Assembly (NCBI RefSeq): GCF_020179605.1
Contig: NZ_JAINZO010000002.1
Span: 434,001 to 498,000, forward strand
Direction: 5' to 3'
DNA from: Geomonas agri
GTDB lineage: Bacteria > Desulfobacterota > Desulfuromonadia > Geobacterales > Geobacteraceae
Length of the DNA: 64,000 nt
Shown in pieces: positions 1-64,000 of this stretch (positions are counted from its first letter, which is position 1; each line of letters starts with the position of its first letter). A program made the position numbers and the translations under genes. The notes beneath the pieces were generated by a model. That model worked only from the letters and a program-made list of their open reading frames with translations. It was not told the origin of the DNA and did no database searches.

Positions 1-2
1 GC

Positions 3-128
3 TCCGAAGCCGGCGAATCCTTCGTCGCCATCGACGTCCTGGTGTTCCTCAAGGATTGGCTGGTGGGACACATCCAGAACACGGACCGCGCCTTCACCAA
101 CTACCTCAACGAACGCACCGAATCCTGA
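3..128 (+). CDS. bacteriohemerythrin, C-terminal end (partial)
   Basis: The 3' end of a gene that begins before the window; 41 codons and a TGA stop at 126-128 are visible. The readable part contains FLKDWLVGHIQNTD, which matches the last helix of bacteriohemerythrins: the His of GHIQ and the Asp of NTD fit the final HxxxD iron-ligand motif of this di-iron oxygen-binding family. Such proteins bind O2 in the cytoplasm or as domains of chemoreceptors. Whether this is a stand-alone hemerythrin or the tail of a larger sensor cannot be told because the 5' part is missing. Confidence 0.7.
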   Translation, partial: SEAGESFVAIDVLVFLKDWLVGHIQNTDRAFTNYLNERTES

Positions 129-193
129 ACGAAAGAAGGCACCCGGCAGATGGTAACCGGGTGCCTTCGTCCTTCTCCTGGTTGTCACTGCTG

Positions 194-643
194 TTAGCCC
201 TCGCTGTAAGTCCCGGTAAGCGAAACCTCCGCCAGGATGTGATCCTGCATGGCAACGTCCAACTGCCCCTTGCTGGCGGTCCCCGCCAGTTCCAGGGTGG
301 TGTCCAGCGCGTAGAGCCGGAAGATGTAGCGGTGGCTCCCTGACGGCGGGCACGGCCCGCCGTACTGGTTATGCCCCCAGCTGTTCTTTCCGATCACCAC
401 CTCGCGCGGCTCGGCCTGCTCCACCAGCGTCGTCACCCTGGGGCCGATGTTCCAGAGTATCCAGTGCACCCACAACCCGTTCGGGGCATCCGGGTCCTCC
501 ATGACCAGCGCCAGCGACTTGGCCCCTTCCGGGATGTTCTCGAACCGCAGCTCGGGGTTCATGTTGTCGCCGTCGCAGGTGTACCTGGCCGGAATGCGCC
601 CGTTGTCGTGGAAGGCCGGGCTGGTCAACCGCATCTTTTCCAT
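194..643 (-). CDS. YbhB/YbcL family Raf kinase inhibitor-like (PEBP) protein
   Basis: A 149-residue protein with the whole phosphatidylethanolamine-binding-protein signature of the bacterial YbhB/YbcL branch: YTCDGDNMNPEL near the N-terminus, MEDPDAP at about 48-54, WVHWILWNI at about 58-66, and GGPCPPSGSHRYIFRLYAL at about 94-112. These residues form the anion-binding pocket in the family. No signal peptide is present, so a cytoplasmic protein is likely. The biochemical role of bacterial PEBPs is poorly defined. The length is normal for the family. The gene is followed in the opposite orientation by the hemerythrin end and preceded by an unrecognised gene on the same strand. Confidence 0.9.
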   Translation of the reverse strand: MEKMRLTSPAFHDNGRIPARYTCDGDNMNPELRFENIPEGAKSLALVMEDPDAPNGLWVHWILWNIGPRVTTLVEQAEPREVVIGKNSWGHNQYGGPCPPSGSHRYIFRLYALDTTLELAGTASKGQLDVAMQDHILAEVSLTGTYSEG

Positions 644-694
644 GAGTCACCCCCTTGTCCTGTTGTACCGGCGCGGATGCGCTGGCACACCTCG

Positions 695-1891
695 TCATCG
701 TTCCCTCCCCTGCGCCACCGCGGCAACCTTTACCTCGATGACCAGGTCGTCCACCTGTGCGAACTGCTCCGTTACCGCACCCACCGGCCGCAGCAATTCC
801 ACGTGCCATTGTCCCTCGTTCACCGGCCGCCCCACCGGGCTCACATTGAGGTGGGTAACCATGCCGCAGAACTCGGAGCGGCGCACCGAACGCCGGTTCT
901 CCACCCGCCCGAGGATGATCTCTGAGAGTTCGCGTTGGTCCACCTCCACCCGCTGCCCGCTCCGCAGGTAGTACGCCGTCTCGGGGAGCCGCAGCAGCGC
1001 CGACCACGGCACTCCGCCTGCCTCGCCGAGCAGCGACGCGCTCACGCCGCGGAAGCGGCAGTTCTCGAAGCCCTGGAACAATTCGCTTGGGACCTGGAGT
1101 CGCACCGGAAAGCTGTCCCGGGCGTGGCGCAACTGCCCCCAGGCGTTGCGGTTCATCAAGGCGCGCACGGAGAAGGCGCGGGTGAAAGTCTGCTCCCCCT
1201 GGCGGTACAGCGCGAGCCATTCAAGTGCGTTCCTGGTCCAGATTAGGTTGCTGGCCAGGGAGGCGCCCAGCGTTTCCGACCAGGAACTGAGCGGCGACGC
1301 CACCTCGTACCCGAAGATACGCCGCAACCCTTCCTCCGCCACCGCGACCCGGTTCAGCCCCTCCTCGTAGTCGCGGCACAGGCGCCCGAGCACCAGGTCG
1401 CGCTGCTCATCGAGCGCCAGTGGGCCTCCCGGACCGGTCAGCTCCCTCCTGCGCCGGATCGACTCGCCACGCAACTCGAGCATGCTGGTTATGGCAGTCG
1501 GCTCCTCCGCCACCGTGGGCTCTACGGCAGCCTCTGCCTCGGATGCTCCCTCTGCTGGCGCCCCTTCCGTGTCGTGGTGTGCTGCTTCTCCCTCTTCCTT
1601 TTCCTGTGCCTCGGCAGCCGCCGGTTCCGACACGGGCTCTTCCGCCGCCGGTTCCTCCCCTTGCACTCGCCGCCGGTCCAGTTCCAGTTCCTGCTTTAGG
1701 ATCTCCAGGTCGTGGCTTAGTTCCTGCCAGGCGCGGTCCAGCGCTGCGTATTCCCTGAATTCCGCCACGGCGCGCGCCAGCAGCCCCTCTGCCTGCTCCA
1801 GTAGCACCTCCGCCTGGCGTGGCTGGAACCGTGCGGCCAGCAATTCCGGGTCAGGTCGATAGGCAACGACGTTACAGGCCAGCTTGCTCAT
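695..1891 (-). CDS. hypothetical protein with acidic linker
   Basis: A 398-residue protein I do not recognise. Residues ~1-75 look helical and coiled-coil forming. Residues ~78-130 are an Ala/Glu/Pro-rich acidic low-complexity linker. From ~135 a second helical part (LELRGESIRRRRELTGPGG) leads to a Trp- and Arg-containing segment (NLIWTRNALEWLALYRQ, ~217-233) and a beta-like C-terminus with VPWSALLRLPETAYYLR. No signal peptide or membrane segment. The central and C-terminal parts faintly recall segments next to Tc-type toxin subunits, but not enough to name it. Its ATG is preceded by a usable AGGAGGC-like site. It lies ~50 bp upstream of the PEBP gene on the same strand. Confidence 0.7.
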   Translation of the reverse strand: MSKLACNVVAYRPDPELLAARFQPRQAEVLLEQAEGLLARAVAEFREYAALDRAWQELSHDLEILKQELELDRRRVQGEEPAAEEPVSEPAAAEAQEKEEGEAAHHDTEGAPAEGASEAEAAVEPTVAEEPTAITSMLELRGESIRRRRELTGPGGPLALDEQRDLVLGRLCRDYEEGLNRVAVAEEGLRRIFGYEVASPLSSWSETLGASLASNLIWTRNALEWLALYRQGEQTFTRAFSVRALMNRNAWGQLRHARDSFPVRLQVPSELFQGFENCRFRGVSASLLGEAGGVPWSALLRLPETAYYLRSGQRVEVDQRELSEIILGRVENRRSVRRSEFCGMVTHLNVSPVGRPVNEGQWHVELLRPVGAVTEQFAQVDDLVIEVKVAAVAQGRER

Positions 1892-1951
1892 GGCAGCCTC
1901 CTGGTCTTGTTCCGGCTCGGAATGGGGGCGGCCTGAGCCGCCCCTGCACTG

Positions 1952-2377
1952 TTACAGGAAGGTGGTCCTGGTTCCCTCGGACAGGCGCGAGATCAGGTCC
2001 TGGCAGATTTTCTCGCAGTTTTGGCAGGTAGCCCGGCAGATACGGCAGTGCTGGTGCATTTCGGAGTGGACCTCGCACTCCTGCATGCACAGGCGGCAGG
2101 CGACGGCGCAGCTTTCGAGTTGGGTCCTGAGCAGTTGGGGGACGGGATCGGTCTGGCGGGCAAGGATGCGGGAGGTGGTCTGGCAGATGTCGGCGCAGTC
2201 CAGGTTGAGACTGATGCACTTGGTGAGGTTTTGCACCATCTGCTCGCCTAGGCAGGCATCGGCGCAGCTGGTGCAAACATCCGCGCACTCAACTAGCGAG
2301 TTGATGCACTCGGTGATGGCGGTGACGTCCATGGTGAGTTTTCTGGGGTGGGCAGCGAACATCTCGGTTGTTTTCAT
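1952..2377 (-). CDS. four-helix-bundle copper-storage-type (Csp/DUF326) Cys-rich protein
   Basis: A 141-residue protein starting at ATG 2377, chosen because AAGGAGAA lies just upstream; an in-frame start at 2416 has no such site. It contains 17 cysteines in CxxxC and CxxC spacings along predicted helices (for example ADVCTSCADAC and CRICRATCQNCEKIC), the pattern of the DUF326/Csp family. Csp proteins pack Cys residues inside a four-helix bundle to bind many Cu(I) ions. No signal peptide is visible, so it resembles the cytosolic Csp3 type. A MerR-family regulator lies directly upstream on the same strand; control by it is possible but not shown. Confidence 0.85.
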   Translation of the reverse strand: MKTTEMFAAHPRKLTMDVTAITECINSLVECADVCTSCADACLGEQMVQNLTKCISLNLDCADICQTTSRILARQTDPVPQLLRTQLESCAVACRLCMQECEVHSEMHQHCRICRATCQNCEKICQDLISRLSEGTRTTFL

Positions 2378-2467
2378 GCAGTTCTCCTTGGTCTGGTTGG
2401 AATGGCGTACAAACAATTAGCACATTCTAACCATATGCCTGGAGAATTCAACGCGGGAAGGGAAGTT

Positions 2468-3010
2468 CTAGTGCTCCGACGCAGGCCGCCCCGCCGCCGC
2501 GGACCACTCCCTGATCGCCAGCGCCTCCTGCTCCGAGATGCCGAGGCTGAGCAGGAACGAGTGATGCGCCTGGGGCGCGCGCCGCTCGAACTCGACATGC
2601 CACGTCTCCATGGCCTGGTCGTCCATCCCCGCGGCGCGCAGCATGGCCACCCAGGTCTCCTTGTCCACGCTTTCGGGGAATCCTCCCTCCGACTGCACCC
2701 GGAGCATCCGGGCCAAAAGATGCTGCTGGGCCTGCAGGGCACGGATCTCGGCGCCGATGGCGGCAAGTCGCTTGCTGAGTACGGATGTTTCCCCCTGCTC
2801 CTGTTCCAGCAGGGAGCGGGTCTCCTCGACGGAGAGCCCCGCCTTGCGGAAGGAAACGATGGCGGCCAGACGCTCGAGATCGGCCTCGGAATACAGGCGG
2901 TAGCCCGCCTCGCTACGCCCGGACGGGGACAGGAGCCCCTCCTGGTCGTAGTAGAGCAGCGTGCTGCGGGACAGGCCGAACTTGCGGGCCAACTGGCTGA
3001 TGCGGTACAT
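2468..3010 (-). CDS. MerR family transcriptional regulator with a C-terminal domain shared by the neighbouring 60-aa protein
   Basis: A 180-residue regulator. The start at 3010 (MYRISQLARKFG) has AGGAGGC upstream; the longer reading frame to 3316 runs through a non-coding repeat and is rejected. Residues 1-70 form the MerR winged helix (GLSRSTLLYYDQEGLL, then GYRLYSEADLERLAAI). Residues ~75-115 are the dimerising coiled coil. Residues ~125-175 (KETWVAMLRAAGMDDQAMET and following) form an effector-like domain that aligns well with the complete small protein at 3157-3339. No Cys pair typical of CueR/MerR metal binding is seen at the C-terminus, so the inducer is unknown. Probably cotranscribed with the small gene from the MerR-type promoter at 3386-3416. 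Confidence 0.88.
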   Translation of the reverse strand: MYRISQLARKFGLSRSTLLYYDQEGLLSPSGRSEAGYRLYSEADLERLAAIVSFRKAGLSVEETRSLLEQEQGETSVLSKRLAAIGAEIRALQAQQHLLARMLRVQSEGGFPESVDKETWVAMLRAAGMDDQAMETWHVEFERRAPQAHHSFLLSLGISEQEALAIREWSAAAGRPASEH

Positions 3011-3100
3011 GATGCCTCCTGCGAAGGAAGCGGCCCCGGGCGAACCCGGGGCCGCGGTGAGGAAGATGCCACGAAGATGAGATGTCGCTTGTGCGGCGCC

Positions 3101-3134
3101 CTCACCCCTGCCCCTCTCCCGGAGGGCGAGGGGA
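3101..3134. repeat. GC-rich palindromic intergenic repeat
   Basis: Sequence of the type CCCCTCTCCCGGAGGG with flanking CTCACCCCTG and CGAGGGG, a partly self-complementary C-run/G-run element common in intergenic regions of many proteobacteria. It sits between the merR gene and the 60-residue gene, inside their presumed transcript. A related element lies at 24583-24631. Confidence 0.5.
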
Positions 3135-3156
3135 AATGTTGGAAGCCTCCACTTCG

Positions 3157-3339
3157 TCAAGCGTGATGCTTGCGGATGGCGGCGATGCGCTCGGCGGAAA
3201 GCCCCAGCCACTCCAGGAATTCCTGGTGCCCCTCCGGGTTCTCCCGCTCGAACAGGCGGTGCCACTGCTCCATGGCCGCGTCGTCCAGGCCGATCGCCCG
3301 GAACCGGGCCGTCCACTCCTCTACCGTTACCTTGCTCAT
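3157..3339 (-). CDS. small protein homologous to the C-terminal domain of the adjacent MerR regulator
   Basis: A 60-residue acidic protein (MSKVTVEEWTARFRAIGLDD at the start). ATG 3339 is preceded by AAGGAGACGACT. Aligned with the last ~55 residues of the MerR protein encoded just downstream, it shares the frame W-x-x-x-(L/F)-R-A-x-G-(L/M)-D-D-x-A-M-E-x-W-H-x-x-F-E-R and a later FL-x-x-LG segment before IR. It has no DNA-binding domain, membrane segment or signal. It is the first gene after a promoter with the 19-bp spacer typical of MerR-controlled genes, so it is probably induced by its neighbour. A role as ligand decoy or partner of the regulator is only a hypothesis. Confidence 0.75.
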   Translation of the reverse strand: MSKVTVEEWTARFRAIGLDDAAMEQWHRLFERENPEGHQEFLEWLGLSAERIAAIRKHHA

Positions 3340-3385
3340 AGTCGTCTCCTTGTGCTGTTAGTGGGTCATGGCCATGACAGCAGGA

Positions 3386-3416
3386 ATACTAAACCGTGAA
3401 GCTGTAGACGGGTCAA
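3386..3416 (-). promoter_or_regulatory. MerR-type promoter (19-bp spacer) for the 60-aa gene and merR
   Basis: Read on the minus strand: TTGACC (3416-3411) and TAGTAT (3391-3386) are separated by exactly 19 bp, the overlong spacing that MerR-family activators correct by DNA distortion. The spacer carries an imperfect inverted repeat (AACCGT at 3392-3397, ACGGGT at 3408-3413, five of six positions complementary). The first gene starts ~47 bp downstream. Confidence 0.6.
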
Positions 3417-3567
3417 TAAAAAAAGCAAGGTACGTTTCTATGTCGTACGTTCTACGTGCTAGGTTCGGGACCAAGGGCGAACGAGGCGCAGTGAGCGGGA
3501 GCTGGGAGCGGGGGCAGGGGCGGGACGGCTGACGCCGGGGACGGTGCCGGTTTTTCGCCAGCATGCG

Positions 3568-3595
3568 TTGAATTCACGACGCACGCCCCTATAAT
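3568..3595 (+). promoter_or_regulatory. sigma-70-type promoter of the DUF362/polyferredoxin operon
   Basis: TTGAAT at 3568-3573 and a perfect TATAAT at 3590-3595, separated by 16 bp. The DUF362 gene starts at 3640 after a short leader with a GGGAGG ribosome-binding site. The stretch 3340-3639 between the divergent genes holds only this promoter and the MerR-type promoter. Confidence 0.6.
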
Positions 3596-3639
3596 GAGAG
3601 CTGGCGTCACGCCGCTCACATCTTTGCCGGGAGGTCTCC

Positions 3640-4521
3640 ATGGAAAGACGGCAGTTCATCAAGATATTGGGCATGTCATCACTTTTCCTGCACGGTTGGC
3701 TGCGCAACCTGTTTGCGGCGCAAGGGCCCATGGTGGCCGTGGCCCAAGGCACCGACCACGCCGGCATCACCCGCAAGGCACTGGCAGCGCTGGGCGGCAT
3801 GCAGCAGTTCGTGAAACCGGGACAGACCGTAGTGGTGAAGCCCAACATCGGCTGGGACCGCACGCCGGAGTACGCGGCCACCACCAACCCCACGGTGGTG
3901 AAGACGGTGGTGGAGGAGTGCCTGAAGGCGGGGGCGAAAAGGGTGAAGGTCTTCGACCGCACCTGTAACGACCCGCGCCGCTGTTACGCCTCGAGCGGCA
4001 TCGAGTCAGCCCTGCGCGGCATGAAAGGCGTCGAGGTGAAGCACCTCGAGGAGGAGCGCTTCAAGAAGGTAGCGCTGAACGGCAAGGTACTCAAGGAGTG
4101 GGAACTCTACGGCGAGGCGCTCTCCGCCGACGTCTACATCAACGTCCCGGTCGCCAAGCACCACGGCCTGAGCCGCCTCACCCTGGGCATGAAGAACGTG
4201 ATGGGAATCATGGGGGGAAGCCGCGGGGCCATCCACAAGAACATCGACCAGGCGCTCGCCGACGTGAACGCCTCCTTCCGCCCTCACCTCACCCTGATCG
4301 ACGCCACCAGGATCCTCACCGCCCATGGCCCGCAAGGGGGCAACCTCGCCGACGTCAAGGTTCTGAACCGGGTGATCGCCTCCACCGACATTGTCGCCGC
4401 CGACGCCTACGCAACCACCCTGTTCGGCCTCAAACCCGCCGACATCGCCGTGACCCGCACCGCGTACCAGCGCGGGCTGGGCGAGATGAACCTCGACAAG
4501 ATGAGGATCGTCCGGGTGTGA
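3640..4521 (+). CDS. DUF362 domain-containing protein with Tat-like N-terminus
   Basis: A 293-residue protein. The N-terminus MERRQFIKILGMSSLFLHGW has a twin-arginine-like RRQF motif and a hydrophobic stretch, so export as a folded protein is plausible. The DUF362 core follows (VVVKPNIGWDRTPEYAATTN at ~67-86; GAKRVKVFDRTCNDPR at ~104-119; VPVAKHHGLSRLTLGMKN at ~169-186; MGGSRGAIHK at ~191-200). DUF362 proteins often occur with or fused to 4Fe-4S ferredoxin domains. Here the Fe-S protein is the next gene, overlapping by 4 bp. The biochemical role is unknown. A good sigma-70 promoter lies upstream. Confidence 0.88.
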   Translation: MERRQFIKILGMSSLFLHGWLRNLFAAQGPMVAVAQGTDHAGITRKALAALGGMQQFVKPGQTVVVKPNIGWDRTPEYAATTNPTVVKTVVEECLKAGAKRVKVFDRTCNDPRRCYASSGIESALRGMKGVEVKHLEEERFKKVALNGKVLKEWELYGEALSADVYINVPVAKHHGLSRLTLGMKNVMGIMGGSRGAIHKNIDQALADVNASFRPHLTLIDATRILTAHGPQGGNLADVKVLNRVIASTDIVAADAYATTLFGLKPADIAVTRTAYQRGLGEMNLDKMRIVRV

Positions 4522-6104
4522 AAAAGGTAACCTCCGCCCGCATCTCGCAGCTTTTGTTCCTCGCCCTGTTCCTGGTCCTGTTCCTGATGACCGAGTACCG
4601 GGGCAGCGACCGCATCGTGGCCGCGGTGAACGGCTTCTTCCGCGCCAATCCGCTCACCGCCGCGAGCACCATGCTGGCGGCGAGAGAGTACCAGCCGCTA
4701 CTCTTACCCGGCCTGCTCGTGCTCGTCGCGGCGGTGTTCCTGGGCCGATTCTTCTGCGGCTGGATCTGCCCGCTGGGAACCATCCTCGACCTGGTCACCG
4801 GCAGGATCCGCAAGGTGGGCGCCATCCGCGCCCTCACCGGACGGGCCAAGTACTGGCTGCTGCTGCCGCTCTTGATCGCCTCCCTGCTCGGGGTGAACCT
4901 GGCCGGCCTGCTTGACCCCATCGCGCTGCTCTTACGCGCCCTCACCTTCTTCTTCCATCCCCTGTTCGGGGACACGGTGCGCGGCGGCTGGCGTTCACTG
5001 TACGGTCTCATCGGGGAGCGGCGCGACCTCTTTGACCCCGGCTACCGCCTGCTGCGCGATTACCTCCTCCCCTTCCGGGAAACCCTCTACCCGCTCGCCT
5101 TTTTATCGGCGCTCCTGTTCGTGCTGATCCTGTTCCTGGAGCGCTACGAACGGCGCGCCTGGTGCCGTCGCCTCTGCCCGCTGGGGACCCTGCTCGGGCT
5201 GGTCTCCCGCCTCGGCCCCCTGCGCCGCATCCCCGCGAAGCTCTGCGCCGACTGCCAGGCCTGCCGCGAACACTGCCCCACCTCCTTTGACCGGGACCTG
5301 CTGCAAATGGAAGAATGCATCCTCTGCCTGGAGTGCTCCCTGCGCTGCCCGTCGCAGCGGGTGCGCTTCCGGTTTGCCGGCCCGCGCCCGCAGGTCGGCA
5401 CGGTGATGGAGCGGCGCGTGTTTCTCGGGGGACTGGTGGGCGGGGTGGTCCTGGCAAGGGGATTACGCTTCCGGGAACCGGCCGCGGAGGCTAAGCTCTT
5501 GCGGCCGCCGGGGGTGCGCGACGAGGATGAGTTCCTGAAAAAGTGCGTGCGCTGCGGCGAGTGCATGAAGGTCTGCCTGAGAAGCGCACTCTACCCCGCC
5601 TTCTTCCAGGCCGGCGCGCAGGGGCTCTACACCCCGCTCTTGGTACCGCGCCTTGGTTACTGCGAGTACAACTGCACCCTGTGCGGCCAGGTCTGCCCCA
5701 CCGGCGCCATTCCAGATCTCGGCAAGGAAGAGAAGCAGCGCCAGGTGATCGGCAAGGCGGTCTTCGACAAGAACCACTGCCTCCCCTTCGCCAAGAGGAT
5801 CGACTGCATCGTCTGCGAGGAGCACTGCCCTATCCCCGGCAAGGCGATCCGGTCCGAGCGGGTCGAGTTGACCGGATTCGACGGGGTGAAGAGAGTCGTG
5901 CAGCAGCCCTACGTGGTGGATGAACTCTGCAACGGTTGCGGCATCTGCGAAAACGTCTGCCCGTTGGAGGGTAAAGCGGCCATCGAGGTATTCAGGGTGA
6001 AGGACCGGACGCCACTCAAGGCTTCCTCCGGCGGGGCTTCCTCCAGCGGGGCGCCCCCGGTTAGTGATCCCTATGTCGACCCATATGCGGGGGGAGGCTC
6101 GTAG
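4518..6104 (+). CDS. NapH-like membrane 4Fe-4S binding protein (polyferredoxin)
   Basis: A 528-residue protein beginning at GTG 4518, overlapping the stop of the DUF362 gene by 4 bp (translational coupling). Residues ~10-235 carry about five membrane helices with the paired motifs FFCGWICPLGT and WCRRLCPLGTLLGL typical of NapH/YccM/RdxA electron-transfer proteins. Next come two Cys clusters (CADCQACREHCP and CILCLECSLRCP), an RRVFLGGLVGG segment resembling an internal signal or anchor, then NapG-like clusters: CVRCGECMKVC, CEYNCTLCGQVCP, CIVCEEHCP and CNGCGICENVCP. It is therefore a natural NapH-NapG-like fusion that should move electrons from the quinone pool across or along the membrane. 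Partner redox enzyme unknown; DUF362 is the obvious candidate. The tail is Gly/Ser/Pro-rich. Confidence 0.88.
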   Translation: MKKVTSARISQLLFLALFLVLFLMTEYRGSDRIVAAVNGFFRANPLTAASTMLAAREYQPLLLPGLLVLVAAVFLGRFFCGWICPLGTILDLVTGRIRKVGAIRALTGRAKYWLLLPLLIASLLGVNLAGLLDPIALLLRALTFFFHPLFGDTVRGGWRSLYGLIGERRDLFDPGYRLLRDYLLPFRETLYPLAFLSALLFVLILFLERYERRAWCRRLCPLGTLLGLVSRLGPLRRIPAKLCADCQACREHCPTSFDRDLLQMEECILCLECSLRCPSQRVRFRFAGPRPQVGTVMERRVFLGGLVGGVVLARGLRFREPAAEAKLLRPPGVRDEDEFLKKCVRCGECMKVCLRSALYPAFFQAGAQGLYTPLLVPRLGYCEYNCTLCGQVCPTGAIPDLGKEEKQRQVIGKAVFDKNHCLPFAKRIDCIVCEEHCPIPGKAIRSERVELTGFDGVKRVVQQPYVVDELCNGCGICENVCPLEGKAAIEVFRVKDRTPLKASSGGASSSGAPPVSDPYVDPYAGGGS

Positions 6105-6118
6105 CCCACTGCCGCAGG

Positions 6119-8365
6119 TCAGGTGGCGCCGTCGAGCACCTCGCGCACCTTGCCGGCCAGCTCCGCGAGGGAGAATGGCTTCTGCAGGAAGTTAATGCCC
6201 GGGTCCAGAACACCCCGCTCCGCGATGACCTCGGCGGTGTACCCGGAGACGAAGACCACCTTCAGGGCCGGGCAGCGCGACTTCATCTTTTCGGACAGGT
6301 CGCGCCCGTTCATCTCCGGCATGACCACGTCCGTGATCAAAAGCTGCAGGCGGCCGCGGTGCTCCTCCGCCAGGGCGAGGGCCGCCGCGGGGCTGCTGGC
6401 ATCGAGCACCCGGTATCCCAGCCCCTTGAGCATGGAGTCGGCGAGAGCAAGGATCGCCGGTTCGTCCTCCACCAGCAGGATCGTCTCGTCCCCACCCCGC
6501 ACCTCCTGCCGCACCGCCTCCTGGCGTGTTTCCTCCTGCTCCAGGTCGCGCGGCAGAAAGATCGAGAAGGTGCTCCCCTTGCCCGGCTCGCTGTAGACGT
6601 TGATGAACCCGTTGTTCTGCCTGACGATGCCGTAGACCGTGGACAGGCCGAGACCGGTCCCCTCGCCGACTGCCTTGGTGGTGAAGAAGGGTTCGAAGAT
6701 GTGGCTGACGGTCTCCTTATCCATGCCGCTGCCGTCGTCGCTCACCGAAAGCACCACGTACTCGCCGGGAACCGCATCGACGTGGGTACCTGCGTATCCG
6801 GCGGCGACGGTCCGGTTCGCGGTCTCGATGGTGATGATCCCGACCCCGCCGATGGCGTCGCGGGCGTTGACGCAGAGGTTGGCGAGGATCTGGTCCAACT
6901 GGCTCGGATCCATCTTGATGTGCCAAAGCTGGGGTGCCGGGTGCCAGGCCAGGTGCACCTCCTCGCTGATCAGGCGTTGCAGCATCTTCAGGGTACCGGC
7001 GATGGCGTCGTTCAGGTCGAGCGCCCTGGGTGCGATGGTCTGCTTCCTGGCAAAGCCGAGCAGTTGCTTGGTCAGGTTGGCGGACCGGTTGCCGGCGTTG
7101 CGAATCTGCTCCAGGTTACCGTAGACCTCGTGGGTCGGCGGCAACTTCATCAGGGCCATCTCCGCATGCCCCAGGATCACCGTGAGCATGTTGTTGAAGT
7201 CGTGTGCCACCCCCCCGGCCAGCCTGCCGACCGATTCCATTTTCTGCGCCTGGTGCAGCTGCCCCTCCAGCCGGTCCTTCTCCTCCTCGGCCCGCCTGCG
7301 TTCGGTGACGTCGTGCCCGACGCCGAGCACCCCGACCAGCCGTCCCTCCATGTCGTACATGGGGGTCTTGATGACGTCCACCAGGAGCCTTTCCCCGTCC
7401 GCAAGGTCCAGCCACTCGTCGTTTCTGCTGTGACCTCCCGCCTCGATGGCCCGGCGATCGTAGCTGCGGAAGAAGTCGGCGGTTTTCCGGTCCACGAAGT
7501 CGTAGTCGGTCTTCCCCACGATGTCGCGCTCCGGCGCCCCGAAGTAGCGCTCGAACATCTTGTTGCAGGAAAGGTAGACCCCGTCGGCATCCTTCAGCCA
7601 GAGCAGGTCGGGGAGGGTATCGATCACGGTGCGGAAGCGTTTCTCGCTCTCGCTGTAGCGGCGCGCCTCCTGTTGCAGTTCGCGGTAGCGCCCGTCCAGC
7701 ATGGAGACCATCCTGGCCATGGATGTCCGCAGCACCTCCATCTCCCCCTCGAAGGTGAGACCGGAGAGGGAGGTGGACGATGCCGGTCCGGCGCCGCTCA
7801 CCTCGACCGCGTAGGCCTGCAGCAGCCGCAACGGGTTCAGCACGATCCTCTTGAGGATCCAGTACAGCCCCAGTACCAGCACCAGGTCCAGCAGCACGAT
7901 GCTGGCGGCGAAGTACAAGGTCGCGCTGCGCAGCTCCTTCTCGAGGAAGGCGGTGGTGGCGGAGATGGTCATGGTGCCTACCGGAGCGTCTCCGTAATAG
8001 ACCTGCTCCTGCAGCACGATGTCGGTGTCCTTTTGCACCGGCGGCAGGGTCACCGTCTCCCAATGCTCTCCGCGGCTGCGCGCCGCCAGGACCGGGCCGG
8101 CGTGCACCACGATGCCGGAGAGGTTGCCGTTTTTCATCCCCCCGTCCAGCACCTTGTCGAGCTGGGCGTTATCGAAGTTCCACAGTGCCGAGGCGATCGC
8201 TGGCGCCAGTTGTTCGGCGTCAGTCTGCACCCCCTGCCGCAGTTTCCCCATCTCCCGGTCGCGGAAGATCATTATCGCGGAAGCCGCGAAAATGGTCAGG
8301 ATGACCGTGGCCACGGCCACCAGGGTGGCGGTGATCCGGAAGGAAAGGGACGTACTGCGCAACAT
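6119..8365 (-). CDS. membrane PAS hybrid sensor histidine kinase/response regulator
   Basis: A 748-residue protein; the ATG at 8365 follows CGGAGGTTCTCG. Order: membrane helix (~10-30), periplasmic domain (~31-150), second helix (~152-172) and HAMP-like linker, PAS domain around LPDLLWLKDADGVYLSCNKM (~250-365), HisKA with phospho-acceptor His in [14 protein letters not shown] (~395), HATPase with NLCVNARDAI, DDGSGMD and GEGTGLGLS, then a receiver with ILLVEDEP, phosphorylatable Asp in LLITDVVMPEMNGR and Lys in FLQKPFS. It is the third gene of a minus-strand unit behind two solute-binding proteins, 16 bp after the second, so these may present ligands to its periplasmic domain. The attached receiver implies an internal phosphorelay; no output regulator is nearby. 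Confidence 0.92.
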   Translation of the reverse strand: MLRSTSLSFRITATLVAVATVILTIFAASAIMIFRDREMGKLRQGVQTDAEQLAPAIASALWNFDNAQLDKVLDGGMKNGNLSGIVVHAGPVLAARSRGEHWETVTLPPVQKDTDIVLQEQVYYGDAPVGTMTISATTAFLEKELRSATLYFAASIVLLDLVLVLGLYWILKRIVLNPLRLLQAYAVEVSGAGPASSTSLSGLTFEGEMEVLRTSMARMVSMLDGRYRELQQEARRYSESEKRFRTVIDTLPDLLWLKDADGVYLSCNKMFERYFGAPERDIVGKTDYDFVDRKTADFFRSYDRRAIEAGGHSRNDEWLDLADGERLLVDVIKTPMYDMEGRLVGVLGVGHDVTERRRAEEEKDRLEGQLHQAQKMESVGRLAGGVAHDFNNMLTVILGHAEMALMKLPPTHEVYGNLEQIRNAGNRSANLTKQLLGFARKQTIAPRALDLNDAIAGTLKMLQRLISEEVHLAWHPAPQLWHIKMDPSQLDQILANLCVNARDAIGGVGIITIETANRTVAAGYAGTHVDAVPGEYVVLSVSDDGSGMDKETVSHIFEPFFTTKAVGEGTGLGLSTVYGIVRQNNGFINVYSEPGKGSTFSIFLPRDLEQEETRQEAVRQEVRGGDETILLVEDEPAILALADSMLKGLGYRVLDASSPAAALALAEEHRGRLQLLITDVVMPEMNGRDLSEKMKSRCPALKVVFVSGYTAEVIAERGVLDPGINFLQKPFSLAELAGKVREVLDGAT

Positions 8366-8381
8366 CGAGAACCTCCGGTGG

Positions 8382-9152
8382 CTAGGGTGCAGTGGGGAAT
8401 TTCATGTACTTCTCCAGCAGCTTGTCGGCGGTGCCATCCCGTTCCAGTTCTTCCAGGTGCCTGCTCACCTCGTCCACCAGCGAGGCGCAGGGCGATTTCC
8501 TGCTGAACGCGAAATAGATGCTCCTGCTGGTCACCGGGGTGTCCAGGCTCACGATCCTGCCGTTTCCGATCCGGTCCAGGTAGTAGGTCCCCGGGTACTT
8601 TCCGGTTATGAAGTAATCCACGTTTCCCGCGTCAAGGCGCCTCAGGTTCTCCACCACCGTGTTGGCCTCCTTGATGTCGAGTTCCTTGCGCCGGTAGCGG
8701 TCGAACTCCTCCCCGAAACTGTCCCCCAGGCTGATGGCTCCCTTGTGCCCCTTGAGGTCCTGCCAGGAACGCATCGGGAATGTCCTGTCCTTGCGCACGA
8801 AAACGACGGCGGGGTTGGGGAAGGAACGGTGCTCGGTGAAGACCAGGAACTTCTCGCGCTCGGGCGTCTTGCGCAGGCTCACCACCAGGTCGACCCCTCC
8901 CTGCTCGGCCAGGTACAGCACCCGCTTCCAGGGGTACACCACCGGGCGCGCCGTCACCCCCTTCGGGAGCGCCAGGGACAGCAGTTCGATACTCGCCCCC
9001 TCGAACCCCTTCCCCGCAGCCCAGTGGAAGGGTGGATACTGGGGATTGGCGGAATAGACCAGGCTCGTGCAGCCGACGGGGGCTGCCCCGGCCAGGGCGG
9101 GCGAGAGCAGTACGGTCAGGACCAGGCAGGCCTTCATCGTCGAAACGTTCAT
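8382..9152 (-). CDS. periplasmic solute-binding protein (SBP_bac_3 type)
   Basis: A 256-residue protein starting at ATG 9152 (upstream GGGGGAGCC); the longer frame to 9731 overlaps the previous gene and is rejected. A signal peptide is evident (MNVSTMKACLVLTVLLSPAL then AGAA). The mature part has the amino-acid-type binding fold signs: PQYPPFHW, PWKRVLYLAEQGGVDLVVSL, RKTPEREKFLVFTEH and LEELERDGTADKLLEKYMKF at the end. It is 40-50% alike by eye to the upstream neighbour, so the two arose by duplication. No ABC permease or ATPase is present; a histidine kinase follows 16 bp later. It likely serves sensing rather than uptake. Confidence 0.88.
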   Translation of the reverse strand: MNVSTMKACLVLTVLLSPALAGAAPVGCTSLVYSANPQYPPFHWAAGKGFEGASIELLSLALPKGVTARPVVYPWKRVLYLAEQGGVDLVVSLRKTPEREKFLVFTEHRSFPNPAVVFVRKDRTFPMRSWQDLKGHKGAISLGDSFGEEFDRYRRKELDIKEANTVVENLRRLDAGNVDYFITGKYPGTYYLDRIGNGRIVSLDTPVTSRSIYFAFSRKSPCASLVDEVSRHLEELERDGTADKLLEKYMKFPTAP

Positions 9153-9175
9153 GGCTCCCCCTTTCGCGACCTCGG

Positions 9176-9973
9176 TCAGTACCCCTCCATGTAGCGCTTC
9201 AGGTGCTTTTTCAAAAGCTTCTGGGGCACCCCTTTGGCATCGAGTTCCCGCAGCCTGGTGCTCACGTACTCCGCCAGCGGCGCGCAGGGCGACTTTTTGC
9301 TGAAGCCGAAATGGATGTCCTGGTTGGAGATGGCGGGGAGGACCGGCACGATCTCGTGGCTGGTCGGATGTTTGGCCAGGAAGGCCTGACCCGCGTAGAG
9401 GCTGGTTACGAAGTAGTCGATCCTCCCGCTGTCCAGCTTCTGGTAGTTCTCCAGCATGCTCGGAGCCTCCTCCATGTGCAGGTTGCTGCGCCAGTACTGG
9501 TCGAAACCGCCCCCGAAGGTGTCCCCGGCGCTCATCCCCCCCTTGAGACCGACGAGGTCCTTCCACTGGCGATAGGGAAAATCCCGATCCTTGCGCTTGA
9601 AGAACACGATCGGGTTGGGAAAGGCACGATGCGAGGTGAAGACGAGGTACCGCTCGCGCTCCGGCGTGATGCGCAGGCTGGCCAGGAGGTCGATTTGCCC
9701 GCTTTCGGCAAGGAACATGGATCGTTTCCATGGAAAGAGCGCCGGCTTGGCCGATACCCCCGGCGGCAGCACCATGTTCAGCAATTCGATGCTGGCGCCG
9801 TCGAAGTTCCTGCCGTCGGTGCTCCAGTCGTAGGGGGGATACTGCGGGTTGGTGGAATAGACCACGGTCCGGCAGGCCGCCGGCAGCGCAGGCTTTTCAG
9901 CAGCGCCGGTGACAACGGCCGGCGCGAGGAGAAGAGCAAGCGCCGTGAGTAGTTGTTTCGCCCTTACTGTCAC
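9176..9973 (-). CDS. periplasmic solute-binding protein (SBP_bac_3 type), paralogue
   Basis: A 265-residue protein from GTG 9973, chosen because it gives a normal signal peptide (TVRAKQLLTALALLLAPAVV then TGAA) and has AAAGGGG upstream. An ATG at 10009 with GAGGAAG is an alternative. It shares with the next gene the blocks STNPQYPPYDW, PWKRSMFLAESGQIDLLASL, RITPERERYLVFTSHRAFPN, GLKGGMSAGDTFG and KKSPCAPLAEYVS. Gene order (this gene, its paralogue 23 bp on, the hybrid kinase 16 bp further) suggests one transcript. Ligand unknown; the fold usually binds polar amino acids or small organic acids. Confidence 0.87.
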   Translation of the reverse strand: MTVRAKQLLTALALLLAPAVVTGAAEKPALPAACRTVVYSTNPQYPPYDWSTDGRNFDGASIELLNMVLPPGVSAKPALFPWKRSMFLAESGQIDLLASLRITPERERYLVFTSHRAFPNPIVFFKRKDRDFPYRQWKDLVGLKGGMSAGDTFGGGFDQYWRSNLHMEEAPSMLENYQKLDSGRIDYFVTSLYAGQAFLAKHPTSHEIVPVLPAISNQDIHFGFSKKSPCAPLAEYVSTRLRELDAKGVPQKLLKKHLKRYMEGY

Positions 9974-10354
9974 AGCCGCCCCTTTCGCTGTCAGATTGCC
10001 CCTACACATGGAACTTCCTCATGACTTGTTCATACGTTACGCGATAAAGATATCACATTTTATGTTACAGACGGTTGATGTGACAATTACTACGGCCATC
10101 AGGATAATCGAAAGCTCCCGTCACAAACGTCCTACGTCCAGGGCAAGAGCTGCACAATCAAACGGTAACGCCCTCGATGTCCCCGTTACTACATCGGGCG
10201 CCTGGCGCTGCACCTTTAGCGCAGACGCGGCGGCCACCCAAAACAGGGAGACCAGTACACCGTTTACTGGTGCGGGAGTTGCACCTCCCTTTCCGGCTCC
10301 CGCTGCCGTGTACCGGGCGCGGACGACCCAAACGACCAAGCAAGGAGAAACTAA
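9974..10354. other. intergenic region with two small hairpins
   Basis: Divergent region between the solute-binding proteins and the isomerase gene. On the plus strand ACCAGTA and TACTGGT (10250-10271 region) form a perfect 7-bp inverted repeat around 8 bases, followed directly by GGGAG-TTGCAC-CTCCC. These could be operator or leader structures for the isomerase gene. They do not match any riboswitch I know. A TTGTCA/TAAAAT pair with 18-bp spacing can be read on the minus strand near 10060-10090. Confidence 0.35.
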
Positions 10355-11077
10355 ATGGCCACAGCCAGGATGGGAGACACCATCACCATCAGCTACATCG
10401 GGACCCTGGACGACGGCACCATCTTCCACAGTACCGAGACCTATGGCCCGCTGACGGTGACCCTGGGGAGACGCGAACTCTTCCCGGCGCTGGAGCAGGC
10501 CATCGTCGGTATGCGGCCGACGGAGACCAGGAACATCGTCCTCAGCGCGGCCGAAGCCTACGGGATGCACCTCAAGGAGAACATCATCGAGGTGGCGCGC
10601 GGCTGTTTCCCTGCTGAAAAAGAGATCAGGCCGGGCCAAAAACTGGGCATTGAGTTCGCCGGCGGTGCGGCGCGGGTAATGATGGTGACCACGGTGACCG
10701 AGGAGGCGGTGACGCTGGACGGCAACCACCCGCTGGCCGGCTGCAACCTCACCTTCGCGCTGCGCCTGGACCTGATCCGGCACAACAGCCCCGACCGCTA
10801 CGTCTCTTTCGCGGGGATCGAGGGGGACAAGAACTCGCAGGAGCTGATTGCGCTGCTGCGGCGGCACATCGACGCCCCGGAGAAGAGCAACCCGTTTTGG
10901 GAGAAGTTCAAGGAGAAACTGGCGCAGGTCGGGCAGCCCGACCACAACGGCGGCCGCAGCCTGGACGAGCTGTTCCTGGTGCACTCCTACATCAACAACA
11001 TCCGTGAAATCTTCGAGGAGTACGATGACCAGGAGGCGCTCAGGCTGCTGGAGCAGGTAGAGAGGGAAAGTTGCTAG
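10355..11077 (+). CDS. FKBP-type peptidyl-prolyl isomerase, SlyD-like, with C-terminal extension
   Basis: A 240-residue protein with AAGGAGAAACTA before its ATG. Residues ~5-70 are the FKBP half-barrel ([20 protein letters not shown], then [20 protein letters not shown]). The insert-in-flap region follows ([20 protein letters not shown], ~67-86), then the second FKBP part ending [18 protein letters not shown] at ~129-146. This is the SlyD arrangement. Residues ~147-240 form an extra helical region ([32 protein letters not shown]) not found in ordinary SlyD and without the His-rich metal tail. It likely helps folding of cytoplasmic proteins; the added domain may bind clients. Confidence 0.9.
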
Positions 11078-11082
11078 GAGGT

Positions 11083-11110
11083 GCGCGGCAGCCGGTTGCG
11101 GCTGCCGCGC
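11083..11110. terminator. strong hairpin between convergent genes
   Basis: GCGCGGCAGCCG and CGGCTGCCGCGC are perfect 12-bp arms around GTTG. It lies between the isomerase gene (plus) and the chemoreceptor gene (minus). There is no T-run, so it may act as a bidirectional pause or barrier rather than a canonical terminator. Confidence 0.55.
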
Positions 11111-11121
11111 CATGACTGCGC

Positions 11122-13203
11122 CTAGAAGGCTTCGAACTGCTGGTCGAGTTCGGTGAGGCTGATATCGACACCGGCGGACTGGCCCGCGTGGGTGAGCTTG
11201 GCGCTCTTGCCCCCCTTGGTCCTCACGGGAGCGTCCTTCCGCACAGGCTTCGCCTCCTGCCCCGGCTCCTGCCAGCGCGGCTTGTGCATGGTGCGCTCCT
11301 GGCCAATGTTGAAGTAGCCGATGGTGACCTGGAGCTGCTCGGACTGCGAGGAAAGCTCTTCTGCCGTCGCCGACATCTGCTCGCTCGCCGAGGCGTTTTG
11401 CTGGATCACCTGGTCCAGCTGCTGGATCGCCTTGTTGATCTGGGCCGCGCCGCTGTCCTGTTCCTTGCAGGCGGCGGAGATCTCCTGCACCAGTTCCGCG
11501 GTGCGCTGGATGTCCGGCAGCATCCGGTCCAGCATCTGTCCGGCGGTCTCGGCCACCTCCACGCTGGTGGAGGAAAGTTCCGAGATCTCCGCGGCGGCGC
11601 GCTGGGAGCGCTCGGCCAGCTTTCTCACCTCGCTTGCGACCACCGCGAACCCTTTGCCGTGTTCCCCGGCCCGTGCCGCCTCGATGGCCGCGTTGAGCGC
11701 CAACAGGTTGGTCTGCCGAGCGATCTCCTCTATGATGGAAATCTTGCCGGCGATATCCTTCATTGCCTGCACCGTCTGCGCTACCGCCCTGCCCCCCTCC
11801 TGGGCGTCTTGCGCCGACTTCACCGCGATCTTCTCGGTCTGCAGTGCGTTGTCCGCGTTCTGCCTGATGTTGGAGGACATCTCCTCCATGGAGCTGGAGG
11901 CCTGCTCGGCTGCCGCTGCCTGTTCGCTCGCCCCCTGCGAGAGCTGCTGCGACCCGGATGACATCTGCTGGCTCCCACCTGCCACGTTGTTGGCGGCCTC
12001 CTTGACGTCGGTCACCACCGCGGAGAGCTTGGACACCATGCTGGAAAGGGAGCGCATCAGTTCGTCGTTGGCGGAACGCTCGGTGAGCTGCACGGTGAGG
12101 TTGCCGCCCGCTACCTCCTTGGCCGCCGCCGTGATGTTGGCGATGGCCTCGATCAACTGGTTCAGATTGCTCTTGATCTGGTTGAAGTCGCCGCGGTACT
12201 CCTCCCTGATAGCAGGCGGCATGTCCCCCATGGCAATCCGCTCGACGTAATCCGCTGCCACCTTCAGGGGGCCGATCACCGCGTCCAGCGTCTGGTTCAC
12301 CCCTTCCACGATGCGCCTGAAATCGCCCTGGTGTTTATCGGCAGCGGCACGGGTGTCCAGTCTCCCTTCCACCGCCGCTTGCGACAGCGCGTTGGCGTCC
12401 TGGACCAGGGCCTTGATCCGCTCCGTCATCCCCTTGAGTGCGGTCAGCAGTTGCCCCGACTCGTCCGCAGACTCGGTGTCGAGGTTCGCAGTCAGATCCC
12501 CCGCAGCGATCTTGTTGGCCGCATCGACTGCCTTGGCCAAAGGTTTGGTGATTGCGTTAGCCAGCAGTTTAGCGAACAGGAAGGCGAGGAGGGCACAGAC
12601 GATACCTCCGGCCACCAGGATCAGCTTGGTACGCGACTCCAGGCTCTCTGCCGTCTTCATCCGTTCCGCGAGCAGCGACAGTTCATCTTTCTGCATGTCG
12701 GCCAGCACCGCGCGCATGGCGTCCATGAATTGCTTTCCCTTCGCCTGCTGCACCGTCTTCACCACCTGTTCCATGGCCGAGGCGCTCCCCGCTGCCTGGC
12801 GCCGCTGCGCAATCAGCGGATCGACGTCGACCTTCAGCCAGTCATCCTTGGACTGCAGCAGCTTGGTCAGGCGCTCCTGCTGTTTCGGGTTGTCGGCAGT
12901 GAGGCGTTTGGCCTCTTCCCATGCCTTGGTGAAGTCCGCCTTCCCGGCATTGAGAGGCTCCAGGAACTTGTCCTCTCCGGTAAGGGCGAACCCCCGCTCG
13001 CCCGTTTCGATGTTGACCAGGGCGGTCAGTATATTACCCACCTCGCCGGTCACCTGGTAGGTGTGTACGTTCATCCTGTTGGCGGTGCCAAGGGCCGTGA
13101 GATTGATGTAGGCCACGGCAACCAGTACTGCAACCAAGACGATGATGACGGCAAACACCGAGTACAGCTTTTTTCCGATTTTCAGGTCCCTGAAAAAGTC
13201 CAT
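11122..13203 (-). CDS. methyl-accepting chemotaxis protein with CHASE3-like sensor
   Basis: A 693-residue chemoreceptor starting at ATG 13203 (GGGAGGAGC upstream; the longer frame to 13269 covers the leader). Membrane helix at ~10-32 ([20 protein letters not shown]). A periplasmic four-helix domain with [20 protein letters not shown] marks CHASE3. Second helix ~188-208 ([20 protein letters not shown]). Two HAMP-type segments and a linker follow. The signalling hairpin has the invariant tip [20 protein letters not shown] (~525-544). The protein ends in QQFEAF, an aromatic tail that could tether CheR/CheB. It should signal to CheA/CheW; none are in the window. A sigma-28-type promoter precedes it. 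Confidence 0.92.
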
Positions 13204-13257
13204 CCTGCTCCTCCCATTCACTGTTACGGTTCGCTTTTTGACAGCCGATGTCTCCGG

Positions 13258-13284
13258 ATATCGGCCCAAGACGTGGGAGGTTTA
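13258..13284 (-). promoter_or_regulatory. sigma-28 (FliA)-type promoter of the chemoreceptor gene
   Basis: On the minus strand TAAA (13284-13281), a 15-bp spacer and GCCGATAT (13265-13258). This equals the established FliA consensus TAAA-N15-GCCGATAA except for the last base. It ends 54 bp before the chemoreceptor start. The rest of 13204-13631 is AT-richer and shows no gene. Confidence 0.7.
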
Positions 13285-13631
13285 GAACTTATTTTTACGA
13301 AAGTTCCCAAGACCATGGTGACATTCTCTGCTCGCGCGCAATTCCGTATACTTAGATTCATATTATTTTTTACTGAGATGGTGGGGTTTCTTCTCCTGCT
13401 CCCACTCTCACAGCCACGTCGGCATCTGTGGTTGAGGCTGCCGCAACTTCTGCCCCCTGCCGATTTACCCTCAAGTTTTCCGCGTAATGACCGATTAGGC
13501 ACGACTAAGACAGCCCCAGCTTCTCGTAGTAAAAAAGAAGAATTACTGCTAAACTAGACAGGCTGCCCACGCATTGGCTGATCCTTAACATCTGCTATGA
13601 CAGAGTGATCTTTCGATCAGGGAGATGGGAA

Positions 13632-14792
13632 ATGGCGGAAGGTTTGCAACTGAGAAAGTTTCTTGCCCCGGAGTTCATCTTCGGAGCGGGAGCCCGCGAG
13701 TTGGCAGGGCGCTACGCGAAGAACCTGGGCGGGCGCAAGGTGATGGTGGTGTCGGACCCCGGCGTGGTCAAAGCGGGGTGGACCAAGGACGTCACCGACA
13801 GCCTGGACGCCGCCGGCGTACCATGGGTTCTCTTTACCGCGCTGACCCCCAACCCAAAGGCGGACGAGGTCATGGCCGGCGTCGCGCTGTACCAGGCGGA
13901 ATATTGCGACGCCCTGGTGGCGGTAGGCGGCGGCAGTCCGATTGACTGCGCCAAGGGTATCGGCATCGTCACCTCCAACCACAAGCACATCCTCGACTTC
14001 GAAGGGGTCGACATGGTGAAGTCCCCCATGCCACCCCTCATCTGCATCCCGACCACCGGCGGCACCTCCGCCGACGTCTCCCAGTTCGCCATCATCAGTA
14101 ACCCGCGCGAGAGGGTAAAGATCGCCATCATCAGCAAGTCCGTGGTGCCGGACATCGCCCTCATCGACCCGGTCACCCTGATCACCATGGATCCCTACCT
14201 GACCGCCTGCACCGGGCTGGACGCCATGACCCACGCCATCGAGGCCTTCGTCTCCACCGCCAGATCCTCCATGACCGACCTGCACGCGCTGGAGGCGCTC
14301 AAGCTCTTGTCGGCGAACCTCATCCCCAGCATCCACAACCTCGACAACGAGGAGTTCAGGAGCCAGGTGATGATGGGCAGCCTGCAGGCCGGCCTCGCCT
14401 TTTCCAATGCCATCCTCGGCGCCAACCACGCCATGGCCCACAGCTTGGGCGGCGCGCTGGACCTGGCCCACGGCGAATGCAACGCCATCCTTTTGGACCA
14501 CGTCATCGACTTCAACTTCGATGCCGCGCCCGAGCGTTTCGAGAAGATCGCCGAGGCCTTCGGGCTGGACCTGCGCGGACTCACCCTACCCCAGAAGAAA
14601 CAGCACCTCCTCGACCACGTGCGCAAGCTCAAGGCCGACGCCGGGGTAAGCCGCACCCTGGCAGAAGTCGGGGTGGGGCGCGACGATCTGAGGCTCTACA
14701 GCGAGCATGCGCTGAAGGACCCCTGCATGGCCACCAACCCGCGCCGCGCCTCCAAGAGGGATATCGAGGTCGTGTATGAAGAATCCCTCTGA
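13632..14792 (+). CDS. iron-containing alcohol dehydrogenase
   Basis: A 386-residue group III alcohol dehydrogenase. ATG 13632 follows GGGAGATGGGAA; an upstream in-frame start at 13605 is less likely. NAD(P) is bound by the N-terminal half (GGGSPIDCAKGIGI at ~95-108, then CIPTTGGTSADVSQFAI). Metal ligands are expected in GLDAMTHAIEAF (~199-210) and NHAMAHSLGGALDLAHGECN (~266-285), all intact. The class oxidises or reduces short-chain alcohols and aldehydes in the cytoplasm. The last 17 bp overlap the start of the next gene, a soluble hybrid kinase, so the two are translationally coupled. This suggests its expression is tied to signalling. Confidence 0.92.
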   Translation: MAEGLQLRKFLAPEFIFGAGARELAGRYAKNLGGRKVMVVSDPGVVKAGWTKDVTDSLDAAGVPWVLFTALTPNPKADEVMAGVALYQAEYCDALVAVGGGSPIDCAKGIGIVTSNHKHILDFEGVDMVKSPMPPLICIPTTGGTSADVSQFAIISNPRERVKIAIISKSVVPDIALIDPVTLITMDPYLTACTGLDAMTHAIEAFVSTARSSMTDLHALEALKLLSANLIPSIHNLDNEEFRSQVMMGSLQAGLAFSNAILGANHAMAHSLGGALDLAHGECNAILLDHVIDFNFDAAPERFEKIAEAFGLDLRGLTLPQKKQHLLDHVRKLKADAGVSRTLAEVGVGRDDLRLYSEHALKDPCMATNPRRASKRDIEVVYEESL

Positions 14793-16851
14793 TCCCCGCC
14801 CCCCCGGCTACTCCGACACCCCCCCCGAGCCCGCCGACAGCATCGACTCCGTCGGTTCCGCACCGCCGCAGGACGCGCTGGAAGCGCTGCAGCGCAAGCT
14901 GGCAGGGCTCGGGGAAACCTCCATGCGCAAGACCTACTACCCCGAGCTGCAACAGCGCCTGGAGGAACTGGAGCGCCTCAAGGCCTTCCTCGACCATAGC
15001 AACGACGCCATCTTCCTGGTCGAGGTGGTTACCGGCCGGATCGTCGATCTCAACGAATCTGCCAGCCGGCAGCTGGGGTGGAGCCGAACCGAACTGCTGC
15101 AAAAGTCTCTCTTCGACCTTTCCGACCTGCAGAACAACCCCGCCGCCGTCTCGCTGATCCGCTGCACCGAGGAGGATTCCGACGTGCGCGACCTGATCGT
15201 CACCGAACTGTACCGGCAGGACGGCGAGAGCTTCTGGGCCGAGCTCATGCTGAACCGGATGCACTTCAGGGACCGCGCCTACGTCCTGGCCGTCGCCCGC
15301 GACATCACCGAGAGGCGCGCGGTCGAGGAGGCGCTGCGCCAGAGCGAGGAGTTCCTCAAGAACATCGTCGACCACATCCCCGCCATGGTCTTCGCCAAGG
15401 ATGCCCAGCTGCTGCGCTTCATCACCATCAACAAGTACGGCGAGGAACTGCTCGGCTACACCAGGCGGGAGATCCTGGGCAAAAGTAACGCCGATCTTTT
15501 TCCCGCGGAGCAGGCAGAGTTCTTCAGCCAGAAAGACCGGGAAACCCTGGAACAGGGCGAACTGGTAGAGATTCCCGAAGAGGTGGTCTCAACGCCGGTC
15601 GGGGACCGGGTGCTGCGCACCAAGAAGATCCCGCTGCTCGACGAGCAGGGCAAGGCCCGCTACCTGCTGGGCATCGCCGAGGACATTACCGAGCGCAAGC
15701 AGCTCGAGGAGAAGCTGGTGCAATCGCAGAAGATGGAGGCGATCGGGCAGCTGGCGGGGGGGGTGGCCCACGATTTCAACAACATCCTCATGGTGATCCT
15801 GGGCTACGGCAGCATGCTGAAAAACGATCAGTCGCTGGCGGCGCCGCACCGCGAGCAGGTCGATCGGATCATGGACGCGGCGGACAAGGCGGCGCAGCTC
15901 ACCTCGGGGCTACTCACCTTCAGCCGCAAGCAGGTGATCAAGACCCAGACCGCGGACCTCAACGAGGTGATCCGGCACGTGCAGAAGTTCCTGTCCCGCA
16001 TCATCGGCGAGGACGTGCAGTTAAAGGCCGTATTCGCCGGGCATCCCCTGCCGGTGGACATCGACGCCAACCAGATCGAGCAGGTCCTGGTGAACCTCTC
16101 CACCAACGCGCGCGACGCCATGCCGCACGGTGGGCTCCTCACCGTGCAGACATCGCTGCAGCGCATCGACCCTGGTTTCGTCCAGGCCAACGGCATCGGC
16201 GAGCCCGGCCCCTATGCGGTGGTCTCCATCTCGGACACCGGCGTCGGCATGGACGACGCCACCAGGAAGAGGATCTTCGAACCCTTCTTCACCACCAAGG
16301 AGGTGGGTAAGGGAACGGGGCTCGGCATGTCCATCGTGTACGGGATCATCAAGCAGCACTCCGGCTTCGTCAACGTCTACAGCGAGCCCGGCATCGGCAC
16401 CACCTTCCGTATCTACCTGCCGCTCAGCGTCACCAGTCCCCTCGCCGAGGCGGCCCTGAGAGACGTGGAACAACCCAAGGGGGGGAGCGAGACCATCATG
16501 GTGGTCGAGGACGAGGCGGACCTGCGCGTCCTTTTGGAGCAGATCCTTACCGGCGCGGGATATCGCGTCCTCATAGCCGAAAACGGTGCGTTGGCCGTGC
16601 AGCAGTACGCCAAGTCGGGAAGGGAGATCTCTCTCGTGCTCATGGACATGATCATGCCCGGCATGAGCGGCAAGGACACCTGCAAGGCCATCAGGGAGCT
16701 CGACCCGAACGCACGCGTGCTCTACACCAGCGGCTACACCATGGACATCATCAAGAGTCGGGATCTGCTCGAGGAAGGGACGGAACTGCTCATGAAGCCG
16801 GTGCGGCCGTTGGAGCTTCTGAAAAAGGTGCGGGAGATGCTGGACGCCTGA
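14776..16851 (+). CDS. soluble PAS hybrid sensor histidine kinase/response regulator
   Basis: A 691-residue cytoplasmic kinase whose ATG lies inside the end of the alcohol dehydrogenase gene. Residues 1-50 are Pro-rich and disordered. PAS1 (FLDHSNDAIFLVEVVTGRIV, ~72-190) and PAS2 (IVDHIPAMVFAKDAQLLRFI, ~197-312) precede HisKA with [19 protein letters not shown] (His ~332), HATPase with NLSTNARDAMPHGG, SDTGVGMDD and [14 protein letters not shown] receiver follows with IMVVEDEAD, Asp in LVLMDMIMPGMSG and Lys in LLMKPVRP. No membrane helix, so it senses an internal signal. It resembles the C-terminal half of the large kinase at 26-30 kb. Ends 3 bp before a convergent methyltransferase gene. Confidence 0.92.
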   Translation: MKNPSDPRPPGYSDTPPEPADSIDSVGSAPPQDALEALQRKLAGLGETSMRKTYYPELQQRLEELERLKAFLDHSNDAIFLVEVVTGRIVDLNESASRQLGWSRTELLQKSLFDLSDLQNNPAAVSLIRCTEEDSDVRDLIVTELYRQDGESFWAELMLNRMHFRDRAYVLAVARDITERRAVEEALRQSEEFLKNIVDHIPAMVFAKDAQLLRFITINKYGEELLGYTRREILGKSNADLFPAEQAEFFSQKDRETLEQGELVEIPEEVVSTPVGDRVLRTKKIPLLDEQGKARYLLGIAEDITERKQLEEKLVQSQKMEAIGQLAGGVAHDFNNILMVILGYGSMLKNDQSLAAPHREQVDRIMDAADKAAQLTSGLLTFSRKQVIKTQTADLNEVIRHVQKFLSRIIGEDVQLKAVFAGHPLPVDIDANQIEQVLVNLSTNARDAMPHGGLLTVQTSLQRIDPGFVQANGIGEPGPYAVVSISDTGVGMDDATRKRIFEPFFTTKEVGKGTGLGMSIVYGIIKQHSGFVNVYSEPGIGTTFRIYLPLSVTSPLAEAALRDVEQPKGGSETIMVVEDEADLRVLLEQILTGAGYRVLIAENGALAVQQYAKSGREISLVLMDMIMPGMSGKDTCKAIRELDPNARVLYTSGYTMDIIKSRDLLEEGTELLMKPVRPLELLKKVREMLDA

Positions 16852-16854
16852 CGG

Positions 16855-17937
16855 TCAAGCGCGGCTGTGCATGAGGAAAAGGCGGTCGGCGTAGAAGCCA
16901 GCCCGGGCAAGTTCGCCGGGGGAGAGATCAGCCGCCGGGACGGGGTTGCGGAAGCGGCGCAGGAAGCGCCGTTCGGCACCGTCCAGGGCGGCATTTTTGT
17001 GCCCGAGCCGCCCGGGCAGCTGTAGCGGCCCCAACCGCCAGGGGGCGAGCACCGCATCAAGGCACGGGTTAAGCCGAAACACCCCGTGCCCCCCCGCGCA
17101 GGGGCCCGCGCAGTTGCGTCCCAGGTAGAGCACGAAGTTTCCCGGCGCCTCCTGCTCAGCTTCCAGGGCCCGGATCCTGGTGATCTCCCCCTCCAGTTCC
17201 GGCAGCGCGCCGCGGTGGGCGAAGCGCAGGGGGGTGAGGCCGCTCTCCGCTACCAGCTCGAGCAAGCCGTCGATGCGGTAGCTGGTTACCTGCGGGTGCA
17301 GCAGCGCGTCGGCGAGCCCGGAGCGGCTGGCAACCTCCCCGGATTTTTCGAAGAAACCCCTCAGGCGGGAGTCCTTTCCGCTTTGGCGCACCATCCTGCG
17401 CACCTGTTCCGGGTCCCCCACCTTCAAAAGCCTGAGTGCCCGCCGGATCGAGTCTTCCTCCCGGCGCGTGTAGTGGCTATAGACCATGATCCTCAGGATT
17501 CCCCCCTCGCCCAGCCGTGCCGCCAGCGCACGCAGCCCCGCCTGCGGCTCCTCCAGGTGGTGCAGCACGCCGTAGGCATCGATGAAACCGTAGGGGCCAG
17601 GGACGAGGGCGGGGTCACAGAGGTCGCCGGCCACGAAGTCGATGCCGGAGACGCCGTGCAGCAAGCAGTGCAGCCTTGCCCGCTTGAGGCTCTTTTCGGA
17701 GAGGTCGAGCGCCGTGATCGGGACCCCGGGATTGGCCAGCGCGAATGGATACGGTGCGAAGCAGCCGCAGCCGGCGATGAGGATGCGTCGTGCGGCAGGA
17801 GGAGGCAGTTCCCCGTTGAAAAGGGACCACAGCGCGCCCAGGTTGTTGGCGTAGGTATCTCGGCGGCGCACCGAGGCGAAGAGGGGGTAGTCCGGGTAGG
17901 GGTAGAGCTCGTAGTGTTGGCGGACGCTTTCGGGCAT
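16855..17937 (-). CDS. class I SAM-dependent methyltransferase
   Basis: A 360-residue protein. I place the start at ATG 17937 (MPESVRQHYELYPYPDYPLF), where family similarity seems to begin. A TTG at 17982 with AAGG eight bases upstream is an alternative. The methyltransferase core has the SAM-binding glycine motif ILIAGCGCFAPYPFALANPG (~66-85), acidic TALDLSEKSLKRAR, and IDAYGVLHHLEEP (~133-145). The C-terminal ~100 residues (FRLNPCLDAVLAPWRLGPLQ) look like a separate domain that may read the substrate. Members of this Geobacter-type family are annotated as methyltransferases acting on unknown small molecules. Convergent with the kinase. Confidence 0.85.
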   Translation of the reverse strand: MPESVRQHYELYPYPDYPLFASVRRRDTYANNLGALWSLFNGELPPPAARRILIAGCGCFAPYPFALANPGVPITALDLSEKSLKRARLHCLLHGVSGIDFVAGDLCDPALVPGPYGFIDAYGVLHHLEEPQAGLRALAARLGEGGILRIMVYSHYTRREEDSIRRALRLLKVGDPEQVRRMVRQSGKDSRLRGFFEKSGEVASRSGLADALLHPQVTSYRIDGLLELVAESGLTPLRFAHRGALPELEGEITRIRALEAEQEAPGNFVLYLGRNCAGPCAGGHGVFRLNPCLDAVLAPWRLGPLQLPGRLGHKNAALDGAERRFLRRFRNPVPAADLSPGELARAGFYADRLFLMHSRA

Positions 17938-18020
17938 GAGGGAGACTCTAGCGTGCGTTGACCGGCTTGGCAAGGCTTCCAATGAGAAACCTTGATGTCG
18001 TCACTGAAAAGCCACGGAAA

Positions 18021-18047
18021 AAGGGGCCGTCAACATCCCGGCCCCTT
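18021..18047. terminator. bidirectional hairpin terminator downstream of the Tsx-like gene
   Basis: AAGGGGCCG (18021-18029) pairs perfectly with CGGCCCCTT (18039-18047). On the minus strand it is followed by a T-rich run, fitting termination of the gene at 18132-18902. Confidence 0.65.
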
Positions 18048-18131
18048 CTCTTTCCATTTGATATCCGGCGGCGTCTGCGCCACCGGCGACAAGTGTCAAT
18101 TATCCATTGTCAATTGTCCATTGATCTCTGC

Positions 18132-18902
18132 CTACATCACGAACTTCAGCATCGCCTGCGGCGCGAACTCGTTCACGCCCGACACGCCGAACTTGTTGTG
18201 CCAGTAGATGACCTCGGTACCGAAGTAAACGCTGTTGGGGGCATCCCAGAACTTGCCCAGGTCGATAAGCAGGCGGGGCTGCGCGTCGATGTTGAAGGCG
18301 AGGTTCCCTTCGCTGCCGGCGATATCGGTGAAGCCTTCGAAGATCATGTTGGCCTTACCCACGGTGAAGGGAAGCTGCCAGCAGGGGGTCACCTGCCAGG
18401 TGCTGCCAGACTGCTTGGGGTCGTTACGCACGTAGACGTTGAGGTCGGCGAAGTTGAACTTGGGGAGGTTGAGGCTGAAGCCGACGCCGTAGAGGTAGTT
18501 GCGGAAACCCTGACCCATTTCCAGGGTCCCGGCCAGCAGCACGTCTTTCACGAACGGTGCGGAGAGGTCGTGGCCGGTGATCTTGCCCAGGGACAGCCTC
18601 GGGGAAAGCTCGCCGTAGATGCCGGTGTTCTCCTTCTCGGCGTTGGTCACGTCGAAGAACAGGAAGTTGTCGCCGTATTTCCAGGCGTTGGCATGCTCGA
18701 TGGTGATGGTGGACTGGGTCCCCTTGTTGCCGGTGTAGGGGTTCTTGAACTGCCCGCCCCACAGGGTCTGGATGTTGGTCTCGTTCCAGACACTCATGCC
18801 GGCCTGCGCCTCCTGGGCGGTGAAAGGCGCCAGCAGCAGGGCGGCGAGGGCCAGGGCTTTCAAGCCGGTGGACAGGGCGCTACGGATCGATCTCTTCTTC
18901 AA
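18132..18902 (-). CDS. Tsx/OmpK-like outer membrane channel protein
   Basis: A 256-residue exported protein. The start is a TTG at 18902, supported by AAAGGAG seven bases upstream. The signal peptide runs to about residue 34 (ALALAALLLAPFTAQEAQAG). The mature part begins MSVWNETNIQTLWG and has alternating beta strands with YGDNFLFFDVTNAEKENTGI, FNFADLNVYVRND and the terminal MLKFVM, typical of the nucleoside-specific channel (Tsx/OmpK) superfamily. The last residue is not Phe but an aromatic is near the end, consistent with an outer membrane barrel. Its divergent neighbour is a nucleobase permease, which fits a joint role in nucleoside/nucleobase uptake. Confidence 0.8.
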   Translation of the reverse strand: MKKRSIRSALSTGLKALALAALLLAPFTAQEAQAGMSVWNETNIQTLWGGQFKNPYTGNKGTQSTITIEHANAWKYGDNFLFFDVTNAEKENTGIYGELSPRLSLGKITGHDLSAPFVKDVLLAGTLEMGQGFRNYLYGVGFSLNLPKFNFADLNVYVRNDPKQSGSTWQVTPCWQLPFTVGKANMIFEGFTDIAGSEGNLAFNIDAQPRLLIDLGKFWDAPNSVYFGTEVIYWHNKFGVSGVNEFAPQAMLKFVM

Positions 18903-19465
18903 GGTGCTCTCCTTTTGTGGTACATGCTGACTACCTGTCGGTAGCTGAAAAACGCACTTCAGGGGATTGTCGACAGCGCGAGGTACACGCGCAGCGCGGC
19001 GTGACGGGCAGCGGTGGGCGTACCGGTATGGGTCGACAGGGGCACTCTCTTCGGGGAAAGTCGCAGGCTGGGGGTGGTTGCTCTGCTAAAGGGGGATACA
19101 GCGCAGGAGACGAACCGCTGCGCCCTTGCGGGCGCGACTCACCTTGTCAAACGTTTCCGCTTCAAAAGCGGAGTAAAACTAGCACGTTTTTCGGCGCAGT
19201 TCACCTTTTTTTGATCTAATTAAACACTCTAAAAAATTGGTCATACCAAGGCTCTCCATCTCATCAGCGTTTCCATGAGCTTTGGCCCTTACGGATCATC
19301 TCTTTCAGCTTCACTTGTAGATGGGATGTTCTAATTTTCAACCATCATGACACCTGCGCTTATTGCCCCACCTTACTCCCTCCCGTGGACCCTCTCCCGC
19401 TATATTCATCTTGCAAAGAGCCACCCACTATGGCAATTTTGGCCGACTTCGAGGAGGCCGATCCC
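18903..19465. other. long divergent intergenic region with hairpins
   Basis: 563 bp between the Tsx-like gene and the permease gene. On the Tsx side lie stems such as CCGCT-tcaaa-AGCGG (near 19160-19175) and GCGCCC-ttgc-GGGCGC (near 19120-19137), and the short palindrome AAACGTTT at 19149-19156 that resembles the core of LacI/PurR-family operators. The middle (19200-19370) is AT-richer and probably holds the promoters. I see no open reading frame of credible composition and no known riboswitch. Confidence 0.4.
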
Positions 19466-21013
19466 ATGAACGAGAACAAACCCAGGCTCTTTACCACCGG
19501 CGACATCAACGCCTTCTTCGGTCTGATGCTGGACAACATGTCCGGCCTGGTGATCATGGCCGGCATCCTCACCGGCGTATTCGGAATGCCGCGCGACCTG
19601 GTCCTGTCCCGGATGCTTCCCGGCAGCGCGGTGGGCGTGCTGCTGGGCGACCTGCTCTATTCCTGGCTCGCCTGGCGCCTGGCCCGCCGCACCGGGCGCA
19701 GCGATGTCACCGCCATGCCCTTGGGGCTCGATACCCCATCAACCTTCGGCATGGCCTTCGGGGTCCTCGGGCCCTGCTTCCTGGCCACCAAAGACGCCCA
19801 CCTCACCTGGCAGGTAGGCATGGCCACCATCGTCCTCATGGGGGTGTTCAAGGTGGCCGCCTCCTTCTTCGGCCCCGCCCTGAGACGGAGCATCCCGCGC
19901 GCGGGCCTGTTGGGAAGTATCGCCGCGGTCGCGCTCCTCCTGATCGCCTACCTCCCCTTTTTGAAACTGTTCGCCTCACCGGTGGTCGGCTTCCTCTCGC
20001 TGGGCATCGTCTTCATCTCCTTGTTGGCGCGCTACCGTCTCCCGCTCGGCCTTCCCGGCGCCCTGGCCGGCATCGTGGTCGGCACCCTCGCCTACTACAT
20101 CCTCGGCGCGGCCGGCCTGCTTCCCGGCGGCGCGCCCGCCCCGCTTGCCGCGCCGCGGTTTGCCCTGTACCTGCCGCTCCCCTCCCTCGAGTTCCTGGAG
20201 GGCATCCCCCGGGCGCTCGGCTACCTGCCGCTGGCCATCCCGTTCGCCCTGGCTACCGTTGTCGGCGGGGTCGACGTCACCGAGAGCGCCGCGGTCGCCG
20301 GGGATGACTACAACACCCGCGACATCCTGCTGGTTGAGGGGGTCGCCACGCTGGTCGCCGGGATGTGCGGCGGCGTCATGCAGTCCTGCCCCTACATCGG
20401 CCATCCGGCCTACAAGGACATGGGGGGACGTGCCGGATACACCGTCGCCACCGCCTTGTTCATCGGCGCCGCCGCCGTCACCGGCTATCTCTCCTTCCTG
20501 GTCGGCCTGCTCCCCGAGGCAGCGGTCGCGCCCATCCTTATCTTCATCGGCATCGAGATCACGGCGCAGGCCTTCGAGGCGACCAAACAGAGCCACTACC
20601 GGGCCGTCGCCGTCTCCTTTATCCCGGTCATCGCCTGCCTCACCACCATCGAGTTCGGGCAGATGCTGGGCGGACTGGGCAAGAGTGCCGCCGATCTCAC
20701 CGGGGACCTTTTGGCCACCTGGCAGGCCACCACCATCCTCGGCAACGGTTTCATCGTCACCTCGCTCTTGTGGGGTGCCGCCTTCGCCAACGTGCTCGAC
20801 CACCGCCCGGGCAAGGCCGCCGTGTACCTGCTGCTCTGCTCGGTCCTGACCGCGTGCGGCATCATCCACTCGCCACTCGCCTCGGGCGCCATGTTCTCTC
20901 CCCTGGTGCCGCCCCAGCCCATCGTGTGGCACCTGGCTGCCGGCTATGCCGCCATGGCCTTCACCTTCTGGCTCCTCGCCCTGGTCGGCTCCGCCTCGGC
21001 CGCACCGGAGTGA
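19466..21013 (+). CDS. NCS2-type nucleobase (xanthine/uracil) permease
   Basis: A 515-residue membrane protein with about 13-14 helices. The start at ATG 19466 (MNENKPRLFTTGDINAFFGL) is set by GAGGAGG at 19451; the upstream frame to 19385 lacks support. The family signs include MPLGLDTPSTFGMAFG (~86-101), AVVGG-type VGGVDVTESAAVAGDDYNTR (~268-287) and the substrate-site segment VMQSCPYIGHPAYKDMGGRA (~307-326). These permeases take up uracil, xanthine or related bases with protons. The Tsx-like porin gene is divergent, so both may answer to one regulator binding the shared region. Not enough to name the substrate. Confidence 0.85.
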   Translation: MNENKPRLFTTGDINAFFGLMLDNMSGLVIMAGILTGVFGMPRDLVLSRMLPGSAVGVLLGDLLYSWLAWRLARRTGRSDVTAMPLGLDTPSTFGMAFGVLGPCFLATKDAHLTWQVGMATIVLMGVFKVAASFFGPALRRSIPRAGLLGSIAAVALLLIAYLPFLKLFASPVVGFLSLGIVFISLLARYRLPLGLPGALAGIVVGTLAYYILGAAGLLPGGAPAPLAAPRFALYLPLPSLEFLEGIPRALGYLPLAIPFALATVVGGVDVTESAAVAGDDYNTRDILLVEGVATLVAGMCGGVMQSCPYIGHPAYKDMGGRAGYTVATALFIGAAAVTGYLSFLVGLLPEAAVAPILIFIGIEITAQAFEATKQSHYRAVAVSFIPVIACLTTIEFGQMLGGLGKSAADLTGDLLATWQATTILGNGFIVTSLLWGAAFANVLDHRPGKAAVYLLLCSVLTACGIIHSPLASGAMFSPLVPPQPIVWHLAAGYAAMAFTFWLLALVGSASAAPE

Positions 21014-21228
21014 CCCTGCGTTGGGACTGGCTCCGCAGGTGCCTGCCCCCTTTCCCTTTCGCACCATCGACAGGGCTGCTCCCACAGGGGCGGCCTTTTC
21101 TCGTTGCCGCTGCCCGCGTATACGCCCCTGGCAAAAGGACCAGCGTGTGCTAGCATTGGTTGTCACCCGATCATTTGAACGTGACTACTGACATAAATTG
21201 CAGCTGCTGCTGTCGCAGGAGAGATTTG

Positions 21229-22131
21229 ATGCTTACCATGCAGGAAATAAAGAATCACTATTACTTCACCGAAACTGATGCCGAGCTGCTCAAAGAGCTC
21301 TTACCCCTCGCCCAAAGCAAAAGCGAAGCGATGGTCGAAGAGTTTTACACCTACCTGCTGAAGATCCCCGAGACCGCGGTCTTTCTGCGCGAACCTAAGG
21401 ACCTGGCCCGGCTCAAGAAGACCCACGCCGAGTGGTTCCTCTCCCTGTTCTGCGGACGCTACGACAACGAATACATGCTCACCCTGCAGTCCATCGGCCA
21501 GGCGCACGTGCGCATCAAGGTCAGTGCCCACTACGTCAACGCCGCAATGAACGTAGTGCGCCGCTTCCTGATCGAGATGCTGCAGGCCAATTTCCCGGAC
21601 ATCTCGGTGCGCCGCAAGTACCGCATTGCCGTGGAGAAGATCCTCGACATCAACCTGGACATCATGAGCACCTCGTACCAGGAGGAGGAACTGCGCCGCG
21701 TCTTCGTCTCGCACCGGCTGGAGTCCCACCTGATCCACGCCGCCGAGCGCTTCACCTACGGACTTAACCTGATCCTGGTGATCGCCCTGGCCGGCGTCTC
21801 GCTTTCCGTGGTGAGCCTCTTTTTCTGGGATCTGGTCCACATCTTCCGGGGCGACTTCGAGAAGGGGATCCTGTCGGCGCTCGGCTCGCTCCTGATCCTC
21901 TGGATGATGATCGAGCTCATGGACAACGAAATCAAGACGCTCAAGGGGGGCAAGTTCAACATCCTCATCTTTATCGGTGTGATCATCGTGGCCCTGATCC
22001 GCGAGATCCTCATCTCCACCCTGCGCCACGATGCACTGGAGACCCAGGCCTTTCTGGCCGGCACCCTCCTCATCCTCGGCATCGTCTACTACCTCGTGGC
22101 CAAAAGCCAGCACAACGGCGCCCACTCCTGA
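21229..22131 (+). CDS. protoglobin-domain protein fused to a PsiE-like membrane domain
   Basis: A 300-residue protein from ATG 21229 (GCAGGAGAG upstream). Residues ~5-165 are a globin-coupled-sensor-type globin: FTETDAELLKELLPLAQ, EEFYTYLL, the heme-proximal His expected at H93 in SIGQAHVRIKVSAHYVNAAM, and FLIEMLQANFP. Residues ~180-293 hold four membrane helices resembling the PsiE (phosphate-starvation-inducible) family: LNLILVIALAGVSLSVVSLF, LMDNEIKTLKGGKFNILIFI, VIIVALIREILI and FLAGTLLILGIVYYLVA. There is no kinase, cyclase or MCP output. It could sense O2 or NO or redox state at the membrane, but the output is unknown. A perfect terminator follows. Confidence 0.85.
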   Translation: MLTMQEIKNHYYFTETDAELLKELLPLAQSKSEAMVEEFYTYLLKIPETAVFLREPKDLARLKKTHAEWFLSLFCGRYDNEYMLTLQSIGQAHVRIKVSAHYVNAAMNVVRRFLIEMLQANFPDISVRRKYRIAVEKILDINLDIMSTSYQEEELRRVFVSHRLESHLIHAAERFTYGLNLILVIALAGVSLSVVSLFFWDLVHIFRGDFEKGILSALGSLLILWMMIELMDNEIKTLKGGKFNILIFIGVIIVALIREILISTLRHDALETQAFLAGTLLILGIVYYLVAKSQHNGAHS

Positions 22132-22176
22132 CCAGGTCCGCCTCCGGCCCACTCGCACGAGCCACCCCCCAAAAGC

Positions 22177-22206
22177 AAAGGGCGCCCCGGAAACAGGGCG
22201 CCCTTT
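22177..22206 (+). terminator. rho-independent terminator after the globin-PsiE gene
   Basis: AAAGGGCGCCC and GGGCGCCCTTT are perfect 11-bp arms around an 8-base loop, followed by an AT-rich tail. Confidence 0.8.
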
Positions 22207-22291
22207 AGTATTTATTTCAATCAAAGGTCCATCTGGAAATTGGAAGAGTGTGGAGTGTCGACCATTAGCGGCACACGTAGCCTGGCGTCCG

Positions 22292-22320
22292 CCCCTTTGC
22301 GAAAGGGGGGACAGGGGGGA
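22292..22320. repeat. G/C-run intergenic repeat (copy 1)
   Basis: CCCCTTTGCGAAAGG with a following G-rich run. Its reverse complement recurs at 59114-59141 with one base difference. It lies in the 326-bp gap 22132-22457, which otherwise holds the terminator and a leader. Confidence 0.6.
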
Positions 22321-22457
22321 TGTTGCATGCTCCGCAGTCAAAGGAGACGCTGGCAAAGCACCTCTGCTCAACCGGCAGAAGTTGCTGTTATTGGGGTAAA
22401 TAAAAACGGAGTGATGCCGATACGGCTAGCAGTAGGAAGGACCAACTGGAGTTCAGG

Positions 22458-22685
22458 ATGCACATCTATCACCTCATCGAGTTACGTGAAATCAACCCGC
22501 CGGCACTCACGCCCCTCTTCTACGGCCGTTACCTCGCCGAGGTGCGCCAGGACGGGACCCTGTTTTGCGACAACCACCAGTTCGCCATCGACAGTGCCAC
22601 CCCCCCCAGCCCCGGCACCAAGGTCATGATCTGGTGCAGCAGGGACTACTACTGCTGCCCCACCGCGGAGTTCAAGACCAGCTAA
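22458..22685 (+). CDS. small hypothetical protein
   Basis: A 75-residue soluble protein with TGGAGTTCAGG before the ATG. Sequence features: MHIYHLIELREINPPALTPL, then a beta-like stretch LAEVRQDGTLFCDNHQFAID and a Cys-rich end WCSRDYYCCPTAEF. No signal peptide. I do not recognise the family. Short, single-gene unit between a terminator-ended plus-strand gene and convergent efflux gene. Confidence 0.6.
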   Translation: MHIYHLIELREINPPALTPLFYGRYLAEVRQDGTLFCDNHQFAIDSATPPSPGTKVMIWCSRDYYCCPTAEFKTS

Positions 22686-22745
22686 CTCCTCCCCTTCCCC
22701 GGACTGCGTCCCGATCGACCACCCGGTCTGCACTCACGAGGCGGC

Positions 22746-23978
22746 TCAGTGCTGCGCCTTGCTCCGCCCCGCCCCCAGTACTGCGACAAAGCCGAGCGTG
22801 CCGCACAGGGCCATGGTGCCGGCCATGGGGAGCGCAGTGCCGTTGTGGAAAGCACCGACCAGGGCGCCACCGGACGCTCCCAACAGGTACTGGATCGTCC
22901 CTAGGAGTGCCGAGGCGCTCCCCGCCGCCTTCTCGAAGGGGGCCAGGGCCAGCGCGGTGATGTTCGGGTAGAGCAGCCCGGTCATGCACAGGCTCGCGAA
23001 GATGAGCACCATCTGCAGCGGGAAGCCGCCGAAACCGGTCGCGGTCGCCGCGATGAGCGCAATGCCGGCGCTGCCGGCGACCATGAAGGCAGTACGGGCG
23101 ATGGCCGCGGGGGAGTGGCGGCGCAAAAGCCGCCGGTTCATCTGCGAGGCGCCGATCAGTCCGCAGGCGTTGACGCCGAAGAAGACGCCGAAGAACTGGG
23201 GCGAAAGGCCGTGCAGCTCGATGAAGACGAAGGGCGCTCCAGATATGTAGGAGAAGTTGACACCGGCCACGCACCCCAGGGCGACGGCGTAGCGCAGGTA
23301 GTGACGGTTCTTCAACAGGTGCCAGTACACCTTGGCCATGTCCGACGCGCTGCGCCGGATGCGCCGCTCGGCGGGTAACGATTCCGGCAACGCCAGCGCC
23401 GCCGCGATCAGCGAGGCCATGCCGAACACGCCGAGAAACAGGAAGATCCCCCGCCACCCCGTCAGAAGCAGCATCTGCCCACCCGCAACCGGCGCCAGGA
23501 TCGGCGCGAGCCCCATGACCAGCATGAGCAGGGAGAACATCCGCGCCGCATCGGCGGTGTCGTAGAGGTCCCGCACCACCGCGCGCGAGATGACCATGCC
23601 CGCCCCGCCGCCCAGCGCCATCACCACCCGCCAGATCAACAGCCCGCTGCCGGTGTGCACCGTGGCGCAGCCGATGGTCGAGGCGACGTACAGCGACAGT
23701 CCGAGCAAAAGCGGCCTGCGCCTCCCCCAGCGGTCCGCCAGCGGGCCATACACCAGCTGCCCCGCCGCCGACCCGAAGAGAAAGGCCGACACCGAGAGCT
23801 GCACCGTAGAGAGCGGCACGCCCAGGTCCCGGGCCATCTGCGGGAAGGCGGGCAGGTACATGTCGATGGACATGGCGCTGAAGGCCGTCAGCGCCCCGAG
23901 GATGAGAACAAAGAGTGTCATCTGGCGCCGGCTCATCTGGCTCGGGTGAGTTGCCGCCGCCACTTTGGTGAAACGCAT
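22746..23978 (-). CDS. Bcr/CflA-type multidrug efflux MFS transporter
   Basis: A 410-residue 12-helix major facilitator. ATG 23978 is preceded by GAGGTAAC; the in-frame start at 24017 lies inside the presumed operator. Family signs: MSIDMYLPAFPQMARDLGV (~37-55) in helix 1, the loop motif YGPLADRWGRRRPLLLGLSL (~82-101) and the antiporter motif region PILAPVAGGQMLLLTGWRGI. Bcr/CflA pumps expel drugs such as bicyclomycin, chloramphenicol or sulfonamides using protons; the substrate here is unknown. It is the second gene of a marR-efflux unit. A 17-bp inverted repeat lies 25 bp upstream of its ATG and recurs upstream of marR, so repression by that MarR protein is likely. Confidence 0.9.
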   Translation of the reverse strand: MRFTKVAAATHPSQMSRRQMTLFVLILGALTAFSAMSIDMYLPAFPQMARDLGVPLSTVQLSVSAFLFGSAAGQLVYGPLADRWGRRRPLLLGLSLYVASTIGCATVHTGSGLLIWRVVMALGGGAGMVISRAVVRDLYDTADAARMFSLLMLVMGLAPILAPVAGGQMLLLTGWRGIFLFLGVFGMASLIAAALALPESLPAERRIRRSASDMAKVYWHLLKNRHYLRYAVALGCVAGVNFSYISGAPFVFIELHGLSPQFFGVFFGVNACGLIGASQMNRRLLRRHSPAAIARTAFMVAGSAGIALIAATATGFGGFPLQMVLIFASLCMTGLLYPNITALALAPFEKAAGSASALLGTIQYLLGASGGALVGAFHNGTALPMAGTMALCGTLGFVAVLGAGRSKAQH

Positions 23979-24002
23979 TACTGTTACCTCACTGCCCGAC
24001 AA

Positions 24003-24019
24003 AGTTGCCTCATACAACT
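24003..24019. promoter_or_regulatory. MarR operator copy 2 (before the efflux gene)
   Basis: AGTTGCCTCATACAACT: 5-bp inverted arms AGTTG/CAACT around seven bases. It matches the copy at 24481-24497 in 15 of 17 positions. Lies between the marR stop and the efflux start. Confidence 0.65.
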
Positions 24020-24034
24020 AATCGGAGAAAAAAA

Positions 24035-24478
24035 CTACCTCAAGTTGCTGCAGGCCCGGCGCAGCACATCCCGGCAGATCTCCAGTTCCTGCGCGTCGAT
24101 CCCCTGCTGCGCCTCTTCCAGAATGCCGCGGGCCAGTGCGGTGGCGCGATCCATCAGTTCCTTCCCCTTGTCCGTCAGGTACAGCAGTCGCTCCCGCGCA
24201 TCGTTGGGGGACGGCAGCCGCACGATCAGCCCGCGCTCCTCGAGTCCTGCGGCCAGCCGTGCCATGGTGGTCTTGTCCTTGGCCGTCTTCTCCGCCAGCA
24301 TCCCCTGGGGCAGCCCGTTACTGTCCCAAAGCTGCACCAGCAGCGAGTACTGCTCCGAGGTGATCGGCATCCCGTTTTGCTGCAGCACCGCGTTGAAGCG
24401 CCTGAGCACGATCCGGGAGAAACGGGAAGCGAGGTGCCCCAGCGACTTGTCCAACTTGTATTCGGTCATGTCGTCCAT
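24035..24478 (-). CDS. MarR family transcriptional regulator
   Basis: A 147-residue winged-helix regulator. ATG 24478 begins MDDMTEYKLDKSLGHLASRF; a second ATG three codons later is possible, and neither has a strong ribosome site because the presumed operator occupies that place. The DNA-binding core reads QYSLLVQLWDSNGLPQGMLA, EKTAKDKTTMARLAAGLEER (recognition helix, ~63-82) and the wing LPSPNDARERLLYLTDKGKE (~88-107). MarR proteins repress neighbouring efflux genes until a phenolic or lipophilic ligand binds. Here the efflux gene follows on the same strand, and identical inverted repeats precede both genes, arguing for autoregulation. Confidence 0.9.
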   Translation of the reverse strand: MDDMTEYKLDKSLGHLASRFSRIVLRRFNAVLQQNGMPITSEQYSLLVQLWDSNGLPQGMLAEKTAKDKTTMARLAAGLEERGLIVRLPSPNDARERLLYLTDKGKELMDRATALARGILEEAQQGIDAQELEICRDVLRRACSNLR

Positions 24479-24480
24479 AT

Positions 24481-24497
24481 AGTTGCACCATACAACT
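24481..24497. promoter_or_regulatory. MarR operator copy 1 (before marR)
   Basis: AGTTGCACCATACAACT, two bases upstream of the marR ATG. Same arms and spacing as the copy at 24003-24019. Confidence 0.65.
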
Positions 24498-24582
24498 TAA
24501 TCCATCGCCACGTCAACCCGGTTTTGTCGGTCCGGGACCAAAAGGAGCTGGTCACCTGTCGCATGCCCCTGCTCCCCTTCCC

Positions 24583-24631
24583 GCCCCCCTGGTCCCCTCT
24601 CCCCGTGCGGGAGGGGGCTGGGGGGACGGGG
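24583..24631. repeat. GC-rich palindromic intergenic repeat
   Basis: C-run/G-run element (CCCCTCTCCCCGTGCGGG centre) that can fold on itself, similar in style to 3101-3134. It lies between marR and the subtilase terminator. Confidence 0.5.
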
Positions 24632-24691
24632 AAGCTGCCATGAGCAGCGCGCATTGTGGCTGCAATGGGCCTGGCAGGACAAAATAAAAAA

Positions 24692-24719
24692 GCCGGCCGC
24701 GAAAACTATCGCGGCCGGC
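24692..24719 (-). terminator. rho-independent terminator of the subtilase gene
   Basis: GCCGGCCGCG and CGCGGCCGGC form perfect 10-bp arms around 8 bases. On the minus strand the stem is followed by TTTTTTATTTT. Confidence 0.85.
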
Positions 24720-24752
24720 CCCGGTCTTCGACGCTGCGGTTAATCGCCGCGC

Positions 24753-25922
24753 CTAGTAGTTGGTGAACAAAAGGAGGTTGGGCGACTTCTTGCCGGCGTT
24801 GCCCACTACGCCCGTGGTCGCGTTTCCGGTCAAGGCGGCAGCGACGCCGGCGGGGGTGGCCGTCGGGTTCAACTGTAGGTACTGCGCGGCGACACCGGTC
24901 ACGTTGGGGGTAGCCATCGAGGTACCGCTCAGGGTGTTGGTCGCCGAGTCGCTGCTGTACCAGGAGGAGGTGACGTTGGAGCCGGGCGCGAAGATATCGA
25001 GGCAGGCGCCGTAGTTGGAGTAGGAAGCGCGCGCGTCGCTGGAGGTGGTGGCGCCTACGGTGAGGGCGGCCGGGACCCGGGCCGGCGAGTACCGGCAGGC
25101 GTCCTGCTTGCTGTTACCCGCGGCGATGGCGTAGGTCACCCCGCTGCTGATCGAGTTGGCCACGGCGTTGTCGAGCGAGATGGAGGCCCCTCCCCCGAGG
25201 CTCATGTTGGCCACGGCAGGGAGCTTCTTGTTCCGGGTGACCCAGTCCACGCCGGCGGCGACGCCGGAGGTGGTCCCCGATCCGGAGCAGTCCAGCACCC
25301 GCACGCCGACCAGGGTGACGTCCTTGGCGACGCCGTAGTGGAAGCCGCCGATGGTGCCGGATACGTGGGTGCCATGCCCGTTGCAGTCCTGACCGTTACC
25401 CCCCAGGGCGTCGTAGCCGATGGAGGCGCGGCCGGTGAACTCGGTGTGGGAGGTGCGGACGCCGGTATCGATGACGTAGGCGGTCACGCCGACGCCGGTG
25501 CTGGTGTAGCCGTAATAGCCGTCGAGGGGGAGGTTGCGCTGGTCGATGCGATCCAGGTTCCAGGTGGAGGCGGACTCGGAAACCTCGATGCCGAGGGAGA
25601 CCGCCTGGTCCTGCTCGATGTACTCGACATTGGGGTTGTGGCGCAGCCCCTGCAGGGCCTGGTCGGGAAGCGTCGCCGCGAATCCCTGCAGCGCGTCGGT
25701 ATAGACGTAGTGCACCGTCCCTCCCAGCCGCCCTGCCGCCTGCAGCGCGGCGCTCACCTGGTGCCCCGGGCTGCCGGGGCGGAAGACGACGATGTAGCGT
25801 CCGGGGATAGCGCGCTCGGCTCCCACACCGTACAGGGGGGCCGCTGCATCGGGAGCGGCTGACGCTGCCTGCGCCAGGGAAACGATACCGAGGAGTGCTA
25901 ATCCGAATAGTGTCTTGGTCAT
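24753..25922 (-). CDS. secreted S8 family serine peptidase (subtilisin/proteinase K type)
   Basis: A 389-residue preproenzyme; GACAGGAGGCAG precedes ATG 25922. Signal peptide ~1-22 ([18 protein letters not shown]). Inhibitor I9 propeptide ~40-108 ([20 protein letters not shown] to [15 protein letters not shown]). The catalytic domain has Asp in [12 protein letters not shown] (~153), His in [15 protein letters not shown] (~188) and Ser in [15 protein letters not shown] (~337), all intact, and an oxyanion Asn in YAIAAGNS. The proteinase K subfamily fits because of the [12 protein letters not shown] form and paired Cys residues. It has no C-terminal anchor, so it is probably released to degrade extracellular protein. 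Single gene with its own terminator. Confidence 0.93.
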
Positions 25923-26047
25923 GACAACTGCCTCCTGTCAACCCGTCATTGCTGCTGCGCCAGCGGCGCCATCAGATCAGCCAAACATATGACTCCCTGA
26001 GACTTTTCTCAATACTCCTTTTCCACCACGGCGGCACGGTTCGCCCC

Positions 26048-29000
26048 TTACCCGTCCAACATCTCGCGCACCTTGCGCAAAAGCTGCACCGGCTGTACCG
26101 GCTTCATGATCAGCTGGATCCCATGGTCTAAGATGCCGCGCCGTTCCATGAAGTCGGACGTGTAGCCGCTGGAATACAGGATTTTGGTCCCCGGCTTCAA
26201 CTGCACGATCTCCACCCCGGCGTCCATGCCGTTTTTCCTGGGCATGATCAGGTCCATCACCACCAGCGCGATGCTCTCGCGGTGCACGGTGAAGAGATCC
26301 ACCGCCTGCTGGCCATCGACTGCCTCGATGACGGTGTAACCGAACCTGGTGAGAATGGTCAGCAGCAACTTGCGCACCTCCGCATCGTCCTCGGCCAGGA
26401 GCAGGGTCTCGGTGCCGCCGCGCGGCGGCGGGAGCTCGACCTGTGTCGCCGCCGCGGCGTCGTTATCTTTTGCCAGCGGCAGGTACACCCTGAAGGTCGT
26501 CCCCAGGTCGGGCTCGCTGTAGACGTTGATAAAACCGCCGTGCTGTTTGACGATGCCATAGACGATGGCCATCCCCAGGCCGGTCCCCTTGCCCACCTCC
26601 TTGGTGGTGAAGAAGGGTTCGAAGATCCTGCCCCGGGTCTCCTCGTCCATGCCGCAGCCGGTATCGGACATGATCACGCAGGCGTATCTCCCCGGCTCGG
26701 GGGGTCCGAACTCCGTCTCGGTCGCCGCCTCGACCTGCGCCACCTCCATGCCCACGGTGAGCGTCCCCCCCTTGGCCATGGCGTCGCGCGCGTTGGTGGC
26801 GAGGTTGATCAGCACCTGCTCGATGTGGCCGCTGTCCGCTATCACGGGCAGGTCCGGTCTCGGGCAGTGCACTACCTTCAGGGTGATGTCCTCCCCAATG
26901 ATGCGCACCAGGAACTTCTGCACGTGCTGCACGATGTCGCACAGGTTGATCCGCCTGGGCTCCATGACCTGCTTGCGGCTGAAGGCCAATAGCCCCTTGG
27001 TGAGCTGCGCTGCCCGCTCGGCCGACATCAGGATCTGCTCTACCTCCCCCTTTTGCGGATCGTCCAGTTTGGGATCGGCGGCAAGCAGAGAACAGTACCC
27101 CATGATCACCTGCAGCACGTTGTTGAAATCGTGGGCCACCCCTCCCGCCAGGAGCCCCACCGCCTCCATCTTCTGCGCCTGCCGGAGCTGCTCTTCCAGG
27201 CGGCGCTCCGCCGTGATGTCGCGCACCGTGGTGATGACGCCGATGATCCCCCCCTGCACGTCCTTGAGCGGGGCGCGGGTGTCGGTCACCCACCCGGAAC
27301 GCCCGGTCTGCGCCACGGAGAACGGGAAATCTACGGGAGAGGACTCCTCCCCCTCCAGCGATTTGGCGAGCAGCGCCACCACGCCGCTCTCCTTGAGCGC
27401 CGGGATGACCTCCTGCGGCCACCGTCCCAGCATCTCGCCGGCACCGAGCCCGGTGAGATGCTCCATGTAGGGGTTCCAGACCTGGCAGCGCAGCTCCCGG
27501 TCGTAGACGATGATCCCTTCCTGCGCCCCCGCGATGATCTGCTGGTTGTACTGGCTTGCCTCGAGCAGGGCCTGGTCCGCCTTCAGCTTGGAGCAGGAGA
27601 TGGCGATGTAGTCGACCAGGTCCTCGTACAGGGCGACCTTCTCCCCGGACATGAGTCCGGGTGCCGGATCGCTGAACTGGAACAGGCCAATCATCTCGCC
27701 GTGGGACCGCAGCGGAATCAGGGCTAGCGACTGGAACGACTCGGCCCGGCAGACCGTTTCGGCTCCCCCCTGGGCGGTACGGACCCCGGTCGAGGTCCAG
27801 TAACTCCCCTGCTCCCTCCCCTCCCCGACCGCACTCCCGGCCAGGACCTCGGCGCACAGGCAGCGCAAGCCAGTCCCCTCACCCGCGTCGGGCAGCACCA
27901 TACCCGGCGCACCCAGGCCGCACAGGCCGGCACCGGCGTCCGACTGTTCTTCGGCAAGGCCGATGCTGTGGTAGTACGGATACCCGTCCCCCGAGCGCAG
28001 CCGGATACCAATGCCGCGGCACCCGGTGAGGTCCCGGAAAAACCGCCCCGTGCGCGACATCAGCTCGTCGAGGTTCACGGCCTCGTTGCAGATGCGCAAC
28101 AGTTCGACGGTGGCGTTGCGCCGCATCTCCTCGCGTTTGCGCCCGGTGATGTTGTCGAACAAGGCTACGAAAAAGCCGTGCTCCACGCTGTACAGCGATA
28201 CCGCCCACCACTGTTCGAGTGGTGCAAGGTAGATCTCCAGGTGTTCCGGGAGTCCCGGATCGGCCACCCGGCCGCAGGCGGCGATGAGCTCGGCATTGGT
28301 CTCGCGCACCCGGGGGAGCACCTGCGAAACCCGCCTGCCGACCAGTTCCTCGACCCCGGTCAGCTGCAGCAGGGCGCGGTTCACGTTCAGGAATACGAAA
28401 TCGTCCACCGCTCCCGAGGGCTCCCGGACCAGGCGGCAGGAAGCAAACCCCTCCAGCATGTTCTGGAACAGCTGCTGGTAGTCCTGCTTGCTCTTTTGCA
28501 GCGCCCGCTCCGCCTGTTTTTGCACCGTGACGTCGCTCAGCATCACCAGCAGGCAGGGAATCCCCTCCAGCACCACCACGTCGGCCGCGTAGAGGACATC
28601 GATCACCTCACCCGAGTTGCGCTTCAGTTGCAGCTCCTGGCTGAAGCCGTTCCCCGCCCGGATGGCCGCGACGATCTTGCCGCGGGTCTCATCGTCGAGG
28701 TAGATGCCTAGTTCCTGTGCGGTGCGGCCCAGCACCTCCTCCCGCTGAAAACCGAGCAGGCGCAGCCAGGCCGGGTTCACGTCCATGAGTCGCCCGTCGT
28801 CGACGGCAGCAATTCCGATCGCCACCGGCGCGTGGTCGAAGATGGTTCGGAAGCGGTTTTCGCTGTCCCTGAGGGCCGCCTCGGTCTGCTTGAGCTGGGT
28901 GATGTCCACCAGGGTCGAAAGGATGACCCGCTCCCCCCCCACCGTCAGCAGTTGCGACGACAGCTGGGCGACGAACCGCTCCCCGTTCTTGCGCAAGAAT

Positions 29001-30055
29001 TCCTGTTCCCACCCACGCAGCGTCCCAGTCTCCCGCAACTGCCCCAGGAAGCGCTCTACGTCGTCCCGATTGGGCCAGATGTGACGCCCCGACCTGCCGA
29101 TCGCCTCTTCCCTGCTGTACCCGGTCAGGGCCTCCCAGGTCTCGTTCACATCCAGGAAGATGCCGTCCTCGAACCGGCTCAGGGCGATGGCTGCCGGATT
29201 GCCGGCAAAGGCGCGCGAGAACTTCTCCTCCGACTTCAGCAGGGCCTCTTCGGCCTGGCGCCGCGCGGAAACATCCTGGAGCACCGCCAGCACCGAGCTT
29301 GCTCCGCCGCCGCTGGGCAGGAGGTTGAGCGTGGTCTGGCAGTAGATCGACGCGCCGTCCCGTCTCAGCAGGCCGAGTTCCGTCTGCACCGCCTCACGTC
29401 GGCTCCCGCCCAGGCTGCCGAGGCTCTCCCGACAGGTCTGCCGGTCCTCAGGATGGGTCACGGCGAACAGGTCCATGTCCAGCAGTTCCGTTTCTTGGTA
29501 GCCGGTCATGCGGCAGAAGGCGGGGTTGACCTTGAGAAACCTGCCGCTGACGGGCTCGAGCCTTGCCTCGCCGACGCTCGACTCCATGAACATGATGCGG
29601 AACTGTTCTTCCGTTTCCTGTAGACGCTCCTCGGCCATGCGCCGCTCCATCTCCAGGAGCTCGATGCGCGCCTCAGCCAGCTTCGCCTCGGAGCTGCTTG
29701 CCTCGGCGCGTGCGTCCGTCTCGCCGTCGAGGGCCGTCTGCAGCCGCTCGTGCAAATAGCCGAACAGGATGCCCATAACGACGAAAACGAGAACCGAGGC
29801 GAGGTGGCTCGGCTGGTACAGCAGCAGCGAGAACGGCGGCGGGATGAAGACATAGATGATGAGCAGTGCGGAGATGACGGTGGCGGCGACGGCAGCCCGT
29901 TTGCCTCCCAGGCGGGAGCTGAGATAGACGGCGGGGTAGAAGAGCAGGTAGGCGAATGGTTGCAAGTAATTCCAGAGCAGCAACTGGAGCGCGCAGGCCA
30001 GGAACGGGAGCAGAAGTGCCAGTAGAACCTTCTTCTTTGTAGGCACTTCGTCCAA
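26048..30055 (-). CDS. very large multi-PAS/GAF hybrid sensor histidine kinase
   Basis: A 1335-residue kinase. The start is a TTG at 30055, chosen because AAGGAGG lies five bases upstream. Order: DUF4118-like four-helix membrane region (~8-110, with [20 protein letters not shown]), coiled coil (~112-150), four PAS domains (~150-640), a GAF-like domain (~655-830, with [20 protein letters not shown]), a fifth PAS (~840-960), HisKA with [19 protein letters not shown], HATPase ([37 protein letters not shown]), and receiver ([10 protein letters not shown]; Asp in [15 protein letters not shown]; Lys in IMKPVQP). Its last ~370 residues resemble the kinase at 14776-16851. The many input domains suggest integration of several cytoplasmic cues. 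No cognate regulator is adjacent. Confidence 0.92.
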
Positions 30056-30241
30056 GCGTTCCTCCTTCAGTGCACACTCAGGAGCTGATCATGCACCCCG
30101 AGGTTACTGACAATGAGTAGATTTTGAACTCTATCAGGAAGAACGAGATAGGAGTTTCCGCAGGCGTGGCAGCAGTTAGGAGTACCAGCGGCAGAGACTA
30201 GTCTACCTTGCCGAATCTCATTTGCAACTCACACCTAAGTG

Positions 30242-31066
30242 TCAGCGGATCCAGAACCTGCCATCTTCCTGCCTGATAAAACCCTCCCGCTCGAGCTGTG
30301 CCAGGTTGCGCGCCAGCAGCGCTCCTTCCAGGGTGAGCTTTTCCTCCAACCGCCCCAGGGGCACCCCCGGCTCGGCCAGGATCGCCCTCAAGATCAGGCT
30401 GCGCTGCTCGCGGTTGGAGCCCCGAAACGGCGACTGGCGCACGTGGTGTGCGCTCTTGCGGCTCGGGTTGGCCCGGCCGCGCTTGAGGGACGCGCCGTAG
30501 TCCATCAGCGCGTAGTACCATTGGCGCGGGTCGTCCCGGTCCAGGGTGAGCTCGACCAGGGGAAGGATCTCGGCGTCGCGCACCGACTCGCTGTCCGGGA
30601 AAAAGTGGTGGATGAAGACGGACCGGATGTTGGTCTCGATGAAGGGAGTGGCGATGCCGAAGGCGAAGGCGGCGACGGCGCGGGCGGTGTAGGGGCCGAT
30701 GCCCGGCAGCGACTCCAGCTGTGCCACCTCGCACGGAAGCGTTCCTGCGAAGCGCTCCAGCACTGCACGGGCGCACAGTTGCAGCGATACCGCCCGCCGG
30801 TTGTAGCCCAGCCCCTGCCAAAGCGACAGCACGCGGGAGAGTTCCGCCTCGGCCAGTTCCTGCCAGGTGGGGAATACCGCCAGGAACTCGAGGTACTTGT
30901 CGCGCACCCGGTCCACCTGGGTCTGCTGCAGCATGATCTCCGACACCAGGATGGCGTACGGGTCGTGGGTCTCCCGCCAGGGGAGGCGCCGCCCCTGGCT
31001 GCGGTAGTGGTCGAGGACCGTGTGCCGAAACAGGTTCAGGTCTGCTGTCGTAACAGTTTCATGCAT
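30242..31066 (-). CDS. MutY/endonuclease III-like HhH-GPD DNA glycosylase lacking the Fe-S cluster
   Basis: A 274-residue protein from ATG 31066 (TGGAGGCGGCAG upstream); the frame extends to 31225 without support. Residues ~25-215 form an HhH-GPD glycosylase: LPWRETHDPYAILVSEIMLQ with a conserved Glu at ~43, WQGLGYNRRA, and the helix-hairpin-helix LESLPGIGPYTARAVAAFAF (~118-137). In MutY the next motif is LDGNVKRV; here it is PFIETNIRSVF, so Glu replaces the usual catalytic Asp. The four-Cys Fe-S motif expected near residue 200 is absent (ASLKRGRANPSRKSAHHVRQ). Such proteins are often called A/G-specific glycosylase or, misleadingly, HesB. It ends with a winged-helix-like tail. Base specificity is unknown. 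Confidence 0.82.
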   Translation of the reverse strand: MHETVTTADLNLFRHTVLDHYRSQGRRLPWRETHDPYAILVSEIMLQQTQVDRVRDKYLEFLAVFPTWQELAEAELSRVLSLWQGLGYNRRAVSLQLCARAVLERFAGTLPCEVAQLESLPGIGPYTARAVAAFAFGIATPFIETNIRSVFIHHFFPDSESVRDAEILPLVELTLDRDDPRQWYYALMDYGASLKRGRANPSRKSAHHVRQSPFRGSNREQRSLILRAILAEPGVPLGRLEEKLTLEGALLARNLAQLEREGFIRQEDGRFWIR

Positions 31067-31399
31067 CTGCCGCCTCCACAGCGCCGTCGGCGTCCTTCCG
31101 CTCGGCCCGTCCGCGATTGTAGCGGCTTTGCTCTCGGTAACCAATATAAATCGAGCCCCCCCTGTCCGGCGTAATTTCACGTGCTCGGCAGGATGGCTGC
31201 CCCACAAAGCGCTCCCGGTGCGCATTTCCCTTTGTGAAGGTTCACCTGGGAATTTCGCGGATTGTTGGGTGCCGCTCCCTAGCGCTACACGTGGCCAGGA
31301 TTCCCCCCTTTGCCTGTGCTTTCACCCCATTTACCCTTTGACATCCCCCGGCCACTACCTTAACCTGTCGCCTCACCTCCACCGTAGCAAGGTCACGAC
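31067..31399. other. divergent intergenic region without a visible gene
   Basis: 333 bp between the glycosylase gene and the DMT transporter gene. I see an AT-rich patch near 31130-31155 (CTCGGTAACCAATATAAATC on the plus strand) that may hold the glycosylase promoter, and nothing else supportable. Confidence 0.4.
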
Positions 31400-32272
31400 A
31401 TGCACAGCAGATTTTCACCTGCCCTCACCGGCGCCCTGGCCATGGTCATCTGCGGCTTTTTATGGAGCCTCGCCGGCCTGTTCATCAAGATCCTAAACTG
31501 GAACCCTTTTCTCATCGCCGGATTGAGGAGCCTGATCGCCTTCCTGTTCCTTTTTGCCCTGGTCGGCACGGTGCGTCTCAAGTGGTCCCGTCCGCTCCTT
31601 GGCGCCGCCCTCGCCAACGCGGCCACCATGCTTTTGTTCGTCGCTGCCAACAAGACCACCACCGCGGCCAACGCCATTTTGCTGCAGTACCTGGCACCCG
31701 TGTTCACCGCCATTTTCAGCGTCGTGTTCCTCAAGGAGCACCTGTACCGCGAGCAGGTGCTCGCCCTGGTCATGACCCTCGTCGGCATGGTGGTGCTGTT
31801 TTTGGACCGCCTTTCTCCGGGACAGCTCCTCGGCAACCTCATGGCCCTCACCTCGGCCTTCACCTTTGCGCTGATGTTCATCTTCACCCGGATGCAAAAG
31901 GACGGAGACCCGCTGCAGTCGTTCATGGCCTCCCACGCCGTGGCCGCCCTGGTCGCCTTGGGCGTTGCCGTCTTCCTCCCCCTCCCTGTCTTCACCGCCA
32001 AGGGGATCGGCAGCATCCTCATCCTCGGCGTGGTGCAGATCGGCCTGGCCGCGTTCTTCTTTTCCTACGGTATAAAACGGATCTCGGCCGTCACCGCCAA
32101 CCTCCTGGCCGTCATCGAGCCGGTGTTCAACCCGGTCTGGGTCTTCCTGGTCCTCGGTGAAGCACCAACCGCCAACACCCTGGTCGGCGGCGCGCTCATC
32201 CTCGGCTCCGTCACCCTCGCCAGCTTGATCAGCGCCCGCAGGGTTCCCAAATATCCCTTAGCCTCCTCTTAA
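31400..32272 (+). CDS. EamA/DMT family transporter
   Basis: A 290-residue inner-membrane protein with ten predicted helices in two homologous halves of five, the EamA drug/metabolite transporter layout. The start MHSRFSPALTGALAMVICGF follows AAGGTCACGAC. First half: FLWSLAGLFIKILNWNPFLI, AANKTTTAANAILLQYLAPV. Second half: QIGLAAFFFSYGIKRISAVT and NLLAVIEPVFNPVWVFLVLG, the typical repeat end. The family exports amino acids or other metabolites; the substrate cannot be told. Neighbours give no hint. It appears to be a single-gene unit. Confidence 0.9.
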   Translation: MHSRFSPALTGALAMVICGFLWSLAGLFIKILNWNPFLIAGLRSLIAFLFLFALVGTVRLKWSRPLLGAALANAATMLLFVAANKTTTAANAILLQYLAPVFTAIFSVVFLKEHLYREQVLALVMTLVGMVVLFLDRLSPGQLLGNLMALTSAFTFALMFIFTRMQKDGDPLQSFMASHAVAALVALGVAVFLPLPVFTAKGIGSILILGVVQIGLAAFFFSYGIKRISAVTANLLAVIEPVFNPVWVFLVLGEAPTANTLVGGALILGSVTLASLISARRVPKYPLASS

Positions 32273-32389
32273 AATCCTATTGCAGCAAAAAAAGCAAAGG
32301 TATATATTGCCGCATGACTTGCGCGGGTTTACCTGCGTCGGTCACCACACCGCGAGGTGTACCTTTGTCAGAAACTGAGGAGGAGAGTA

Positions 32390-32608
32390 ATGCCTGATTG
32401 CGAGCTTTTGTCCGGATGCATTTTCTTCAACGACAAGATGTCCAACATGCCGTCCACCAGCACCGTGTTCAAGATGATGTACTGCAATGACAATTTCGAG
32501 GGATGTGCGCGTTACATGGTGCGCAAGCAGCTGGGAAAGGATGCCGTCCCTGAGGACCTCTTCCCCAACCAGGCTGACCGGGCCAGGGAGGTCCTGGGCA
32601 GGGGTTGA
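32390..32608 (+). CDS. small Cys-containing conserved protein
   Basis: A 72-residue protein from ATG 32390, set by the strong GAGGAGGAGAG site. The sequence starts MPDCELLSGCIFFNDKMSNM and ends PEDLFPNQADRAREVLGRG; Cys residues occur at CELLSGC, MYCND and EGCARYMV. I recall very similar small proteins in Geobacter-type genomes but no function. The Cys spacing could bind a metal or Fe-S cluster, which is a guess. A terminator follows at 32667-32696. Confidence 0.75.
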   Translation: MPDCELLSGCIFFNDKMSNMPSTSTVFKMMYCNDNFEGCARYMVRKQLGKDAVPEDLFPNQADRAREVLGRG

Positions 32609-32666
32609 CATCGCACGGCGGGAGTTGTATAGAACCGTGTTGGCAAGGTAGCGCTTAAGCACAGAT

Positions 32667-32696
32667 AAAAGGCCGCGGGAATCCGAGGCCTTTTTT
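32667..32696 (+). terminator. rho-independent terminator
   Basis: AAAAGGCC and GGCCTTTT arms with a 12-base loop, ending in six T residues. Confidence 0.75.
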
Positions 32697-32737
32697 AGTG
32701 CTGCAGGGAACCCGCAGTGGCCAGAGGTAGAGGGGAA

Positions 32738-33670
32738 ATGGTTTCAGCAGAACACGATGCATTGAAAAGGGGAGCGGCCCGGCTATCGGTGGCCTCGAAC
32801 GCGACGCTGGTGGTGGCCAAGCTGGCAGTGGGCATGATCACCGGATCGGTCTCGGTGCTGTCCGAGGCGGTCCACTCCGGCGTCGACCTCGTCGCCGCGG
32901 GGATCGCCTGGTACTCGGTGCGGGAGTCGGGCAAGCCCGCCGACGAGGACCACCACTACGGCCACGGCAAGATCGAGAACGTCGCCGGCACCATCGAGGC
33001 CGTCCTCATCTTCGGCGCCGCCTTCTACATCATCTGGGAGGCGGTCCAAAAGCTTCGCGCCGGGGTGGTGGAAATCGAGGGGCTGGGGCTGGGTGCGGCG
33101 GTTATGGCCGTCTCGGCGATCGCCAACTACCTCGTCTCCCGACACCTGTTGAACGTCGCCGCCGCCACCGACTCGGTGGCACTGGAAGCCGACGCCATGC
33201 ACCTGCGCACCGACGTCTACACCTCGGCCGGCGTCTTGGGCGGACTGGTTGCCATCAAGCTCACCGGCATCCCGATGCTCGACCCGCTGGTCGCCATCGT
33301 GGTCGCGCTCATGATCATCAAGGCGGCCTGGGACCTGACCCAGAGCGCGTTCTTCCACATCCTCGACGTGAAACTGCCGGAAGAAGAGGAGGCGGTCATC
33401 CACGATGTGCTGGAGCACTACCGCGAGCACCTCATCGAGTACCACAAGCTGCGCACCCGCAAATCGGGACACCTGCGCTACATCGACATGCACCTCGTGG
33501 TCCCCCGGCAGATGACCGTGGAGGCGGCGCACACGCTGAGCCACGAGATCACCGCCCAGATCGAGCAGCGGCTACCCTACAGCCACATCCTGGTGCACCT
33601 CGAGCCCTGCCCCGGCGGCTGCGACCGCTGCACGCTTGAGTGTCCCAAGCTTCCGCCAGGTGACCGCTAG
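32738..33670 (+). CDS. cation diffusion facilitator family transporter
   Basis: A 310-residue CDF transporter. Start at ATG 32738 (AGGTAGAGGGG upstream); a GTG at 32717 in frame is possible. Six membrane helices occupy ~18-205. The metal site residues are visible: SEAVHSGVDLVAAG (~42-55; family form is HSxxD) and LEADAMHLRTDVYTSAGVLG (~149-168; HxxxD). The cytoplasmic domain (~210-305) has HKLRTRKSGHLRYIDMHLVV and ends in CPGGCDRCTLECPKL, a Cys-rich tail that could bind metal and is unusual. CDF proteins export Zn, Fe, Co, Mn or Cd by proton exchange. Metal specificity cannot be assigned. Confidence 0.9.
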   Translation: MVSAEHDALKRGAARLSVASNATLVVAKLAVGMITGSVSVLSEAVHSGVDLVAAGIAWYSVRESGKPADEDHHYGHGKIENVAGTIEAVLIFGAAFYIIWEAVQKLRAGVVEIEGLGLGAAVMAVSAIANYLVSRHLLNVAAATDSVALEADAMHLRTDVYTSAGVLGGLVAIKLTGIPMLDPLVAIVVALMIIKAAWDLTQSAFFHILDVKLPEEEEAVIHDVLEHYREHLIEYHKLRTRKSGHLRYIDMHLVVPRQMTVEAAHTLSHEITAQIEQRLPYSHILVHLEPCPGGCDRCTLECPKLPPGDR

Positions 33671-33690
33671 GCCGGCGGCAGATCGCCCTT

Positions 33691-35745
33691 TCAATCGGCC
33701 TGTTCGCCCTTCGGCAGGTCCTCCACGTCCCTCTTCCCCGGGATGGTGAAGTAAAAGGTGGCCCCCTCACCGACCTTGCCTTCGGCCCAGATCCTTCCCC
33801 CGTGCCGCTTGACGATCCGGTGCGAAGTCGCCAGTCCGATCCCCGCCCCGTCGAACTCGGCGGAGCCGTGCAGCCTTTCAAAGGCCCGGAAGAGCTTGTG
33901 CCGATAGGCCATGTCGAAGCCGGCCCCGTTGTCCTGGACGAAGATAACCTGCTCTCCCTCCTTCTCGCAGGTCCCGAATTCGATACGAGCCTGCTCTTTT
34001 TTGGCGGTGTACTTCCAGGCGTTGCCGATCAGGTTCTCAATCAACTGCCGCAACAGGGAGCGGTCACCCCAGGCCATGACCTGCTCCTGCACCACGGCCT
34101 CCACCTCGCGTTGCGGCTCGGTCTCGCGGAACATCCGCAGTGCCTGCCGCACCAGTTCGCTCAGGTCGACCGAGTCGAACACCATGGTTGCCCGGCTCAT
34201 TCTCGACAGCTCCAGCAGCTGGTCGATCATCGATCCCATCCTGCTCGAGGCGCCCTGGATCCGGTGCAGGTAGGTCCTTGCTTCTGCGCACAGTTGTTCC
34301 CCGTAATCCTCTTCGATCATGGAGCTGTAGCTGTTTATGTGCCGCAACGGCGCACGCAGGTCGTGCGATACCGAATAGCTGAAGGCTTCCTGCTCCCGGA
34401 TCGCCTCCTCCAGTTCTGCCGTCCTTTCCCTGACCCGCTGATCCAGTCCCGCGTTGAGGGCAGTGATCTTCTCTTCGTGCCGCTTGCGCTCGCTGATGTC
34501 ACGCAGGTTCACGAAGGAGCCGCCTGAATCGTCCAGCAGCACCGAGCTTATCTCGGCGATGAAGGGAGTACCGTCCTTCCTCAGGCAGGTAAGCTCGCGT
34601 CTCACCTTGCCCAGTACCGCCCTCTCCCTGAGAAAGCCCATCAGGCGCCGCTCCTCGGGGTGGATGAGCGGCTTGCGGCCCCGGGCCCGGAATTCCGCCT
34701 CCGTCATGCCGAACATGTCGCAGGCAGCACCGTTGGCGGCCAGGATGGTGCCGTTCGGGCCGGCCACGAGGATCGCGTCCATGCTGTTTTCGAAGAGGTC
34801 GCGGTAGCGGCTTTCGCTGCGGCGCAGCGCTTCCTCGGTTTTCTTGCGCTCGCTCACCTCTTTAAGCAGCGCCGCGTTGCGCTCCTCAAGCTCCCTCGTC
34901 CGCTGTTCGACCAGCGCCTCCAGGTGGCGGCGATACTGCAGCAGTTCCCGCTCCACCATCTTTTGCTCGGAGATGTCGAACACGACGCCGATGTAGATCG
35001 GCCCGTCCTCGGTTAGAGGCCGTCCGCGTGACAAGAGCCAGCGCTCGCTCTCCTCCTGGTCCCAGACCCGCCACTCGACTTCGATTTCCCCCCTGGAACG
35101 CACCGCTTCCCGCACGGTCTGCTCGATCCGGTCGCGGTCTTCAGGATGAACCGCCCGGCGCCAGGAGTCGTACGACGGCTTGCAACTGCGCGGGGAAAGC
35201 CCGTACAGCTTCCAGAGCCCTTCGCTCCAGACGGTTTCGTTGGTGGCCGTGTTCCACTCCCACGCGCCGGCATGCGCCGCCTGGTAGGCATGCTTTAGCC
35301 GCGCCGCCCCGGCCCGCAGCGCTTCCTCGGTGCGCTTGCGCTCCGTAATGTTCTGCAGCGTGGTCAGGGCGTACTCGCCCTCGGCCATGGTGATTACATT
35401 CACGTTGGTGAGCACCGTGACCGGCTGTCCCGACCTGGCGTAGAGAGTCTGCTCCAGGTTGACGACACTTCTGCGCCTGGCCAGTGCAGCGAGCACCGGG
35501 CCCCACTCCTCCGCTTCCCTGCTGATGCAGACGTCCACGAAAGTCCTCCCCCTCAGTTCCTCCTTGGTGTAGCCGAAGAGTTTGAGGAAGGCGTGATTGG
35601 CATCGATGAATGTATGCTCCGGAAGCTTGGTGAGTACTGCGGGGAGAGAAGCCTTGGTGAAAAAGAGGCGAAAATTGTCGTTACTGGTTGAAGGAAAGGA
35701 TTTTACTCTTCTGACACTTGTTCGGGATGCCGTTACAGGTATCAT
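33691..35745 (-). CDS. multi-PAS sensor histidine kinase (Cph1-like kinase core)
   Basis: A 684-residue soluble kinase without receiver domain. Order: PAS1 (FFTKASLPAVLTKLPEHTFI, ~28-145), PAS2/PAC with PAS_3-type fold (AYQAAHAGAWEWNTATNETV, ~150-275), coiled coil (~278-310), PAS3 (DLFENSMDAILVAGPNGTIL, ~320-435), then HisKA with SYSVSHDLRAPLRHINSYSS (His ~463) and HATPase with NLIGNAWKYTAKKEQ, QDNGAGFDMAYRHKLFRAFE and DGAGIGLATSHRIVKRHGGR. This kinase core is the type found in phytochrome-like and many orphan sensors. No transmembrane segment. No partner regulator adjacent. GGGAG eleven bases before ATG 35745 is the only ribosome site. Confidence 0.9.
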   Translation of the reverse strand: MIPVTASRTSVRRVKSFPSTSNDNFRLFFTKASLPAVLTKLPEHTFIDANHAFLKLFGYTKEELRGRTFVDVCISREAEEWGPVLAALARRRSVVNLEQTLYARSGQPVTVLTNVNVITMAEGEYALTTLQNITERKRTEEALRAGAARLKHAYQAAHAGAWEWNTATNETVWSEGLWKLYGLSPRSCKPSYDSWRRAVHPEDRDRIEQTVREAVRSRGEIEVEWRVWDQEESERWLLSRGRPLTEDGPIYIGVVFDISEQKMVERELLQYRRHLEALVEQRTRELEERNAALLKEVSERKKTEEALRRSESRYRDLFENSMDAILVAGPNGTILAANGAACDMFGMTEAEFRARGRKPLIHPEERRLMGFLRERAVLGKVRRELTCLRKDGTPFIAEISSVLLDDSGGSFVNLRDISERKRHEEKITALNAGLDQRVRERTAELEEAIREQEAFSYSVSHDLRAPLRHINSYSSMIEEDYGEQLCAEARTYLHRIQGASSRMGSMIDQLLELSRMSRATMVFDSVDLSELVRQALRMFRETEPQREVEAVVQEQVMAWGDRSLLRQLIENLIGNAWKYTAKKEQARIEFGTCEKEGEQVIFVQDNGAGFDMAYRHKLFRAFERLHGSAEFDGAGIGLATSHRIVKRHGGRIWAEGKVGEGATFYFTIPGKRDVEDLPKGEQAD

Positions 35746-36106
35746 GACAGGAAAACTCCCATTTCGTGACAGTTCAACAGACGGCGTTTAATCAAAACTA
35801 CCGTATAGCTTAACTAAGTCAATGAGTGTTCCTTCCCGCCTGTCCGTTGCTCCGCAGACCGGCAGCTGACGACAAGGCGGATGTCGACTGCCGCTGGGCT
35901 GCCCTGTTTCCCGGTTCGGCTTTACGCGCCGAGGCCTGTCTGGCGCGGCTTTTTGGTAGCCGCAGACCGGCAAAGAAAAAGGGGCGTCTCAGTTCGAAAC
36001 GCCCCGGTAGCGGCTGCCGCATGGCAAGCCGTCTTCTCCATTTTGTTGATGAGATTTCGTTAAATCCCTCCGATACGAGCCGAAGATCGGGGGGGGGGGG
36101 GAAGTC
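35746..36106. other. intergenic region with terminator and G13 tract
   Basis: 361 bp between the kinase and tetR genes, both on the minus strand. It carries a terminator at 35981-36005 and a run of 13 G at 36089-36101, which starts just after the tetR stop. No credible gene is seen. Confidence 0.5.
35981..36005 (-). terminator. terminator downstream of tetR
   Basis: GGGGCGT and ACGCCCC arms with an 11-base loop; on the minus strand followed by TTTTTCTTTG. Confidence 0.65.
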
Positions 36107-36697
36107 TCAGGCGCCCACCCCGCAGGTGAAGATCCTCAAGTACTGCTGCACCAGGTCCTCGTCCCGCTCCGGCGAGTGGCTGATCAGGTTCTCGGTGGCA
36201 AGGCTGCTCAAAAAGAAGTAATTCACCATCCCCGCCAGCGCCAGCGCCGCGTTGGTCGGGTCCACATCCTCACGGAACCTCTTCTGCCGTTTCCCTTCTT
36301 CGATCGCCTGCGCCATGATCACGATCACCTCGTCGATGACCGGCATGACCAGCGTGCTGAAAAAAGCCGTCGGGTTGGTTAGCTCACTGGTGTAGAAGCG
36401 CAGCAGGTACGGGTTGTCCCGGTGCCTGCGGAAGGTCCAGCGCAGGTAGCTCTCCACCATCTCCACCGGGTCGCTCACCCGCTCCCTGATGGCGTGAATC
36501 TCCGCGAAACAGGCGAACTGCCGCTGCAGCACCGCGGAGTAAAGCCCTTCCTTCCCCCCGAAATGGTACGAGATCATCGAGATGCTCGCTCCTGCCGCCT
36601 GGGAAAGCTCACGGATGCTCACGCCGTGCAGCCCCCGCTCCGAGAAGAGCTGCGTCGCCACATCCAATAACTTCTTGTTGCACTCCGTTTTTTCCAT
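36107..36697 (-). CDS. TetR/AcrR family transcriptional regulator
   Basis: A 196-residue regulator. Helix-turn-helix at ~20-65: LFSERGLHGVSIRELSQAAG, then ASISMISYHFGGKEGLYSAV, the standard TetR recognition helix. Residues ~80-190 are the helical ligand domain (YLRWTFRRHRDNPYLLRFYT). It is divergent from the CoA-transferase gene 187 bp away. A perfect 14-bp palindrome in between is a likely operator, so it probably represses the transferase and perhaps itself. The ligand may be an acyl-CoA or fatty acid, by analogy with TetR proteins beside CoA enzymes; this is inference. Confidence 0.9.
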   Translation of the reverse strand: MEKTECNKKLLDVATQLFSERGLHGVSIRELSQAAGASISMISYHFGGKEGLYSAVLQRQFACFAEIHAIRERVSDPVEMVESYLRWTFRRHRDNPYLLRFYTSELTNPTAFFSTLVMPVIDEVIVIMAQAIEEGKRQKRFREDVDPTNAALALAGMVNYFFLSSLATENLISHSPERDEDLVQQYLRIFTCGVGA

Positions 36698-36767
36698 TGC
36701 CTACCCCGGCCGATTGATTTGCGCGCGCCAACATTAGCAAAAAAGCCCGCCAAATACCAATTCTATA

Positions 36768-36796
36768 TTGCAAATAAAACATCGTACTGTTATGTT
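36768..36796 (+). promoter_or_regulatory. putative promoter of the CoA-transferase gene
   Basis: TTGCAA (36768-36773) and TATGTT (36791-36796) with 17-bp spacing. The operator palindrome begins ten bases after the -10 element. Confidence 0.45.
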
Positions 36797-36805
36797 GTAT
36801 TCGCC

Positions 36806-36819
36806 CGAACGATCGTTCG
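36806..36819. promoter_or_regulatory. probable TetR operator palindrome
   Basis: CGAACGATCGTTCG is a perfect 14-bp palindrome in the tetR/CoA-transferase intergenic region, of the size and form bound by TetR dimers. Confidence 0.65.
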
Positions 36820-36883
36820 ATAACGCTTATTAATCTTCCCGTCGCGAGCACGGGATCACATCAGCAAAGGAGGATCCAGATTA

Positions 36884-38446
36884 ATGTCTGAATTGCACAA
36901 CAGGATCAGAAAGTCCAGCCTTCACTCCCGGATCACCACCGTCGACCAGGTAATACCGATGTTCAAAAACGGCATGAGCCTCGGCTGGTCCGGCTTCACC
37001 CCCGCCGGCTATCCCAAGGCGGTACCCATCGCCCTCGCCGACCACGTCGAGAAGAACCAGCTGCAGGGCAAACTGAGATTCAACCTCTTCATCGGCGCCT
37101 CCGTCGGCGTCGAGACCGAAGACCGCTGGGCCTCGCTGGACATGATCGACCGCCGCTGGCCCTACCAGACCGGCAAGAACATCCAGGCCGGCATCAACGA
37201 GGGGCGCATCCGCATGGGTGACAAGCACCTCTCCATGTTCGCGCAGGATCTGGGCTACGGCTTCTACACCAAGGACAACGGCGGCCGGCTCGACCTCGCC
37301 ATCATCGAGTGCTCCGCCATCACCGAAAACGGCGACCTCGTCCTCACCGCCTCCTGCGGCGCCGTGCCCGAGATCGTTCAGATCGCCGACAAGATCATCA
37401 TCGAGATCAACACCTCGATCCCCAACTTCGAAGGTCTGCATGACATCGTCGAGCCGATCACCCCGCCCAACCGCCTCCCGTACCTCATCTGCCGCGTCGA
37501 CGACCGCGCCGGCTCCCCTTACGTCCGCGTCGATAACGACAAGATCGTCGCCATCGTCGAGTCGGACAAGGCGGACAACGGCCGCGCCTTCAGCGAGCAG
37601 GACGACACCTCGGAAGCGATCGCCGCGCACATCATCGACTTCTTCTCCGCCGAGGTGAAGGCCGGGCGCCTGCCGAAAAACCTCCTGCCGCTGCAGTCCG
37701 GGGTCGGCTCCATCGCCAATGCCGTCATCGGCGGCCTGGCCAACGGCCCCTTCACCGAGTTGAAGGTCTGGACCGAAGTGCTGCAGGACACCATGCTCGA
37801 CTTCTTCGACTCCGGCAAGCTCGACTTCGCCTCCACCGTGTCGCTCTCCTTCTCCGTGGACGGCTTCAAGCGCTTCTACGGCAACTGGGACAAGTACTCG
37901 AACAAGGTGATGATGCGTCCGCTCTCCATCGCCAACCACCCCGAGCCGATCCGCCGCCTTGGCTGCATCGCCATGAACACCCCGGTCGAGTTCGACATCT
38001 ACGCCCACGCCAACTCGACCCTGGTCGGCGGCACCAGGATGATCAACGGCATCGGCGGTTCCGGCGACTTCCTGAGAAACGCCTACCTCTCCATCATGCA
38101 CACGCCGTCGGCGCGCCCGACCAAGACCGACCCAACCGGCATCACCTGCGTCGTGCCGCACGTGCCGCACGTCGACCACACCGAGCATGACCTCGACGTC
38201 CTGGTCACCGAGCAGGGTCTCGCCGACCTGCGCGGCCTCGATCCCAAGAGCCGCGCCAAGCTCATCATCCAGAAATGCGCGCACCCCGACTACAAGCCGC
38301 TCCTCGCCGACTACTTCGAGCGCGCCGCGCACGACTGCCTGGGCAGGAAGGCCGGCCACGAGCCGCAGCTTCTGGACCGCGTTTTCAAGATGCAGGTGAA
38401 CCTGGCCAAGAAGGGAACCATGAAGATCGACAACTGGGACATCTAG
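36884..38446 (+). CDS. acetyl-CoA hydrolase/succinyl-CoA:acetate CoA-transferase family protein
   Basis: A 520-residue enzyme of the Ach1/Cat1/AarC family, preceded by AAAGGAGGATC. The two CoA-transferase halves are present: [20 protein letters not shown] (~29-48), [20 protein letters not shown] with the expected active-site Glu (~142-161), [16 protein letters not shown] (~271-286) and [17 protein letters not shown] (~389-405), the oxyanion-forming GxGG motif. In Geobacter-type bacteria such an enzyme activates acetate using succinyl-CoA, feeding acetate into the TCA cycle while replacing succinyl-CoA synthetase. Hydrolase activity cannot be excluded from sequence. Regulation by the divergent TetR protein is likely. 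A terminator follows. Confidence 0.9.
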
Positions 38447-38471
38447 ACAGTCGTCATCACACCAAAGCAGG

Positions 38472-38507
38472 AAAACGGCAGGATGCCCGGGAGGCTCCTG
38501 CCGTTTT
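38472..38507 (+). terminator. rho-independent terminator after the CoA-transferase gene
   Basis: AAAACGGCAGGA and TCCTGCCGTTTT are perfect 12-bp arms with a 12-base loop. Confidence 0.85.
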
Positions 38508-38531
38508 CTGTTTGAACATGCACAGCACAAT

Positions 38532-38560
38532 GATCTATTGCTACCGATAGATCTTTTTTT
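38532..38560 (+). terminator. second hairpin with T-run
   Basis: GATCTAT and ATAGATC arms around 8 bases followed by seven T. It lies 25 bp after the main terminator and may be a backup. Confidence 0.5.
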
Positions 38561-38670
38561 CATTCTTAAAATACTGAATCGAATATTCATCTCATGGATT
38601 ATTTTTTTTGACCGAAATGATGCAATGACTGCACAAGACAGTACTCTTGTTGTCATCGAGGAGGTGATCT

Positions 38671-38853
38671 ATGAGAATAACAATGAGCGACTATGTCGGT
38701 AGTAGTTGCGAAGCAGTAAGCAACTCCCACCAGTTTGTCTACCTCTGGTTCCGGACCGGCGGCAATCCCTGCCTTCAGTGTGGCGTGAAAGCGGAAACCT
38801 GCGACTGGTATCACCAGTTGGCCCGCACCACGCCCCGGGTTGCCGAAGCCTGA
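38671..38853 (+). CDS. small hypothetical protein
   Basis: A 60-residue protein with a very strong GAGGAGGTGATC site before its ATG. Starts MRITMSDYVGSSCEAVSNSH; a CLQCGVKAETCDWY motif in the middle could bind a metal. No signal peptide. Family not recognised. Codon composition is like its neighbours. Confidence 0.65.
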   Translation: MRITMSDYVGSSCEAVSNSHQFVYLWFRTGGNPCLQCGVKAETCDWYHQLARTTPRVAEA

Positions 38854-38897
38854 ACCTTTTAGGTTAAAAAATTTAAATATTGTTGTACCCTCTAGGG

Positions 38898-39611
38898 ATG
38901 GAAAATCTCCGCATCCAGATATGCACCATCCTTGTCCTCGTCCTCGCGGCTGTACCGGCCGCGGCCTTTCCCATCCCCGAGCGCCTGATCTACGAGGCGA
39001 CCTGGTCCGGCATCAAGGCCGGCTCGGCAATTCTCGAAGTCACCCCCCAGGGCGACGAACTCCGCCTTACCAATACTATCCGGTCGACTGGCGTCGTCTC
39101 CGCCTTCTTCAAGATCGATGACCGGATCGAATCCGTCATCACCCGCGCCGGCAAGCCGAAGTTCTTCCGGGAGAACAAACGGGAGGGGAGTTACCGGGCC
39201 GCGCGGGAAGCGACCTTCAACTTCACCACGCTCAGGGCCAACAGTGTCGACCTGTTGAAAAAGATCGAACAGACCGATCCCATTACCCCCGGCACCTACG
39301 ACAGCCTCTCCAGCATCTACTTCATCCGCGCCAGCGATCTACCCCCGGGGCGCTCCCTCTCCTTCGAGATCTACGACACCAAGCACTTGTGGAACACGGA
39401 AGTCCGGGTGGTGCAGCGACAGGAAGTAAAAACGCCGCTCGGGAAATTCAAGACCGTGATGGTCACCTCCCGGCTCAGGCACAATGGCGAGGAGGCCAAG
39501 GTCGGCAATACCACCTTCTGGTTTACCGATGACAGCCGCAGGATCCCCGTGAAGATAACCAGCACCATGAAGGTAGGCCAGGTTACCCTCACCCTGGTCG
39601 GCGGTCTTTAG
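38898..39611 (+). CDS. DUF3108 domain-containing exported protein
   Basis: A 237-residue protein; ATG 38898 gives a clean signal peptide (LRIQICTILVLVLAAVPAAA). A TTG at 38880 is an alternative start, and neither has a good ribosome site. The mature part begins FPIPERLIYEATWSGIKAGS, the DUF3108 hallmark, and continues as a beta-rich fold: RLTNTIRSTGVVSAFFKIDD, YDSLSSIYFIRASDLPPG and TPLGKFKTVMVTSRLRHNGE, ending in VKITSTMKVGQVTLTLVGGL. These periplasmic proteins occur widely near envelope genes; the function is unknown. Confidence 0.85.
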   Translation: MENLRIQICTILVLVLAAVPAAAFPIPERLIYEATWSGIKAGSAILEVTPQGDELRLTNTIRSTGVVSAFFKIDDRIESVITRAGKPKFFRENKREGSYRAAREATFNFTTLRANSVDLLKKIEQTDPITPGTYDSLSSIYFIRASDLPPGRSLSFEIYDTKHLWNTEVRVVQRQEVKTPLGKFKTVMVTSRLRHNGEEAKVGNTTFWFTDDSRRIPVKITSTMKVGQVTLTLVGGL

Positions 39612-39699
39612 TCCGTCACCCACGGGGAAAGCAGTTGCGGTTCCCTCCTTCTTTAAGGTACGATGCTCCGAAACCGACATCAGAGTGCGTACCAACCCG

Positions 39700-40314
39700 A
39701 TGACAGAAACCATTCCCCACCTGTTCAAGATCCTCCTCGACTGGCTCCCGACGACTTCCGCCATGCAGTCGGTGCTGAAGCTGTTCCTGATCCCCGTGGG
39801 AGGCGGCATCCCGGCCGGTGTGCTCCTCGCCAAGGCGAAGGGGCTGGCCTGGCCGGTCACCACGCTCCTCTACCTCGTCTCGGACGTCATCCTTGCCATC
39901 GCGTTCGAACCGTTACTGCGCGTGATCGCCTTCGTCTGCGGCAAGATCCCGTTGCTGCGCCGCGTCAGCGCCGCCATACGGGCTGCCAACGCCCGCAGCG
40001 CCGCCCAGTTCCAGGTTACGGCGACCGGGCCGGTCGCGCTGATCATGATCGCCTTCGGCGTCGATCCCATGACCGGGCGGGCCTCCGCGCTTGCCGCCGG
40101 CCACGGCTTCGTGGCGGGGTGGGCCTTCGCCATTGCGGGGGATATGCTCTACTTCGCCGTCATCGCCTTCACTACACTACGCCTGAACAAGTACATCAAG
40201 AACCCGGACACGACCATGTGGATCATCCTGGCACTCATGCTCCTGGTACCGATGGTGGTGCGCAGGATCAGGTCGGGACGCGGATCCTACCAGGCACAGG
40301 AGAACAGTGCCTGA
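39700..40314 (+). CDS. hypothetical membrane protein
   Basis: A 204-residue integral membrane protein. I use ATG 39700 (MTETIPHLFKILLDWLPTTS); a GTG at 39685 is possible, and no clear ribosome site decides. Four to five helices: LKLFLIPVGGGIPAGVLLAK, VTTLLYLVSDVILAIAFEPL, ATGPVALIMIAFGVDPMTGR, GHGFVAGWAFAIAGDMLYFA and MWIILALMLLVPMVV. I recall similar proteins as uncharacterised in several proteobacteria. No catalytic motif is seen. Confidence 0.75.
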   Translation: MTETIPHLFKILLDWLPTTSAMQSVLKLFLIPVGGGIPAGVLLAKAKGLAWPVTTLLYLVSDVILAIAFEPLLRVIAFVCGKIPLLRRVSAAIRAANARSAAQFQVTATGPVALIMIAFGVDPMTGRASALAAGHGFVAGWAFAIAGDMLYFAVIAFTTLRLNKYIKNPDTTMWIILALMLLVPMVVRRIRSGRGSYQAQENSA

Positions 40315-40451
40315 CACACCACGTAAGCACCACTTTCCTCATTTCTGCCACATTGCTTCCCTATTTCATGAGTAAGGTAATGATGTGCGATGAGGAATCC
40401 GCCTGATCCGGGCGCATACCGGAAGGCAGAGCGACAGAGAAGGGGGTAACA

Positions 40452-41342
40452 ATGAAAAGACGGATTTCGTCACTTTTAGTGCTTCTGGCCCTGGGGGGAT
40501 GCGTGACGGTGCCCACAGGCCCCAGCGTCAAGGTCCTTCCCACCAAGGGCAAGTCCTTCGAGACCTTCATGAAGGAAGACGCCACCTGCCGCCAGTGGGC
40601 CAATTCCCAGCTGGGCTCGCCGGTGCAGGAAACCTACGACAAGAACGTGGCGACCAGCGCCGTCGTGGGTACCGCGGTCGGCACCGGCGTGGGCGCAGTG
40701 CTCGGTTCCGCCTCGGGCAACACGGGTGCCGGGGCCGCCATCGGCGCCGCAACCGGGCTCCTGTTCGGGACCGCCGCCGGCTCCGGTTCTTCCCAGGTCT
40801 ACGGCGCGCAGGCGCAGCGCATGTACGACAACGCCTATGTCCAGTGCATGTACACCTACAACAACCAGGTCCCGGGAACCAGGACCGTGGTCGCAGCCCG
40901 CCCTGCCCCGCCCCCTCCTGCCCGCGTGGCACCTCCTCCTCCGCCGCCGGTAGCCGAGTCGCCGGTTGTTGCGCCTCCGCCGCCCGAAGAAGTGATGGTG
41001 CCGGCCCCTGAGGAGTACGAGGCCGAGCCGCCCGAGTTCGTGTACTCGCCGCAGTTGAACGCCTACGTCGCCGTCGGTGTTCCCTATGACCTCATTTACA
41101 GCGGCAACGAATATTACTACTTCTACGGCGGCAACTGGTACCGCGGCGCTTACTATAACGGTCCCTGGAGCTACGTCCCGCGTCGGGCGTACCCACAACT
41201 GTTCGTGCGCTACGAAGTAGTCAACATACGGCACTACCGTGATGTCGAGTACCGGCGCTACGTGCGCGACCGGCGCCACTACGACGGCCGGGTCTACCGC
41301 CCGGAGTACCGCCGCGTGGTGAGGCATCGTCCCGGCTACTGA
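40452..41342 (+). CDS. glycine-zipper lipoprotein with Tyr/Arg-rich C-terminus
   Basis: A 296-residue lipoprotein; AGAAGGGGGTAAC precedes the ATG. The lipobox LALGGC puts the lipidated Cys at ~17. Residues ~75-115 are a YMGG-type glycine zipper (TAVGTGVGAVLGSASGNTGA, AAIGAATGLLFGTAAGSG) that can insert in or pack against membranes. A Pro-rich stretch follows (~150-190, APPPPPPVAES), then a Tyr-rich region (NEYYYFYGGNWYRGAYYNGP) and a basic Tyr/Arg/His tail (RRYVRDRRHYDGRVYRPEYR). The tail may bind peptidoglycan, nucleic acid or metal. An outer-membrane envelope role is likely; specifics are unknown. Confidence 0.85.
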   Translation: MKRRISSLLVLLALGGCVTVPTGPSVKVLPTKGKSFETFMKEDATCRQWANSQLGSPVQETYDKNVATSAVVGTAVGTGVGAVLGSASGNTGAGAAIGAATGLLFGTAAGSGSSQVYGAQAQRMYDNAYVQCMYTYNNQVPGTRTVVAARPAPPPPARVAPPPPPPVAESPVVAPPPPEEVMVPAPEEYEAEPPEFVYSPQLNAYVAVGVPYDLIYSGNEYYYFYGGNWYRGAYYNGPWSYVPRRAYPQLFVRYEVVNIRHYRDVEYRRYVRDRRHYDGRVYRPEYRRVVRHRPGY

Positions 41343-41362
41343 CCTTCCTCCCGATCGACCAG

Positions 41363-41386
41363 GGCACCCGGCTTACTCCGGGTGCC
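41363..41386 (+). terminator. rho-independent terminator after the glycine-zipper gene
   Basis: GGCACCCGG and CCGGGTGCC arms with a 6-base loop, followed by six T. Confidence 0.85.
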
Positions 41387-41598
41387 TTTTTTGTTGCCCG
41401 CACTCTCTCTGTCCCCATTCCGCCACCGCAGCCCGCCACTCTTCTTCCTTCGCGCATTGACATTGTGAAGCATTAGGATACTTTCATTTAGTTCATTGAT
41501 TGTACCGGTCTTTGCAGCACCAGAGCCACGAGGGGAGCCGCTCCGGCTCAAGAAACGATGCCATCCGTTGCGGCACTGCCGCAGCCAAGGGGGACTGC

Positions 41599-41955
41599 AT
41601 GAGAGGCAAAGCGATAGGAGTTGCTCTGGGCGTCGTGGGAATGGTGCTCTGGTTCATGCCGCTGGTAAAGGTGGGTTTCAACGTGTACGTCGTGGGGAAG
41701 CAGATCGGGAATGTCAGCTATATCCTGGTGATCGGCTCCCTCGCCTATACCGTTTTTTCCTGCTTCGATCTGCACAAGTTGCGCGTCATCACGGCCACCA
41801 TATCGACCGCCATCAGCCTGCTGTTGCTTTCCGAGGCCTGGAACTTCGCCGCCTGGGGCCTGTACGGTCTCAACATCGTCTCCGTGGCCAGTTGGCTCGC
41901 GGCAGTTTCCGACTGGGACGCGGGCAAGAGATCGGTAGAGGACACCCAAAGCTGA
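41599..41955 (+). CDS. small hypothetical membrane protein
   Basis: A 118-residue protein from ATG 41599 (AAGGGGGACTGC upstream). Four hydrophobic segments: AIGVALGVVGMVLWFMPLVK, YILVIGSLAYTVFSCFDL, HKLRVITATISTAISLLLLS and WGLYGLNIVSVASWLAAVSD. Acidic tail. No known motif. The longer frame to 41500 lacks a ribosome site. Confidence 0.75.
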   Translation: MRGKAIGVALGVVGMVLWFMPLVKVGFNVYVVGKQIGNVSYILVIGSLAYTVFSCFDLHKLRVITATISTAISLLLLSEAWNFAAWGLYGLNIVSVASWLAAVSDWDAGKRSVEDTQS

Positions 41956-42014
41956 AACTTCCGGAGGGGCAGGAGGGGAAATGGATCACAAGACAAAAGG
42001 TGTCCCCAAGCCAA

Positions 42015-42500
42015 TCACCCCCGCAGCGCAGCTTCGATGGCAGCGATATCGATCTTGACCATCTGCATCATCGCGTCGAAGGCGCGTTTGGCTGCTGCGG
42101 GATCGGGATCCGTTATTGCCTCGGTCAGCACCACCGGCGTGATCTGCCAGGAGATGCCCCATTTGTCGCGGCACCAGCCGCACACGACCTCCTGACCGCC
42201 GTTGCCCACGATGGCGTTCCAGTACCTATCCGTTTCCTCCTGGTCTACGGTGGCGACCTGGAACGAGAAGGCCTCGTTGTGTTTCACCTCAGGCCCGCCG
42301 TTGAGCCCCAGGCAAGGGATTCCCATCACGGTGAACTCCACCGTCAATACATCCCCTTTCTTCCCGGACGGGTAGTCGCCCGGCGCCAGGTGCACCGCGT
42401 CGACCGATGAATCCGGAAAGGTCTCCGCATAAAAGCGCGCCGCCTCTTCAGCGTCGCCGTCGTACCAAAGGCAGATCGTATTCTTTGCCGGCTTTTCCAT
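42015..42500 (-). CDS. VOC family protein (PhnB-like)
   Basis: A 161-residue protein from ATG 42500 (AAGGAGAAGTG upstream). It has the PhnB/DUF899-like glyoxalase fold signature: NTICLWYDGDAEEAARFYAE (~7-26), VLTVEFTVMGIPCLGLNGGP (~51-70), FSFQVATVDQEETDRYWNAI (~78-97) and GISWQITPVVLTE (~116-128). Often annotated as 3-demethylubiquinone-9 3-methyltransferase, which is a misnomer for this group. The real reaction is unknown. Convergent with the small membrane protein gene. Confidence 0.9.
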   Translation of the reverse strand: MEKPAKNTICLWYDGDAEEAARFYAETFPDSSVDAVHLAPGDYPSGKKGDVLTVEFTVMGIPCLGLNGGPEVKHNEAFSFQVATVDQEETDRYWNAIVGNGGQEVVCGWCRDKWGISWQITPVVLTEAITDPDPAAAKRAFDAMMQMVKIDIAAIEAALRG

Positions 42501-42595
42501 AGTCACTTCTCCTTGTGTCATCGCCACCGATGCCGCAGCAGGGCCAAACTCTGACCCTCCCTTTACCCTATCATTCTGTGCCTGGAAAGAAAACA

Positions 42596-42620
42596 GGCGC
42601 ACCCCGAAATGGGATGCGCC
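42596..42620 (-). terminator. terminator of the porin gene
   Basis: GGCGCACCCC pairs with GGGATGCGCC (one mismatch) around five bases; on the minus strand it is followed by TGTTTTCTTT. Confidence 0.7.
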
Positions 42621-42659
42621 CTCGTTGAATCACAGGGTAGTATTGCCTGCCCCGCTGAA

Positions 42660-43925
42660 CTACCAGTAGATAAAGGTGCCGATGGCGCCGATGTTGGCGT
42701 CCTGGGTGGCGCCGTTGAACCAACGGTCCTGCGCCCAGGTGTATTCGCCGATGACCTGGACAAACGGGGTCACGTTGTAGGTCACCGCGACCACCGCCGC
42801 CTGCTGCTTCTGTATGTTCAGGTCGGTGTCGTTGCCTGCCTGCTCAGCCCTGCTCTGGCCGTAGTTGAGGCCCAGTTTCACCACCGGTGTCACTTGGTAA
42901 GTCGCCTGGTTCAGGAAGCCCCAGTTGGTTCTCTCCTTGCCGTCCGCGGACAGCGCGTCCGCACCCTGCATGCCCAGCATCCCCAGTGCCTTGCCGCCAT
43001 AGCAGGAAGTGAGCAACTGGAGACCGCCAAGGTCGAGCTGGACGCCCCCCGCGCCGCCGAGTGAAGTGACGTGACCGCCCGGCCGTACCGCCGGAACCGT
43101 GTGCTCAGGCGTGATGCTCCCGTCCGGGTTCAGCGTTACCGGCACGGTCACCGTCTCGGCCGACGAGAAACTCGCCTGCTGGTACAACCCGGAAACCCAT
43201 GCCTGGAACTTGCCGCCGGTGAAGCCGTTCACGTAGGAGATCTCGCTCTCCAGGCGCGGCACGTTGCGGACAGTGGCTGCACCGATGTTGTTGGTGTCGT
43301 TCACGCTGACGGCGACCTTGAAGCCTTTCACCTCCGGAGTGGTGTACCTGAACTGCGCGCCGAAATTGGGGTAGAGGTAGCCGTAGCCGATGTGTCCCAT
43401 GGTCGGCCCGTTGTCCACCGGCCCGATCACCCCCGCCCCGAACAGGGTCATGTCGGTGAGGATGTTCTTGGCCTGGTACAGGTTGATGGCGCGGCCGGCC
43501 AGGACCTGGCCGAAGCTGCCAGTCGCGGTCATGTTGATCTCGCGGAAATCGATGTTGGGCGAGAGGTCGGTGCGGCTGCCGCCGTTGTTCTGCACCTGCG
43601 GGTAGAGACCCAGGCGCACCGCGTAGTCCACGCCGTTGGTGGTGGGAGACTGGATGTTGAGGCCGACGCCCACCGGCAGAAGACCCGTCCTCACCCGGAA
43701 CTGCTGCTGGACCTCACCGGTACCGGTCTGGTCCCCGCCGATCTCGCCGCCGATGACACCAGCCGGGCGCCGCCCGACCGACTCGTACGTGGCGAAGACG
43801 TTGAGGAAGCCGTCCGTGGAAAACTTCCACCCGTTGGCCCCGCCTATGTCGAAAGCCTGCACAGATTGCGCGCTCGCTGCGACAGCCAAAACCGCAGCCA
43901 GCATTGTTATTTTGCCTTTCTGCAT
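42660..43925 (-). CDS. outer membrane porin
   Basis: A 421-residue exported protein; GAGGGGAAA precedes ATG 43925. Signal peptide ~1-24 (ITMLAAVLAVAASAQSVQAF). The mature sequence is a run of amphipathic strands with aromatic girdles: GWKFSTDGFLNVFATYESVG, VDYAVRLGLYPQVQNNGG, IDFREINMTATGSFGQVLAG (the FGxxxxGR-like element of trimeric porins), FGAQFRYTTPEVKGFKVAVS, and a last strand ending in YW. It lacks an OmpA or plug domain. Probable 16-strand general or anion porin; the substrate is unknown. The 5' region up to 44260 is unusually AT-rich and should hold its promoter. Confidence 0.87.
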   Translation of the reverse strand: MQKGKITMLAAVLAVAASAQSVQAFDIGGANGWKFSTDGFLNVFATYESVGRRPAGVIGGEIGGDQTGTGEVQQQFRVRTGLLPVGVGLNIQSPTTNGVDYAVRLGLYPQVQNNGGSRTDLSPNIDFREINMTATGSFGQVLAGRAINLYQAKNILTDMTLFGAGVIGPVDNGPTMGHIGYGYLYPNFGAQFRYTTPEVKGFKVAVSVNDTNNIGAATVRNVPRLESEISYVNGFTGGKFQAWVSGLYQQASFSSAETVTVPVTLNPDGSITPEHTVPAVRPGGHVTSLGGAGGVQLDLGGLQLLTSCYGGKALGMLGMQGADALSADGKERTNWGFLNQATYQVTPVVKLGLNYGQSRAEQAGNDTDLNIQKQQAAVVAVTYNVTPFVQVIGEYTWAQDRWFNGATQDANIGAIGTFIYW

Positions 43926-44259
43926 TTTCCCCTCCTGGTTTTATTGATTGCATTACAGTTGCTGAAAGTATGTAAAAGCAGAGTTTCTGTAACAAACGCT
44001 GCTGGTTCACATGTTAAAAATCTGTTTTTGTATGACAATATCCGGATGCGTTTTGCTCAACTTCTATCGTTTTAAGCATTTCATTGAATCCAGTCTCTCG
44101 GTACAATATTGCGCATACAGTTAAATAGAATGCTTTTATAGCAACTGCCGTACCTACATCGGGCTGGTTGTTGCTATTCCAGTCAGGAATGGACGTTACT
44201 CTGTGTAAACAAAGGGGAGTTAGTCAGGGGGGTGTGACGAGATAGGAAAGGAACGTCTG
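43926..44259. other. AT-rich upstream region of the porin gene
   Basis: 334 bp without a credible gene. A small inverted repeat ATTCC-agtca-GGAAT at 44176-44190 could be an operator. The porin promoter is expected within 43950-44150 but no strong match stands out. Confidence 0.4.
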
Positions 44260-44346
44260 ATGGAGTGGAATAAAACGGAACAGCGAGGGCGGTCCAAGCT
44301 GGAACACGTGCCGGTTTTGGAACAGTTACCGGCAATGGGCCTTTAA
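44260..44346 (+). CDS. possible 28-residue small protein
   Basis: ATG 44260 is preceded by AGGAAAGGAACGTCTG, a good ribosome site, and the frame runs 28 codons to TAA. The start is MEWNKTEQRGRSKLEHVPVL. It overlaps the stop of the convergent PhnD-PAS gene by four bases. No homologue comes to mind; it may be chance. Confidence 0.25.
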   Translation: MEWNKTEQRGRSKLEHVPVLEQLPAMGL

Positions 44347-45989
44347 CAGGTCAACGACGCTGAGTTTCCGTAGAACTTGTCCTTGCAGGAGGGGCAGATG
44401 CCGTGGCTGAACATGGCGTCCGTATGCAAGCTTATATAGGTTTCCAGCTGTTGCCAGCTTTCCTTGTCGTTGCGAATGTTCTTGCAATGCATGCAGATAG
44501 GGATGATCCCTTCGAGGTGCTTGACCTTTGCCATGCTCTCTTCCAGCTCCGTCACCTTGTCGGAGAGCCTCATTTGCGCGAGCTTCCTGTCGCTTACGTC
44601 GTGGTTGCAGGCGCGCCGCCCGAGACTCCTTCCATCGCCTGACGACACCCTCCGGCAGCTGTGGGAAATCCAGCGCTCGGTGCCGTCCTTGCGTACGATG
44701 CGCAGGTCGATCGGTTTCGGGCTCCCGTCCCCGGACACGTGCTGCACTTGGTCTTCGTAAGCGGCGACGTCGTCTGGGTGCAGGATCCTCGTCAGCAGTT
44801 CCGGGTCCCGGTAGAACTCCTCCGCGGAGTAGCCGCTCACATCCTCGCATGCAGGGGAGATGTACCTGAGCGCCCCGTCTGGCGCCTGCCAGAACTCCCA
44901 GTGCGAGGTGAAATCCGCCACGGTCCGGTAGCGGAGTTCGCTCTCCTGCAGCTTCCGGTTGGCGACGATCAGGCGCACCCCGAGAAAGGCTATCATGAGC
45001 CCGCCGATGGAGAGGGCCGCCATCTCCTTGCCGTAACGGGCCCAGACATCCCGGAAGGTGAAGTAAGGGGAGTTCTCAAACGGCGGCATGCGGAGCTCTC
45101 TCAAGAGCTCCTCCACCGGAGCGTAGTCCGCCGGAACCGCGAAGCCATGCAGTCCGTTGGGCCTATTCTCATGCTTCATGGCAAGAAGCGCAGCGGCCAC
45201 CTGGCGCGCCGTATCCTGGTCCGCTTGGGGGAGCGCCACGAATGGCCACTGCGGATAGAGCGGCGTGGAGGTGATGACCGGGTAGCCGGGAAGGGTTTTC
45301 CGGTCCAGTATTTTGAGCCGGGAGAGGTCGACTTTTTTCTCCGCCGCCATTTCCTCCAAGACACCGGTCCTGACCATGCCCACGTCGGCGCGGCCGTCGA
45401 CGACCGCAGCCACCGCCGAATCGTGCGGCATTCCAGTAACCATAAGCTTCCCATCCTCAGGAAGGCGGATCCCGTTCTTGGCTAGCTCGTACGCCTGGGC
45501 CTGGTACCCACCGAGCGACCCGGTTCCGACGACGGCGATGCGCTTCCCCTTGACGTCGGTGATGTTCCTGATATCGGCCCGGTCGGCCATGGCGAAGATG
45601 ACCCCGCCGAACGAGTGAATTTCCGTCTCCCCTTCGTCCTCTATCATGGTCGCCAGGACACCGGACATGCCGTTCGCGTGCCTGAGCTGCACGTAATGTC
45701 CCGGGTTGGTGAGGACAAAATCGAGCCTGTGAGCGGCCAGTTCGGCTTCCAATTCGGTGTAGGAATATACGTCGAGGCGCACCTCGCGGTTGGGCAAGGC
45801 TTCTTGCAAGTACCGCGCGAGGGGTTGGAATCGGGCTGCCGTCTCAGGTTTTGGTCTGTGTGCCAGAACACCGATTCTTATGGTCGGTTCGGCTGCGGAC
45901 GATATGGAGACGGGTACAAAACTGAAGGATACGAGAAAAAGCAGGAACAGCACGAGTTTTCTCAGTGTGGGATGTTGCCTTATAAGCAT
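44343..45989 (-). CDS. PhnD-type binding domain/PAS protein without kinase domain
   Basis: A 548-residue protein from ATG 45989 (GGAGCGC upstream; 46004 in frame is possible). Signal/membrane start (LRKLVLFLLFLVSFSFVPVS), then a phosphonate/phosphate-type solute-binding domain (~35-300): IRIGVLAHRPKPETAARFQP, DFVLTNPGHYVQLRHANGMS, GKRIAVVGTGSLGGYQAQAY, ADVGMVRTGVLEEMA. A membrane helix follows at ~320-340 (MAALSIGGLMIAFLGVRLIV), a PAS/PAC domain (~365-470) and a short Cys domain (GIIPICMHCKNIRNDKESWQ then FSHGICPSC). Kinase, cyclase or MCP output is missing. The CxxC..CxxC end occurs in other PAS proteins. It may be a receptor whose partner acts in trans. Confidence 0.87.
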   Translation of the reverse strand: MLIRQHPTLRKLVLFLLFLVSFSFVPVSISSAAEPTIRIGVLAHRPKPETAARFQPLARYLQEALPNREVRLDVYSYTELEAELAAHRLDFVLTNPGHYVQLRHANGMSGVLATMIEDEGETEIHSFGGVIFAMADRADIRNITDVKGKRIAVVGTGSLGGYQAQAYELAKNGIRLPEDGKLMVTGMPHDSAVAAVVDGRADVGMVRTGVLEEMAAEKKVDLSRLKILDRKTLPGYPVITSTPLYPQWPFVALPQADQDTARQVAAALLAMKHENRPNGLHGFAVPADYAPVEELLRELRMPPFENSPYFTFRDVWARYGKEMAALSIGGLMIAFLGVRLIVANRKLQESELRYRTVADFTSHWEFWQAPDGALRYISPACEDVSGYSAEEFYRDPELLTRILHPDDVAAYEDQVQHVSGDGSPKPIDLRIVRKDGTERWISHSCRRVSSGDGRSLGRRACNHDVSDRKLAQMRLSDKVTELEESMAKVKHLEGIIPICMHCKNIRNDKESWQQLETYISLHTDAMFSHGICPSCKDKFYGNSASLTC

Positions 45990-46096
45990 GCGCGCTCCGA
46001 ACAATCAATGGCTGCATCAAGATTAACTTGATTTTTTGAAATTAAAAGAGCACGCGAAAAATCTATATGCCGACCTTATGCGAGCAGCTCCGGCTC

Positions 46097-46648
46097 TTAC
46101 TTGCCGAGCATCCCCTTTTTCAGACTCGCGTCCGCCGGATGTTCGCCCACATAGATGGCGAGGATGGCGGTGGCGAGGGGACGGGACACCAAGGTGCCGA
46201 GGTGTTTGCCGTTGAGCTTTCCGGTCACGGTGCCGTCGCCGCCGAGAAAGAGATCGACCTGGTCGCCGCGTTTGAAGTCATCGGTGATAAGAGACAGGAA
46301 CTTTTTCACCTCCGCCGAATCGGCAAGTTCAGGCGTGTTGTTGCGAAAGCCCTCCTGGAACGCCTCAATGATCTTTTCCTTCTCCACTTTCGCAATCACG
46401 AAATTCATCCTGATCAACTTGTCCCCGGTGTCGCGCAGCGCCTCCGATCCGCTGGTCAGGCGTTTCGCAGAGTAGAGCGAGCCCACGTAGACCTTGAAGA
46501 AGAATTTTTTCCTGATGCCGCTGCCGTTCAGCTGCAGCGTTTCGGAGTTCACCGCCACCTGCGGTTCGATCTTCACCCCCTCGATATCCTTCGCCGCCGC
46601 CGTACCGGCAACAACCAGCACCAAGATCAACACCAGTAGCACTCTCAT
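46097..46648 (-). CDS. chalcone isomerase-like exported protein
   Basis: A 183-residue protein; GAGAGGAGGTGG precedes ATG 46648. Signal peptide ~1-19 (LLVLILVLVVAGTAAA). The mature part carries the bacterial chalcone-isomerase-fold signs: LQLNGSGIRKKFFFKVYVGS (~38-57), DKLIRMNFVIAKVEKEKIIE, LADSAEVKKFLSLITDDFKR and LATAILAIYVGEHPADASLK (~157-176). These periplasmic proteins lack flavonoid substrates in bacteria; a fatty-acid-binding or structural role is considered. Downstream is the PhnD-PAS gene, same strand, ~110 bp away. Confidence 0.88.
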   Translation of the reverse strand: MRVLLVLILVLVVAGTAAAKDIEGVKIEPQVAVNSETLQLNGSGIRKKFFFKVYVGSLYSAKRLTSGSEALRDTGDKLIRMNFVIAKVEKEKIIEAFQEGFRNNTPELADSAEVKKFLSLITDDFKRGDQVDLFLGGDGTVTGKLNGKHLGTLVSRPLATAILAIYVGEHPADASLKKGMLGK

Positions 46649-46731
46649 ACCTTGCCACCTCCTCTCATCACCCCTTGGGGGACGTTGTCTACGGCTTTCC
46701 GGTCGGGGGAGTTGCCGCCATGGATTCCGGC

Positions 46732-46941
46732 CTACAAGCTGTCGCAGACCACTACAAAATCAGTTACGAGCAGCAAGACCCAGGCGAGGCATGCCGTATT
46801 GGTCTTGATGAGTAAAGTTGATAAACGGTGAAGGAAAGAGTGGCGGTCCTTGTCATCGAGTAAGATGTCACGCTTCTCGATAACGCAGACCATGACGTGC
46901 TGCAGGACACCGACGGCATCAAGGCGGGCAAGTCTTGGCAT
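46732..46941 (-). pseudogene. truncated REP-associated (IS200-like) transposase remnant 1
   Basis: The first ~55 codons (MPRLARLDAVGVLQHVMVCV, DILLDDKDRHSFLHRL) match the N-terminus of RAYT/TnpA_REP transposases, then similarity stops before the catalytic HxH motif. The rest of the gene is gone. The 34 bp just upstream (46966-46999) are identical to the flank of remnant 2. Lies in the 356-bp gap 46649-47004, which otherwise holds nothing. Confidence 0.75.
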
Positions 46942-46965
46942 GCAAAAACATTAGCAGCAGCCAAC

Positions 46966-46999
46966 CAAATGTCAAAATCTCAGCAACGTCCCCCTATGG
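46966..46999. repeat. 34-bp flank shared by two transposase remnants (copy 1)
   Basis: Begins CAAATGTCAAAATCTCAGCA and is identical to 48469-48502. In both places it lies just upstream of a RAYT start, so it is the conserved end of the element. Confidence 0.8.
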
Positions 47000-47004
47000 C
47001 TTTT

Positions 47005-47967
47005 TCAGGGAGAAACAGCGAGGCGAAAACCAGTGTCATAAGTTCGGTATAGCGGAAGGCTCCTGAACCGATTTGTCGTTCTTAAGTAGTACGGCTTCGA
47101 TGCCCACGAGCCGCCTCGCAAAGTGTGTTTCTCGCCGGCCACCGGGCCTTTTGGATTTACCCGCACGTTTTGCTTATAGTATCCGTGCTCGTAGTAGTCG
47201 GACAGCCACTGCCACACGTTGCCGGTCATGTCGTATAAACCAAGGCCATTGGGCTGGTGGCTTCCGACTGGGGACGTATTCTGGTAATGATCGTTTTGTG
47301 TCGCACTTTTCCACGGCATGTCGCAGTTGCTATCACAAAAGTTTGCGTACAAATGAAGTGCCTTTTCGTCTGAAAACCCTCCAAATCTTTCAGCCTTGCC
47401 TCCACTCCGTGCCGCATATTCCCACTCGGCCTCGGTGGGAAGCCGGTAGTGTCTACCACTTGCTTTTTCCAGCCAAGTGATGAAGGCAGTGGCGTCGTTC
47501 CACGACACGCAAACCACCGGATGACTTTCGTCCTGGCTGAAGCCGGGAGATCCCCAATTCCTGCCGGCATCGTACGCCCACCTCTGCCCGGACCAGAACC
47601 CACAACCGCCCCCCTTTTCGGCTTCAGTCTGGTACCCAGTTGCCCGAACAAAGCGACGATAGTCCCCCAAAGTCACGTCATACTGCGCAAGGTAAAAATC
47701 ATCCACGCACACTTCATGGTCCGGTTTTTCGTCCCGGTTTCCTTCTCCAAGGATGTCCCCCATCCGATAGCAACCACCATTGACCTTTGTGAAATGAATT
47801 CCCAAGGTCGGATCAGTTATCCCCTCAGCAGTTGTCTTGCCTCGGGCCAGGGTGCGGGACGCCAACGCTGTGCTTTCCGGTGCACCGACTGGCTCGGCGC
47901 TACTTTTCTCTATTCCGACTGCCGGAATTAATATAAGCAACATAAAAAGGGTTAGTCCCGGAGACAT
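47005..47967 (-). CDS. formylglycine-generating enzyme (SUMF1) family protein
   Basis: A 320-residue protein from ATG 47967 (AAAGGAATCGACC upstream). The frame extends to 48060, but that part belongs to the end of transposase remnant 2. N-terminal hydrophobic segment (MSPGLTLFMLLILIPAVGIE) suggests export. SUMF1 domain ~70-318: FTKVNGGCYRMGDILGEGNR, HEVCVDDFYLAQYDVTLGDY, HPVVCVSWNDATAFITWLEK, YRLPTEAEWEYAARSGG, LGLYDMTGNVWQWLSDYY and HTLRGGSWASKPYYLRTTNR. These folds also serve as sugar- or effector-binding domains outside sulfatase activation. No sulfatase gene is near. The two Cys used by true FGE are not clearly conserved. Confidence 0.85.
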   Translation of the reverse strand: MSPGLTLFMLLILIPAVGIEKSSAEPVGAPESTALASRTLARGKTTAEGITDPTLGIHFTKVNGGCYRMGDILGEGNRDEKPDHEVCVDDFYLAQYDVTLGDYRRFVRATGYQTEAEKGGGCGFWSGQRWAYDAGRNWGSPGFSQDESHPVVCVSWNDATAFITWLEKASGRHYRLPTEAEWEYAARSGGKAERFGGFSDEKALHLYANFCDSNCDMPWKSATQNDHYQNTSPVGSHQPNGLGLYDMTGNVWQWLSDYYEHGYYKQNVRVNPKGPVAGEKHTLRGGSWASKPYYLRTTNRFRSLPLYRTYDTGFRLAVSP

Positions 47968-48034
47968 GGTCGATTCCTTTGCTGTACCTAAGCAGGCAGA
48001 CGGCGCACTTGGAAGACGGGCGCTCTGCTTCAGA

Positions 48035-48444
48035 TTAATATGCATGTGCATCCGATGCAAGGCGCGCCCTGACAGGATTGAGGTGAATGTAGCCTACCTG
48101 TTCCAAAAAAGTAAGGCTCTACCTCGCAGGCGATGGACTTGTAACGATTTTGAAAGAGATGGCCGGCGCGTTAAGCTTTTGATTGAATGTCACCGCGTAC
48201 CCGGTGAGTAGGCGGCGCATGAAGGAGGATAATTTGGACTTTTCCGGTCTCACAGAAGATGGAAGTGGTTGGTCATCAGCGCCCAGGCGAAGCACGAGGT
48301 ACCCGTCTTCACCTGCAGCGTTGATAGACGATCAAGGAAAGAGTAACGGTCCTTGTCATCGAGGAAGATGTCGGACTTCTCGATTCCGCGGACCATCACG
48401 TGCTGCAGCAAACCAACCGCATCAAGTCTAGCGAACCTTGGCAT
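48035..48444 (-). pseudogene. decayed REP-associated transposase (remnant 2)
   Basis: Pieces of one RAYT gene in changing frames: N-terminus MPRFARLDAVGLLQHVMVRG through ALMTNHFHLL with the HxH catalytic pair (to 48250), then a stop; then MRRLLTGYAVTFNQKL; then AGHLFQNRYKSIACEVEPY in another frame; finally YIHLNPVRARLASDAHAY with a stop at 48035. At least two frame breaks and a stop make it nonfunctional. Its C-terminal end runs into the 5' leader of the SUMF1 gene. Confidence 0.8.
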
Positions 48445-48468
48445 GCGAAAATATTCGCTGCAACCAAT

Positions 48469-48502
48469 CAAATGTCAAAATCTCAGCAACGTCCCCCTAT
48501 GG
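48469..48502. repeat. 34-bp flank shared by two transposase remnants (copy 2)
   Basis: Identical to 46966-46999, in the same orientation and the same position relative to a RAYT start. Confidence 0.8.
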
Positions 48503-48531
48503 TACAGACTCCCTTGTTTTTGGGGTTGGAA

Positions 48532-49560
48532 TCAGAGTTCGGGGAGCGAAGGATTAAAATATCGGGCAACATCGTTATTCCACACAAAAAAAGCTGACAC
48601 AATGTCCCCCATCACTGCGGGGTCGACCGGGAAATCAGTCCGAAACACCTTAACTCGTTGACCACTTTTACCTGCATTCCGGACATGCAGAGTTGTGCGG
48701 TGATCGAGCTCCTCACTAGTATAGGCGCGAATTGCTCCATCAAGATGAGTGAGACAGTTCGTTTGCTTGTCAAAAACGGCGTGAAGATACCTGGCCCCGC
48801 GGATATCTACCTCTGAGAGGGGAGGCAGTTCTTCACAGATAAAATCAACCTCGTTGGCATGCGGAATCCAGGCATAATCCGTGAAAAGGCTCTTTCGGCT
48901 AAGAGGCCCCGCCATCCATCGCCCGTGCTCAGGCTCCCTCAGGGCTCGTATCCGATCCCAATCAAGCGGCCTCCCATAGACATCCATCCTGTAAATATGT
49001 CCAGCCAACTCAGCCTCCGGCCCATGGAGCAGAGGATCCAGTCTGACACTAACAGTATTGCCGAGAGCGTGTCGCTGAATGTTTTGCAAAAGCCAGTAAT
49101 TTGAATTGGTTGATGGTACTGCCGGCAAAACGAAGAAAGCGTGGCCACTGAGACATAATGCATCTCCATCAATTTTAAATGCCGAGAGCGGAATAAGGCC
49201 CTCTGCATCAACAGCTATATCTCGGAGTACGGGGTGGTCATAAGGCTGGGAGCGACTTCCATCACAAGCAGTGATTTCTGTTAGCCTTCTCTGTTGAAGT
49301 TCCTTCTCAATGGCTTGACTCACTAAATAGAGTTTCGTCTTAAGTGCATAATCGCTGCTGCGAAACATTATAACGCTTTTCGCATTCGTGTCTTGATCAA
49401 GGTCAGCAATTGCAGCATCCGGTATTCCCTTAAGAGCGGCGTCCAACGCCGACCTCACTTGAGCGTCCCCAGAAGTTAGTAGATCCTCTATTATCCAGTG
49501 AGGTGGATCGTAAGATCGAGCGAAAACTTCTAAAATCTCAGGATTTAGAATAGACATCAT
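48532..49560 (-). CDS. hypothetical protein
   Basis: A 342-residue protein, start at ATG 49560 (MMSILNPEILEVFARSYDPP). I do not recognise it. It is soluble, with Trp and Asp rich blocks: YDPPHWIIEDLLTSGDAQV at ~17-35, FRSSDYALKTKLYLVSQAIE, HAFFVLPAVPSTNSNYWLLQ, WAGPL-like RWMAGPLSRKSLFTDYAWIP and TDFPVDPAVMGDIVSAFFVW near the end. No signal peptide or known catalytic motif. It sits between two transposase remnants, and its base composition is lower in GC than the core genes, so it was probably acquired. Confidence 0.7.
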   Translation of the reverse strand: MMSILNPEILEVFARSYDPPHWIIEDLLTSGDAQVRSALDAALKGIPDAAIADLDQDTNAKSVIMFRSSDYALKTKLYLVSQAIEKELQQRRLTEITACDGSRSQPYDHPVLRDIAVDAEGLIPLSAFKIDGDALCLSGHAFFVLPAVPSTNSNYWLLQNIQRHALGNTVSVRLDPLLHGPEAELAGHIYRMDVYGRPLDWDRIRALREPEHGRWMAGPLSRKSLFTDYAWIPHANEVDFICEELPPLSEVDIRGARYLHAVFDKQTNCLTHLDGAIRAYTSEELDHRTTLHVRNAGKSGQRVKVFRTDFPVDPAVMGDIVSAFFVWNNDVARYFNPSLPEL

Positions 49561-49784
49561 GTTTGCCTCGCTGGTTCGCGGACACACCACCTCCCTCAGT
49601 TTTCAAATGTGGAAACAGGAGTGCACCATTTCCCGATGCAGGGTAGGTTGCCCCATACATACCTAGATTCGATTCACCGACCCCTGCAATTGAGACCAAA
49701 CTATTGGGCGACGTCAGGCGGACCTAGTGAGTTCATGGTATTGTGGTGACTTCAGCAGCTCAACGACGTCCATACCATACACCA

Positions 49785-50197
49785 TCACTGTTGCGCGTCC
49801 ATCCCATACATCACGCAGTTGCTGCCAAAGTAGGCCAAGATGGGTTCCGTCCGCAACCACGGTAGGATCTCTTTGCAAGCATAAGCACGATGGCTGCTCC
49901 ACGGATAGGAGGTGGGGTCCTTTACGAGATTGGCTCGTATTGGATTAAGGTGAATGTACGACGTCAAAGGAAGTATTCGTCAGCGTCGACGAGGATCGTC
50001 CTGTACCGTCCTTGGAAGAGGTGCCCGACTCTGCTTATTTGCGAGTTTATCCAGCGGGTGTACCTAAAGGCGAGGTTCTGGATGATCCTTGATAGGTACC
50101 GGCCCACCTCATCGTAGAAAATGTCCTGCCGGTCATTGCCGCGCAGGATGACTTGATAGTGAGCACCTGGAAAATGTATCCTCTGTCGGCGAGCCAT
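49785..50197 (-). pseudogene. decayed REP-associated transposase (remnant 3)
   Basis: MARRQRIHFPGAHYQVILRG begins a RAYT gene, but after DEVGRY the sequence jumps to LSRIIQNLAFRYTRWIN. An internal deletion has removed the catalytic HxH segment. After DADEYFL the frame changes to SYIHLNPIRANLVKDPTSYP and WSSHRAY. Upstream lies the usual CTTGCAAAGTTGCAAAGTTG-type flank near 50215-50240. A different subfamily from remnants 1 and 2. 49561-49784 holds no other supportable gene. Confidence 0.8.
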
Positions 50198-50298
50198 TAG
50201 ACAAAGCTAGTTCAACTTTGCAACTTTGCAAGCCTGACCCCAGATCCCCTTAATGAACTGCAAAAGTAACCTACGTCCCACTGATTCCTGTAATGGCA

Positions 50299-51630
50299 CT
50301 AAAGAAACGTCAATGAAAACGGTAGATCCGTGATAAAAGACAAAAATCCTTGTAGTTCCATATCATTATTGAACTTCTGCCCCCTCAACACATCTACATT
50401 AGTATATACAAGGGAATTCACAGCATCATAGCCCTGTATTTCTTTTACTGTAACGACTTCGGAATTCCTTACAGCAAAAATATTGAGATGACAGACTCCT
50501 GCTGCTCTGAGTTCGTTATGGAACACCTTATACTTGTTTTGTTCAGTACGGGATTCAACGAAATTAAAGTGTAAAGCAGCGTCTCTCCACGCAGTCTCTA
50601 ATGCTTGGCTTTCAATAGGATACAAATGTTGTTTAAGCTGTAATCTATCCCATCGAGATTGATATTCGTTGGTGTAGTGAGACATCTGGAGGAACAGATG
50701 ATCAGCCGCTACTTTCCCAGCCTCCTCTATACTTGATTCATCAATCTTCGAACCCAGGTATTCGTTAGCCGCCCGCATGAAGTCAGCAGAATTGTACATC
50801 TGAAACAAAGTCACTGATGTTTGTCGATATACCTCATCTACGAGTTCGGGCCTTGGCCCTATTATTTTTTCACCTTGAGCATCAACCTTTTGCCACCAAT
50901 CCTCTTTTGCATCATCGGTTACAAAAATAAGCCTGTTCCATTCTTTTTCTTTCGCTTCCACCAGTAACTGTTTCCAGAGAAGCAAATCGCCAAACTTCCT
51001 CTCAAATCGCAGGCCGGCGTAAAAATACTCTGCCCCATCCGAATCCGCGTCCTTTGATCGGTCCATAAACCCTGGGGGAATTTTGTTGTTATAACGGTGC
51101 TCACCGTCTTTGTATAATTCATCTAAATAGGACTGATCTGGAACCCGCCCAACCCTGCCTTCAAAGATTTCATCGAGTACATCCCTAATATCATCAGAAG
51201 ATCGGACTCCTGGTTGTTCTTGCTCATGTTTTTGAAGCTCAATTCGTAGCTTTTCACCTATTGTTTCTAACGTCTTTATGTGCTTTTCCAGCTTTATAGT
51301 TGGGTGACGCTTTGTGATCTCTATATCAGATAATTTTTTCGATAATCCATTAAAACATGAGTCAATTGCATTATACGCTCGGAAAAAGATACCTTTCCTA
51401 TCCGCAAGAAGTCTAAGTCTGTTCCTTTGGAATTCCAACGCTACCTGATGAGGGATCCATGTTCGTTCAGCAATGGACCTCAAAAGGTGCAGAAAGTCAT
51501 TTTTAGCTGATTTGTCGTAGTTGTACAGATTCAACAAAACGTTCGCATCAAAAACAAAACGACAGTCCTTCCAGATGTCATTAAGTTCATTCTTGGAAGG
51601 CTGATAATATCCCGGGACCGCGTTTCTCAC
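50299..51630 (-). CDS. PIN-like (PIN_8-type) domain nuclease, probable defence protein
   Basis: A 443-residue protein with GTG start at 51630 (AGAGGTAATC upstream). Residues ~20-250 are a large PIN-like domain: CRFVFDANVLLNLYNYDKSA with the first catalytic Asp at 28, TWIPHQVALEFQRNRLRLLA with a Glu at ~66, a long helical insertion, and LIFVTDDAKEDWWQK with acidic residues at ~237. These acids form the metal-dependent RNase/DNase site in PIN proteins. The C-terminal ~150 residues are of unknown type. PIN_8 proteins are common in defence islands. The gene is clearly AT-richer than the core genes and lies 115 bp downstream of the DUF262-AlbA gene on the same strand. Confidence 0.82.
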   Translation of the reverse strand: MRNAVPGYYQPSKNELNDIWKDCRFVFDANVLLNLYNYDKSAKNDFLHLLRSIAERTWIPHQVALEFQRNRLRLLADRKGIFFRAYNAIDSCFNGLSKKLSDIEITKRHPTIKLEKHIKTLETIGEKLRIELQKHEQEQPGVRSSDDIRDVLDEIFEGRVGRVPDQSYLDELYKDGEHRYNNKIPPGFMDRSKDADSDGAEYFYAGLRFERKFGDLLLWKQLLVEAKEKEWNRLIFVTDDAKEDWWQKVDAQGEKIIGPRPELVDEVYRQTSVTLFQMYNSADFMRAANEYLGSKIDESSIEEAGKVAADHLFLQMSHYTNEYQSRWDRLQLKQHLYPIESQALETAWRDAALHFNFVESRTEQNKYKVFHNELRAAGVCHLNIFAVRNSEVVTVKEIQGYDAVNSLVYTNVDVLRGQKFNNDMELQGFLSFITDLPFSLTFL

Positions 51631-51745
51631 GATTACCTCTACGCTAAAATTGAACTCGCCGCTTATCTTAAATTGTCACATGGTGGGAACCACTCCCTCC
51701 ATAGAACAGCTGCATTGATGCCACTACCAGAGCCCGCCGCCTTTC

Positions 51746-53995
51746 TTAAACAAATCTTTGTTTAATGAATTCTTGGGTCTGACTTGCACTGAGCTCTGCT
51801 GTCGACGCTCCGCCACGAACGAAAAACCTTTCAATTGACCCGTCTTTCACAAATACTGGTGCCTTTCCCTTTTTACACTCCACTATCAGCACTTTCTTGT
51901 CCTCGTAGTCATCGAAACGGGACTGGATATTGAGGGAATGTTGGGGTCCAATGCGATCTTTGACCAAGTTGTCAAGATGCAGGAGCATCTTGTCATCATT
52001 TTCGAACTTGTCCGCTTCCACGCCGACAGGACTTCCATCGTCCAGCACACCCACTACAAGGTTCCCGCCATGTGAATTTAGGAATGCTGCAATGGTTTTT
52101 AAAATACCCATTTCCATCCGTTGATCTTTTTCGCCTGTGTGTAGATTTGTCCGCAAAGTACCCTTAAACTCTATAGACGTCCCTTCACCTTGCGCTACCA
52201 GATTTGCGATGGATATAGTATCCGAGGTTGTAATCACGTCTCCCTTGTCCAACAACTTATATGCATCTGATATCACCTTGGCTATCATCTCCCTCCGTTG
52301 CTTCAAGAAATCCCAATACTCCATTAACTCCCATCCGTCTGGCAAAGCATGCCAGTATCGCATCTGTTCCATTTCGAGTAAGGAATAGCGCTTGCTCAAC
52401 TCCGGAACGTATTCTTTCGGCGGCTTGTCGGAAATCTTAGCGTTGTCGCCCCACTCAATCATGGAAAAGTTTGCTACCTGATTGGTATCTCGACTATCGA
52501 TGATTCCTTGTTCCTTGAGATAAGCCTTGGGGAAAAGATGGTGTCTCTCTAATGATGCACGATGGGCATGGGTGTAAGGATCCAACAAATCAGAAACTTT
52601 GTGATGTGAGAAAAGCACTTTCGCATCGAGAAGGTTCAGTGCCGCGAAATATGCGAAGAGTGAGGGGCTTCGTGCAGCGGCTGTAGCAAGTTCGTTAGGG
52701 AGGGTAATGGACCAGAAATCACTAGTAAGAAACGATTCGCAAACTTGCCGAAGTGTGTCTACAAACTCCTCCGCCGTCTTTACCGTGCGCAAGCGAGCAA
52801 GGTCGAATTCCATCTTAGATTCGGGTGAACTAGTGTAGCGTCCAGTCAGATTGACCATATAATACCACTGTGCGATAACCCTCCTCAGGATATGTTCATC
52901 AACGCTAAATTCCGTTTTACCTATCAAGTAGAAAACATAGCTATACAATAGATTGTTCTCAGAACTGATCATGGTTTCGCTGCGATAACCCGCCTGCAGT
53001 AGTGCTTTTAGGAAGTCGTGCCAGTTCTGCAGATTAAGTACACGGGCTTGGGCCTGCTTTAGGACCTCGAACTGAGCGTCACGGCGTTGGGGGCTAAATT
53101 CCTCAGTAGTGAGGTCTTTTCCTCGCAGAATAGAATAAACGTACTGAAGGCGAGCACGACGGAACGCCACTCCGACAGCAACACGAAGCAATTGGTCCGG
53201 TTTTGGTCGTATAAAGTGGTTGAAGGGTGAGGGCTTGCCGACAGTCGGCACTTTTGCCGCACGACAAAAACTTTCCAGTTCTTTACGCCCCTCTTCCCAA
53301 AAAACCGACATTAGGGTAAGTATAAAATCTGCCTGGTTCAGAGTCTTTCCTTCGCTGTTAATGCGAACAAACACTTCTGAAACTTGTTCTTCGTCAACAG
53401 TGGCGGCTAACTGCAGTGCGGTGAAAGGAAAACTGAGTAGCTGTTGCAGTCTGGTAATCGCCTTACGTACTTTCCTTGTGTCGTCTACAGAGACATCTCG
53501 AGACGTTGCTAAATTGGTAAGGTAGTTGTCGGTGATTTCAAAAATATCAGCGTCCTTGGACCAGACCACCGAGATATTAGGAATATAAGTCTTGTCTTTG
53601 CGTATTGCAGCATCAGCAACTTCGAACTTCCCGTCTAAGGGATTAAAAGCTATTTCAATCTGCTCAGCAGCATAGCTTTCTCGAATGACGGGAATTCCTT
53701 TAACCACAGCAAACAAAGATGTTAGTCGTTGTTGACCATCCACTAACAAAAGATTCGGCACCAACTGTTTCTTGTCAGTACCGATAGTCTTCACTCCTTC
53801 AATAAGGGCGTTTTCCCAGAATAGCAAGTATCCGACAGGAAACCCACGGTACATCGAATCGAAAAGGTTGCGGACTTTGGAATTTTTCCAGACGAAGGGC
53901 CGCTGGAGGTCGGGGAGGCCGATTTGCCCAAGTTCGACAAACTTCACCAAAGAATTCAGGTCGTAGTTTACTTGTTTAAAAATAGTTTCACTCAT
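51746..53995 (-). CDS. DUF262-HNH (GmrSD-like) protein fused to a Schlafen AlbA_2 domain
   Basis: A 749-residue protein. Residues ~10-250 are DUF262 (GmrS type): LPDLQRPFVWKNSKVRNLFD (27-46), GFPVGYLLFW, the invariant DGQQRLTSL at 86-94, and VFVRINSEGKTLNQADFILT. A helical middle leads to an HNH-like segment LERHHLFPKAYLKEQG with His pair 485-486 and NQVANFSMIEW, as in GmrD/DUF1524. Residues ~603-740 form an AlbA_2 divergent domain: GEGTSIEFKGTLR, ILKTIAAFLNSHGGNLVVGV, VLIVECKKGKAPVF. GmrSD and BrxU cleave modified phage DNA using nucleotides; AlbA_2/Schlafen parts bind or cut nucleic acid. The fusion suggests a single-protein restriction effector. AT-rich composition and neighbours support recent transfer. 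Confidence 0.85.
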   Translation of the reverse strand: MSETIFKQVNYDLNSLVKFVELGQIGLPDLQRPFVWKNSKVRNLFDSMYRGFPVGYLLFWENALIEGVKTIGTDKKQLVPNLLLVDGQQRLTSLFAVVKGIPVIRESYAAEQIEIAFNPLDGKFEVADAAIRKDKTYIPNISVVWSKDADIFEITDNYLTNLATSRDVSVDDTRKVRKAITRLQQLLSFPFTALQLAATVDEEQVSEVFVRINSEGKTLNQADFILTLMSVFWEEGRKELESFCRAAKVPTVGKPSPFNHFIRPKPDQLLRVAVGVAFRRARLQYVYSILRGKDLTTEEFSPQRRDAQFEVLKQAQARVLNLQNWHDFLKALLQAGYRSETMISSENNLLYSYVFYLIGKTEFSVDEHILRRVIAQWYYMVNLTGRYTSSPESKMEFDLARLRTVKTAEEFVDTLRQVCESFLTSDFWSITLPNELATAAARSPSLFAYFAALNLLDAKVLFSHHKVSDLLDPYTHAHRASLERHHLFPKAYLKEQGIIDSRDTNQVANFSMIEWGDNAKISDKPPKEYVPELSKRYSLLEMEQMRYWHALPDGWELMEYWDFLKQRREMIAKVISDAYKLLDKGDVITTSDTISIANLVAQGEGTSIEFKGTLRTNLHTGEKDQRMEMGILKTIAAFLNSHGGNLVVGVLDDGSPVGVEADKFENDDKMLLHLDNLVKDRIGPQHSLNIQSRFDDYEDKKVLIVECKKGKAPVFVKDGSIERFFVRGGASTAELSASQTQEFIKQRFV

Positions 53996-54154
53996 TAGTA
54001 GAGTTTTCTCCTAGACGAATAGCAAAGGTAAACAATTTGATTCAACACACATCCCCCCCACGTGTTGGAAAGGCGTATGCCCCTACATTCATGGGATGTA
54101 AAAGCTGACAAGACCCTCGCGCCTGTTCAATTTGCTTTTGACATAACGAGCCTG

Positions 54155-54501
54155 CTATTCAAGCGCCTTTACGTCAACAATGAAATATCCAGATTCTCCA
54201 AACAAGGTGGTCGGGGTGCCCTTGTGCTGTTCGTAGGACATGGTCACCTTTTTGCCCACGGCTGCATTTATTTTTGCAACCACTGCCTTGTCTCGAACTG
54301 AGAATGGGAACCGTTCTGGAATCGCTTCGGGTACGGGGAGCATTTGCAAATTCGCCCTCCCAAGGCCTTGCTTACCCACCCTTTTTCTGAGAACTTCTGA
54401 ACATTGCCAACCCTGTCGCCTTTTGAGAAGCTCCAGTTGGGCACGACGTACATGTAAACGGCGGCAAAGACGGCTTTGCTTTTGATTCCAGAAGGGGTCA
54501 T
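54155..54501 (-). pseudogene. frameshifted small membrane-anchored protein gene
   Basis: Starts at ATG 54501 behind a strong GCAGGAGGAAAGA site, 12 bp after the Mrr-type gene. The N-terminal frame gives MYVVPNWSFSKGDRVGNVQK then FSEKGWVSKA. The C-terminal frame gives PVPEAIPERFPFSVRDKAVV and YEQHKGTPTTLFGESGYFIV. Removing one T from CCTTGGG and one T from AATTTGC (both near 54345-54360) restores KAWEGELQMLPVPEAIPERF, the conserved WEGEL centre of a small family often mislabelled 6-phosphogluconate dehydrogenase. Two single-base insertions, in the same short stretch, explain the whole break. They could be real or sequencing errors. Confidence 0.75.
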
Positions 54502-54513
54502 TCTTTCCTCCTG

Positions 54514-55533
54514 CTACGTTGCTGGCCATGCCTTCTTACAAGGGAGGCACCCGTAAAAGCTCTGGCCCTCTTTCGGCCCACTCTGGAACTTCCTCAGGAC
54601 AAGTTCGCTGCCACAATCCGGGCAATTTCTTTTCGGTTCTTCTTTCGGCTGCACCACCGCTGTATCCGGTGATGTTGGTATCGGACCCGCATCCGCGAAG
54701 ATCTGGGTTCCGTTACATTTCGGGTAGTTGCTGCAGCCCCAGAACTTCTGTCCGGCATTGCCGCCTTTACGGGCTACTCGGATTTGCATCGCTGCTCCGC
54801 ACTTCGGGCATTGCGGTGCGACTGAGGGAGCAACATTAGATGGGGACGGCACTGGTGCTACGGTGGCCACTGTTCCAATCACGGACTTCAGCTTCTGGCC
54901 GTCGATCAGTTCGAGGTTGAGCCCCCGCACAAAGGCCTTGGCGTCCTCTGTAAAGGTGCCGGAAGTCACGAAGTAACCGCCTGCGGCTCCTGCGGCGGCC
55001 ATTACTCCGTAAAATTCTCGCACGGGCTGGACGCTGACCTTGTACGCCTTCCACTGCTTGCACTGCACCAGGTGCTTTTCTCTTCCCTTACGGAGGACGA
55101 GATCTATCCCGCCATCCGGCCCGCTACCACCCTCTCGTGCGACCTCAAATCCCTTCCGCTTGAAATGCTCGGCCACGAGAGTCTCGAACTCGCCCCAGCT
55201 CATTTCGTTGAGCGCGCTGACGCCCGCACGCGACTTGACGGTCTCGTAGAGCTTGCGCTGTTTTAATGACTGGAAAAGCGAGATGACACCGCCCAGCAGG
55301 ATCGCGATAGGCACAACAAACTGAAGAAAGGTTGCCACGGCCCTAACGAGAGCTCTGCCCACGGCATCACCCAACTGTCCAGGTGTTACTGTGGGTGGCG
55401 TTGCTGGGCGGGAGGCCATGGAGTGGAGAACGAGGTAAAACACGAGGGCTAAAATGGCTGAGGCCCACCACGGGAATTTGCTGGCGATTGTAATCAGATC
55501 TTCGAAAGTGCTGGGACGCTGTTTTCGTGCCAT
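54514..55533 (-). CDS. membrane-anchored Mrr-type restriction endonuclease with zinc ribbons
   Basis: A 339-residue protein. Two N-terminal membrane helices (~20-38 WWASAILALVFYLVLHS and ~68-88 FLQFVVPIAILLGGVISLFQ). Then an Mrr_cat-like nuclease: MSWGEFETLVAEHFKRKGFE (~111-130), GGSGPDGGIDLVLRKG with catalytic Asp, and HLVQCKQWKAYKVSVQPVRE with the QxK motif (~155). Two C-terminal zinc ribbons follow: CPKCGAAM...GCSNYPKC (topoisomerase type) and CPDCGSEL...GCLPCKKAW. It should cut DNA entering near the inner membrane; the zinc ribbons may bind DNA. Translation start has only a weak site. The palindrome array lies 220-500 bp upstream. Confidence 0.87.
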   Translation of the reverse strand: MARKQRPSTFEDLITIASKFPWWASAILALVFYLVLHSMASRPATPPTVTPGQLGDAVGRALVRAVATFLQFVVPIAILLGGVISLFQSLKQRKLYETVKSRAGVSALNEMSWGEFETLVAEHFKRKGFEVAREGGSGPDGGIDLVLRKGREKHLVQCKQWKAYKVSVQPVREFYGVMAAAGAAGGYFVTSGTFTEDAKAFVRGLNLELIDGQKLKSVIGTVATVAPVPSPSNVAPSVAPQCPKCGAAMQIRVARKGGNAGQKFWGCSNYPKCNGTQIFADAGPIPTSPDTAVVQPKEEPKRNCPDCGSELVLRKFQSGPKEGQSFYGCLPCKKAWPAT

Positions 55534-55636
55534 GGGACTTTACGGAACTCCTCGGGGAGATATCGTAAACATGAATAACACATAGAGAACTTCTAAGAAA
55601 GTAAATTCATCAAAGAAACCCCACAAACCAACTTCT

Positions 55637-55712
55637 TTAGCTCACGCAAAGGCGCGAAGACGCTCAGGGCAAAGACGATTAACAGGGATAAAGGGGATGG
55701 AGGGGATAACTT
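55637..55712. repeat. intergenic repeat of the CACGCAAAGGCGC type
   Basis: Contains CTCACGCAAAGGCGCGAAGA followed by TTAACAGGGATAAAGGGGAT, two boilerplate strings I know from intergenic regions of many bacterial genomes. Position between the Mrr-type gene and the palindrome array. Confidence 0.45.
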
Positions 55713-55758
55713 GAGACGGACTTATGATCTTGAGTACGGGTGACGGCATCGCCATCTT

Positions 55759-56038
55759 GAAATAGCACTGTTTGTCCCGGAACAGCACTATTTCCTACAC
55801 AATAAGCCAATTCCTATCTGAAATAGTGCTATTCCAGACGGAATAGCACTATTTTCTAGAAAACAACACTATTCCCTCCGGAATAGTGATATTTTGGCGG
55901 CAAATATCACTATTTCACCAAGAATAGTACTATTCCTGCTGAAACAGGTACTATCTTTACCAAAACAGCACTATTTGGTTCAGGATCTTACTATTTCTGG
56001 CGAAAGAAGCTATGTCGCTGGCAGAATAGCACTATTTT
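55759..56038. repeat. array of ~14 palindromes with ~20.3-bp period
   Basis: Fourteen copies, some degenerate, of the self-complementary 12-mer AATAGCACTATT or its reverse complement AATAGTGCTATT. Cores start at 55761, 55781, 55801, 55822, 55842, 55862, 55882, 55903, 55923, 55943, 55964, 55984, ~56003 and 56025, a period of 264/13 = 20.3 bp. The 8-bp linkers are often flanked by TTCC and GGAA, so neighbouring units can also pair (for example CTATTCC-agac-GGAATAG at 55829-55846). Best copies: units 4, 5, 9 and 14; weakest: 3, 10, 12 and 13. No open frame fits the period. The 680-bp gap 55534-56213 contains this array and the repeat at 55637-55712 and no gene. I do not know this element. Confidence 0.9.
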
Positions 56039-56213
56039 CTGAAAGATAAGGAGCGGCGGCCTGGGACTGGCCTTCTGGCGGCGGCCGCGGACCTTTCATG
56101 GGTTAAGGCTGTGGGAGCGAGCGGCTGAAGAGTGGAGTTGGGAAAAGGAAGGTGGGATTCCGGGAGGGGAAGACGCGAGGGCGGCTGCCGGCGAAGCAGC
56201 CGTCCTCATCTTT

Positions 56214-56864
56214 TCAGATGATGATCAATTCAACAGCGTCGGACCATGGGCCCACACCGGCTTCGTTAAGCAGTCGCGCCCTGAAATAAGCTCTCCGCGC
56301 AGGTTCCAGCCCTTCGTGGGCGATATGGCAGTAATGTGCAATTTTGAGGAGTTGCCAGGACCCCTCCGAGCCGGGATCCCCGTAACAGATCTGGACCTCC
56401 ACGCTCCCCTTACCTTCCCACTTGTTGACGTAGATCTTGATTGCGCCAGATTTGTCTCCATGGCTGACTTTGACCTTGCTGAACTTCTCCGGGAGTTTCG
56501 CTGTTGTGTTCCGCACGGCCCTGTGCGCCCGTGGCACGCCGACGGTGTCGAGGTGGCTGGGGTCGTTTTCATGGGTGGCATACATCACCACATACTGGCA
56601 GGAGAACCTGATCGACTGGATCATTTTGTCCCGGGCTGCCTGCCGCTCCGGCTCCTTGGAAGGGTCCAGCCTTGCCGCGGTTGATGTCTGCTTCACCAGG
56701 GTTGCGTCCTGCCGGATTTGGGACGGACCGGGTATGCAGGGTGGGAGGGTTTGGAACTTGAAAGCGGGGTGCTCTTCCAGGTTCTCGGCGATGTTCTCCC
56801 CATGAAGCGCCAGATCACCGTCGCTGAGATCCTTCAAACTTGGGATGTCGAAGAGTTCGGGCAT
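56214..56864 (-). CDS. hypothetical protein with FN3-like C-terminus
   Basis: A 216-residue protein from ATG 56864 (CTGGAGGACTT upstream). Residues 1-80 are Asp/Glu/Pro-rich (MPELFDIPSLKDLSDGDLAL). Residues ~135-214 look like a fibronectin type III module: SGAIKIYVNKWEGKGSVEVQ, then SWQLLKIAHYCHIAHEGLEP, RRAYFRARLLNEAGVGPWSD and AVELII, the last being the typical AxNxxGxGPWS strand. No signal peptide. Proteins like this occur in Geobacter-type genomes, function unknown. GC content returns to the core level here. Confidence 0.75.
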   Translation of the reverse strand: MPELFDIPSLKDLSDGDLALHGENIAENLEEHPAFKFQTLPPCIPGPSQIRQDATLVKQTSTAARLDPSKEPERQAARDKMIQSIRFSCQYVVMYATHENDPSHLDTVGVPRAHRAVRNTTAKLPEKFSKVKVSHGDKSGAIKIYVNKWEGKGSVEVQICYGDPGSEGSWQLLKIAHYCHIAHEGLEPARRAYFRARLLNEAGVGPWSDAVELIII

Positions 56865-57141
56865 AAGTCCTCCAGGTGCTTGGGGTGGATACGATGGGGA
56901 CAAGTATTAGCCCGCTTTAAGGCGGTGTCAAGCGAGGGGTGGAGGGGTCTAAGGCGGAAGCTTTACCACAGAGGGACAGAGCGGCATTGAGGGCACAGGG
57001 TGTGAGCTAAAGTGCCCCCAGCCTCGCAAACCTGGTGTCGGTGGGGATTGAGCCACGTCACCAAATGCTGTATATTAGGTGTATCTGCCGAGGAGCATCT
57101 GCACACGATCCCGTAGAAACTTTAGATGTTGGAGGTTGATG
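56865..57141. other. intergenic region with boilerplate repeat
   Basis: Contains TACCACAGAGGGACAGAG and a second CACAGGG (56963-57005), again a common intergenic string. The promoter for the DUF4160 gene should lie near 57060-57110 (TGTATATTAGGTGTA). Confidence 0.35.
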
Positions 57142-57411
57142 ATGCCTACCATCTCCATGTTTTACGGAATCGTCATTTATATGTTCTTCTACGACAACAA
57201 GAAGCATTCCTTGCCGCACCTGCACGCAACGTTTGGTGAGCATGACGCTGTGTTTTCGATCGACGATGGGGAGTTGCTGGAAGGTGCGCTTCCCAAAACT
57301 AAGCAGAAGCTCGTTCAAGCGTGGATCGAAATACACAGGGAAGATCTGCTGACGGATTGGCGACTAGCAGTAAATGGTCAGAATCCGCTGCCGATCAAAC
57401 CTTTGGAGTAG
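57142..57411 (+). CDS. DUF4160 domain-containing protein
   Basis: An 89-residue protein from ATG 57142, six bases after GGAGG; an ATG three bases earlier is too close. MPTISMFYGIVIYMFFYDNK and HSLPHLHATFGEHDAVFSID are the DUF4160 signature (PHxH). These short proteins are usually encoded together with a DUF2442 protein, as here, two bases before the next start. The pair has been listed among toxin-antitoxin-like modules, but the activity is not established. Confidence 0.88.
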   Translation: MPTISMFYGIVIYMFFYDNKKHSLPHLHATFGEHDAVFSIDDGELLEGALPKTKQKLVQAWIEIHREDLLTDWRLAVNGQNPLPIKPLE

Positions 57412-57413
57412 CC

Positions 57414-57653
57414 ATGAACAAAGTCGTTTCCGTGAAACCCCTGGACGGTAAAAAGGTCGCCATCGTACTTTCTGATGGTCGCTCTGGCGTATTCGATGTC
57501 TCACCCTACATCAAATCGGAATTCTTCCAACGGTTGAATGACGATTCCTACTTTAGCCAAGTCTCCCTCTTCTTTACCGGCATCGGTTGGCCCGAAGGAC
57601 AGGATCTCGGACCGGATACTATTGCCGCAGAGCTGGAGGTAGCCCCGGAATAG
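57414..57653 (+). CDS. DUF2442 domain-containing protein
   Basis: A 79-residue protein beginning two bases after the DUF4160 stop (TTGGAG as ribosome site). Core: VKPLDGKKVAIVLSDGRSGV, FDVSPYIKSEFFQRLNDDSY and GIGWPEGQDLGPDTIAAEL, all characteristic of DUF2442. Likely the partner of the DUF4160 protein in one transcript. Confidence 0.88.
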   Translation: MNKVVSVKPLDGKKVAIVLSDGRSGVFDVSPYIKSEFFQRLNDDSYFSQVSLFFTGIGWPEGQDLGPDTIAAELEVAPE

Positions 57654-57668
57654 CTCCGTCCTTACCCG

Positions 57669-58202
57669 CTACCGGCCCTCTCGCTTCAAGATCAGAATTG
57701 TGTTGTCGTACCAACGCATGGCGGCTTTATCTTTTGAGAGTTTGGTGATCCAGTTGCAACCCTTTGGGCCAAACGGGTAATCAGGTCCAAAATGACCTTC
57801 CCTGCATTTTACCCAAAGTACATCCACTGCCTTTTTTGGATCCACTGGCAGATCGAACTTGTTGCTCTGATTACCTCCGTACTTTCCTTTCCCCATCGTT
57901 TGCTCGATCAGATTGTCAATTGTCACAGTCTTTCGAGTGGCCTGAGGGTTTCGGCAGGTGCCTTCCGGCATGGTGGTACTGATTCTCTCGCCGCTCACCA
58001 CTACTACGCGCCCTAGCAACTCTGGATCGTCTATGTCGTAAGCAGGTGTGCGCGGCAGAGTTTCATCGATTCGAACAGCAGTCACTTTCCACGTCCCGAA
58101 CAACCATTTTAGATCAGCTGGGCCAGCCCACGCCACGGGGGGAACAGAAACTATCAATACAAGTGCGAGGAAAGCACTGGCGTAAGCGGCAATTCTTCTC
58201 AT
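57669..58202 (-). CDS. exported protein, candidate immunity/inhibitor partner of the lysozyme-like protein
   Basis: A 177-residue protein with a signal peptide of ~26 residues (YASAFLALVLIVSVPPVAWA). The mature part starts GPADLKWLFGTWKVTAVRID, a lipocalin-like opening, and ends in SKDKAAMRWYDNTILILKRE. Its Cys residues (GTCRNP, VKCREG and KGCNWI) could form disulfides. ATG 58202 overlaps the stop of the upstream lysozyme-like gene by 4 bp (ATGA), with GGGAGG inside that gene. The tight coupling and periplasmic location fit an inhibitor of a peptidoglycan hydrolase. That role is inferred from context only. Confidence 0.7.
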   Translation of the reverse strand: MRRIAAYASAFLALVLIVSVPPVAWAGPADLKWLFGTWKVTAVRIDETLPRTPAYDIDDPELLGRVVVVSGERISTTMPEGTCRNPQATRKTVTIDNLIEQTMGKGKYGGNQSNKFDLPVDPKKAVDVLWVKCREGHFGPDYPFGPKGCNWITKLSKDKAAMRWYDNTILILKREGR

Positions 58203-59008
58203 AGCTCATACCTCCCGTGGCGGTAAAGGTTGGTCTCCCTCCTTCTCCGTACAGTCAGGGCCTTCATCACTTTCCCCCCTGAAGTATTTGCTGCATTCAT
58301 ACACGCCATCGCTGCTTCAATCTGGCCATTATTGATGAATGTGGTGACGCTGCGGAGACGGCCACCTGGGTTGTAAGCAAAGCTCACAAGAGAATCGAAC
58401 TCGTGCTGCACTAAGGGCACATGAACAAATTTCTTCACTAACATCTCGTAGCTCGGCAGAATGAGTCTTAAAAGCCTTAGGGCCTGTTCTTCTGACAAGT
58501 GAAATTTGTTCCCGTTATCATAAGCGAAGGAGTTGGCTGCAACACCTTCAAGCCCTGCCCCTTCTGATGCGAGCTCGCTGTCCCTCTTGCTGAGGCCACA
58601 ACTCAATAGGTCGTTATACACCTGCTGTTTGGTCCGGGTCTTCATGTCATATCCTGCGCCCAGGGTAACCCCACTCGCACCTCTTGGCCAATGTAACCGC
58701 TCCGATATTCCAGCTACATACTCCTCATTCCATATAAACCTGACACCACGCCCAGAGGTAACCAACAAACCAGGCGAATGAGCGCCAAGTCTTCCTTCTG
58801 GATTATTTCCGTTTCGTGGTTTCTGGCTTACCGATGCTGCGAATGCAGGGTCTCCACGGTCATTTCTACCTAAGGGACCAGGAGTGTTTTCAACCAATCC
58901 CTGTGGCGCGTTAGGTGCTGCAACGACATTTTGGCCGAGGGGGCCGGGGGTGAGGGAGGGGCGCTGGAAAGGGTCGCGACGGAGGTGGAGTTGACGAGAG
59001 TTGGCCAT
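58199..59008 (-). CDS. pesticin/phage-lysozyme-like peptidoglycan hydrolase, possible secreted effector
   Basis: A 269-residue protein; GCAGGAGGTTCC precedes ATG 59008. Residues 1-60 are disordered and hold a repeated TPGPLGQNV / TPGPLGRND motif at 20-28 and 42-50. Residues ~88-265 form the catalytic part: FIWNEEYVAGISERLHWPRG, ASGVTLGAGYDMKTRTKQQV (Thr 115 and Asp 121, the same six-residue spacing I recall for the catalytic Thr/Asp of pesticin; Glu 95/96 upstream), then KFHLSEEQALRLLRLILPSY, VQHEFDSLVSFAYNPGGRL and MKALTVRRRRETNLYRHG. No signal peptide, so export would need a dedicated secretion system or lysis. Coupled to the next gene. Confidence 0.82.
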   Translation of the reverse strand: MANSRQLHLRRDPFQRPSLTPGPLGQNVVAAPNAPQGLVENTPGPLGRNDRGDPAFAASVSQKPRNGNNPEGRLGAHSPGLLVTSGRGVRFIWNEEYVAGISERLHWPRGASGVTLGAGYDMKTRTKQQVYNDLLSCGLSKRDSELASEGAGLEGVAANSFAYDNGNKFHLSEEQALRLLRLILPSYEMLVKKFVHVPLVQHEFDSLVSFAYNPGGRLRSVTTFINNGQIEAAMACMNAANTSGGKVMKALTVRRRRETNLYRHGRYEL

Positions 59009-59113
59009 CTTGGAACCTCCTGCGGGAGGGGGCGTGAAGATGGAAATGTACCAAGGCGGGAGTGGGTGTCAAATGGGAGGGATGAGAATGGCGGGAAGGG
59101 GACTAAATGCAAA

Positions 59114-59141
59114 TCCCCCCTGTCCCCCCTTCGCAAAGGGG
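59114..59141. repeat. G/C-run intergenic repeat (copy 2, inverted)
   Basis: TCCCCCCTGTCCCCCCTTCG followed by CAAAGGGG; reverse complement of 22292-22320 with one base missing. Confidence 0.6.
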
Positions 59142-59230
59142 GGGACGCTTGGGCTTGCACATGCCTTCGTGGGGACTTTTATGCTGGGTGTTTTTTGAGA
59201 GGCTTTAAGAGATAACAACGATAAACGCAA

Positions 59231-59256
59231 CGAGGGCACCCGGTCGGGTGCCCTCG
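59231..59256. terminator. hairpin terminator at the end of the nuo operon
   Basis: CGAGGGCACCCG and CGGGTGCCCTCG are perfect 12-bp arms separated by two bases. The clearer T-run lies on the plus side, so it may act in both directions. The nuoN stop is at 59284. Confidence 0.75.
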
Positions 59257-59283
59257 CTTTTTGCTTTATCTATCCTGCTTGTC

Positions 59284-60738
59284 TTAGAACTGGACGGCTT
59301 TCTGTGCCAGCTCGAGGACGGTGCCGGGGACTACGCCGAGAACCAGGGTGGCACCTACGGCTACCAACAGGCACACTGCGATGGCCGGGGTGGCACCTGC
59401 CCACTCGAAGTCTTCGGTCGGGTCTTTCATGTACATGAAGACCATGACACGCAGGTAGTAGTACAGGGAGGCTGCGGAGTTCAGAACGCCGATGATGGCA
59501 AGCCACACGTAACCGGCCTTGATGGCTGCAGAGAAGAGGTAGAACTTCCCGATGAAGCCCGCGGTCGGCGGCATGCCGGCCAGGGAGAACAGGAAGATGC
59601 TCAGTACCATTGCCAGCAGCGGCTTCTTGTGACCGAAACCGGCCAGATCCTGCACGTTGCCGTTGACCTCGCCTTTCTTGGTGATCAGAACGATGACACC
59701 GAAGGCGCCGATGTTCATGAAGGCGTAGGAGAGCATGTAGAACAGGATGCCTGCTGCACCTTCGGCGTTCACTGCGGCGAAACCTACCAGCGCGTAACCG
59801 GCATGGGCGATGGAGGAGTAAGCCAGCATCCTCTTCACATTGTCCTGGGACAGCGCGATGATGTTACCGACGGTCATGGTCAGTACGGCCAGTACCCAGA
59901 GGAGATCGCTCCACTCGGCCCTCAGCATCGGGAAGGCAAAGATCATGACGCGGATGAAGGCTGCGAAACCGGCGGCCTTGGGGCCGGCGGACATGAACGC
60001 GGTCATCGGGGTCGGAGCGCCCTGGTAGACGTCCGGGGTCCACATGTGGAACGGTGCGGCGGCAATCTTGAAGCTGAAGCCGACGGCGATGAGCAGCATG
60101 CCCACGATGAAGAGCGGGTTGCTGGCTACGCCGGGGTTGCCTACGACATAGGCGGAAATGGCCTGGATCTTGGTGCTGCCGGTTGCGCCGTAGGTGAGCG
60201 CCATGCCGTAGAGCAGGAAGCCGGTGGAGAAGGCGCCCAGAAGGAAGTACTTGAGGCCCGCCTCGTTCGACGCCAGGTTGTCACGGTTCCAGCCTGCCAG
60301 GATGTACAGCGGGATGGAGAGAAGCTCGAGGCCCAGGAAGATGACCATCAGGTCGGTCCCGGATGCCATCAGCATCATGCCGACGGTGGCAAAGAGCACC
60401 ATCGGGTAGAGCTCGCCCTGGTTGCAATCCTCCTGGACCATGTAGCGGTCCGCGATCAGGATGGCAAGGCCGGCGGAGATGATGAAGATGACCTTGAAGA
60501 AGATTGCGTAGTTGTCCTGCACTACCGATCCGTTGAACGCTGATACCGACGGCCCCCAGCCGCCCACCGCGCTCGCCGCGGTCACTGCAAGGCCGATGAT
60601 GCTCAGGTAACCGAGGTAGGCCTTGTTCTTGCCCGGCACGAAGACGTTGACGAGCAGCAGCACCATGGCGATGCATGAGAGTAGGATCTCAGGCATGATC
60701 ACTGCCAGGTTTATGGCCGGCATAGCAATTGTTTCCAT
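59284..60738 (-). CDS. nuoN: NADH-quinone oxidoreductase subunit N
   Basis: A 484-residue membrane subunit with about 14 helices; ACGGAGGATTATAG precedes ATG 60738. Proton_antipo_M-type core: ELYPMVLFATVGMMLMASGT (with the conserved Glu of helix 5 near 130), FSFKIAAAPFHMWTPDVYQG with the conserved Lys (~218-237), and KRMLAYSSIAHAGYALVGFA (~303-322). It forms one of three antiporter-like proton channels in the membrane arm of Complex I. It follows nuoM by 31 bp and ends the operon before a terminator. Confidence 0.95.
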   Translation of the reverse strand: METIAMPAINLAVIMPEILLSCIAMVLLLVNVFVPGKNKAYLGYLSIIGLAVTAASAVGGWGPSVSAFNGSVVQDNYAIFFKVIFIISAGLAILIADRYMVQEDCNQGELYPMVLFATVGMMLMASGTDLMVIFLGLELLSIPLYILAGWNRDNLASNEAGLKYFLLGAFSTGFLLYGMALTYGATGSTKIQAISAYVVGNPGVASNPLFIVGMLLIAVGFSFKIAAAPFHMWTPDVYQGAPTPMTAFMSAGPKAAGFAAFIRVMIFAFPMLRAEWSDLLWVLAVLTMTVGNIIALSQDNVKRMLAYSSIAHAGYALVGFAAVNAEGAAGILFYMLSYAFMNIGAFGVIVLITKKGEVNGNVQDLAGFGHKKPLLAMVLSIFLFSLAGMPPTAGFIGKFYLFSAAIKAGYVWLAIIGVLNSAASLYYYLRVMVFMYMKDPTEDFEWAGATPAIAVCLLVAVGATLVLGVVPGTVLELAQKAVQF

Positions 60739-60769
60739 CTATAATCCTCCGTCAGTAGTTCTAAGCGGT

Positions 60770-62449
<1,680 letters not shown>

Positions 62450-62499
62450 TTACTCTGCTCCTTTTACTTACAGGTCAAAATTATCTCAAGTCTCGAATC

Positions 62500-64000
<1,501 letters not shown>

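Follow-up and report, generated by a model that had tools for sequence, protein, structure and literature searches.

Plasmid iterons are short repeats spaced about two helical turns apart beside a gene, and cooperative binding, which we propose here for a chromosomal array, would be a feature shared with iteron/Rep systems. In the parC/ParR and tubC/TubR systems the repeats are also phased, and side-by-side binding of the kind considered below would form a helical nucleoprotein filament. REP elements, with their REP-associated transposases, are palindromic intergenic repeats that occur as both gene-linked and dispersed copies, and CRISPR arrays consist of near-identical repeats of about 28 to 37 bp with unique spacers.

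Multicopy nucleotide sequences have been described in Geobacter bemidjiensis as intergenic families, some palindromic and some made of direct repeats of 6 to 42 nt (PMC2996986). The arrays reported here may be among those families, and the repeats themselves were possibly listed earlier in the supplements of that paper, although its accessible portions describe neither coupling to a fibronectin-III-like (FN3-like) gene nor a phase of 20 to 21 bp. Within the accessible portions of the literature searched, including PMC2996986, PMC2700814, PMC3543383, and PMC5217627, we found no description of this coupling between gene and array.

The phased array and its surroundings

We analyzed a 64,000-nucleotide stretch of a Geomonas agri contig (the window), in which the original prediction, made from the letters alone, had placed fourteen palindromes, phased at close to two helical turns, upstream of a restriction gene. 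The array occupies positions 55759 to 56038 (no strand assigned), and dynamic-programming segmentation divided these 280 bp into 14 units with a mean spacing of 20.31 bp, the individual spacings being 19 (one), 20 (eight), 21 (three), and 22 bp (one). The best Fourier period was 20.3 bp, and the power between 19.5 and 21.6 bp reached 9.90, whereas none of 500 dinucleotide shuffles exceeded 3.74 and 3.50 was the highest value in the rest of the window, so that the periodicity check proposed along with the prediction came out far above both backgrounds. We adopted this nucleotide Fourier score because Fourier analysis of palindrome strength alone failed to set the array apart.

The palindromes were less regular than the phase. 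The 12-mer AATAGYRCTATT was found with up to two mismatches in 10 of the 14 units, exactly in four of them, and seven centers had at least five of six complementary pairs (shuffles, mean of 1.53 and maximum of 6); the number fourteen holds for phased units but not for palindromes. Inside the array, AATAGTGCTATT (55822 to 55833) and AATAGTACTATT (55923 to 55934) are exact palindromes and AATAGCACTATT is an exact match at both 55842 to 55853 and 56025 to 56036, all without an assigned strand. With up to two mismatches, the 12-mer had 12 matches in the window, two of them outside the array, while shuffles of the whole window gave a mean of 1.69 and a maximum of 6. All four exact copies in the G. 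agri genome fall inside the array, and one mismatch gave 14 places versus 10 for the reversed control pattern. What is conserved is better captured by the half-site AATAGTG/CACTATT, in either orientation, repeated two helical turns apart. Complementarity is also present in the linkers. Being degenerate and about 20.3 bp long, the units do not correspond to CRISPR repeats, as had been anticipated, and in blastn comparisons with phages (2 records) and with plasmids (4 records) the array gave marginal matches only (E values of 0.09 to 1).

A Mrr-like nuclease with zinc ribbons is encoded on the minus strand at 54514 to 55533 and starts at 55533, so the array is literally upstream of a restriction gene. 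However, this gene adjoins the array in only 3 of the 13 AATAG-type loci compared (the window plus 12); we judged it an incidental neighbor and dropped it as a candidate partner after this count, and with it the suggested link to restriction and defense genes. The wider region holds a possible defense cluster at 50299 to 55533 (a PIN_8 protein, a protein with GmrSD_N and AlbA_2, and the Mrr-like nuclease) and, at 57079 to 57653, adjoining DUF4160 and DUF2442 genes that might form a toxin-antitoxin-like module.

Arrays coupled to an FN3-like gene family

The consistent neighbor of the arrays is an FN3-like gene, on the other side from the Mrr-like gene. In the window it lies on the minus strand at 56214 to 56864 and encodes a protein of about 217 amino acids, with the start placed by alignment of homologues, although the open reading frame could also begin further upstream, to 56903. 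The N terminus is predicted, at low confidence, to be helical, and the C terminus is FN3-like. Pfam, NCBIfam, and PADLOC gave no match for the window protein, and the Pfam fn3 model was weak and below the cutoff in some paralogues, but a profile of 15 family members matched PDB chains with FN3 domains, among them myomesin 5fm5 (E value of 1.8e-10), locating an FN3 domain at the C terminus of the family. In PHROGs, 6 of these 15 members, the window protein not among them, matched a phage minor tail protein family (best E value of 3.2e-7). No recognized DNA-binding fold was found in the partner protein, its isoelectric point is 6.5 (family median, 8.53), and single-sequence AlphaFold gave an unusable model (mean pLDDT of 36.8). 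The genomes of the genus have 5 to 12 homologue matches each at an E value of ≤1e-5, and the G. agri genome has seven family copies by profile; the same limit gave 14 matches in G024, which belongs to another genus, and one in G020. As judged from sequence, the Geobacterales family looks narrow, since profile A1 found homologues in only 1 of 395 sampled genomes of the phylum, that of G. agri, in a set of matches shown without other members of the genus.

To evaluate the coupling, we performed a motif-free Fourier scan over the 900 bp downstream of family genes, with the background maximum of 3.50, taken from our own window only, as the threshold. About 172 family matches were available, of which 66 were examined, mostly from the top of the list rather than at random and seven of them from G024 and G020; one was left out because it had too little downstream sequence. 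An array with a period of about 20.5 bp was found downstream of 56 of the 65 tested homologues, and signal above the threshold was much rarer upstream (4 of 58 regions) and within coding regions (2 of 59). Nine genes fell below the threshold: L229, L232, L254 (G017), L264 (G000), L270, L271, and L275 (G024), L274 (G003), and L073 (G010). Repeats can be made out by eye at L254 and L073, and L229, L270, and L275 have periodic DNA upstream of the family gene instead. Five of the seven G. agri copies carry an array on the 3′ side; at L291 the periodicity was weak and confined to the 5′ side, and L293 had nothing above 3.25. Among twelve loci of about 10 kb, periodic stretches away from the arrays turned up at L040 (power of 5.4, period of 22.8 bp) and L041 (power of 4.4, period of 19.9 bp). 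Array and FN3-like gene look like a repeated two-part module with several diverged copies per genome.

Two of the loci deserve separate mention. At L270 (G024), read in the direction of the family gene, positions 464 to 704 show a strong 21.0-bp periodicity about 700 to 950 bp upstream of that gene; this stretch could be coding. At L274 (G003 C1:1271900-1275200), an apparent insertion-element transposase gene is found about 220 bp past the family gene, where relatives have the array.

A GC-rich hairpin is a possible third component that recurs in the module. In the window it lies between the stop codon of the partner gene and the array (56177 to 56207, no strand; 12 pairs with G-T allowed, longest perfect stem of only 7) and is terminator-like on the plus strand, not on that of the partner gene. 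A perfect GC-rich stem of at least 8 was found within 130 nt of the stop in 37 of 65 family genes versus 6 of 57 upstream control windows, while 15 of the 65 have a hairpin with a trailing T-run, indicating that not all of these hairpins look like simple terminators. Hairpins after family stop codons often contain GCGGCTGCA...TGCAGCCGC.

The period over the 56 arrays, picked by position and power and searched between 18.5 and 22.6 bp, was 20.49 ± 0.42 bp (range, 18.68 to 21.22), the near-two-turn phasing that is typical of iterons. The phase profile was dyad symmetric in 36 of 56 arrays at a P value of <0.05 (28 at <0.01; 20 missed the first limit), against a null of shuffled phase bins that ignores the correlation of neighboring bins. 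Paralogue groups have unrelated cores, such as CGCTAATAGCG, AAAACTNNNAGTTTT, GAATGCATTC, or CGACCTCCTAGTTAGGGGACA, so geometry is preserved across their arrays and sequence is not. The original suggestion of selection on both phase and palindrome gains support from this period, symmetry, and largely unrelated sequence.

Relatives of the window array were sought by blastn in 97 genomes (its own and relatives) at a loose limit of E up to 1, where 64 genomes showed something, mostly at chance level; below an E value of 0.002, matches came from G. agri itself, G001, G003, G006, G007, G009, and G014, all of the same genus. Two phased half-site patterns matched 10 and 6 of the 19 genus genomes, with zero matches for reversed-pattern controls except for the first pattern in G000 (1) and G017 (2). 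First-pattern matches AATAGTGGAAATG... in G001, G010, and G012 (its only match) were isolated and not arrays. The AATAG-type arrays were located downstream of close homologues of the window FN3-like gene, upstream of an htpG-like gene (G001 and G010), and, in 9 of 18 genus genomes (the 19th, G017, not included), in the gap between hppA and glgA, which we take to be proton-pyrophosphatase and glycogen synthase genes by names recognized from sequence. A family-profile search of the hppA-gap loci examined found no family gene except that of G004. In the G004 gap (L063/L253, C1:198300-201700), a diverged family gene is accompanied by its own AATTGAGATTTC-type array with a period of 20.0, occupying the site that holds gene-less AATAG arrays in other genomes.

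Within the six genomes carrying both kinds of array, hppA-gap arrays resembled the gene-linked AATAG-type arrays of the same genome (mean cosine of 0.535 versus 0.379 when permuted; fraction of 0.0042 over all 720 permutations, with shared ancestry left in). There were exceptions, as the G000 hppA array was closer to arrays of other genomes (0.42 versus up to 0.68), the same-genome match was weak in G015 (0.32), and one of the two gene-linked arrays of G010 was unlike its hppA array (0.097). G002 and G009 keep gene-less AATAG arrays even though their closest homologues share just 38% and 41% identity with the window protein, which counts against a strict one-to-one rule. A DNA-only search of the 19 genus genomes with a second G. 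agri motif, found beside a paralogue, recovered five further arrays in three other genomes, three of them adjoining a family gene (G013, G002, and G005) and two with no family gene within about 1.5 kb (G002 and G005). A dispersed repeat independent of gene context, named as the refuting outcome of the prediction, is represented in part by the gene-less arrays but does not describe the whole family.

A related form was found in Bacteroidetes. An exact double-motif scan yielded 17 stretches in genome contigs and at least 120 in viral sequences; among the 17, several were isolated pairs or looked coding by eye, as at L088, where the motif reads Asn-Ser-Thr-Ile. Several of the Bacteroidetes stretches are arrays, and at L087 and L097 the product of the gene beside the array has a comparable length and an FN3-like end. 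Protein searches gave 11 Bacteroidetes loci, these two included, and, partly judged by eye, 7 of the 11 have an array 5′ of the gene (L282, L283, L285, L295, L296, L298, and L302, with L282 and L283 called by eye at low Fourier power); no array was visible in L284 and L297, and L299 and L300 were not clear-cut. Among the seven loci new from the class-wide search, four carry an array. Among 36 genomes of one order, two had the Bacteroidetes form, as did 8 of 395 genomes sampled across the class. Comparison of the Geobacterales and Bacteroidetes proteins by hhalign gave a probability of 94.8 (E value of 5e-8), and their probable homology rests on the FN3-like end; hmmsearch between the two forms used a two-sequence database, in which E values flatter. 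The 3′ flank of L299, a distant Bacteroidetes homologue, has repeats of roughly 21 bp containing ATACATCGCTCTCTGATGT (about 1935 to 2250).

What the arrays may do

We propose, with a probability of about one-half, that the array is a multisite docking platform on double-stranded DNA, iteron-like and cooperative, that works with the adjoining FN3-like protein. Each unit of about 20.5 bp (two helical turns) would expose half-sites related by a dyad on a single face of the helix, and protein copies, in the simplest case dimers of the cognate FN3-like protein but conceivably a partner protein, would bind side by side to form a filament or cluster over about 280 to 400 bp. Each diverged paralogue would have a core sequence to itself, and the arrays that lack a gene would be additional sites for the same factor at other places in the genome. 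The analysis establishes the arrays and their phase, the frequent dyad symmetry, the coupling to the gene family, the motifs particular to each paralogue, and the gene-less arrays of related motif; from these we infer binding and cooperativity, as well as a downstream role that might lie in organizing or tethering a chromosomal site or in self-regulation. The two-turn spacing and the frequent dyad symmetry, maintained despite sequence change, fit duplex DNA bound on one face, and a cooperative protein-binding array is the best supported of the readings first offered for this locus. The arrays are found 3′ of the gene in Geobacterales and 5′ in Bacteroidetes, as would be expected of a site on DNA more than of an element in a transcript, although this difference between phyla also counts against the docking reading. 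So do the failure to recognize a DNA-binding fold, the isoelectric point of the window protein, the gene-less arrays of G002 and G009, the uneven same-genome resemblance, the nine genes below the threshold, and the 20 arrays that missed the limit for dyad symmetry.

The original suggestion of structured RNA, taken here as a transcript of the array that folds into successive hairpins and either binds the FN3-like protein or serves as a regulatory RNA, is quite unlikely. Both strands of the window array fold as RNA far better than shuffles (z values of −7.56 and −9.07) and neighboring arms are able to pair, but palindrome arrays fold well anyway, the value as DNA being −7.72. The AATAG-type set (18 arrays, 282 units, mean spacing of 20.30) has units in both orientations; in it, core-dyad pairing was below the shuffled expectation (z of −5.1), and the linker self-complementarity that had been noted, although present and above shuffles (z of +4.3), was equalled by control pairing (z of +5.0), a surplus that alternating unit orientation can explain. 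G-T pairs across linkers were also fewer than expected (344 versus 378). Covariation thus gives no hairpin-specific support, and together with the two orientations this favors duplex half-sites. RNA, moreover, has no need of a fixed two-turn period across unrelated arrays, the GC-rich hairpin often found between gene and array might end transcription, and Rfam found no family at the gathering score in window positions 50000 to 60000 (two subthreshold matches). It is extremely unlikely that the array regulates the Mrr-like gene: its end lies about 225 bp upstream of the Mrr start, but many unrelated genes adjoin arrays, and Mrr was the neighbor in only 3 of the 13 AATAG-type loci compared.

Selfish or passive REP-like repeats, spread by slippage and unequal exchange with the gene as hitchhiker or helper, would account for the occurrence of several copies in each genome, some of them without the gene, for rapid change of sequence, and for a lineage-specific distribution, and at L042 (5511 to 6509, G007) a gene about 230 bp from the array resembles, we presume, REP-associated transposases. 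We consider this origin unlikely, as passive slippage leaves unexplained both a two-turn phase and frequent dyad symmetry shared by unrelated sequences and the side-specific coupling to one nontransposase family; several array loci also share flanking genes between species. Very improbable is a chromosomal site of a known centromere-like or iteron-like class (parC/ParR, tubC/TubR, or iteron/Rep), whose architecture of helically phased repeats beside one gene is alike. No Rep-like or cytomotive NTPase gene (such as ParM or TubZ) was detected by Pfam among ten neighboring window proteins or noticed by eye beside the arrays at other loci, the partner lacks any Pfam, NCBIfam, or PADLOC match, and there are several modules per chromosome with differing motifs.

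The docking reading can be extended to a new class of prokaryotic proteins that bind specific DNA sequences and are based on an FN3/Ig-type beta-sandwich, corresponding in bacteria to the p53/STAT-type folds. In this class each paralogue would have its own palindromic phased array, and protein and site would diverge together to give several mutually insulated nucleoprotein scaffolds on each chromosome in at least two phyla; we regard this extension as speculative and rather doubtful. If the coupling reflects binding, it would represent a new two-part system on the chromosome, whose many protein-site pairs, already diverged in nature, would lend themselves to the study of diverging sequence recognition, and would give an unannotated protein family its first testable role. 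The helical phase makes the key prediction simple, in that a half-turn insertion should abolish function.

Comparison with known systems

Compared to plasmid iterons, the arrays described here are chromosomal, with 5 to 12 family matches per genome, most of those tested with their own array; the units are often dyad symmetric, and the neighbors of the window array are the FN3-like gene and the Mrr-like nuclease rather than a rep gene (Pfam on ten window proteins). They differ from parC/ParR and tubC/TubR in having several modules per chromosome and no cytomotive NTPase noticed nearby. Unlike REP elements, they form long arrays of fixed two-turn spacing, and their recurring neighbor is the nontransposase FN3-like gene, the one possible REP-associated transposase being that seen by eye near L042. 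By analogy, the module would work most like plasmid iterons or centromere-like arrays, yet by the features that define these classes it stands apart from them.
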